Shown here: piece after piece, positions 1 through 33,268 of the stretch
Numbering within the stretch: the first letter of the stretch is position 1
Layout of the letters: each line of letters starts with the position of its first letter
NCBI GenBank assembly: GCA_020853095.1
Contig: JADYZN010000012.1
Location: 1-33,268, forward strand
Origin: Phycisphaerales bacterium
Lineage (GTDB): Bacteria > Planctomycetota > Phycisphaerae > Tepidisphaerales > Tepidisphaeraceae
Direction: 5' to 3'
DNA: 33,268 nt
The notes under the pieces: model-generated
Told to the model about the DNA's origin: nothing
What the model saw: only the letters and a program-made list of their open reading frames with translations
The model's database searches: none
Position numbers and translations under genes: made by a program

Positions 1-3000
1 CGACTGCGGCGAGTAATCCGCTCCCGGCTCGGCCGTGCCCGAAAGGGTGTAGTAGACCGTCAGGGCCGAACTGTACTGGCCCGAGCGGGTGAAGGTGAAA
101 GTCAGGGGGTTTTCGGTATCGCCCTCAGTCGTGCTGGAGGTGGATACCGTAACGTCGACCATGGGGATGGGATCCGACTCCTCCTGGTCCGGAGCGGGCG
201 ACCAGCGTTCCAAACCCCAGGTGACGCCGCCGCTGTTGTCATCATAGGGATCGTCTACGAGATAAACCTCGATGGCGCCCCCGGGGTGATCAAAGGCCAG
301 ATACTGGCCTTGTGCCGCATTGCTGGCCGCCGATGCTGAGTTGTAGGGGTAAACCGCTATGCTCCCGACTCCCGATCCGTTGGAAACAAAGCTGCCGCCG
401 ACACCCCATTGCTCGCTGGAATATTTATAAAAATTAATCGCACCGCTCTGATGCTTCACGCGATAACGGCCGGGATTGAACGTGCCAAAGCTATGGTGCG
501 CCGCGGAAGAAATGCTCGGGCTGGCAGTGGTGCCGGTGTCCACCCATTCTCCCTCTTCCTGACTCTCTGGATCTTCCAATTCCAAAGTGGTGGCGCTGCT
601 GGTGTTCGAATAACCCGAGTTGTTTCCACTGACGGCCGCCCGCACTCGGTAGGCATAAGCGGTTTCGGCAAACAGCCCCACATCCGAATAATAGCGGGCA
701 TTGGCGTCGAGGGTGGCGATGGTCGAAAAAGCCGACTGCGGATCATCCGACAACCGCCGCTCGACGACGTGGGCGGTTTCATGACTGGAATTGTCCGTCC
801 AGTGCAGGTTGATCTCGCCGTAAGAAACCGCGCTGGCGCTCAGGTTGGTGGGCGCGGCCGGCGCGGTGGTGGCGCTGGTCGAAGCGCTGTAGCTCCCCGC
901 GCCGTTGTTGTTGTAGGCGCTGACGCGGTAGTATCGGTGCATCCCTTCGCTCATGCTGCCATCGGTGTAGGTCGTGCCGGTGATGGAATCTGCCAGCAGT
1001 TCCCAATCCAAGCCATCGGGACTTTGCTGGAGGGTGTATTCGGCAGCGCCATCCACGGCATCCCATTGCAACGAAATGGACGAGGTGCTTTGCGCCTGGG
1101 CGGTTAGTCCCGTGGGAGCGGTGGCCAACAGGGCGACGGTGGCGAGATTGGAGGGGTTGGACTGGCCATCGCCGGTGTAGGCGGCGGCGTAATAATAGTG
1201 GCGATTCACCGGGTTCAGGCCGTCGATCGAGGTGGAACGGGCGCTGCCGTTGAGGTCCTTGACCAGGCTCCAAGTGTCGCCGCCGTCGATGCTTTGATAG
1301 ATGCGAAACCCATCGGCCGTGCCGCCATAACTCCAGGTGAGGTTAATTTGATGCACGGAAGCGGCCAAGGCCGTGAGATTCTGTGGGATGGCAATGGAAT
1401 TGTTCGCCGGAAGTTCAACCGGCGGATTTTGCGGATCTTCGGGAACTTCCGTCAAGGCGACGGTATCCGCCACGTTGAGGCGGACGTTGTCGAATTCCAC
1501 CTGGCGATGGTGGCCGTCGGTGTTGGCTTTGCCGACCAGCCGAATTTCCAGGGCGCTGCCGACATGGAGGTCGTTGGGCGCCACGGCATAACTGACCGTG
1601 GAGGTGCGGTACGCGCCGCCGTTCAGAGAGAGGATGTCATTGTCCTCCGCCACCACCACGCCGCCGGCCAAAAGCTGAACCTTGTATCCCTGTGGTTCGG
1701 CGTTGGTCGGATAGCCCACATCCACGCTCAGGGTGTATGTCCTGCCGGCGGCCAGAGATTCACCAAGCACCTGTGAGAACGACGATTCATCGGTGATGCC
1801 GTCGGTTTCAAAATAAGCGACGTTGGCCCCTTCCGTGGCGGCGGGTATGAACCGATCCAGGGGAGGATTCCAGACGCCGACATTCACCCCGCTCGCGGCA
1901 TTGATCGTCCAGGAGGGAACGTCGCCGGTCGTCCAGCCATTGTCGCTCAGAGCGGGGTTTTCAAACCCCCAGTTGGGGCCGGTGAGGGAGCGGTCAAAGA
2001 AATGATTGACGACATTGGAGAAATCGGAACTGACGTTGGCCGAGCAGTTGCGTATCTTGTAATAAAACCGATGGCCGGATTCCAAATTGGTGTCAGAGAA
2101 AGCCTGGGAGGTGGTCGTGCCCGCCAGGGAATAAATTTTGTTGTCCGTGGATCGCCAGACTTCAAACCACCGGCCGGCGGCCGGGTGTCCGTTCCAGGCC
2201 AGGTCGACCGAATTGGCGCCCACGCCCGTGAGATTCAAATCCGTCGGCGCCAGCAGTTGCGTTGTCACGGTCGCCGTCTCTTCCACCGAGGGATCACTGG
2301 CAAAAGAGGTGATCAGCTTGTAGTCGTAGGTTGTCCCCTCATCCAGGCCCGTGTCAATGTAGGAAGTGGTCAGCGGATCGAGCGAATCCACCGTGGTGAA
2401 CGATCCTCCATGCGGGGCGCGTTGCAGGGTGTATCCGGTGATATCGCCGGTTTCCAGCGGCCAGACCAACCCCACCGAGATTTCAGAAAGGGCCATGGCG
2501 GTCAATTCCGCCGGCAGCCCCACGGGCGAGTTCTCGTACAGGTCTTCGACCTCGGTATCGCTCAAGCCATAATTGTAAAGGTGCACATCATCAATCGAGC
2601 CTTGGAACATCCGCTCGCCGATACCCCCGCTGGACCCGATCGACCAGGAGGCATCCACCGGCAGCGCGCCCACCGAATCAGTGCGGGAAAAACCCAGTAC
2701 ACCATTGCGGTAAATTTTCCAGGCCGTTCCATCGTACAAGCCGGTGATGTGCACCCACTGGCCGATGTCCGTCAGCGGCATGGGCATATCCGCCCCATGC
2801 GGAATTCCATCCCCCCAGGTGCCGACAACGTACACCGGCCCCTCTTCGGTTTCGGCTATCCGCAGCGTCACCTCGCCATTGGGCGCTATCCGATAGCCGT
2901 GAGCGATGATCGTGCGAAAGCCATCGGTCGCTTGCGGCTTGATCCAGGCCGAGAGTGTGACCTTGCCGGAGAGGTCCAATGAGGAAGAATTTCCCAGATC

Positions 3001-4284
3001 GACCAGATCGTTGTAGCCATCGAAATAAAGAGCATCGCCTTCATGCCCTTCACTCCACTGCGCGCGCCCGCCGATCACGCCATCGTTGTTAAAATCAGAA
3101 GTATCAAAAGCGGTGCTGCCGCCCCCCTCGTTAAGACGCCACCACCCCACCAATGCCGGGTCCGGATCCGGGTCCGGAAGAATCGGAAGGGCATCCAGCC
3201 GAACGTTATCAAATTCCACCTGCTTATAGGTCCCGGAGGATGCTTTGGCGATCAGGCGAATCTCCATCGCCTGCCCAAGTTGGCTGGGATTGGCGGAGGT
3301 GTTGAAGGTGAGGGAGGCCGTCTTCCAGCCGCCCTGGGTGAGGGTCATGGAATTGTCATCTTCCGCCAGCACCACGCCGCCCGCCAGGAGTTGAATTTTA
3401 TAGCCCTTGCCGGCCGTGGTATTGGGATATCCCACCTCCACCTTCAGTTCATAATGAGTGTTGGCGGCCAGGTTCTCGCCCAGCACCTGCGACAGCACTG
3501 CATCGGTGGAACTGCTGCTGGGCGTCTCCAGATAAGCAATGTTGGAACCTTCGGGTGCTTGCGGGCTGAAGTGACTGGCCGTGGCATTCCATACCCCGCC
3601 ATCTGACCCGCTGCCGGGCGTGATCGTCCAGCCGGGAACGGAATTGGTGGTGTAATTGTTATCGCTCAGCACCGGGTTTTCAAAGCCAAAGTTCGGGATC
3701 ACCACCGAATGGGCCACCGGCGCGGCATCCAGCCGAACATTGTCAAAATTCACCTGCTTGTCACTGACCGGGGAGACCGGGTCGGCCAACAGACGAATCT
3801 CCAACGGACTGCCCAGCTTCGCATGACCTGCCGGCGCGGTGAAGTGCACCACCGAAGTGGCCCAGCCACCGCTGGAAAGATTCAGCGAGTTGTTATCCTC
3901 TGCCAGCACCGATCCCCCGGCCAATAACTGCACCCGATAGGGATGGGCATTCATATCCAGCCTTCGGCCCACATCCACCGACAGCGTATAGGCGGTATTC
4001 GCCTCCAGATTCTGAGACAGCACCTGGGAGATGGAGGAGGTTCCGCCCGCGTTGTACGCATAGGCGATGTTGGATCCCTGCGGCGCCTGATTGGTGTAAT
4101 AACTCGTGGTGGGATTGAACACCCCCACGCCCGTGCCACTGTTGGAGATGGACGTCGTCCAATCAGCGATGGAATTGACCGTATAGTTTCCGTCGGTCAA
4201 TACCGGATCTTCAAATCCCGGATTCAATACGGTGACGCTGCTGAGCAGCCGCCGCTCTTCAAGTGTGTCAAAAAGTACGCCCAT
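1..4284 (-). CDS. Giant modular secreted/surface protein with LEPR-xLL-type N-terminus (3' end outside window)
   Basis: The frame is open from 4491 to the window edge with no stop, so the C-terminus is missing and at least 1428 codons remain from the start chosen here. The ATG at 4284 gives MGVLFDTLEERRLLSS, which resembles the LEPR-xLL motif found at the N-termini of planctomycete exported proteins. Upstream ATGs (4437, 4461, 4491) are possible, but the translation there does not look coding, and no clear Shine-Dalgarno settles the choice. Modules in order: two 'N-x-GFE-x-P ... FDNVRLDA' modules of about 165 residues (about 19-182 and 195-360), LamG-like (about 375-571, 'GWWRLNEGGGS'), two FN3 (about 588-765), a third GFE-P module (about 766-940), three FN3 (about 965-1225), an unassigned stretch, and the start of a Calx-beta domain (about 1373 on). 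Such modules suggest glycan binding or adhesion at the cell surface. The substrate is unknown. Confidence 0.85.
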   Translation of the reverse strand, partial: MGVLFDTLEERRLLSSVTVLNPGFEDPVLTDGNYTVNSIADWTTSISNSGTGVGVFNPTTSYYTNQAPQGSNIAYAYNAGGTSSISQVLSQNLEANTAYTLSVDVGRRLDMNAHPYRVQLLAGGSVLAEDNNSLNLSSGGWATSVVHFTAPAGHAKLGSPLEIRLLADPVSPVSDKQVNFDNVRLDAAPVAHSVVIPNFGFENPVLSDNNYTTNSVPGWTITPGSGSDGGVWNATASHFSPQAPEGSNIAYLETPSSSSTDAVLSQVLGENLAANTHYELKVEVGYPNTTAGKGYKIQLLAGGVVLAEDDNSMTLTQGGWKTASLTFNTSANPSQLGQAMEIRLIAKASSGTYKQVEFDNVRLDALPILPDPDPDPALVGWWRLNEGGGSTAFDTSDFNNDGVIGGRAQWSEGHEGDALYFDGYNDLVDLGNSSSLDLSGKVTLSAWIKPQATDGFRTIIAHGYRIAPNGEVTLRIAETEEGPVYVVGTWGDGIPHGADMPMPLTDIGQWVHITGLYDGTAWKIYRNGVLGFSRTDSVGALPVDASWSIGSSGGIGERMFQGSIDDVHLYNYGLSDTEVEDLYENSPVGLPAELTAMALSEISVGLVWPLETGDITGYTLQRAPHGGSFTTVDSLDPLTTSYIDTGLDEGTTYDYKLITSFASDPSVEETATVTTQLLAPTDLNLTGVGANSVDLAWNGHPAAGRWFEVWRSTDNKIYSLAGTTTSQAFSDTNLESGHRFYYKIRNCSANVSSDFSNVVNHFFDRSLTGPNWGFENPALSDNGWTTGDVPSWTINAASGVNVGVWNPPLDRFIPAATEGANVAYFETDGITDESSFSQVLGESLAAGRTYTLSVDVGYPTNAEPQGYKVQLLAGGVVVAEDNDILSLNGGAYRTSTVSYAVAPNDLHVGSALEIRLVGKANTDGHHRQVEFDNVRLNVADTVALTEVPEDPQNPPVELPANNSIAIPQNLTALAASVHQINLTWSYGGTADGFRIYQSIDGGDTWSLVKDLNGSARSTSIDGLNPVNRHYYYAAAYTGDGQSNPSNLATVALLATAPTGLTAQAQSTSSISLQWDAVDGAAEYTLQQSPDGLDWELLADSITGTTYTDGSMSEGMHRYYRVSAYNNNGAGSYSASTSATTAPAAPTNLSASAVSYGEINLHWTDNSSHETAHVVERRLSDDPQSAFSTIATLDANARYYSDVGLFAETAYAYRVRAAVSGNNSGYSNTSSATTLELEDPESQEEGEWVDTGTTASPSISSAAHHSFGTFNPGRYRVKHQSGAINFYKYSSEQWGVGGSFVSNGSGVGSIAVYPYNSASAASNAAQGQYLAFDHPGGAIEVYLVDDPYDDNSGGVTWGLERWSPAPDQEESDPIPMVDVTVSTSSTTEGDTENPLTFTFTRSGQYSSALTVYYTLSGTAEPGADYSPQS

Positions 4285-4944
4285 CGAACGAGGTCTTGAT
4301 GATTTTTGTCCGGAAAACCCGCGAGTGAACTCGCCCAAGATTGAAAAACCAAACAGGTCCACCCCGAATCTGAAATGCTCAGATGTCCAGGCCCCATTCG
4401 TGTCCCAACTAGCACCCAAAAGAAATGCATTCACCATGGCCCCGATCCCCAGTCCCCGCATCAAGCGGAAATAAATGTGTGATTGAAACATACTCCCGTG
4501 CGGGCCATCACGTCAACAAAATTTTCAACAAATCCACCGGACTTGATGAATCATCCCGGCAGGCAACGCGGTCATCCTGAGTGAACGTGAATCATCTCAA
4601 CTATCCTTCGCGGAAACGGTCGTGGTGACACGCTTCATCGGATGGGAACAGGGACGAGATCTTGACTCATATCACTCCGTTCTTGGTCGGCAAGTCAATA
4701 ATTGGTTGAAAGCTTCCGCGGTGCGAACCCTGGAGGGCGTCGCTCCGCGACGCGGGGATGTTGGGATGTCGGGATTTCGGGAGGGTGGGACGTGTTGGTG
4801 AATGGGTGGTTCGGGGTGAATTCGGCGGCGGAGGACCGCCCCCCTCCAAACATCTCCGGACGAACGGTGGGTTATGGGAACATGCGGGGGCCGATAACCG
4901 GGAAGCGGGGTTTTTCGCTTGAAAAAAGGGGGGGCGGGGTCAAA
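4285..4944. other. Intergenic stretch without a confident gene
   Basis: No convincing coding region is seen between the modular protein and the tandem repeat. Positions 4285-4491 are open in the frame of the leftward gene and could belong to it if it starts further upstream. A perfect 7-bp stem with a 3-base loop (GCGTCGC-TCC-GCGACGC) lies at 4737-4753. G-rich runs follow at about 4760-4800 and 4920-4940. The promoter of the leftward gene should lie here, but no clear -35/-10 pair stands out. Confidence 0.5.
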
Positions 4945-5226
4945 CATGTGCGGATTCGCGCCAAACGTGTGCGGATTTGCACCGAACGTGTGCGGATTTG
5001 CACCGAACGTGTGAAGATTCGCATCGAACGTGTGAAGATTCACGCCAAACGTGTGAAGATTCGCACTGAAAGTGTAACGATTCACGCCAAATGTGTGCAG
5101 ATTCGCACTGAAAGTGTAACGATTCACGCCAAATGTGTGCGGATTCGCACCGAACGTGTAACGATTCGTGCCAAACGTGTGAAGTTTGGGTTCAAACATC
5201 CCGGCAGGGGATGTCAAAGATGGCAT
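4672..5226 (-). CDS. Possible heptad-repeat protein encoded by the 21-bp tandem repeat
   Basis: An open frame of 184 codons on the minus strand runs through the whole 21-bp repeat and reads it as twelve heptads of the type F-G-A-N-P-H-T. Across the 12 units, Phe is invariant, Asn and the last Thr are kept in 11, and the sixth position is always His or Tyr. Many unit-to-unit differences are silent in this frame (TTT/TTC, GCA/GCG, ACG/ACA/ACT). That hints at protein-level constraint but does not prove it. The plus strand is also open across the repeat, because 21 is a multiple of three. No signal peptide, recognised domain or clear ribosome-binding site is seen. It may simply be an open but untranslated minisatellite. 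Confidence 0.25.
   Translation of the reverse strand: MPSLTSPAGMFEPKLHTFGTNRYTFGANPHTFGVNRYTFSANLHTFGVNRYTFSANLHTFGVNLHTFDANLHTFGANPHTFGANPHTFGANPHMFDPAPPFFKRKTPLPGYRPPHVPITHRSSGDVWRGAVLRRRIHPEPPIHQHVPPSRNPDIPTSPRRGATPSRVRTAEAFNQLLTCRPRTE
4737..4753. repeat. Short perfect hairpin GCGTCGC-TCC-GCGACGC
   Basis: Seven-base arms are perfectly complementary around a TCC loop. There is no T-run on either side, so it is unlikely to be an intrinsic terminator. A similar GAGCGACGC string closes the window at its right end (33260-33268), so it may be part of a dispersed palindromic sequence. That link is inference. Confidence 0.4.
4945..5196. repeat. Tandem repeat, 12 units of 21 bp
   Basis: Twelve contiguous 21-bp units with consensus close to CGTGTGCGGATTCGCACCGAA and no spacers. 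Units 2 and 3 (4966-5007) are identical, and units 7 and 9 (5071-5091, 5113-5133) are identical. Units 7-10 form a higher-order 42-bp duplication. The last unit (5176-5196) is the most diverged. Variation is concentrated at the first base of the unit, at the CGG/AAG/ACG/CAG triplet and at the ACC/GCC triplet. Every unit is exactly 21 bp, so any frame through it stays in register. This is a minisatellite-type array. It is not CRISPR, which needs unique spacers between repeats. Confidence 0.95.
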
Positions 5227-5257
5227 TCATTCCCTGGGGAGGGAGGAAGATGGGTTT

Positions 5258-5421
5258 GACACAGAGACACAGAGGCGCAGAGAAAAAAGAGAGAATGGCG
5301 GCTTCCGCGCTGTGGACCATTGGGTCCGATCCATTCAATCATCAAAATAAATGGGCGTAGGGGTGCGAGCCACGGGTTTATCTTCTCCGTGTCTCTGTGT
5401 CTCTGTGGCACATTCATTCCT
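5258..5421. repeat. Inverted-repeat-bounded element, copy 1
   Basis: The element starts with CACAGAGACACAGAGG and ends with the inverse, CTCTGTGTCTCTGTGG. Its 24-base ends match as inverted repeats with three mismatches. The core includes GCTTCCGCGCTGTGGACC followed by ATTGGGTCCG, then a GCCACGGGTTT stretch, all shared with the copy at 6751-6939 in the same orientation. It encodes no transposase. This resembles a small non-autonomous MITE-like or dispersed intergenic repeat. CACAGAGACACAGAG-type sequences are, to my knowledge, scattered between genes in several bacterial phyla. Confidence 0.8.
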
Positions 5422-5447
5422 GATCCTCGCGACCGGTGTGGCGCATC

Positions 5448-5469
5448 GGCCGGTCAAGGGTTGACGGCC
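5448..5469 (-). terminator. Possible weak hairpin terminator after the aminotransferase gene
   Basis: Just downstream of the aminotransferase stop (on the minus strand) is an imperfect hairpin: GTCAA-ggg-TTGAC extended by GGCC on both sides with one bulged base. No T-run follows, so at best it is a non-canonical terminator or transcript-end stabiliser. Confidence 0.25.
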
Positions 5470-5470
5470 A

Positions 5471-6616
5471 TCAAAACAGGCCGCCGAGGATTTTTTGGGC
5501 CGCGGCGACGCCGGCGCCGAAGGGGGCGGGTTTGCCCAGGGCCTTGATCACGTGTTCGATGGCGGCGACGACCGCCAGGGCGTCGTAGGCGTCGGTGTAA
5601 CCCATGTGGTTGACGCGGAAGATCTGCCCTTCCATCGTCCCCTGCCCGCCGGCGATGTGGATGTTGTGTTTGCTCTTGAGCAGGCCGCGGAATTCCTTGT
5701 CAACGATACCCTGCGGATAGCGGATGGCGCTGACCGAGTCGGCCGGCTGTTGGCTGAACAGTTCAAAACCCAGGGCCTTCATGCCCTGACGGAACGATTC
5801 GGCGACGGTGTGCGTCCGTTTCCAGACCCCTTCGAGGGTTTCCTCCTTCACCATGTTCAAGCTGACCCGCAGCGCCTCGATCAGGGTGTTGGCGGGGGTG
5901 AAGGGGGTGTCCCCATCGGCCAGGCTCTTTTTGTACTTCTTGAGGTCCAGGTAAAAATCCTGGCGCGATTTGTTTTTGTCCACCGCGGCCCAGGCGCGCT
6001 CGGAGAGGGAGACAAACGCCAGCCCCGGCGGCAGCATCAGCGCCTTCTGGCTGCCGGTGATGGCCACATCCACCCCCCAGGCATCCATCTTGAAGGGCAT
6101 CGCCCCGATGCTGGTGATCCCATCCACGATCAAAAGGGTTTCGCCGGATGCGCGGATGACCTTGCCGATCGCCTCCAGGTCGCAGGTGGTGGCGGTGCTG
6201 GTCTCGGAATGGACCAGGATGACCGCGTCGTAGCGGGTGGATTTCAATTCCTGCGCGATCTGGTCGGGGCTGACGTGCTGGCCGTACTCCAGTTTCAATT
6301 CCTTGACGTCGATGCCGTAGGTTTTGCAGACCTGCGCCCAGCGCTCGGCGAATTTGCCGTTGCTGATGTTGAGGACCTTCTGGCCGGGGGCGATGGTGTT
6401 GACGATCCCCGCCTCGGCGGCGGCCGTCCCCGATCCGGTGATGGTGTGGACCATCGAGGTCGTCTGGTAGACGTATTGAAGCAGCGACTGCACCTCCTTG
6501 AACATCGCCCGGAACTCGCCGGTGCGGTGGTGATGAACGGGCTTGGCCAGCTCCAGCAACGTGGCTTCGGGAACGCTGGTGGGGCCGGGGGTGAACAGGC
6601 GGTATTTCATCAACAT
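5471..6616 (-). CDS. Class V PLP-dependent aminotransferase (serine-pyruvate / alanine-glyoxylate type)
   Basis: 381 residues, the usual length for this family. It opens with YRLFTPGPTSVP, the hallmark N-terminus of alanine-glyoxylate/serine-pyruvate aminotransferases. PLP-site features are visible: the GSGTAAAEA loop (about 61-69), HSETSTAT (about 136-143), Asp165 in VDGITSIGA for the pyridine nitrogen, and GSQKALM with the predicted Schiff-base lysine K191. It probably moves an amino group between a small amino acid such as serine or alanine and glyoxylate, pyruvate or a related oxo-acid. The exact substrates cannot be read from sequence. The ATG at 6616 is favoured by AAGGA six bases upstream; the ATG at 6610 is the alternative. 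The frame stays open upstream into the repeat copy at 6751-6939, but that part is not protein-like. It stands alone between two repeat copies. Confidence 0.9.
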   Translation of the reverse strand: MLMKYRLFTPGPTSVPEATLLELAKPVHHHRTGEFRAMFKEVQSLLQYVYQTTSMVHTITGSGTAAAEAGIVNTIAPGQKVLNISNGKFAERWAQVCKTYGIDVKELKLEYGQHVSPDQIAQELKSTRYDAVILVHSETSTATTCDLEAIGKVIRASGETLLIVDGITSIGAMPFKMDAWGVDVAITGSQKALMLPPGLAFVSLSERAWAAVDKNKSRQDFYLDLKKYKKSLADGDTPFTPANTLIEALRVSLNMVKEETLEGVWKRTHTVAESFRQGMKALGFELFSQQPADSVSAIRYPQGIVDKEFRGLLKSKHNIHIAGGQGTMEGQIFRVNHMGYTDAYDALAVVAAIEHVIKALGKPAPFGAGVAAAQKILGGLF

Positions 6617-6750
6617 ATAAGGTCCTTGCGGTTCAAAAAGTCGAAGGATCATCTCTATCGGAGAATGGGGAAAATTGCAAGTTGGGGTCGTCGCAATTTC
6701 GGGCGAATGAACGCGGTCGGGTGTTTGGCGCGTGGGGAAAACAGAGGTGA

Positions 6751-6939
6751 GCCACGGAGACACAGAGCCACAGAGACACAGAGATATACAGACACAGGGA
6801 AGAAAGAGAAAATTGCAGCTTCCGCGCTGTGGACCATTGGGTCCGGTGCATTCCATCATCAAACTAAAAGGTCCGCGAGGCGCAAGCCACGGGTTTTTCC
6901 TCTCCGTGTCTCTGTGTCTCCGTGGCACATTCCTTCCTT
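6751..6939. repeat. Inverted-repeat-bounded element, copy 2
   Basis: The same element as at 5258-5421, in the same orientation. The termini GCCACGGAGACACAGAG and its exact inverse are a perfect 17-bp inverted repeat. The left arm is longer than in copy 1 because an extra CACAGAG-rich tract is inserted. The core is strongly similar to copy 1 (identical over GCTTCCGCGCTGTGGACC and the ten bases after it), with scattered substitutions elsewhere. It sits in the short space between the divergently arranged aminotransferase and rsmH genes, so any promoters for either gene must lie in or next to it. Confidence 0.85.
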
Positions 6940-7023
6940 AAAGCCACAGACCCTGCGAGGAGGTCATCGCTCCGGGATGGCGGGGGTGAAGCGGGGGGGT
7001 GGGTGCGGGTACACTGGCAGGTT

Positions 7024-7935
7024 ATGGAATCAATCGTCAGCGGGCACGATCCGGTGTTGTTGGAAGAGACGTTGCACTGGCTAGACCTTCGGCCGGGGCA
7101 GGTGGTGGTCGATTGCACGCTGGGGCGGGGGGGGCATGCGCGGGAGATGGCATCGCGGCTGGGGAGGGAGGGGCTGCTGATCGGGCTGGATGTGGACCCG
7201 CGCAACCTGGAATTCGCACAGGGCCGGCTGAAGGATGTTCCTTGTCAGGTGAGGTTGTTTCACGCCAATTTCGCGGAATTGAGGGATGTTCTGGAACAAA
7301 CCGGCCTGAAAGAGGTCGATGCCATCCTGGCGGACCTGGGGATCAGCACCAACCAACTGTTCGATGCCCGGTATGGATTGTCCTTCGCGCAGCCGATGCC
7401 GCTGGACATGCGGATCGACCCGCGGTTGCGTCGATCGGCGGCGGATATTGTCAATTCCATCAGGGAGGAAGCGCTGGCGGACGTCCTATATGAACTGGCG
7501 CAGGAACGGTATTCGCGGCGAATCGCCAGAAACATTGTGGAAGCGAGGCGCATTTCGCCGATCACCACTACGGAGCGACTGGCCGACCTGGTGCGGCGGG
7601 CGTATGCCTCGCGGGGTGGTTCGCACGAGCGGATCGACCCGGCGACGCGGACGTTCCTGGCTTTGCGCATGGCGGTGAACGAGGAGATCCCCAATTTGCG
7701 GGCGTTGTTGAAGGAGGCGCCCGGATTTCTGGGAAACGGTGGCAGGCTGGCGATCATCAGCTTTCAGTCCACCGAGGATCGACTGGTGAAGCAGGCGTTT
7801 CGGTCGGCGGAGCAGACCGGGCAGGCGAAGATATTGACCCCCAAGCCCATCTGTCCCACCGAGGCCGAGACATCCGCCAACCCCCGCAGCCGATCGGCCA
7901 GACTCCGTGTGATGCAAAAGTCGGGCCGGTCCTGA
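7024..7935 (+). CDS. rsmH: 16S rRNA (cytosine-1402-N4)-methyltransferase RsmH
   Basis: 303 residues, typical for RsmH (MraW), which N4-methylates C1402 in the decoding centre of 16S rRNA using S-adenosylmethionine. The N-terminus HDPVLLEETL matches the family's 'H-x-PVLL-x-E'. The SAM site reads DCTLGRGGHA, and further family motifs are ILADLGIS, the FLALRMAVN region and a C-terminal PTEAETSANPRSRSARLR. The ATG at 7024 is chosen because it gives the canonical family N-terminus; an open frame upstream back to 6922 runs into repeat sequence. It heads a plus-strand cluster with a LysM protein, an ftsL-like gene and ftsI, as in the dcw (mra) cluster of many bacteria. The usual mraZ upstream is absent. 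Confidence 0.95.
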   Translation: MESIVSGHDPVLLEETLHWLDLRPGQVVVDCTLGRGGHAREMASRLGREGLLIGLDVDPRNLEFAQGRLKDVPCQVRLFHANFAELRDVLEQTGLKEVDAILADLGISTNQLFDARYGLSFAQPMPLDMRIDPRLRRSAADIVNSIREEALADVLYELAQERYSRRIARNIVEARRISPITTTERLADLVRRAYASRGGSHERIDPATRTFLALRMAVNEEIPNLRALLKEAPGFLGNGGRLAIISFQSTEDRLVKQAFRSAEQTGQAKILTPKPICPTEAETSANPRSRSARLRVMQKSGRS

Positions 7936-8005
7936 GGCGTTGGGTGCTTCAAGCGGGAGCGGCGGAACAACGGACCAACGGAGCACCCGCAAGGACAAGT
8001 CGGAC

Positions 8006-8941
8006 ATGACACGCGAGACAAAGATCGGGCTGCTGGTGGGCCTGGCGTTCATCATCGTCATCGGGATTCTGCTTTCGGACCACGTGACCAATTCAACCGA
8101 GCCGCCGGGCGCTCAACTGGCCAGCGCCGGCCCGAACGTCCGCAGCAGCGTGGATGTGCCCGCCTCGGGCAATCCCCCCGTGACGACCGTTCCGCCGGTG
8201 ACGGCCCCGCCGGTGACGCCCGAACAACCGGTGCCGACCCAGCGCGAGCTGGCCCCCCGGCCGCAGGTGGTGCAGGTGGAAGTCGGGCCGGGTTCCAACG
8301 GCAACAACAACCCCACGCCGGTGCAGACGACCAATCCGCCCGCCCCATCCACCCCCGCCGATCCGGTTATAAGCCAAACCCCACAGCCCTCGGCCCCGCC
8401 GGCCAGTTCGCTGGATCAGGTGGCGCGGGAACACAACGAACAGATCGTGCCGGCCAATCCGGATGGTTCGTCCACGGCCGCATCGAACGCCTCCACGGCA
8501 TCGAATTCATCCGGCGTGCGGTCGTACAAGGCCGAGCCGGGGGATACGGTCTCGAAAATGGCCGGGCGGTTCATGGGGGCCAACACCAAGGCCAACCGGG
8601 AGGCGATCATCCGGGCCAATCCATCGTTGCAGGCCGACCCCAACCGCGTGGTGGCGGGGCGGACCTATCTGATCCCGGCGTCGCCGACGCAAAATGCCCA
8701 GTCGACTCCGCCCGCTTCGCCGACGCAGAGTGTTGCCACGACGACGCCCCGATCGGGCGAGGCCACCTACACGGCCCGTGAAGGGGACAGCCTCTGGCGG
8801 ATCGCCGAGGAACAACTTGGGGATGGGCGGTTGTACGCGATGATCAAGGATTTGAACAAGGATGTGCTCAAAGGGGGGGAGACGGTGAAGCCGGGAATGG
8901 TGTTGCGGCTGCCGCCACGGCAGGTGGCTTCGGTGGAATAG
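8006..8941 (+). CDS. Membrane-anchored protein with two LysM domains in the division cluster
   Basis: 311 residues. A short basic N-terminus is followed by one membrane segment (about 6-25, IGLLVGLAFIIVIGILL). A Pro/Thr-rich low-complexity linker (about 35-165) follows, then two LysM domains: about 172-226 ('YKAEPGDTVSKMAGRF') and about 252-308 ('YTAREGDSLWRIAEE'). LysM domains bind N-acetylglucosamine-containing glycans such as peptidoglycan, so the protein probably spans the periplasm and anchors to the wall. The ATG at 8006 is preceded by AAGGA about ten bases upstream; codons of the same frame further upstream do not look coding. It lies 70 bp after rsmH and 22 bp before the ftsL-like gene. 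This position is not standard for a LysM gene and suggests a role in septal or wall synthesis. No catalytic domain is visible. Confidence 0.85.
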   Translation: MTRETKIGLLVGLAFIIVIGILLSDHVTNSTEPPGAQLASAGPNVRSSVDVPASGNPPVTTVPPVTAPPVTPEQPVPTQRELAPRPQVVQVEVGPGSNGNNNPTPVQTTNPPAPSTPADPVISQTPQPSAPPASSLDQVAREHNEQIVPANPDGSSTAASNASTASNSSGVRSYKAEPGDTVSKMAGRFMGANTKANREAIIRANPSLQADPNRVVAGRTYLIPASPTQNAQSTPPASPTQSVATTTPRSGEATYTAREGDSLWRIAEEQLGDGRLYAMIKDLNKDVLKGGETVKPGMVLRLPPRQVASVE

Positions 8942-8963
8942 GATCACCAAAGAGGGAAATGCC

Positions 8964-9254
8964 ATGTTGAAGCTGATCATCTGCCTGGTGTGCGGGATGG
9001 GGGTGGCGGTGGTGGTGTTGCAGTTGCGGCAGCAGCGGCTGGAGATGAACTACCAGAACAACCGCCTGTATGGCCAGATCGAGTTGCAGCAGGCGAAACT
9101 GTGGAATCAGCAGTTGCAGATCGCGGTCTACGTGGCCCCCAACGCCATCGCCCGCACGGTGGGATCGCACGAGCTGAACATGGTCCCGCAATCGCCCCTG
9201 CCGTCGCAACAGGCGAACTGGATCGATCCGGCAAACGACCCGAACGCCGAATAG
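8964..9254 (+). CDS. ftsL: FtsL-like small bitopic division protein
   Basis: 96 residues. A single N-terminal membrane helix (about 1-20, LIICLVCGMGVAVVVLQL) is followed by a Gln/Leu-rich segment predicted to form a coiled coil (about 20-56). The tail is short and variable. Size, topology and the position between rsmH and ftsI match FtsL, which in the divisome pairs with a second coiled-coil protein and helps activate the FtsW-FtsI synthase. FtsL sequences are too divergent for certainty by eye, so the call rests mainly on topology and gene order. GAGGG lies a few bases before the ATG at 8964. Confidence 0.6.
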   Translation: MLKLIICLVCGMGVAVVVLQLRQQRLEMNYQNNRLYGQIELQQAKLWNQQLQIAVYVAPNAIARTVGSHELNMVPQSPLPSQQANWIDPANDPNAE

Positions 9255-9330
9255 ACATCCATCGGGGGAAAGCCTTTCCATCCGCCCTCATCCGGTGGCC
9301 GGGGGGGTTGTTTAACATTCATTCCACACT

Positions 9331-9365
9331 CCGGAGGCATTTTGCCGATGATTATTGGACCGTAA
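9331..9365 (+). promoter_or_regulatory. Shine-Dalgarno and six-codon in-frame mini-ORF before ftsI
   Basis: CCGGAGG (9331-9337) lies ten bases before an ATG at 9348 that reads M-I-I-G-P-stop. The TAA (9363-9365) runs into the TAAGGA that serves as the ribosome-binding site of ftsI. The mini-ORF is in the same frame as ftsI, which starts 30 bases downstream at 9378. It could be a leader that delivers terminating ribosomes to the ftsI start, or a former start disabled by a stop codon. Nothing here proves translation. Confidence 0.35.
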
Positions 9366-9377
9366 GGATTCGCCGAT

Positions 9378-11225
9378 ATGCTGAATTTTTCTCCAATCCG
9401 GGCGCTGGTGGTGATGGGGGTGGTGATCGCATCGTTCGTGGGGTTGATGGGGCGGGTGGCGTATTTGCAGACCTATGGCGCCCAGCAACTGGTGCGGCGG
9501 GCGGATCGCCAGCAGCACATGATCGAACGGCTGCCGGCTCGTCGGGGGACGGTTTTCGACAGCGTGGGGAACCTGCTGGCCGGCACGGTGCAGTCCAAGA
9601 CGGTCTACGCCGATCCCAAGTTCATGTTTCAGAGCTACCAGGAGGAGGGGCGAAGCCTGGTGCGGATGGATGATGATGTGGCGAAGCTGGCGCGCATTCT
9701 GGACAAGGATGCGTTTGAGATCAGTCAACTGTTAAACGACCGCCACGAGGCGCGATTCGTGAAAATCGCCGAACATCTGGATGACAATTCCTGCAAGGCG
9801 ATCGAGGCGCTGGACATGCCCGGCATCGGATTGATGCCGGCCAGCGAACGGTATTATCCGATGGGGTCGATCGCCGCGCACATCCTGGGAACCGTGGGCG
9901 GGGATGGCAGCGGGCTGGAAGGGTTGGAGCTGAAATACGAAAAAACCCTGGCCGGCAGGGATGGCTCCAAGCGGACGTTGAAGGATGCCCGGCGGCGGGG
10001 GATTTTCGTGGCGGCCGAGGATTATCTTCCGCCGGACCATGGCAAGCATTTGATATTAACCATCGACGCCAACATCCAGATGATCGCCGAGCAGGAACTG
10101 GCGGCCTCGTGCGAGCAGTACAACGCCAAGCGGGGGGAGGTGGTCGTCATGAACCCGCAGACCGGCGAGGTGCTGGCGATGGCGAACTGGCCGACGTTCA
10201 ATCCGCAGAACCCGGAAGATTCGACGATGGAAACCCGTCGCAACCGGTCGATCACCGATCCGTACGAACCGGGATCGACGTTCAAGCCCTTCATGGTCGG
10301 CCCGGCGCTGCAATGGGGGATCACGCGGGTGAACGAGGTGTGGCCGATCAAGGCGATTTCCTATTACGCCCCCTCCCACCGCACGGTGACGGACGTGCAT
10401 TTTTACGGGCCGTTGTCGACGTGGGATGTGCTGGTCAAATCGAGCAACATCGGCATGTCGATGTTGGCCGAGCGGATGGAAAACCCCCGGATATACAAGG
10501 CCATCACCACGTTCCGTTTTGGTTCCAAAACCGGCATTGAATTACCGGGCGAGGACCCTGGCCTGGTCTATCCGCTCAAGCGCTGGGGCCGCAAAAGCAC
10601 CGAATCGGTGGCCCAGGGATACGAGGTCATGGTGACGCCGCTGCAATTGGCGCGGGCGATGTGCGCATACGCCAACGGCGGGCGGATTGTGCAACCTCAT
10701 GTCATTAAAGGAGTTCTGGATGCCAACGGCACAGTGGTGACGCGATCGTCGCCGACGGATTTGAAATTGCTGCCCGAAGCGGTGGACCCGGTGACGGCCG
10801 CGGAGGTGCGGCGGGTGTTGTGCGATGTGCCGATTCGCGGCACCGCGCGGGGGGCGCGCAGCGGCATCTGGAACGTGTTTGGAAAAACCGGAACCGCCCA
10901 CATCAGTGAAGGCAAGAAAGGGTACAGCCCCACGCGGTTTAACAGCAGTTTCATCGGCGGCGCGCCGGCCGAAGACCCTCGGCTGGTGATCGCCATGGTG
11001 GTTCACGACCCCGAACGCAAACTCGGCCATTACGGCGGCACGGTCACCGCGCCGGCGGCGGTTCGGACGTTGGAAAGGGCGCTGGCGTACATGCAGGTGA
11101 GCGCTTCGCCCGACTTGCCGTTGCCGCCGCCGCAGATCGCAGGTGTGCTGGTCAATTATGATCCCAAGGTCTACCGCCGTCCGCCGATCAAGGGGCCGCA
11201 GGCCACCGCTTCGGTGCAGGAATAG
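9378..11225 (+). CDS. ftsI: Peptidoglycan D,D-transpeptidase FtsI (class B penicillin-binding protein)
   Basis: 615 residues, normal for FtsI/PBP3-type class B PBPs that cross-link peptidoglycan stems at the septum. Order: an N-terminal membrane anchor (about 10-28), a pedestal domain with 'RRGTVFDSVGNLLA', and the transpeptidase domain. All three active-site motifs are intact: the S-x-x-K with nucleophile Ser300 (STFK), the S-x-N at Ser355-Ser356-Asn357, and K-T-G at Lys503-Gly505. There is no C-terminal PASTA domain. AAGGA nine bases before the ATG at 9378 supports the start. It closes the plus-strand cluster and converges with rne 24 bp away. The murE/murF/mraY genes that often follow ftsI are not here. 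Confidence 0.93.
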   Translation: MLNFSPIRALVVMGVVIASFVGLMGRVAYLQTYGAQQLVRRADRQQHMIERLPARRGTVFDSVGNLLAGTVQSKTVYADPKFMFQSYQEEGRSLVRMDDDVAKLARILDKDAFEISQLLNDRHEARFVKIAEHLDDNSCKAIEALDMPGIGLMPASERYYPMGSIAAHILGTVGGDGSGLEGLELKYEKTLAGRDGSKRTLKDARRRGIFVAAEDYLPPDHGKHLILTIDANIQMIAEQELAASCEQYNAKRGEVVVMNPQTGEVLAMANWPTFNPQNPEDSTMETRRNRSITDPYEPGSTFKPFMVGPALQWGITRVNEVWPIKAISYYAPSHRTVTDVHFYGPLSTWDVLVKSSNIGMSMLAERMENPRIYKAITTFRFGSKTGIELPGEDPGLVYPLKRWGRKSTESVAQGYEVMVTPLQLARAMCAYANGGRIVQPHVIKGVLDANGTVVTRSSPTDLKLLPEAVDPVTAAEVRRVLCDVPIRGTARGARSGIWNVFGKTGTAHISEGKKGYSPTRFNSSFIGGAPAEDPRLVIAMVVHDPERKLGHYGGTVTAPAAVRTLERALAYMQVSASPDLPLPPPQIAGVLVNYDPKVYRRPPIKGPQATASVQE

Positions 11226-11249
11226 CCTGGCAATCCCTTCGTCTCGTGC

Positions 11250-13682
11250 CTAATCCAGATCGTCGGGAATGGCGTCCAGGTCGCGATAGGATCGCGGCCG
11301 GCGGACAGGTTCGGGGTTGACCGGTTCATCCGAAATCAGGTGGCGGTCGGTGGAACCGGTGCGAACCACCGGCGCCGGCGGCGGCGGAGCGGGACGCTGA
11401 TTGGCGACAGGGGGGGTCGGCCGGGGCGATTCATCGGTATCGGCGGCGGATTCTCCTTCTCCATTCTGGCCCGTTTTGGAGCGGGAACGATGCCGGCGGC
11501 CACCACGCCGCCGCCGACGACGGGAGGCGGGGGGTTCCTTTTCATTGCCAATTTCGGCCGGTTCTTCGGATTCATCCGATGGAGAATCGGTTGAATCAGA
11601 GATTTCGTCGCGGTCGGATTCCTCGTCGGAGGATTGTTCATCCGGTTCAGAATCAGACCGATCGAAGTCATCTTCGGCCTCATCCGATGAAGATTGCGAA
11701 TCCGATCCCGTGTCGCGGGCGGAGGATTGATCGCGTCCGCGGCCTCGACGGCCCCGCCTGCCCCGACGACGGCCCCGTCGCGGTGCATCGGAATCTTCAT
11801 TGGCCTCATCCGAGCCGGCATCCGAAGAGTCGGCCGTTGGTTGCGGTTCATCGGCATCTTCGGATTCATCATCGCCCGACGGAGGGGGCGGCGGTGGCAG
11901 GGCACGGGATGAATTGGGCTGATCAAGGCGGCTTTCGCGCTCCTCGACCGCATCTTCAGCACTGTCAAGCAGATAACGTTCATCCATCGCCACTTCCGGT
12001 TCGTGGCGGGAGGAGGGTTGCTGCTGGGATTGGCCGCGTTGACCGCGATCATCGCGTCGGCCTCGATCGTCGCGACGGCCGCGATCATCACGGCGGCCCT
12101 GGCGGCGTTGGGCGTTCTGGTTGGCGCCGTGGGCATCCTGTGTGGACATCCCCAACGCCTCGATGAAGACCAGCCCATCGCGGGCGTCAAACAGCGCCAG
12201 TTGAACTTCATCCAGCCCCAGGGCCGGATCGACGCGGACGACGATGCGCTTGGTGCTGTGGGATTCGAGCTGCGCGAGCTGGGCGCGCTTTTTGTTTTGC
12301 AGGTAAAACGCCACCTCGTTGCAGACCGACAATTCGATGCGGGCGACGCGCTGGTCATGGGCGGCGATGGCGAGTCGGCGCATGACGTCCAGGCCCATGC
12401 TTTCGGGGGTTTTGACCAGTCCCGATCCCTTGCAATGCGGGCAGTCGAAATAAATCGAACGTTTGAGGCTGGGGCGCATGCGCTGGCGGGTCAGTTCGAT
12501 AATGCCGAACTGGCTCATGCGCAGAACCTTGGTTTTGGCGCGGTCCTTGCGGAAATTGTCGTGCAGGCGTTTTTCAAGGTCGCGGCGGTGGCGCTCGAAT
12601 CGCAGGTCGATGAAGTCGCAGATGATCACGCCGCCCAGATCGCGCAATTTGAGCTGGCGGGGGATTTCATCGGCGGCTTCCAGGTCGGTTTTGAAGGCGG
12701 TGGTTTCGGCGTCGGAGTGTTCGCGGAATTTTCCGGAGTTGACGTCGATGGCGACGATGGCCTCGGTGGAATCGATCACCAGCGACCCGCCGGAAGGAAG
12801 CGGCACGTGGCGGCTGTACATCTGTTCGATTTCGCGTTCGATGCCGTACTTGTGAAACAGCGGCACGCCCTCTTCGTACAGATCGACCTTGTTGCGCGTG
12901 CGCGGCATGGCGATCTTGAAAAACTCCTTGATTTTGCGGGCGACTTCCCGGTTGTCGACGATCAGCCGGTCGATCTCGGTGGTGAAGACATCCCGCACGG
13001 TGCGCGTCACCAGGTCCCCTTCGGTGTACAGTTCGATGGGCGCCGACGAGGCGGCTTTTTTCTCGATGTTCTCCCACAGCCGCGTGAGGTATTTCAGGTC
13101 GCGTTCGATTTCGGCCTTGGTTTTGCCGACGCCGGCGGTGCGGATGATGAAACCGACGTCCCGCGGCGGCTTGAGGCCGTCGAGAATCTGGCGCAGGCGG
13201 CGGCGTTCCTCCTCCTCCTCGATCTTCCGGCTGACGCCCATCTTGCCCATGCCGGGCATCATCACCAGGATGCGGCCGGGGATGGACAAGTAGGTGGTGA
13301 GGGTGGGGCCTTTGGTGCCGATGCCCTCCTTGATGATCTGCACGATGATCTCATCCCCCCGGCGCAGACACCGCTGAATGGGCGGGCGGTCGCGGCGGGC
13401 CATCTTGCGGCCGACCGATTCGTGAACGTCCTCCCGTCCGCCGCCAAAATAACTGGGCATCACGTCGGAGATGTGCAGAAATCCGTTGCGGCCCAGGCCA
13501 AAGTCCACGAAGGCCGCCTGGATGGACGCCTCGACGTTGGTGACCCGGCCCTTGTAGATGTTGCCGACGTGGGAGGTGGAGCTGGTTCGCTCCATGTAAA
13601 GTTCTTCAAGTTTTCCGTTGTCCAGGAGGGCGATGCGGCATTCCTCGCCTTCCGAGACGTTGATTAACATTTCTTTTGACAT
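11250..13682 (-). CDS. rne: Ribonuclease E/G family endoribonuclease with long charged C-terminal tail
   Basis: 810 residues. The catalytic half is of Rne/Rng type: an S1-like domain (about 38-130, 'GNIYKGRVTNVEASIQAAFVDFG'), the DNase I-like subdomain with predicted metal-binding Asp313 (AIDVNSGK) and Asp356 (ICDFIDLR), and a zinc-link C414-P-H-C417 used for dimerisation. It cleaves single-stranded RNA in mRNA decay and rRNA/tRNA processing. From about 520 the protein is low-complexity: three RRDDRG-type repeats, long Asp/Glu/Ser runs alternating with Arg blocks (RRGRRRGRRGRRGRGR) and Pro-rich patches. This resembles the disordered RNA- and partner-binding tail of RNase E. RNase G is shorter, so the rne name is favoured but not certain. 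It is the last gene of the hpf-ptsN-ptsH-ptsI run. Confidence 0.92.
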   Translation of the reverse strand: MSKEMLINVSEGEECRIALLDNGKLEELYMERTSSTSHVGNIYKGRVTNVEASIQAAFVDFGLGRNGFLHISDVMPSYFGGGREDVHESVGRKMARRDRPPIQRCLRRGDEIIVQIIKEGIGTKGPTLTTYLSIPGRILVMMPGMGKMGVSRKIEEEEERRRLRQILDGLKPPRDVGFIIRTAGVGKTKAEIERDLKYLTRLWENIEKKAASSAPIELYTEGDLVTRTVRDVFTTEIDRLIVDNREVARKIKEFFKIAMPRTRNKVDLYEEGVPLFHKYGIEREIEQMYSRHVPLPSGGSLVIDSTEAIVAIDVNSGKFREHSDAETTAFKTDLEAADEIPRQLKLRDLGGVIICDFIDLRFERHRRDLEKRLHDNFRKDRAKTKVLRMSQFGIIELTRQRMRPSLKRSIYFDCPHCKGSGLVKTPESMGLDVMRRLAIAAHDQRVARIELSVCNEVAFYLQNKKRAQLAQLESHSTKRIVVRVDPALGLDEVQLALFDARDGLVFIEALGMSTQDAHGANQNAQRRQGRRDDRGRRDDRGRRDDRGQRGQSQQQPSSRHEPEVAMDERYLLDSAEDAVEERESRLDQPNSSRALPPPPPPSGDDESEDADEPQPTADSSDAGSDEANEDSDAPRRGRRRGRRGRRGRGRDQSSARDTGSDSQSSSDEAEDDFDRSDSEPDEQSSDEESDRDEISDSTDSPSDESEEPAEIGNEKEPPASRRRRRRGGRRHRSRSKTGQNGEGESAADTDESPRPTPPVANQRPAPPPPAPVVRTGSTDRHLISDEPVNPEPVRRPRSYRDLDAIPDDLD

Positions 13683-13701
13683 AGATGCGATGTCGCCTGT
13701 C

Positions 13702-13760
13702 GCCGGTTGCTTGTTGTTCGTTCAAATCGAAAAGCGCTGCGCGTTTGTCCGGCAACCGGC
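13702..13760 (-). promoter_or_regulatory. Inverted repeat in the ptsI-rne spacer (possible rne 5' UTR hairpin)
   Basis: Perfect 9-bp arms GCCGGTTGC (13702-13710) and GCAACCGGC (13752-13760) frame a 41-base loop just before the rne start. A further GGCAACCAGCAAC copy flanks the right arm. A hairpin here could act as an attenuator, a processing site or a target for RNase E autoregulation, as known for the rne leader in E. coli. The assignment is inference. Confidence 0.35.
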
Positions 13761-13789
13761 CACCGGCAACCAGCAACGGCTTTCCGCCA

Positions 13790-15529
13790 TTAAAATGCCT
13801 CCGGGATGATTTTCCTGGTCTCTTCGCGCAGGAAATGCATCACCTGTCGTTCACTGTCAAAGCTCATCACCCGGCGGGCAACGTGTTTGGCGTGCTCCAT
13901 CGTGGTTGAGCGGATGATCTTTTTCACCTCCGGAATGTCCGGCCCGTTCATGCTGAAGATCGTCAATCCCAGCCCCAGCAGCAATAAAGTGTACAACGGT
14001 TCGCCGGCCATTTCACCACAGACGCTGACGCTGATCGAATTTCGGGTTCCGGCGCGGATGACGTCCCGAATCAACGCCAGCACGGCCGGATGGGCCGGGC
14101 AAAACAATCCCGCCACCCGTTCGTTGGTCCGGTCGCAGGCCAGCGTGTACTGGATGAGATCGTTGGTCCCGATGGAGAAAAAGTTCACCTCGTGGGCGAA
14201 ATGATTCGCCATCAGGGCGGCCGAGGGAACCTCGATCATCATGCCGATGGGGATGTCCTGCCGGAAGGGCTGGTTGTCATCCTCCAGCTCCTCGGTGACG
14301 TCCTTGAGGACCATCTTGGCCTGGCGCAATTCCATCAGCGTCGAGATCATGGGGAACATGATCCGCACGTCACCCAGGACGCTGGCCCGCATGATCGCCC
14401 GCAACTGCCGTTTGAACATGGGGATGTCATGCAGACACATGCGGATGGACCGGTCGCCGAGGAAGGGGTTGCGCTCGGGGTTGGCGGCTTTTTCCTGCGT
14501 GTATTTGTCGGCCCCAAGGTCCAGCGTTCGGATGACCAGCGGCTTGCCCTTGAGCAGCCGGATGGCCTCGACGTAGGAATTGTAATGGTCCTCCTCGGTC
14601 GGCTCCTTGGCCGATGCGAGGTACAGAAACTCGGTGCGGTACAGGCCGATGCCCTGCGCGCCGCGGTGGGTGGCGTCGGTGATTTCCTCGGGGAATTCGA
14701 TGTTGGCCTGCAGGCTGACGGCGTGCCCGTCGAGCGTCTGGGCCGGCAGTTCGCGCAGCTCGGCCAGTTCGGTTTCGAGCCGAACGAGCTTGCGTTCAAA
14801 CTCGCGATGTTCGGCGAGCTGTTCCTCGTCGGGGTTGATGATCAGCACGCCGCGGTTGCCGTCGATGATGACGGTGTCGCCGCCGGAAATCTCGGAGGTG
14901 ATGTTCCCCAGCCCGACGACCGCCGGGATGCCCATGGCGCGGGCGACGATGGCGGTGTGGCTGGTGCGCCCGCCGACGTCCGTGGCGAATCCACGCACGT
15001 GGACGCGGTCCAGCGCCGCGGTCTGCGAGGGCAGAAGGTCGTGCGCGATGACCACGACGTTCTGCGTCAACTGGCCCAGGCCCTTGTGTTTCTGGCCGAT
15101 CAGGTGGCGCAGAATGCGCCGTTCGACGTCGTAAACGTCCTTGACCCGCTCCGACAGGTACTTGTCGGACATTTTCAGAAAATTGGCCGCGAATCGCCGC
15201 ATGACGACGCTGACGGCGTATTCGGCGGTGGTCTGGTTGGTCTGGATTTCACCCAGGAGCTGTTTGAGGGTGGTCTTGTCGCGCAGGATGCCCAGGTGGA
15301 AATCGAAGATGTTGCCGATTTCCTTGCCGTGCTTGGCGGCGGTCTCCTTGCGCAGGCGGGTCAGGTCGGCCACGCTTTCGGCCAGCGCCTTCTCCACCCG
15401 CTTGATCTCGGCGGGCACTTCGGTCGCTTCAACCTGCCGGCGTGGAATCAGCAAATCCTCCGCGTCCAGCACGACCGCGGTGCTGATGACGACGCCGGGG
15501 GAAACGCCTATGCCTTTCTTTATCTCCAT
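13790..15529 (-). CDS. ptsI: PTS Enzyme I (phosphoenolpyruvate-protein phosphotransferase)
   Basis: 579 residues, the normal length of Enzyme I, which autophosphorylates with phosphoenolpyruvate and passes the phosphate to HPr. Seen: the N-terminal KKGIGVSPGVV, phospho-His191 in GGRTSHTAIVARA, GLYRTEFLYL, the PEP-binding barrel with SIGTNDLIQYTLACDR, and the C-terminal VCGEMAGEP with Cys504. There is no N-terminal GAF domain, so it is the PtsI rather than the PtsP (EI-Ntr) form. It lies 82 bp downstream of ptsH on the same strand. No sugar permease (EIIB or EIIC) gene is in the window, so with EIIA-Ntr it probably forms a regulatory phosphorelay. Confidence 0.95.
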   Translation of the reverse strand: MEIKKGIGVSPGVVISTAVVLDAEDLLIPRRQVEATEVPAEIKRVEKALAESVADLTRLRKETAAKHGKEIGNIFDFHLGILRDKTTLKQLLGEIQTNQTTAEYAVSVVMRRFAANFLKMSDKYLSERVKDVYDVERRILRHLIGQKHKGLGQLTQNVVVIAHDLLPSQTAALDRVHVRGFATDVGGRTSHTAIVARAMGIPAVVGLGNITSEISGGDTVIIDGNRGVLIINPDEEQLAEHREFERKLVRLETELAELRELPAQTLDGHAVSLQANIEFPEEITDATHRGAQGIGLYRTEFLYLASAKEPTEEDHYNSYVEAIRLLKGKPLVIRTLDLGADKYTQEKAANPERNPFLGDRSIRMCLHDIPMFKRQLRAIMRASVLGDVRIMFPMISTLMELRQAKMVLKDVTEELEDDNQPFRQDIPIGMMIEVPSAALMANHFAHEVNFFSIGTNDLIQYTLACDRTNERVAGLFCPAHPAVLALIRDVIRAGTRNSISVSVCGEMAGEPLYTLLLLGLGLTIFSMNGPDIPEVKKIIRSTTMEHAKHVARRVMSFDSERQVMHFLREETRKIIPEAF

Positions 15530-15611
15530 GCGATCATCGCCGATTCAAATGCCGCTGTCTGCCGTCGCCCGCCGGACATCAAGGTCGGGCCGCCGCATCG
15601 TCGCGGCGTTG

Positions 15612-15890
15612 TCAATCTTCCTCGCCAAATCCCGATTCAAACAAATCCCCCAGCCGCCGCACCGCCTCGTCGGCGTCCTCGCCGCTGGCCTCGATGGTCA
15701 GCGGGGTACCTTCCACCGCCGCCAGGATGATCATCTGCATCACGCTCTTGCCATCGGCCTCGCACGGTTCCTCGCCTCCCTTGAGCACCTTGATGTCCGA
15801 GGTGAACTGGTTGGCCATGTCCACGAACTGCATCGCGGGACGCGCGTGCAGACCCAGCTTGTTTTTCACCAGAACCTGTTTGCAAGCCAT
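15612..15890 (-). CDS. ptsH: PTS phosphocarrier protein HPr
   Basis: 92 residues. The phospho-acceptor motif LGLHARPA puts the active histidine at position 15, as in other HPr proteins, if the ATG at 15890 is used; an ATG two codons upstream (15896) is also possible. The regulatory-serine region reads GKSVMQM (Ser49 after a three-residue insertion relative to typical HPr), so phosphorylation by an HPr kinase is conceivable, but no hprK is in the window. It carries phosphate from Enzyme I to EIIA. No strong ribosome-binding site is visible. It is encoded between ptsN and ptsI. Confidence 0.93.
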   Translation of the reverse strand: MACKQVLVKNKLGLHARPAMQFVDMANQFTSDIKVLKGGEEPCEADGKSVMQMIILAAVEGTPLTIEASGEDADEAVRRLGDLFESGFGEED

Positions 15891-15975
15891 GGGCATGATT
15901 GTAGGCGACGGAACGGTCAAGGATGAACATCTCAAGTGCGGTCCGTGGTATCACGAAAAAACGATCTTTGCGGAG

Positions 15976-16443
15976 TTATTTGCCCTGATCCGCCTCGTCC
16001 AGCAGCTCCACGATCGCCTGGCGGGTGGTGCTTTGACGGATGAACCGGCGGAACATGTCCTTCTGCAGGTTGCTGAAGACGATGTTCATCGCCTGGAGAT
16101 GCTGCTGCGGCTGGTTGTCCGGCGACAGCAGGAGAAACACCGTGTAGACCGGCTGCTGGTCGAGGGCGGCAAAGTCGATCCCCGCGGCGCTGCGGCCGAT
16201 CGCGCCGACCATCTTCGTGATCTTCGGATGTTTGACGTGCGGGACGGCCACGCCCTTGCCAAATCCGGTGGACCCGGTCTGCTCGCGTTTGATCAACGCG
16301 GCGACCACTTCCTCCACGGCATCGGCCGGCAGCGCGCCGGCGGTGGCCAGCGAATTGACCAGCTCGCGCAAAACCGCGTTGCGGTCGGCTCCCTGCAATT
16401 CGGCGATGATGGCGTCGGATACGATGAAATCTTTCAACTTCAT
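15976..16443 (-). CDS. ptsN: PTS EIIA-Ntr-type regulatory protein
   Basis: 155 residues forming one PTS_EIIA type-2 domain. The active-site motif GVAVPHVKH contains the predicted phospho-His69, preceded by the family signature 'REQTGSTGFGKG'. EIIA-Ntr proteins act as phosphorylation-dependent regulators (potassium transport, stress, nitrogen/carbon balance in proteobacteria) and are not dedicated to one sugar. Position directly after hpf matches the widespread hpf-ptsN gene pair. GAGAGG lies about 11 bases before the ATG at 16443. A fructose-type EIIA is the alternative, but no EIIB or EIIC is attached or nearby. Confidence 0.9.
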   Translation of the reverse strand: MKLKDFIVSDAIIAELQGADRNAVLRELVNSLATAGALPADAVEEVVAALIKREQTGSTGFGKGVAVPHVKHPKITKMVGAIGRSAAGIDFAALDQQPVYTVFLLLSPDNQPQQHLQAMNIVFSNLQKDMFRRFIRQSTTRQAIVELLDEADQGK

Positions 16444-16533
16444 AAAGAATCGAACCTCTCAATGGGCCGACGACGGGCTTTCCCGGCCCGCCGCCCGGCG
16501 ATGCGGCGAATTTTTCAAATTCCGGCGGGGGAT

Positions 16534-16878
16534 TCAACCCACGGCGCCGGCGCCCGCGCCCCGGTCGCCGCGCGTCTCCTCGGGGTGCTTGCGATTGCGG
16601 TACTTTTTCTTGTGTTCGCTGAGCTGGCGTTCCAGCTTGTGAACGCACTGGTCAACGCAGGCGTACGCATCGCCCTGGTCGTGGTTGGCGATGAACATGT
16701 TCTTGTGTTCGGCGTTGACGATCATTTCCACGCGGGTGGTGTCCTTGCCGGCGTCGAAAATGACTTCGATTTCCTGAATCCGGTCGTAATATTTCAACAG
16801 TTTACCGGTTTTCTGCTCGGCATACTGTTTCAACGGCTCGGAAACGCTCATGTGTCGGGAAGATACGGTCACCAGCAC
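16534..16878 (-). CDS. hpf: Ribosome hibernation-promoting factor (HPF/RaiA, short form)
   Basis: 114 residues with the HPF/YfiA fold: 'VTVSSRHMSVSEPLKQYAEQK', the 'EVIFDAGKDTTRVEMIV' strand, and the 'DQGDAYACVDQCVHKLERQL' helix followed by KKKYRNRK. It binds the 30S decoding centre and idles ribosomes in starvation or stationary phase. It lacks the C-terminal dimerisation domain of long HPF, so it would need a partner to form 100S particles or act more like YfiA. The start is GTG at 16878, with AAGGAG seven bases upstream. It precedes ptsN by 90 bp. Confidence 0.93.
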   Translation of the reverse strand: MLVTVSSRHMSVSEPLKQYAEQKTGKLLKYYDRIQEIEVIFDAGKDTTRVEMIVNAEHKNMFIANHDQGDAYACVDQCVHKLERQLSEHKKKYRNRKHPEETRGDRGAGAGAVG

Positions 16879-16932
16879 AAATACACTCCTTGTCGAAACG
16901 TCAGCCGGCCATCTCCGGCCAGCTCGTCAACC

Positions 16933-16960
16933 ATTGTACAGGAAAACGACAAAAAAGAAT
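16933..16960 (-). promoter_or_regulatory. Candidate promoter for hpf-ptsN-ptsH-ptsI
   Basis: In the 117-bp gap before hpf, the minus strand carries a good -10 hexamer TACAAT (16933-16938). A weak -35 ATTCTT lies 16 bases upstream (16955-16960) within an AT-rich patch. The predicted leader is about 50 bases. The weak -35 makes this tentative. Confidence 0.3.
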
Positions 16961-16995
16961 GCCACGCAAACTTCGGAAAATATGAAGATTTTCTT

Positions 16996-17793
16996 TCATC
17001 CCGGCGTCGCGGTTGACGAAGGAAGCGGCATGGCGGCCGAATATCGGGCCGGCTCCTGGCCGGATGGGGTGATGACGCCCCCGCTGATCAGCAGCCTCAT
17101 CGCCTCCTCCACCGTCAGCGGAAGCTCCACCACCGATTCCCTGGGCACCACCAGCACGTATCCGCTGAACGCGGTGGGGGAGGAGGGAATGAAAACCGTC
17201 ACCATCTCCTGGCCGACCTGCTTGCTCAAAGGCGGCAGCCCCGGCCCGGTGATCAGTCCGATGGACCAGATGGCCTGCGCGTGCGGCTGCACCGCCACCA
17301 CCCGGCTGTCGCTGAACTGGCTTTTGCGGTCGGCGAGAACGAAATCCGTGATCTGCTTGACGGCCGGGTAGATCGCCCGAACCACCGGAATGCGCATCAC
17401 CCCCACCTCGGTCAATCGCCACAGCGTCCGCCCGATCAGATTGCCGACCAGCAGCCCGACGATGTAGACCAGGATGATCGCCAGCACCACCCCCAGCACC
17501 TCGATCTGCCAGGGAGACATTAAACCCCAGAGGTGGTCCCAGTACCGGTCGATGTACCCGCTTTGCTGGTTGGACGTGGTGGCCCAGACCCATTTCACCC
17601 CGTATCGCAGGCCGGTGATGATGTGCCGGCCCAGCTTGTCATTCAACTGGTTCCAGACCCACGACAGCAGAAAAATCGTGATCAGCGTCGGGGTTAGCGT
17701 CGCCAGGCCGCGCAGAAAAAAACGTCTGAAATCGTCTGCGAAGCCGATGCGCTGGCGTCGCGGACGTTTGGAAGAATTCTTTTGCGCGCTCAC
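16996..17793 (-). CDS. DUF502 family inner-membrane protein
   Basis: 265 residues with the DUF502 layout: a basic N-terminus, a first membrane helix (about 29-47, 'LATLTPTLITIFLLSWVW'), a loop, a second helix (about 97-120, 'LGVVLAIILVYIVGLLVG'), then a soluble region with 'IPVVRAIYPAVKQITDF', 'FIPSSPTAFSGYVLVVP' and 'TVEEAMRLLISGG'. The family's function is unknown. The start is GTG at 17793, with AGGAGG nine bases upstream inside the end of the TPR gene, whose stop is 5 bp away. Translational coupling is therefore likely. The C-terminus is short and Pro/Ser-rich. Confidence 0.9.
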   Translation of the reverse strand: MSAQKNSSKRPRRQRIGFADDFRRFFLRGLATLTPTLITIFLLSWVWNQLNDKLGRHIITGLRYGVKWVWATTSNQQSGYIDRYWDHLWGLMSPWQIEVLGVVLAIILVYIVGLLVGNLIGRTLWRLTEVGVMRIPVVRAIYPAVKQITDFVLADRKSQFSDSRVVAVQPHAQAIWSIGLITGPGLPPLSKQVGQEMVTVFIPSSPTAFSGYVLVVPRESVVELPLTVEEAMRLLISGGVITPSGQEPARYSAAMPLPSSTATPG

Positions 17794-17798
17794 CGTTT

Positions 17799-20294
17799 TT
17801 AGCCTCCTGTCGGCGCCGGTTCACTGGACGGGGGCGACTGGTCATTGGCCGGTTGGGTTGCCGAGGGCTGCGTGGTGGCGATTTTCAGCAACGCGGCCAT
17901 TGAGGAGGCGTATTTTTTCACCACCGGATCGGCATCTTCTTTTGCCGCCCCGTCAAGAAGCTGCAGATGCCGGCCGGGTTCCATGCCACCGGCCGCCACC
18001 AATGCCATCAACCGAACCTGCCAGTCGGACTCCCTGAGCAGCGGTTGGATCTCATCGCCCCGCTTGTCCGGCGGCAACAGCATCAGCCGCTGATAGTTGG
18101 CCCAGGCGCGAACGGATGCGGAGGAGGCTTCGGTGCCGGCCCGCCGCAATGCCGCGGTGAATTCATCCACCAGCGGGCGGAATTGGGCGTCCTGGGACAT
18201 GAAAAACCGCGTGTATGCGGCCAACAGTTCAATGGCGTGGACGCGGTCGGCGCCGCTGCCGTTGTTGACGCGATCCATCAGTTTGCGTTTGGCTTCCTCG
18301 CTGGTCAGCGGATACCCCGCTCGCTCGAAAATCCGGCTGAACTGGACCTTGTACCCTGCCGGCCCCGGCCCCATGCCGCCGCGATAGCTGATCGGGTTGG
18401 TCATGACCGTCGCATAAACCTGAACCGAAATGGAGGGGTTGGAGGCGAACATCTGGTCCAGTGCCCCCTGGTCCATCCGAACGGTTTGCGTCATGCTCTG
18501 GCCGGGCAACAACAAAATTTGCTGCGCGAATCGGTCGAACACCGGCGGCACACCCTGCTGGGCCGCGCCGCGCAACTGGGCATCAATCCACAAATCCGGC
18601 CGGATCACCCCATCCGGCGAGACGGTCAGCGGATAATTGCTGATGTTGCGCAGCGTGATCTGCGCGAACATCGGCTCGCCAAACTGGTGCGACACCTGCG
18701 CCGGCATGGCGCGCAGAACGTAAAACCCATCGGGCGAGTCGATGATCTTCAGCCAGTCGGAGGGGAATTTCTCCAGCTCCATCTTGATCCCCAGCGCCTG
18801 CTGCGACTGGATCAACTGCGCCCCTTTGGACCGCAATTCACCCCACAGCAACGCGCCCAATACGCCGGAGGGGTTGTCGTTGAAGATTCGCCGGACAATC
18901 GCCCCGGCCGACTGTTCGCCGGCCGCGTTTTTGTCCGCCAGCCGGATCAGCCCCAGCGCCGCCAGCGGATCGTGGTCCGACACCGCCGACAATTTCACCT
19001 TCGCCTCATCCTTTTTGCCTTCCAGCAGCAAAGCCCACCCTTCCAGCCGGGCCAGCGTGACGTTGTCGGCCGGCAGCAGCAGCTTCAGGGGTTCCAGGAG
19101 TTTGCGAACCAGCGCGGGTTGCTCATTGAAATACGCCTCAAACCAGGCCAGGTCGATCAGCGACATGGTGTAGGCCGACCGGATTTCCTGCGGCGTCTGC
19201 TCCTGCATGATGGTTTTGGCCTCGGCCGTGACATCCGCGATCGTCACCTCGCCGGGCGAATCGACCGGCCGGGTGGTGGCATCCTTGTGGCCGGCCGCCT
19301 GACGGGCCATTTGCAGGCGGTTGTTCAACGCGACAAGGGCCTCCTGTCGGGCCTTGTCATATAATTCCTTGTTGCCGTTGCTCCGTTCAATCACCAGACG
19401 CAAAAACCACGCATCCACGTTGGTGGGGTCGAATTGCAGCAGTTGAGTCACCCAGCCGATGGCGGCGGGGGATTGTCCGCTGATGAACAGTTCGGCGGCG
19501 TAATTGATGGCCGTGTGCGGCGGCGGAAGCTGTCCCATGCGGTTGTAGACGTTCAACGCCACGCCATACCAGCCCAACGAATCATCCATCAACCCCACGC
19601 CGGCGACCTCATCCGCCAGCGCCGCGGCCGTCGCCGGTTGAGCGGGATTGGCACGAAGCATCGCCATCAGCACCTTGGCCCGTTCCAGCGGGCTGCCGTT
19701 GGCCTGGAGCATCTGATACCGCATCTGCAACGCGGGCAGGTTTTGCGCATTGAGCCGAACCGCCTGGCTGAGCATGTTCAAGGCCTGATCGGATTGGGAT
19801 CGTTCCGTGTACAGCCTCGCCAGCCGCAACGCCACGTGCGACCGGACCGGTTCGGGGATCGACTGCACATCCAGCAGTTTTTTCAGATATTCCACCTTCG
19901 CATCGGCGGTCTGGAGGCTGGACAGATATAAATCGATCAACTGGATCTGCGCGGTCTGGCTGCTGGGGTCTTTGGCGACCAGTTGCCGCAACGTATCCAT
20001 CGCCCCGGCTTCATTGCGCGCCTGCAACTGGGCTTCACTGAGCAGACGCAGATAACGCGGGTCGTCCGGATTCAGCCGATTCGCCGCCTGCAACAAGGCG
20101 GCGCTCGCCTGCCACGCGGGATCGACGATGTTGCGGATGCGCAACAATTCCTGCGCAACTTCCGCGTATTGCTCGGCCATCGCGGTATCGGCCGAGTCGC
20201 GAGTGCGGTTCTCCTGCGACAGCGCCGATGGTGAATTCCATCCCAACGCCACCAGCAACATCACGATCCACATCCCAGGTTGCCGTTGAATCAT
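17799..20294 (-). CDS. Exported TPR-repeat protein
   Basis: 831 residues. A signal peptide is likely: a hydrophobic stretch 'MWIVMLLVALGWNSPSALS' near the N-terminus. Helical repeats of tetratricopeptide type follow (about 60-330, for example 'ALLQAANRLNPDDPRYLRLLSEAQ' and 'QALNMLSQAVRLNAQNLPALQMRY'). A long region without a recognised domain contains more helical repeats and a beta-rich part (about 555-680). The C-terminus is Pro/Ser-rich. TPRs scaffold protein-protein contacts, so a periplasmic adaptor role is plausible but unproven. GAGGA lies nine bases before the ATG at 20294. It sits 84 bp after the DUF4159 gene and 5 bp before the DUF502 gene, suggesting one transcript. Confidence 0.8.
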   Translation of the reverse strand: MIQRQPGMWIVMLLVALGWNSPSALSQENRTRDSADTAMAEQYAEVAQELLRIRNIVDPAWQASAALLQAANRLNPDDPRYLRLLSEAQLQARNEAGAMDTLRQLVAKDPSSQTAQIQLIDLYLSSLQTADAKVEYLKKLLDVQSIPEPVRSHVALRLARLYTERSQSDQALNMLSQAVRLNAQNLPALQMRYQMLQANGSPLERAKVLMAMLRANPAQPATAAALADEVAGVGLMDDSLGWYGVALNVYNRMGQLPPPHTAINYAAELFISGQSPAAIGWVTQLLQFDPTNVDAWFLRLVIERSNGNKELYDKARQEALVALNNRLQMARQAAGHKDATTRPVDSPGEVTIADVTAEAKTIMQEQTPQEIRSAYTMSLIDLAWFEAYFNEQPALVRKLLEPLKLLLPADNVTLARLEGWALLLEGKKDEAKVKLSAVSDHDPLAALGLIRLADKNAAGEQSAGAIVRRIFNDNPSGVLGALLWGELRSKGAQLIQSQQALGIKMELEKFPSDWLKIIDSPDGFYVLRAMPAQVSHQFGEPMFAQITLRNISNYPLTVSPDGVIRPDLWIDAQLRGAAQQGVPPVFDRFAQQILLLPGQSMTQTVRMDQGALDQMFASNPSISVQVYATVMTNPISYRGGMGPGPAGYKVQFSRIFERAGYPLTSEEAKRKLMDRVNNGSGADRVHAIELLAAYTRFFMSQDAQFRPLVDEFTAALRRAGTEASSASVRAWANYQRLMLLPPDKRGDEIQPLLRESDWQVRLMALVAAGGMEPGRHLQLLDGAAKEDADPVVKKYASSMAALLKIATTQPSATQPANDQSPPSSEPAPTGG

Positions 20295-20378
20295 GCTTTG
20301 AGATCCTCGTGAAGTAGATGACTCCCGTAAAATGGCGCAGCGCCCAAGCGCAAGTGTCGCCCCGACCGTACTATATCG

Positions 20379-23159
20379 TCAATCCCGCGCCCTTTCACGC
20401 GATCCATCCCAGGTCCACAAAATCACGTTGGCCAGCAGGTCGTGCGCCCAGTCCGGTTCATATCCCACCACGCCCCATGCCATCGACGCGGTCAATCCGG
20501 TGGTCAGATCGACCGGACAAAACAACACGGCCCCTTTGCCGGAACGAATCCACAGCGGTCGGGCCTCCGAGGGTTTGATCCGCAGCCGGGCGAATTTTCG
20601 CAATCGCACCTCGCCGAGGTCACTCATCCCCGGCTCGGTTGCCTTCAACATTGGATGATCGGCCGGCACGGGAGAAAGGGTTTCATTAAACGCCCTGGCC
20701 AGCAGTTTTTCCCTCACATCGCGCGCGAAAGTTGAATCGCCGCCGCAAACGTCGATCAGCAGGATGCCGCCATTGGTTACATAACGGTGAACCGATTCGA
20801 TTTGTTTCTCATCGGGTGTGAAATTGCCCGTGCCGGTCAGATGGGCCAGCCACAAGCCCGATTGGGCCAGTTCCGACAGATCGACCGTCTGGGGTCGAAG
20901 GTCATAACGGGCCTGTCGCATCATCTGCCGGCCGAATCGTCCCCATGCTCCCGGCTCGGGATCCCAGTTGCCGGCATATCTCACCCGCGCCACCTTCATT
21001 CGGGCGATCGGTTGGGCATCCACCGGAGCGATCGCCCAACTTTCAAGGCGATTTCGCACGCGGCTTTTGGCGCCGGCGTAGGCATACAGATTCACGCCCA
21101 GATCAAATACGGAGCGGTGCTCTTTTTGGTCCTTGAGCTGCCAGTATTGCGCCAAATCCACCTCGCTCTGAACCATCAGCACACGCGATTCATTGGATAT
21201 CATCCGCAGCGCCGGCTTCTGTTTCAGACGAAAGACGGCCGAATAAAACCAATGGTCTTCCGGCACGGTTTGCCAGGCATACTGAGGAAATAATCGCTTG
21301 CCCAATAATTCGATAAAATGATTGAATTCCGCACTATTGCCGTCGGCCTGCGTGAAGACAAGACCGCCTTCTTCGATGTATCGCCGGAGATTGTTCTCCT
21401 GACTTTCGGTCCAGTTGGGCGCCTGATGACTGGCCAGGTAGAGAATGGGGGCATCCATCCAGTCGGCGGCGTCGAGATTCAGGTTCACCACCTGCCAGTT
21501 CACGGGTTGTTCCAGTTCATACGAGGCGAACCGGCAGAGATTGGCCAGGTCGCGCGGTCGGTTGGCCCAATAGCCGTCAAACCGTCCCTTGTTCATCATG
21601 ATCGGATGACGGCCGCGCGATAAAAACAGGGTTGCGAAGGCGGTATCGACCAGGTTTCCCCAGTCGCCGTTGGCGCTTTGCCGTTGCAAGGCCCGGGTTG
21701 CGAGAATTCGATACCAGTCGTGCGGGCCGAAGTATTTGAATCCGGATGCCAGCCCCACTCGTTCGATGCCGTAGAGGGCGTATCCCCACCAACCGCTGTC
21801 CGGGCCGAGGATGTTGTTCCCTTTTTCCAACCAGGCGAGGCCGCGTGCCAAAGCGGGTGAAAACGGTTCCCGGCCGACGTTGTTGCCGAAACGCGGGCCA
21901 TCCAGAAAATCGTGGGCCACGAACAATGAGGCCACGCCTGCACAGGTCATGGTCAAGGTGGGGTCGTTCTGGCGTTCGTATCCCCAGCCGCCGGTTGGGT
22001 GCTGGGTGTCATCCCAATGGGCCTGGACATCATTCCAATAAGAGGAGGGGATGGACAACCCCGCATCCGCGCCGGCCCAGACGCCGAGTTGGCCGTACTG
22101 GGTGTTGGAATGATCCCACCGGATGGACCTCGACGGGCGCTGTTCGCCTGTCGGCAGGCCATAGGTGTAAGTGCCCACCTGGGCGACTTCCAGCAAGTAT
22201 TTGACATCCGCCGACAGCGTTGGGCGATCCTGCGGCCGGTTGTAGACCGCCAGCGCGGTGGCGCGCAGCGAATGGGCGTAGGTGCCGGCGTGTCCATCCA
22301 TCGACAATTGTTTCAATTGTTCAATCATCTGCCGCATCAAATTTCCATTGATGGACAGGCGTTCATCGCCGGTGGCCTGGCCGGCCTGGATCAGGGCATA
22401 GACGCACAGGGCATCCAGTCCGTTTTGCTGGTCAGGAGAGCCGGCGGAGTCGGGTTTGAGTTTGCCCTGCTCAAAATGGGACAGGATGAAATTGATCGCC
22501 TTGTTCAGGGCCTCGCCGATGCGCTGGTCATTGACGATGGAGGATTCTTCCACCACCGGCTGGGGAGGAGGTCGTTTGCCGATGGGGGTTTGCAGGTTTT
22601 CATCCTCCGCGACGGTGGGGGCGGGAGGAGGCGGCGGGAGGGCCGGGGTGGATGGAGTGGGTTGCGGCGGCGGGGTGGCGGCCGCCTGCTGTTGTCTGGC
22701 CGCCAATTGTGCGGCGAGCGCCAGCCCCCTCTGCCGTGCGGAATTGACACGGGATTGCAGCATCGGATCGTCGAGCGTGCGGCCGAGGATCAATTGGTCC
22801 AGCTCGTGATAACGGTCGTATGCTTCGGCCGTGTGGCCTTGCTTGTCCAGTGATTCGGCCTGGTTCAACAACGCGACAATCTGCTGGCGGTGCTCATCTT
22901 CCCATGTGGGTTTTGGAGCGGTCAGGTGGGCATAGAGCCAGATGGACAACCCGATGAAAAAGATTGCCAGAAGGCCGTAGATGGAATATCGGGCGACCAG
23001 CCGCCAGTCTTTTTTAGCTGGGGGGGCCGTCTCGTCATCGCGTAGAACAGGACAAAAGGGGCAACGCATCGCCCGGCTTTCGCCCACGCGCACCAGGCGC
23101 AATGGCCGCCCGCATCGAGGGCAGGTGGGGCGTTTGATGGGGCCGGTGTCCAGCGGCAT
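20379..23159 (-). CDS. Zinc-ribbon/membrane protein with terpenoid-cyclase-like and tandem DUF4159 domains
   Basis: 926 residues. Order: a zinc ribbon with C13-x2-C16 and C33-x2-C36; a membrane helix (about 57-77); a coiled-coil-like segment (about 84-160) and a Pro/Ala-rich linker; an alpha/alpha-barrel of prenyltransferase/squalene-cyclase type (about 212-540, repeats such as 'NGLDALCVYALIQAG' and 'HPTGGWGYERQNDPTLTMTCAGVASL'); a first DUF4159-like unit (about 553-655, 'APILYLASHQAPNWTESQ'); and a second (about 720-920, 'ARVRYAGNWDPEPGAWGRF', 'YVTNGGILLIDVCGG'). The cyclase-type barrel lacks an obvious DXDD or other clear acid motif, so it may bind rather than catalyse. DUF4159 has no established reaction. 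The neighbouring TPR and DUF502 genes point to an envelope function. Confidence 0.8.
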   Translation of the reverse strand: MPLDTGPIKRPTCPRCGRPLRLVRVGESRAMRCPFCPVLRDDETAPPAKKDWRLVARYSIYGLLAIFFIGLSIWLYAHLTAPKPTWEDEHRQQIVALLNQAESLDKQGHTAEAYDRYHELDQLILGRTLDDPMLQSRVNSARQRGLALAAQLAARQQQAAATPPPQPTPSTPALPPPPPAPTVAEDENLQTPIGKRPPPQPVVEESSIVNDQRIGEALNKAINFILSHFEQGKLKPDSAGSPDQQNGLDALCVYALIQAGQATGDERLSINGNLMRQMIEQLKQLSMDGHAGTYAHSLRATALAVYNRPQDRPTLSADVKYLLEVAQVGTYTYGLPTGEQRPSRSIRWDHSNTQYGQLGVWAGADAGLSIPSSYWNDVQAHWDDTQHPTGGWGYERQNDPTLTMTCAGVASLFVAHDFLDGPRFGNNVGREPFSPALARGLAWLEKGNNILGPDSGWWGYALYGIERVGLASGFKYFGPHDWYRILATRALQRQSANGDWGNLVDTAFATLFLSRGRHPIMMNKGRFDGYWANRPRDLANLCRFASYELEQPVNWQVVNLNLDAADWMDAPILYLASHQAPNWTESQENNLRRYIEEGGLVFTQADGNSAEFNHFIELLGKRLFPQYAWQTVPEDHWFYSAVFRLKQKPALRMISNESRVLMVQSEVDLAQYWQLKDQKEHRSVFDLGVNLYAYAGAKSRVRNRLESWAIAPVDAQPIARMKVARVRYAGNWDPEPGAWGRFGRQMMRQARYDLRPQTVDLSELAQSGLWLAHLTGTGNFTPDEKQIESVHRYVTNGGILLIDVCGGDSTFARDVREKLLARAFNETLSPVPADHPMLKATEPGMSDLGEVRLRKFARLRIKPSEARPLWIRSGKGAVLFCPVDLTTGLTASMAWGVVGYEPDWAHDLLANVILWTWDGSRERARD

Positions 23160-23205
23160 CGAAGGGGTATTCTAGCCGCTGGGGATGATCTGCACAGGGA
23201 GGCGG

Positions 23206-24393
23206 CTATTTCACCAGTTCAACACGGCCGGGGCGGGTAAACCGGTAGGTGCGTTCGCCGGTGTTGTTGTTCCATTCGTATTCATCCATCTGCCCGATGT
23301 AGAGCCGGGTGGCGCCGGAGGGGATGATGAATTGCTGAACATCATCGCTGGAATTCACGCCATCGCCGATGAAAAAGACCTGTTTAAGCTGCGGCGAAAG
23401 GGTGTTGAAATCACGGCTGGCCTCCGAGGAGAAATTCAATGTGGGCGGGGGAGAGGTCATGTTCGGCGCGTTGTCATCCAGAAAAACACCGACGACCGCG
23501 TTGATCGGCGCGTACAGGTCCGACATGCCATGTTCCGTTCCTCCGCTGGAGCTATAGCGGTTGTGGACGACCCACGAGCCGTTGCCATCCGGATCGTAAA
23601 TGGGGTCCCAGTCGTTGTCGTTGTTGGAAAACCCGCTGACCGAGGCGAACGTGATGGCGGTTCCAGGTTGCAGGGGCAGATTGCTGATGAGCGTGGGGCT
23701 GGGATTGAGATAACCGGCGTTCGGATTGGATTTGCCGGCGATGTCGGGGTTGTGATGGGGGTTGTTGGGATTGGCGACCGTTCCGTTGGGCATGCCGGCC
23801 AGCCAGGGGTTGGCGGCCGAGGAGATGTCGCCGGTCACGTCGATGGGGGTGATGAAGGCGGCCGTCGCGGTGGCGTGGATGGACTGAAATTTGCGGCCGA
23901 GCACCGCGCCAAAAATCAACGGAACACCGTTGGTCCCTTCCAGTTTCGCTGTCACCGTGACGGCATTGGGTGGCGTGTGCGAGGGGCTGAATGTTCGTGT
24001 GGTCTCGTCGTAATAGGTATAGGTGATGTTCGAATTGGCCAGAGTGAGCTGTTCGCCATCGACGAGATTCAGCTTGGCCACCTGTTTGGCGGCGTTGCGG
24101 GCGGCTTTCTTGCTGCTGGAGATTTTGGCCGCGCCGGCGCGGGCGGCGGCGTCCACGGCGCGTTGCAATTCGTTTTTGGCCAGTTGCACCCGCCCCAGGT
24201 CCACCGCCAGCGAGCAGACGCCGATCAGCATGACCAGCACGACGATGGCATAAATGACGCTGATCCCGCGGCGAGCCGGGCGCGCGGCAAATCGTTGAAC
24301 GGCACGTTTCCACATCGCTTCCATGAATCTGGTATCGGAACGTTCAAGGAGCGTCATTATCAACGTCCGGCGCGGTGTCGATAAAAAGCTCAT
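23206..24393 (-). CDS. TadG-like pilus-assembly protein with lectin-like C-terminal domain
   Basis: 395 residues. After a basic leader a single membrane helix (about 44-66, 'SVIYAIVVLVMLIGVCSLAVDLGRV') runs into 'QLAKNELQRAVDAAARAGA', the hallmark of Flp/Tad pseudopilin-like TadE/TadG proteins. The middle is Asn/Pro/Gly-rich. The C-terminal part (about 285-385), with 'QQFIIPSGATRLYIGQMDEYEWNNNTG', resembles LecA/PA-IL-like lectin domains that plug carbohydrate-binding modules onto planctomycete exported proteins. It may therefore be a surface or pilus-tip binding protein; no other tad genes are in the window. The start at 24393 is the longest choice; ATGs at 24357, 24324 and 24315 are alternatives, and none has a strong ribosome-binding site. 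Confidence 0.75.
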   Translation of the reverse strand: MSFLSTPRRTLIMTLLERSDTRFMEAMWKRAVQRFAARPARRGISVIYAIVVLVMLIGVCSLAVDLGRVQLAKNELQRAVDAAARAGAAKISSSKKAARNAAKQVAKLNLVDGEQLTLANSNITYTYYDETTRTFSPSHTPPNAVTVTAKLEGTNGVPLIFGAVLGRKFQSIHATATAAFITPIDVTGDISSAANPWLAGMPNGTVANPNNPHHNPDIAGKSNPNAGYLNPSPTLISNLPLQPGTAITFASVSGFSNNDNDWDPIYDPDGNGSWVVHNRYSSSGGTEHGMSDLYAPINAVVGVFLDDNAPNMTSPPPTLNFSSEASRDFNTLSPQLKQVFFIGDGVNSSDDVQQFIIPSGATRLYIGQMDEYEWNNNTGERTYRFTRPGRVELVK

Positions 24394-24427
24394 CGGCCAC
24401 AGGTGTTACGTCCGATAACGGTTGTAA

Positions 24428-24808
24428 ATGGCCTGCACTTTTTGCCGAAGCGGGATATTCGCAACCTTGTCACGCGCCGCCGCCAAGTCGGCCGCGGCGA
24501 AGTTGAGGCGCGTTCAATTCCTGTCGGTTGAACCCGACTGGGCACGGCGGGCCGCCATTTGCGAACGCTGTCCGCTGCGCGTGGTTCAACGGGGGGTTTC
24601 CTATTGCGGCCGTCCGTTCACGCAACAGATCGTCCGGGAATCGACTCTGGAGGGTTGTGGATGCCCGACAAAGGACAAGGCCAAATCGCCCGATGAGCAT
24701 TGCCCGCTGACGATCAATCATCGTCCGGCCGTTCAACTTGACGGCCATTGCAACTGTAAATGGTGCAGTGCGGCCGATCGCGACGACCATGATGCACGGT
24801 CAAATTAG
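24428..24808 (+). CDS. Small Cys-rich protein, possible metal-binding
   Basis: 126 residues. The core is C45-x2-C48 (ICERCPLR), C60 (SYCGRPF), then GCGCP (C77, C79) with K-rich spacing to HCPL (C92). This C-x2-C ... C ... GCGCP-x(n)-CPL pattern resembles small zinc- or Fe-S-binding proteins of unknown role seen in phage and environmental genomes. A second C-x-C-x2-C cluster (C108, C110, C113) ends the protein. It is divergent from the TadG-like gene (34-bp gap) and ends 7 bp from the oppositely oriented RyR gene. The start at 24428 lacks a clear ribosome-binding site, and an internal start is possible. The function is unknown. Confidence 0.6.
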   Translation: MACTFCRSGIFATLSRAAAKSAAAKLRRVQFLSVEPDWARRAAICERCPLRVVQRGVSYCGRPFTQQIVRESTLEGCGCPTKDKAKSPDEHCPLTINHRPAVQLDGHCNCKWCSAADRDDHDARSN

Positions 24809-24815
24809 ACAGAGC

Positions 24816-26609
24816 CTACTCCGGGCGTTGGATGATCCGCATTCCCATTTCACGCGCCAGGGCCGGCAGATTACGCACCGGATCGCGGTCGTAGTCGCGA
24901 ATTTCCTCGCTCAGTTCATCCCACGAGACCAGGTAGGGGGTCCGCAGTTCGGCGGTATTCTTTTCACCCAGCGTCCAACCGGCCAGGAAACGGTCGGCGT
25001 TCCAGCGGGCGTGTTCCATCTTCGCCAGCACTTCCATCTCCTGATCGCTGATGATTCGCTCCGGCGGATGGGTGGATGAACCGGCCGGGACCATCTCGCA
25101 GCCGATCGCGCGCAATTTGACCGCGATGTGATCCGCCTGCTGGCGGTTGGAATCCTTCAATCCCTCCCCCAGTTGCGGCCACGGGACCAGCGCATCTTCC
25201 GATTGTGGTTTGGCCCCTTCGCGGGTGCGCTTGTTGACGTAAGTTTGGTGGACCATCCGGGCCAGTTGATCCAGTTTTTCACGCAAGACCATCTCCAGCG
25301 AGCAGACTTTTTCCACCTCGCCGAACGGATTGATGTTTCCTCCCACCGCATCCGATCGCCGATCTCCTTCCAACAGGCTCGCCAGGCCGGTTCGTTCGGA
25401 CAGCCAGACGTGGACCGGAATTTTGCGACGATGAATCACCCGCGGCAGATTCAACGCCACCGGCAGGTTGCGATCCCGTTCTTCCAGGCAGACCGCCACC
25501 GTGGCGATCCATGATTCATCGGCCGCCAGTTCCTCCAATTTATTTCGGGGCTGGGGGTCTTCCACATCCTGGGCGATCCAATGCACGTCAACGACCTGTT
25601 CCAGTTGCGGATATTGCGCCGCAAAATGCCGCCGCCGCGTCTCCAGGTCGGCCGACGCCACGGTCACGGCCAGTTTTCGACCATTGGCGAAATGTCCCAC
25701 CCTCGCGGCCGCCAGCAGCACCGATTGCCCCATCGGGCCAAATCCCAGCACCACCAGGTGAGGCCGATGCGAATCGTTCGGGCCGATTCGCACCCGATCC
25801 AGCGGGTGATTGTTCCACAACAGCCGGGCGGCGTTGGCGTAGGTGTTGAACACCGCCGCCTCAAAACGATCATCCCGCCGGGCAAACAGGGCGTGTTGTT
25901 TGAACAATTCGCACAGTTTCCCATCCACCAGATGAACCCGGCAACAGAGCGCCCCGGACGACGTGCCCGTCCTGTTTCCACCGTCAATTTGTTCAAACGC
26001 GCGGACGGCGGATTCGACGTTCACCCCATCTTCGCCGCAGACGCACAAGACCCGCCCCGCGTTTTTCATGCCGGCCCGCCGCAACATCAGTTCGTCGGCC
26101 GCATCCCCCACCAGCACCACCGCCCCCAGCGCGCGCGCCAAAAAAAGGTTGTCGTTGCCCTCCTGGCATTCAATCGCCACCACGCGATCGCCGCGCTGAC
26201 GAAATTCGCGCAGCAACTGCATCCCTTTTCGGCCCAATCCACAGACAATGACGTGATCGCGCCACAACAGGCGAACGCGCAGTTGTTGAAATTGACGCCG
26301 AAAAACGACCAGCACCGTCAGGGCGGCGGTGTAGGCCGTCACGGCGGGCGCCAGGAATTTCGCCACCATCAACGGCCAGTTTTTCTCGCCCACGATCCAG
26401 TCCCCATCCAGCGTGAACAACCTGAACGTCAGGTAAAGGATGTCCGCCGGCGTGCGATGGGGTTGATCGGGCAGATGGGTCAGATATTCACGAAGGCCGA
26501 CGTATCCCAGGATCAAAGCCGCCAGCGCCGACAACGCCCCCGCCAGCCAGCGCACTTCCCTCCAGCGCCCCGGCCGAACTTCCGATGACGGCTCATCCTC
26601 TGTGGTCAC
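24816..26609 (-). CDS. Membrane protein with two TrkA-N Rossmann domains and a C-terminal RyR domain
   Basis: 597 residues from GTG 26609, which has GGAG six bases upstream; TTG 26612 is an alternative. Order: a membrane helix (about 21-40), a pore-loop-like stretch (about 57-75, LYLTFRLFTLDGDW) and a second helix (about 79-103), as in two-helix K+ channels but without the TVGYG selectivity filter. The first Rossmann fold has G124-LGRKG129; the second has G289-FGPMG294 (both GxGxxG). The C-terminal RyR domain is at about 526-590 ('EVLAKMEHARWNADRFLAGW', 'LVSWDELSEE'). TrkA-N domains bind NAD(H) or related nucleotides and gate K+ channels; RyR domains occur in ryanodine receptors and in bacterial proteins of unclear role. 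Whether it conducts ions is uncertain. Its start lies inside the end of rex. Confidence 0.9.
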   Translation of the reverse strand: MTTEDEPSSEVRPGRWREVRWLAGALSALAALILGYVGLREYLTHLPDQPHRTPADILYLTFRLFTLDGDWIVGEKNWPLMVAKFLAPAVTAYTAALTVLVVFRRQFQQLRVRLLWRDHVIVCGLGRKGMQLLREFRQRGDRVVAIECQEGNDNLFLARALGAVVLVGDAADELMLRRAGMKNAGRVLCVCGEDGVNVESAVRAFEQIDGGNRTGTSSGALCCRVHLVDGKLCELFKQHALFARRDDRFEAAVFNTYANAARLLWNNHPLDRVRIGPNDSHRPHLVVLGFGPMGQSVLLAAARVGHFANGRKLAVTVASADLETRRRHFAAQYPQLEQVVDVHWIAQDVEDPQPRNKLEELAADESWIATVAVCLEERDRNLPVALNLPRVIHRRKIPVHVWLSERTGLASLLEGDRRSDAVGGNINPFGEVEKVCSLEMVLREKLDQLARMVHQTYVNKRTREGAKPQSEDALVPWPQLGEGLKDSNRQQADHIAVKLRAIGCEMVPAGSSTHPPERIISDQEMEVLAKMEHARWNADRFLAGWTLGEKNTAELRTPYLVSWDELSEEIRDYDRDPVRNLPALAREMGMRIIQRPE

Positions 26610-27282
26610 CAATGACTCCGCCGGCGCCTGTTCGTTCCGGTTGGCTGGCCGGCACGTTCACCAGAAACGACAACTGCTCCATCTGCACCGCCAGGTCCAC
26701 CGCGTTGAGCGCCACGTCCGCCGGCACGTTCAGTGAGATCGGCGCGAAATTCAGCAACCCTCGAATGCCCGCCTCCACCAGCTTGTCGGCGATCTCCTGG
26801 GCCGCGTCCGCCGGCACCGCGATCATCGCCAGGCGGATGGCATGTTGGTCGATCACCGAACGCAGGTCGTTGAGCGATTCAACCACGAATGGCCCCTGTC
26901 TCTTTCCCACCTTGGACGGATCGTTGTCAAAGATCGCCACCAGGCGAAATCCTTTGGCGTCAAACCCCTTGTAACTCATCAGCGCCCGCCCAAGGTTTCC
27001 CGCTCCAACCAGCAGGACGTTCCAGATTTTGTCCGTGCCCAGGATGCGGCGAACCTGCGCGATCAGGTCGTCCACGCGATAGCCGATGCCGGGATGCCCA
27101 AACTGCCCGAAATAGGCCAGGTCCTTTCTCACCTGGGCATCGGTCAGGTTCAGGGATTGGCCCAGTTGTTTGGACGAGATGGTTCGCCGTCCTTTTCGCG
27201 CGAAAACCTCAAGCTGCCTGAGATACAGGCTGAGCCTTCGCACCGCCGGGTTGGGAACCGATTCAGGCTTTGTTGGATCCAT
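26593..27282 (-). CDS. rex: Redox-sensing transcriptional repressor Rex
   Basis: 229 residues, the family length. The N-terminal winged helix-turn-helix reads 'YLRQLEVFARKGRRTISSKQLG', then 'DAQVRKDLAYFGQFGHPGIGY'. A Rossmann domain follows with 'VLLVGAGNLGRAL' (GxGxxG at 93-98) and 'AIFDNDPSKVGK'. Rex binds promoters when NAD+ dominates and is released by NADH, controlling respiratory and fermentation genes. The ATG at 27282 gives the expected N-terminus; no strong ribosome-binding site is visible. No Rex operator of the TTGTGAN6TCACAA type was recognised by eye. The 3' end overlaps the RyR/TrkA-N gene start by 17 bases. It lies 82 bp after the M3 peptidase gene. Confidence 0.95.
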   Translation of the reverse strand: MDPTKPESVPNPAVRRLSLYLRQLEVFARKGRRTISSKQLGQSLNLTDAQVRKDLAYFGQFGHPGIGYRVDDLIAQVRRILGTDKIWNVLLVGAGNLGRALMSYKGFDAKGFRLVAIFDNDPSKVGKRQGPFVVESLNDLRSVIDQHAIRLAMIAVPADAAQEIADKLVEAGIRGLLNFAPISLNVPADVALNAVDLAVQMEQLSFLVNVPASQPERTGAGGVIGDHRG

Positions 27283-27321
27283 GCGTCAATTCGCCCATTG
27301 AGCCACGCGATTATTTCGACA

Positions 27322-27345
27322 CCGGCGGCGTCGTCAAGCCGCCGG
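27322..27345 (-). terminator. Strong hairpin between the M3 peptidase gene and rex
   Basis: Perfect 8-bp GC-only arms CCGGCGGC (27322-27329) and GCCGCCGG (27338-27345) surround an 8-base loop in the 82-bp spacer. There is no T-run after it on the minus strand, so it is either a Rho-type or weak terminator, an mRNA-stability element, or a structure partially separating rex from the peptidase transcript. Confidence 0.35.
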
Positions 27346-27364
27346 CATCGCCCAAACGGTTTTC

Positions 27365-29074
27365 TCATCGCGGCAAGGCCGACAGCTCGTCCCGCAACGC
27401 CCCCATCAATGGACCAAGCGTCCGCTCGGAAAAATCAAACCGGATGCCGGCCACCGCGAACAACTCCGGCAGGGTCTTCGTTCCGCCCAGCCGCAGCGCC
27501 GCGCGGTAATTCGACACCGCCCGCCGGGGGTCTTCCTTGCTCTTGATCCACAACTGCAGCGCCCCAAGTTGCGCGATGCCGTATTCAACGTAGTAAAACG
27601 GCGCATGGAACAGATGCAGTTGCCGCTGCCACTGGGACTGCCGCATCGCCTCATATCCGCTCCAGTCCACCTTGCTGGAAAACCGGTCCAGGATCGCCAG
27701 CCACTGCTCGGTGCGTTGGCGGCCGGTGTGGCCGGGATGGGTGTAAATCCAGTGCTGGAAAACGTCGATCGTCGCCATCCACGGGAAGAATCGAATGATC
27801 CCCTCCAGCATCGCCCGCCGGGCGCGGTTGGCATCGACGTCCGCGTAAAACACGTCAAAATGTTCGCTGCCCAACAGTTCCATCGATATGCTGGCGACTT
27901 CGCAGAATTCCATGGGGGCGCTGCGCAAAAAGACCAGCGGCTCCTCACGGGCGGCCAGGCAATGAAAAGCGTGTCCCCCTTCGTGCAGCAACGTCTCCAC
28001 GTCACGCTGCAAACCGGCCGCGTTCATGAAAATGAACGGCTCGCGTGCCTCATCCAGCGAACATTGATACCCGCCCGGCTGCTTGCCCTTGCGGCTTTGC
28101 AGATCCAGGTTGTTGCGCTGGCGGAGTACGTCAAAATCCTCCGCCAGTTGCCCGGAGAGGCGACTGAAAATGGTTTTCACCTTTTGCACGAATTCCGCCG
28201 TCTGATCATCGGCGAACGGTCGCAGGGGCGGCCGGTTTTTCGGATCGACCGACAAATCCCACGGCCGCAACCGCTCGAGCTTCAGATCCGCCGCCCGCTG
28301 GCGGTCCAGCTCATCCACCACCGGCACGCACGCCTTCTCAATCGCATCGGCGAAGCGCAGGCAATCCTCCGGCGTGTAATCGAATCGCTTGTACGCCTTC
28401 CAGACGTACGACCGGTAGTTGTCCATCGCGGAATTGGTTGCGATTTGCTGTCGCAACGGCAGCAGTTTGTCGAACAGTTCGTCGATCCGTTCCCGATCCT
28501 GCAAACGACGGTTGGCGCTGGTCTCCCACGCCTCCTGTCGAACCTGGCGGTCCGGCTCCTCGATGAATCTGGCCAGTTGCTGCAACGTGTATTCCCCGCC
28601 CCGAAATTGCACCATCATCGCGCCGCTGATTTTGTCATAATCCGTCACCAGCTTCGTGATCTGCGTCTCCAGCGGAATGTTTTCTTCTCGGAACAGTTCC
28701 ACGTCCGACCGCCATTTGCGTTCCAGCAGGCGATAACGCTGCCCCTGCAACTGCGGGAGAAACGGACTGTCGAGCAGTTTTCGCTGCAACTGAAAAAACA
28801 GCGGCTTGATCTTCGGGTCGATCTGTTCGACAAAGTGCATGTAGGCCCGTTCGATTTGCGGGTCTTCGGTGTGACAGCTTTTGTCGATGTACCGCCGGCT
28901 GCCATACTCATCCACCACCGAGGACAGTTCCGAAACATCCCCCAGCCATTGTTCCAGCTCGTTGGCCGAATGAATCGGCCGGTCGATCAATTGGTTGTAC
29001 AGCGGTTCCAATTGTGAAAAGTCGGCCACGTCAAGATTTTGCGGGACAAATCGCCGTGGATAGGTGGTGTTCAT
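27365..29074 (-). CDS. M3 family zinc oligoendopeptidase
   Basis: 569 residues. The thermolysin-type HExxH is intact: H364-E-G-G-H368 in LLHEGGHAFHCLAA. The more distal 'EVASISMELL' region carries a candidate third zinc ligand, as in PepF/thimet-type M3 peptidases. Length and the absence of a signal peptide suggest cytoplasmic degradation of short peptides. The ATG at 29074 is chosen because AGGAG stands nine bases upstream; the frame also permits TTG at 29077. It is divergent from the ABC ATPase gene across a 116-bp gap. Its place upstream of rex may be incidental. Confidence 0.93.
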   Translation of the reverse strand: MNTTYPRRFVPQNLDVADFSQLEPLYNQLIDRPIHSANELEQWLGDVSELSSVVDEYGSRRYIDKSCHTEDPQIERAYMHFVEQIDPKIKPLFFQLQRKLLDSPFLPQLQGQRYRLLERKWRSDVELFREENIPLETQITKLVTDYDKISGAMMVQFRGGEYTLQQLARFIEEPDRQVRQEAWETSANRRLQDRERIDELFDKLLPLRQQIATNSAMDNYRSYVWKAYKRFDYTPEDCLRFADAIEKACVPVVDELDRQRAADLKLERLRPWDLSVDPKNRPPLRPFADDQTAEFVQKVKTIFSRLSGQLAEDFDVLRQRNNLDLQSRKGKQPGGYQCSLDEAREPFIFMNAAGLQRDVETLLHEGGHAFHCLAAREEPLVFLRSAPMEFCEVASISMELLGSEHFDVFYADVDANRARRAMLEGIIRFFPWMATIDVFQHWIYTHPGHTGRQRTEQWLAILDRFSSKVDWSGYEAMRQSQWQRQLHLFHAPFYYVEYGIAQLGALQLWIKSKEDPRRAVSNYRAALRLGGTKTLPELFAVAGIRFDFSERTLGPLMGALRDELSALPR

Positions 29075-29122
29075 CAATCAAGTCTCCTGTTGGTTTTTGG
29101 GCCGGAGGATCATGGTAAGGGT

Positions 29123-29137
29123 AAATTTCAGAAATTT
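29123..29137. promoter_or_regulatory. Perfect 15-bp inverted repeat in a divergent promoter region
   Basis: AAATTTC-A-GAAATTT is a perfect palindrome in an AT-rich island of an otherwise GC-rich region, midway between the divergent M3 peptidase and ABC ATPase starts. This is the form and place expected of a repressor operator. The binding protein is unknown, and it does not match the Rex consensus. Confidence 0.35.
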
Positions 29138-29190
29138 CGATGCGCCCGCTTCATTGCCACTGCCCGGCTCATCCGACATGATCGTTTCCC

Positions 29191-30021
29191 ATGGCGATGT
29201 CGGATATGGCCATTTCGCTTTCGGATGTGGGCGTGCTTCGTGAAGGGCGCTGGATATTGCGCCACATCAACTGGTCGGTCCCGACAGGAACCTGCGCCGC
29301 CATCCTCGGCCCCAACGGATCGGGCAAAAGCACCCTCGCGCGGATCATCTGCGGCTATTTGTGGCCCACCGAAGGCCGGGTTTCGGTTTGCGGCCAGACC
29401 TTTGGCGAAACGGATTTGAACACCCTGCGACAATCCATCGGCCTGGTTCAACCGGCCGGGCCGTACGAGGTGGATTCGCAATTGACCGCCCGACAGGTGG
29501 TCCAGACCGGCTTTTTCGGCACGCTGGGGCTTTATGACGCCATCACGCCCATCATGGAGCGGGAATCCAGGCGGATATTGGCGGCGGTGGGATTGACGCA
29601 GGTGGCCGAACATCCGTATGCCACGCTCAGCAGCGGCGAAAAACTGCGCGGACTGATCGGCCGGGCATTGGTTCGCCGGCCGCGATTGCTGCTGCTCGAT
29701 GAGCCGACCGCCGCGCTGGACCTTCCATCGCGGGAACACGTCCTGGCAACGCTGCAACGGCTGATTCAAGACCCCCTCCACCCCACGACGATGGTGATCA
29801 TCACCCATCACGTGGAAGAATTGCCTCCGGCCACGTCGCAAATCCTGTTGTTGAGCGATGGCCAGTCGGCCGCCGCCGGCCGGCCGGAAGATGTCTTGAC
29901 CGATGACCTGGTCTCGCGGGTTTACCGCTGCCCGATTCAGGTCCGCACGATGGATGGGCGATATCATTTGCATGTCAATCCCATCACATGGGAACAGCTA
30001 TTGTCCGATCCGCCCGCATAA
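29191..30021 (+). CDS. ABC transporter ATP-binding subunit (orphan)
   Basis: 276 residues, a complete single ATPase domain. Walker A is GPNGSGKST at 40-48; the signature is LSSGE at 146-150; Walker B is LLLLDE at 166-171; the H-loop histidine is at 206-207 (ITHH). It would power import or export together with a membrane subunit. No permease or binding-protein gene is adjacent, so the partner is unknown. The family subtype (iron-siderophore-like or molybdate-ModF-like) cannot be settled by eye. The ATG at 29191 is the first of three close ATGs (also 29197, 29206), and none has a strong ribosome-binding site. Confidence 0.9.
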   Translation: MAMSDMAISLSDVGVLREGRWILRHINWSVPTGTCAAILGPNGSGKSTLARIICGYLWPTEGRVSVCGQTFGETDLNTLRQSIGLVQPAGPYEVDSQLTARQVVQTGFFGTLGLYDAITPIMERESRRILAAVGLTQVAEHPYATLSSGEKLRGLIGRALVRRPRLLLLDEPTAALDLPSREHVLATLQRLIQDPLHPTTMVIITHHVEELPPATSQILLLSDGQSAAAGRPEDVLTDDLVSRVYRCPIQVRTMDGRYHLHVNPITWEQLLSDPPA

Positions 30022-30160
30022 GCGATACAGTCGCACGCACAAGGCCGTTTTGGGCGTTTATCGGACTGTTTTTCACGAAAATTGTCTGTTCAAGCTTCAA
30101 AATCAGTGGTATGGTTCCACTCGACGCATCTGAAGCGATTGAATTTCATCCGGAGTCATC

Positions 30161-31246
30161 ATGGCCAAAGTCGTCCCCCCCGACGTTCAAGCCCATCCAA
30201 CCGAAGCCCCCGCCGATCTGGAGCGTGTGGTGGGGCTGGAATTCACCCGCGCCACCGAGGCGGCGGCCTTGAGCGCCTACAAATGGATGGGCAAAGGGGA
30301 CAAGGAATCGGCCGACTTCGCCGCGTGCGACGCCATTCGCGGCCTGTTCGACACCGTCAGCGTCTCGGGACTGGTCACCATTGGCGAAGGCATCAAGGAC
30401 AACGCCCCCGGCATTTTCAAAGGCGAACGCCTGGGCAACTGGTCCGCCGGTTCGGTGCGCATGGCGATCGCGCTCGATCCGATCGACGGCACGACCATCG
30501 TCTCCAAGGGTTTGCAGGGGGCGATCGCGGTCATGGCCGCCGCCACCTGCGAAGATGGGGATGATCCAAATTCGCTGTTGGCGGACATTCCCAGTTTTTA
30601 CATGAACAAAATCAGCTTCGGCCCGCGCGTCAAGCAGGGGCCGGGCCGTGTCCGGCTGGACAATTCGGTGCAGGACAACATCGAGATCATCGCGCTCAAA
30701 CTCGGCAAGCGCGTGCAGGATTTGACGGTGGTGATTCTCGACCGGCCGCGACACGAACGGCTGATCCACGACGTTCGCCGAACCGGGGCGGCCATCCGGC
30801 TGATCAGCGACGGCGACATCGCCGGCGCCATCGCCCCCAGCCTGCCGGGGTCGGGCGTGGACATTTACATGGGAACCGGCGGCAGCCCCGAAGCGGTGTT
30901 GGCGGCGGCCGGCATCAAATGCCTTGGCGGCGAGATTCTGGCGCAAATGTGGCCGCGCGACGACGCCGAACGCAAGTCGCTCCGCGAAAACGGCGTCACC
31001 GATGCGGACCTGAACAAGGTCTACGCGGCCGACGACCTGGCCCGCGGCAACCGCATCGTCTTCGCCGCCACTGGCATCAGCGATTCGGCGCTGCTCAAGG
31101 GCATCCGTTACGAAGGAACCCACGCCATCACCACCAGCATCCTGATGCGCGCCAAATACCATACCGTCCGTTACATCAAAACCTGTCACAACATGGACAT
31201 GAAAACCATCCGGCTGCGTTCGGATGCCTCCGAGCATTCGCTGTAA
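30161..31246 (+). CDS. glpX: Class II fructose-1,6-bisphosphatase GlpX
   Basis: 361 residues, the GlpX-family size. Seen: 'AALSAYKWMGKGDKESAD' near the N-terminus, 'TIGEGIKDNAP', the metal/phosphate motif DPIDGT (Asp106-Thr111), and later 'GTGGSPEAVLAAAGIKCLGG' and 'GTHAITTSILMRAKYHTVRYI'. It hydrolyses fructose-1,6-bisphosphate to fructose-6-phosphate in gluconeogenesis or the Calvin/pentose cycle, using Mn2+ or Mg2+. Some GlpX proteins also hydrolyse sedoheptulose-1,7-bisphosphate. The ATG at 30161 has GGAG about five bases upstream. The 139-bp upstream gap suggests its own promoter. Confidence 0.95.
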   Translation: MAKVVPPDVQAHPTEAPADLERVVGLEFTRATEAAALSAYKWMGKGDKESADFAACDAIRGLFDTVSVSGLVTIGEGIKDNAPGIFKGERLGNWSAGSVRMAIALDPIDGTTIVSKGLQGAIAVMAAATCEDGDDPNSLLADIPSFYMNKISFGPRVKQGPGRVRLDNSVQDNIEIIALKLGKRVQDLTVVILDRPRHERLIHDVRRTGAAIRLISDGDIAGAIAPSLPGSGVDIYMGTGGSPEAVLAAAGIKCLGGEILAQMWPRDDAERKSLRENGVTDADLNKVYAADDLARGNRIVFAATGISDSALLKGIRYEGTHAITTSILMRAKYHTVRYIKTCHNMDMKTIRLRSDASEHSL

Positions 31247-31299
31247 TTGATCCTGCGTCTCGGAATCAATCGCAACGCCATCCGGCACATCATCACACC

Positions 31300-31327
31300 T
31301 GTCGTTTCGGCCTGTCCGATGTATGAT
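31300..31327 (+). promoter_or_regulatory. Candidate promoter for the AspT/YidE-type transporter gene
   Basis: In the 114-bp gap after glpX, a good -10 hexamer TATGAT (31322-31327) lies 16 bases downstream of a weak -35 TGTCGT (31300-31305). The predicted leader is about 27 bases. The weak -35 keeps this tentative. Confidence 0.3.
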
Positions 31328-31360
31328 ATGGGCCGTGCAGGATAAGGATGCGCAGCAATC

Positions 31361-33070
31361 ATGGCATGGATCGCAACGGCGTTGCCTCAGTGGCTGGTAC
31401 TGCTTTTTCAAGACAACCATTCGGCCGCCCACACGGCGCTGCTGATCGCGCTGGTGGCGGCGTGCGGCCTGGCGATTGGGAGCATTCAGTTTCGCGGCCT
31501 TGGGCTGGGGGTGGCGGGCGTATTGTTTTCGGGGTTGCTGGTGGGGCATCTCTATGGCCGGCGGGACGTGCCGGCGCTCAATGAGCCGGTCATGGAGTTT
31601 GTCCGTGAATTTGGCCTCATTTTGTTCGTTTACACCATCGGCGTGCAGGTGGGGCCGGGGTTTTGCGCCTCGTTGCGGCGGAACGGCCTGCCGTTGAATC
31701 TCATGGCGGCCACGATCGTGGTGCTGGGGGCGTTGATCGTGATCGGCATCCACGTCCTGGGCGACGTGCCCGTGCCGGCGGCGGTGGGGCTGTTTTCCGG
31801 GGCGACCACCAACACCCCCAGTCTCGGCGCCGCCCGCGAAGCGCTCAAGGGGCTGAACGCTCCCGATGAGTCGATCACCCAGCCGGGCATCGCCTATGCC
31901 ATGGCTTATCCCTTCGGCATCATCGGCATCATTGTTTCAATGCTGCTGATGCGGCTGTTTTTCCGCATCAACCCCCATGCCGAGGCGCGGGAATTCGCCC
32001 ACCGGCAGGAGGAACAGACGCCGCGCCTGTCCACGATGAACATCGAGATCAAAAACCCCAATTTCGACCGCCAGCCGCTGGGTCGAATCCCCACGCTGGG
32101 CGACGGGGGGGTGGTCATCTCCCGCATCAAGAACGGTGGTTCGGTGTTGATCCCGCGCGATGACACCGAGGTTCGCACCGGAACCATCCTGCACGCCGTC
32201 GGCGAACCGGATCGGCTGGAGGAGCTTCGGTTGATCGTCGGCGATCAGAGCGAGGTGGACCTCAAAACCCTCCCCAGCCCGATCACCACCCGTCGGGTGC
32301 TGGTCACGCGAAGGCAGGTCCTGGGCAAAACCCCGCGCGAGCTGAAACTGGCCGAGCGGCTCGGCGTCACCATCACCCGCATCAACCGGGCCGAGATCGA
32401 GCTGTCGGCCCATTCCAGCGTTCACCTGCAATTCGGCGACACGGTGGTCATCGTTGGCGGCGAAGAGGCCATCGCCAAAGCGTCGGCCGAGCTGGGCGAT
32501 TCGATTCAGCGCCTCAACCATCCGCAGATCATCCCGTTGTTTGTCGGCATTGCGCTGGGCGTTCTGCTGGGGAGCATCGCGATCCCGCTGCCGGGAATGC
32601 CCGCGCCGGTGAAGCTGGGCTTGGCGGGCGGGCCTTTGCTGGTGGCGATCGTGTTGTCGCGGCTGGGGAACATCGGGCCGGTGGTCTGGTACATGCCGCT
32701 GAGCGCCAATTTCATGCTGCGGGAGCTGGGCATCGTGCTGTTCCTCTCCTGCGTGGGGTTGAACGCGGGGCATCGGTTCCTGGATACGCTGATGGGGCCG
32801 GGGCTGGTGTGGATGGGTTATGGAGCGATCATCACGGTCGTTCCGCTGCTGCTGGTGGGGGTGGTGGCGCGGGTTTTCATGAAAACCAATTACATGACCT
32901 TGTGCGGATTGCTGGCCGGCAGCATGACCGATCCGCCGGCGCTGGCCTTTGCCAATTCCATCGCCACCTCGACCGCGCCGTCGATCTCGTATGCCACGGT
33001 CTACCCGCTGGTGATGCTTTTGCGCGTCTTTGTGGCGCAATTGCTGGTACTGATCCTAGGCTCTGTCTAA
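31361..33070 (+). CDS. AspT/YidE-type transporter with two RCK_C (TrkA-C) domains
   Basis: 569 residues in a two-halves layout: an N-terminal membrane half (about 20-215, with 'FGLILFVYTIGVQVGPGF' and 'SGATTNTPSLGAA'), two cytosolic TrkA-C domains (about 227-300 and 310-385), and a C-terminal membrane half (about 393-567, with 'ELGIVLFLSCVGLNAG' and 'AGSMTDPPALAFAN'). This is the aspartate-alanine exchanger (AAE) architecture, shared with YidE/YbjL. The substrate is unknown. AAGGA lies about 12 bases before the ATG at 31361. RCK_C domains usually bind ligands that gate transport. With glpX just upstream there may be metabolic co-regulation, but this is speculative. Confidence 0.9.
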   Translation: MAWIATALPQWLVLLFQDNHSAAHTALLIALVAACGLAIGSIQFRGLGLGVAGVLFSGLLVGHLYGRRDVPALNEPVMEFVREFGLILFVYTIGVQVGPGFCASLRRNGLPLNLMAATIVVLGALIVIGIHVLGDVPVPAAVGLFSGATTNTPSLGAAREALKGLNAPDESITQPGIAYAMAYPFGIIGIIVSMLLMRLFFRINPHAEAREFAHRQEEQTPRLSTMNIEIKNPNFDRQPLGRIPTLGDGGVVISRIKNGGSVLIPRDDTEVRTGTILHAVGEPDRLEELRLIVGDQSEVDLKTLPSPITTRRVLVTRRQVLGKTPRELKLAERLGVTITRINRAEIELSAHSSVHLQFGDTVVIVGGEEAIAKASAELGDSIQRLNHPQIIPLFVGIALGVLLGSIAIPLPGMPAPVKLGLAGGPLLVAIVLSRLGNIGPVVWYMPLSANFMLRELGIVLFLSCVGLNAGHRFLDTLMGPGLVWMGYGAIITVVPLLLVGVVARVFMKTNYMTLCGLLAGSMTDPPALAFANSIATSTAPSISYATVYPLVMLLRVFVAQLLVLILGSV

Positions 33071-33089
33071 AAACCCCGCGGCCTCGCGA

Positions 33090-33266
33090 CGGCTCGGAAC
33101 CGCCTTGGCCGCCAGGCGTCACCGTGAGAACTGGGTCCATGGACCCTTCGAGCGGTGACAACGACGCGGACGAGGCGGTTCCGAGCCGCCTTCGGTAGGC
33201 CCGATTCGGCCCGCCTGCTTCGTTGTCGCTCCTCAAAGGGTCTACGGACCCCGCTCTCGGAGCGAC
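33090..33266. repeat. Nested inverted repeats at the right edge
   Basis: The outer arms are a perfect 16-bp inverted repeat, CGGCTCGGAACCGCCT (33090-33105) and its inverse at 33173-33188. Inside are GTCACCG (33118-33124) with CGGTGAC (33153-33159), and at the centre the perfect palindrome GGGTCCATGGACCC (33133-33146). A second stem, GTCGCTCC (33225-33232) with GGAGCGAC (33259-33266), follows. No gene is seen from 33071 to the edge. This could be a mobile-element end, a dispersed palindromic repeat or a structured RNA. The element probably continues outside the window. Confidence 0.6.
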
Positions 33267-33268
33267 GC

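What the first reader, a model, noticed from the sequence alone, without database searches (positions are those of the whole stretch)
24816..27282. Overlapping rex and TrkA-N(x2)-RyR genes: possible NAD(H)-sensing membrane module
Seen: rex overlaps by 17 bases the start of a gene with two GxGxxG Rossmann folds, two membrane helices around a pore-like loop without TVGYG, and a C-terminal RyR domain. Known: Rex senses NADH/NAD+, TrkA-N domains bind NAD(H) or similar nucleotides in K+ transport, and RyR domains occur in bacterial proteins of unclear role, where links to nucleotide signalling have been proposed. Inference: a redox-sensing repressor and a nucleotide-gated membrane protein are made together and may answer to the same NAD(H) signal, possibly controlling ion flux or a conflict or stress response.
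Basis: partly seen in the sequence, partly recalled or inferred. Interest (0 to 1): 0.65.

Follow-up and report, generated by a model that had tools for sequence, protein, structure and literature searches.

The report
Predicted nucleotide-gated ion channel with RyR
The gene beside rex most likely encodes a bacterial ion channel opened by a small NAD-derived signal; its relatives in other bacteria sit next to genes of virus-defence signalling, while the neighbouring redox regulator looks like an accidental neighbour.

Summary
The proposed rex/NAD(H) module is not supported: rex sits beside TKR only in this genus (2 of 2 genomes), where the whole neighbourhood is conserved; none of 25 other TKR-family loci has rex, and no Rex operator was found. 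The real story is the TKR family. Full-length relatives (27-39% identical) are scattered over at least seven phyla. In 13 of 25 loci they lie beside TIR, VTGHR/SLOG-like, RelA/SpoT-SLOG-RyR, STAND-RyR or NUDIX genes, against 0 of 60 control TrkA-N loci. AlphaFold models the membrane part as a P-loop channel (closest KcsA, MthK, GsuK) without TVGYG. The RyR pocket keeps three of four residues that bind cyclic-ADP-ribose signals in phage RyDEP. Best reading: a channel gated by an NAD-derived nucleotide that elsewhere works as an output of TIR-type conflict signalling. The window copy stands alone, so its job here is inferred.

The parts
26593..27282 (-). rex, redox-sensing transcriptional repressor (229 aa)
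   Evidence: NCBIfam Rex hits above cut-off; PDB Rex hits
26593..26609 (-). 17-base overlap of rex 3' end with the start of the TKR gene
   Evidence: ORF coordinates and GTG start with SD; not overlapping in the congener (16-base gap)
26616..26619 (-). GGAG Shine-Dalgarno 6 bases before GTG 26609
   Evidence: sequence; same motif before the GTG in the congener
24816..26609 (-). TKR gene: 2TM P-loop + RCK/TrkA-N + second Rossmann + RyR protein (598 aa if counted from TTG 26612)
   Evidence: purifying selection
26478..26573 (-). TM1 helix, residues 14-45
   Evidence: AlphaFold models; hydropathy
26412..26450 (-). pore helix, residues 55-67 (family consensus LYLSxQLF)
   Evidence: KcsA/MthK/GsuK matches
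26379..26411 (-). filter-equivalent loop, residues 68-78, LDGDWIVGEKN; family consensus LESGxVxGP, no TVGYG
26268..26378 (-). TM2 helix, residues 79-115
25797..26258 (-). RCK/TrkA-N Rossmann domain, residues 119-272, GLGRKG and E148
   Evidence: Pfam PF02254; structure match to the NAD+-bound KTN domain 1lss, Z 17.9, rmsd 1.7
25299..25766 (-). second Rossmann domain, residues 283-438, GFGPMG; acidic D replaced by S320 in this genus
   Evidence: gating-ring matches to CASTOR/DMI1 and GsuK
24819..25298 (-). RyR (R12) domain with N-terminal helical extension, residues 439-598
   Evidence: Pfam PF02026; PDB Bt/human RyR hits; Foldseek RyR3
25002..25013 (-). RyR pocket residues H534 and W537 (RyDEP H75, W78)
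   Evidence: alignment with PDB RyR, family alignment, RyDEP paper PMC13232231
24888..24890 (-). RyR pocket residue D575 (RyDEP D117)
   Evidence: as above; D in 17 and N in 6 of 25 family members
24939..24941 (-). T558 at the position of RyDEP H100 (phosphate contact not conserved)

Best explanation
TKR is a tetrameric-type, ligand-gated ion channel. [quoted passage not shown] Binding opens, or de-inhibits, the pore. In many bacteria the gene is an operon partner of TIR, SLOG-like, RelA/SpoT-SLOG-RyR, STAND-RyR and NUDIX proteins, so there it most likely acts as a membrane output of NAD-derived conflict signalling that depolarises the cell. In this planctomycete lineage the gene has become a stand-alone, conserved chromosomal gene translated just after rex; its signal is unknown, with the genome's single TIR-membrane protein as one candidate source. 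Shown by computation: domain anatomy, pore-like fold, pocket residues, selection, neighbour enrichment. Inferred: tetramer, conduction, ion selectivity, ligand, direction of gating, immune role.
For: Pfam TrkA_N + RyR. AlphaFold pLDDT 83, pTM 0.78, with top structural matches GsuK, CASTOR/DMI1 gating ring, KtrA/TrkA and RyR3 R12. The TM part alone matches KcsA/MthK/GsuK (MthK 6u5r Z 8.2, rmsd 2.4 over 86 residues). RyR H534/W537/D575 match RyDEP H75/W78/D117. Conflict-type partners in 13 of 25 family loci against 0 of 60 control loci, and by separate Pfam tallies RyR 8, TIR_2 5, ThsB_TIR 3, and LSDAT, SLATT_1, NUDIX and RelA_SpoT 2 each, against none of these in two or more members of the control. 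Patchy distribution: about 6 of 392 planctomycete genomes have a full-length copy, and the tree does not follow phyla. Purifying selection. Own-genome TIR gene.
Against: The window copy has no TIR, SLOG or NUDIX neighbour and lies among housekeeping genes, as do several relatives. There is no TVGYG, so it is not a standard K+ channel and conduction is unproven. The phosphate-contact histidine of RyDEP is T558 here. RyR-pocket conservation does not fix the ligand (animal R12 binds ATP/ADP). The TM-only Foldseek E-value is weak (0.05), and 118 residues of helices match many channels at Z about 8. Operonic and solo members are interleaved in the tree, so the defence role may not extend to this clade.
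Confidence: 0.5

Rival explanations
1. Housekeeping nucleotide-gated cation channel of the GsuK kind: the RCK ring senses NAD+/ADP (energy state), the RyR domain is an accessory adenine-nucleotide sensor, and there is no immune role in this lineage.
For: Stand-alone, syntenic, purifying selection in this genus; GsuK is the closest full-length channel match and is opened by NAD+ and ADP (PMC3510474); RCK keeps GxGxxG and E148.
Against: Family-wide coupling to TIR/SLOG/RyR genes; patchy distribution; K+ filter absent; second Rossmann lost its acidic residue here.
Confidence: 0.25
2. Membrane-anchored signal sink: the RyR domain sequesters or hydrolyses cADPR-type signals (as phage RyDEP does) and the membrane part does not conduct.
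For: H534 and D575 correspond to the RyDEP catalytic dyad H75/D117; NUDIX neighbours could further process ADPR.
Against: Conserved P-loop-type membrane unit and tandem gating-ring domains would be unnecessary; most tested RyDEP relatives with the pocket are not enzymes (PMC13232231); D575 is N in 6 of 25 members.
Confidence: 0.12
3. One reading: rex and TKR form one NAD(H)-responsive redox module.
For: Adjacent with 17-base overlap and a good SD; adjacency kept in the congener.
Against: Adjacency limited to one genus with general synteny; rex elsewhere has other neighbours; none of 25 other TKR loci has rex; no Rex operator.
Confidence: 0.08
4. Decaying relic of a horizontally acquired conflict gene with no present function.
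For: Patchy distribution and lack of partner genes.
Against: Intact ORF in both species, dN/dS 0.126, conserved SD and RyR pocket.
Confidence: 0.03

Closest known systems
GsuK (Geobacter sulfurreducens 2TM, dual-RCK, NAD+/ADP-activated K+ channel; PDB 4gx0-4gx5, PMC3510474)
   Same: TM1-P-TM2 followed by two Rossmann/RCK lobes; best full-length Foldseek hits
   Different: GsuK is K+ selective and has no RyR domain; sequence identity about 12-15%; its nucleotide site is in RCK2, whereas here the first domain keeps the canonical motif and the second lacks the acidic residue
CASTOR/DMI1 plant channels (gating rings 6o6j, 7vm8)
   Same: Gating-ring fold, VIA Z 19-20 over 290-304 residues
   Different: Only the cytosolic ring was compared; no RyR domain
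RyR R12 domains: B. thetaiotaomicron RyR-like protein (3nrt), human RyR3 R12 (6uhb, 9l9b), phage RyDEP (PMC13232231)
   Same: PF02026 match, pocket H/W/D residues, fold
   Different: Here fused to a predicted bacterial P-loop channel; the phosphate-contact histidine is T558
TIR/SLOG/NUDIX/RelA-SpoT nucleotide-signalling conflict systems, including Thoeris
   Same: Relatives of TKR are neighbours of these domains
   Different: The window copy has no such neighbour; I found no paper in the library that describes an RyR-channel as a Thoeris effector
Trk/Ktr RCK subunits
   Same: TrkA_N domain, adenine-nucleotide binding fold
   Different: Those are separate subunits of TrkH/KtrB; TKR carries its own pore-like unit

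Membership tests
2TM RCK-gated K+ channel (MthK/GsuK) | TM1-pore helix-TM2 topology | tested here: met
   Predicted: helices 14-45, 55-67, 79-115; TM-only model matches MthK/GsuK/KcsA. Model only.
2TM RCK-gated K+ channel (MthK/GsuK) | RCK domain directly after the inner helix | tested here: met
   PF02254 at 121-205; VIA matches to MthK/GsuK across TM+RCK
2TM RCK-gated K+ channel (MthK/GsuK) | K+ selectivity filter T-x-G-Y/F-G | tested here: not met
   Loop LDGDWIVGEKN; family consensus LESGxVxGP. Hence not filed as a K+ channel.
2TM RCK-gated K+ channel (MthK/GsuK) | Ion conduction and tetramer | not testable with these tools
   Needs experiment
RyR/R12 domain family (PF02026) | Match above Pfam gathering score | tested here: met
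   48.5 bits against cut-off 27.4
RyR/R12 domain family (PF02026) | Ligand pocket residues H75, W78, D117 (RyDEP numbering) | tested here: met
   H534, W537, D575 by alignment through the B. theta RyR
RyR/R12 domain family (PF02026) | Phosphate-contact histidine H100 (RyDEP; not required for family membership) | tested here: not met
   T558 here; H in only 8 of 25 TKR family members
RyR/R12 domain family (PF02026) | Binding of adenine/ADP-ribose ligands | not testable with these tools
   Needs binding assay
TIR-based nucleotide conflict system (Thoeris-like) | TIR/SLOG-type signal producer next to the gene | tested here: not met
   Absent at this locus; present in 13 of 25 related loci. One distant TIR gene in the genome.
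TIR-based nucleotide conflict system (Thoeris-like) | Protection against phage | not testable with these tools
   Needs experiment
Rex redox repressor (for the upstream gene) | Rex DNA-binding and NAD(H) domains | tested here: met
Rex-regulated operon (rex + TKR) | Rex operator TTGTG-N8-CACAA upstream | tested here: not met
   No match near 27282-27365 with up to 2 mismatches; window total below chance
Rex-TKR functional module | Adjacency conserved beyond local synteny | tested here: not met
   Only in one genus

The most novel reading that the evidence does not exclude
TKR proteins are a family of bacterial P-loop ion channels gated through an RyR domain by TIR-made ADP-ribose signals: ion-channel effectors of NAD-derived immunity, in which the domain that animals use in the ryanodine receptor already gates a cation channel with the same class of ligand (cADPR type).
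Probability: 0.33. Interest if true: 0.85.

Novelty: new variant of a known kind. Interest (0 to 1): 0.55.

Why it matters
Whether and how cADPR-type nucleotides act on ryanodine receptors is a long-running open question. Phage RyR domains were reported in 2026 to bind or cut 2'/3'cADPR (PMC13232231). A compact bacterial protein that fuses an RyR domain to a predicted ion channel, and sits beside TIR genes in many phyla, would give a small system in which nucleotide-gating through an RyR domain can be measured directly. It would also add an ion-channel output to TIR-type bacterial immunity. For this window, the useful correction is that the rex neighbour is probably incidental.

Tried and rejected
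(1) rex-TKR as a conserved pair: searched rex in 26 genomes of the family, and TKR in 392 planctomycete genomes and the genome-contig collection; no pair outside the genus. (2) Rex operator: pattern with 2 mismatches, none at the operon. (3) Phage or plasmid carriage of close TKR relatives: none in phages; four distant plasmid hits, of which the Sinorhizobium and Arcobacter ones were informative. (4) PADLOC: neither window protein is in a known defence model. (5) SLOG identity of the VTGHR partner proteins: Pfam gave no hit over that domain and the PDB profile search was unconvincing, so they are called SLOG-like only by motif and by SLATT-like 2TM tails in two of them; LSDAT/SLOG is directly matched in the RelA-RyR proteins. 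(6) Literature on bacterial TrkA-RyR proteins: no held paper; the 2015 NAR survey of nucleotide-centric systems, which I recall as treating SLOG/TIR/RyR systems, is not in the library and could not be checked. (7) Solo and operonic members do not form separate clades, so context cannot be transferred to this clade by phylogeny. (8) Tetramer modelling was not possible with the tool.

Full report
Observation. The two genes are real and lie where stated. rex is 26593-27282 on the minus strand and is a full Rex protein. The downstream gene can start at TTG 26612 or GTG 26609. In the congener the two genes do not overlap but are 16 bases apart. Pfam finds TrkA_N at 121-205 and RyR at 526-593 above the curated cut-offs. 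The protein is called TKR below; residues are numbered from TTG 26612.

Anatomy. An AlphaFold model built with 15 family sequences has mean pLDDT 83 and pTM 0.78: helix 14-45, short helix 55-67, helix 79-115, a Rossmann/RCK domain 120-268, a second Rossmann 285-430 and the RyR region 439-598. Foldseek's best hits are the two-RCK channel GsuK, TrkA, BK/Slo, MthK and, for the C-terminus, human RyR3 R12 and the B. thetaiotaomicron/human RyR chimera. VIA puts the ring region closest to the CASTOR/DMI1 gating rings (Z 19-20), KtrA and GsuK. The membrane part folded alone (pLDDT 78) matches almost only P-loop channels: KcsA by Foldseek (weak E 0.05, probability 0.97) and MthK by VIA (6u5r, Z 8.2, rmsd 2.4, 86 residues). 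So the membrane part models as a pore unit rather than an anchor, but the K+ signature TVGYG is absent: the loop is LDGDWIVGEKN here and LESGxVxGP in the family. Conduction and selectivity are inferences.

Ligand sites. The first Rossmann keeps GLGRKG and the acidic E148 at the end of the second strand; 23 of 25 family members have E or D there. The second keeps GFGPMG, but the acidic residue, D in 20 of 25 members, is S320 in this genus's window copy. In the RyR domain, phage RyDEP binds and hydrolyses 2'/3'cADPR through H75, W78, H100 and D117, and these residues are shared with animal R12 domains (PMC13232231). By alignment through the B. theta RyR-like structure they correspond to H534, W537, T558 and D575 here: three of four kept.

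Relatives. Full-length homologues (27-39% identical) were found in Ignavibacteriota, Chloroflexota, Bacteroidota, Myxococcota/deltaproteobacteria, Acidobacteriota, Verrucomicrobiota, Planctomycetota and, more distantly, on Sinorhizobium plasmids. In an even draw of 392 planctomycete genomes only about six have one. The tree does not follow phyla. An Arcobacter plasmid has the family split into a TrkA_N gene and an RyR gene, next to a DUF4062-TPR membrane protein and a type I restriction gene.

Neighbours of relatives. Beside TKR homologues lie TIR proteins, TIR-STAND and TIR-WD40 proteins, RelA/SpoT-TPR-LSDAT(SLOG)-RyR proteins, STAND/AAA-RyR proteins, NUDIX proteins, and proteins starting GVTGHR (SLOG-like by motif, two with SLATT-like 2TM tails). 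A Pfam tally of 81 neighbours within two genes gave RyR 8, TIR_2 5, ThsB_TIR 3, and LSDAT, SLATT_1, NUDIX and RelA_SpoT 2 each; 76 neighbours of control TrkA_N proteins found by the same search gave none of these in two or more members. Per locus, using profiles built here, 15 of 25 TKR loci have a partner against 0 of 60 controls. Leaving out two doubtful loci (the split Arcobacter one, and L049 with a lone NUDIX gene) gives 13; Fisher p about 2e-9 with 13 of 23. Caveats: the profiles were trained partly on these neighbours, and about a third of the controls are Hymenobacter.

rex. Rex is present in 20 of 26 genomes of the family with varied neighbours; only the two species of this genus have TKR next to it. 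There the whole stretch from the Tad gene to the Asp-Al permease is collinear, so the pairing is no more conserved than its surroundings. No other TKR locus has rex. No Rex operator is found at the operon. dN/dS is 0.126 for TKR, 0.099 for rex and 0.05-0.18 for neighbours, so both proteins are constrained, but nothing ties them together beyond position.

Own genome. TKR is the only RyR protein in this genome and in its congener. Each genome has one TIR_2 protein with a transmembrane segment, beside what read as an Rrf2-type regulator and a succinate dehydrogenase/fumarate reductase iron-sulphur subunit. It could be a source of an NAD-derived signal; this is a guess.

Mechanism. Most likely an RCK-type gated channel in which an RyR domain adds recognition of an ADP-ribose-type nucleotide. 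In operonic relatives it would be the membrane output, or a sensor, of TIR-type conflict signalling. In this lineage it is a stand-alone, conserved gene whose trigger is unknown. It works like GsuK with an RyR sensor; it is not filed as a K+ channel, because the filter test failed, nor as a Thoeris component, because the TIR-neighbour test failed at this locus.

Novelty. Each domain is known, and RyR domains were already tied to nucleotide immune signals by the RyDEP work and, from memory, by earlier surveys of nucleotide-centric conflict systems that I could not read here. The fusion of a P-loop channel, tandem Rossmann ring and RyR sensor, its spread and its tie to TIR/RelA/SLOG genes appear to be a new variant; I found no paper on it in the library.

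Noticed in passing
window 31361-33070 (+): A second protein with RCK-type domains: an Asp-Al_Ex permease with TrkA_C domains, a few genes from TKR; collinear in the congener.
   Followed up: no
window 24428-24808 (+): Small cysteine-rich ORF (126 aa, conserved cysteine spacing in the congener, no Pfam match) ending convergently 7 bases from the TKR stop.
   Followed up: no
L043:4791-7445, L044:514-3111, L047:11235-13718, L052:3268-5757, L055:969-3482: RelA/SpoT-TPR-(LSDAT/SLOG)-RyR fusion proteins, mostly next to NUDIX and/or TIR genes: a predicted alarmone synthetase under RyR/SLOG control.
   Followed up: partly
L063:3-962 (-): NUDIX-TIR fusion protein near a second NUDIX-like gene, a stand-alone RyR protein and a TKR relative in a Pirellula-like MAG.
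   Followed up: partly
L020:4949-6438 (+): Arcobacter plasmid with the TKR family split into a TrkA_N gene and an RyR gene, beside DUF4062-TPR and type I restriction genes.
   Followed up: partly
L041, L046, L048, L050, L051, L059, L061: Conserved GVTGHR...LAEGADRL partner protein beside TKR in several phyla, without a Pfam match over that domain; probably a SLOG-type nucleotide enzyme or sensor not covered by current models.
   Followed up: partly
G000:C8:4351-4704 (locus L148:595-1971, -): The genome's only TIR_2 protein, with a transmembrane segment, lies beside an Rrf2-like regulator and a succinate dehydrogenase/fumarate reductase-like iron-sulphur gene in both species of the genus.
   Followed up: partly
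window 3-4491 (-): Large protein with three HpiC1-like domains, a laminin-G-like and an fn3 domain, probably a secreted surface protein.
   Followed up: no
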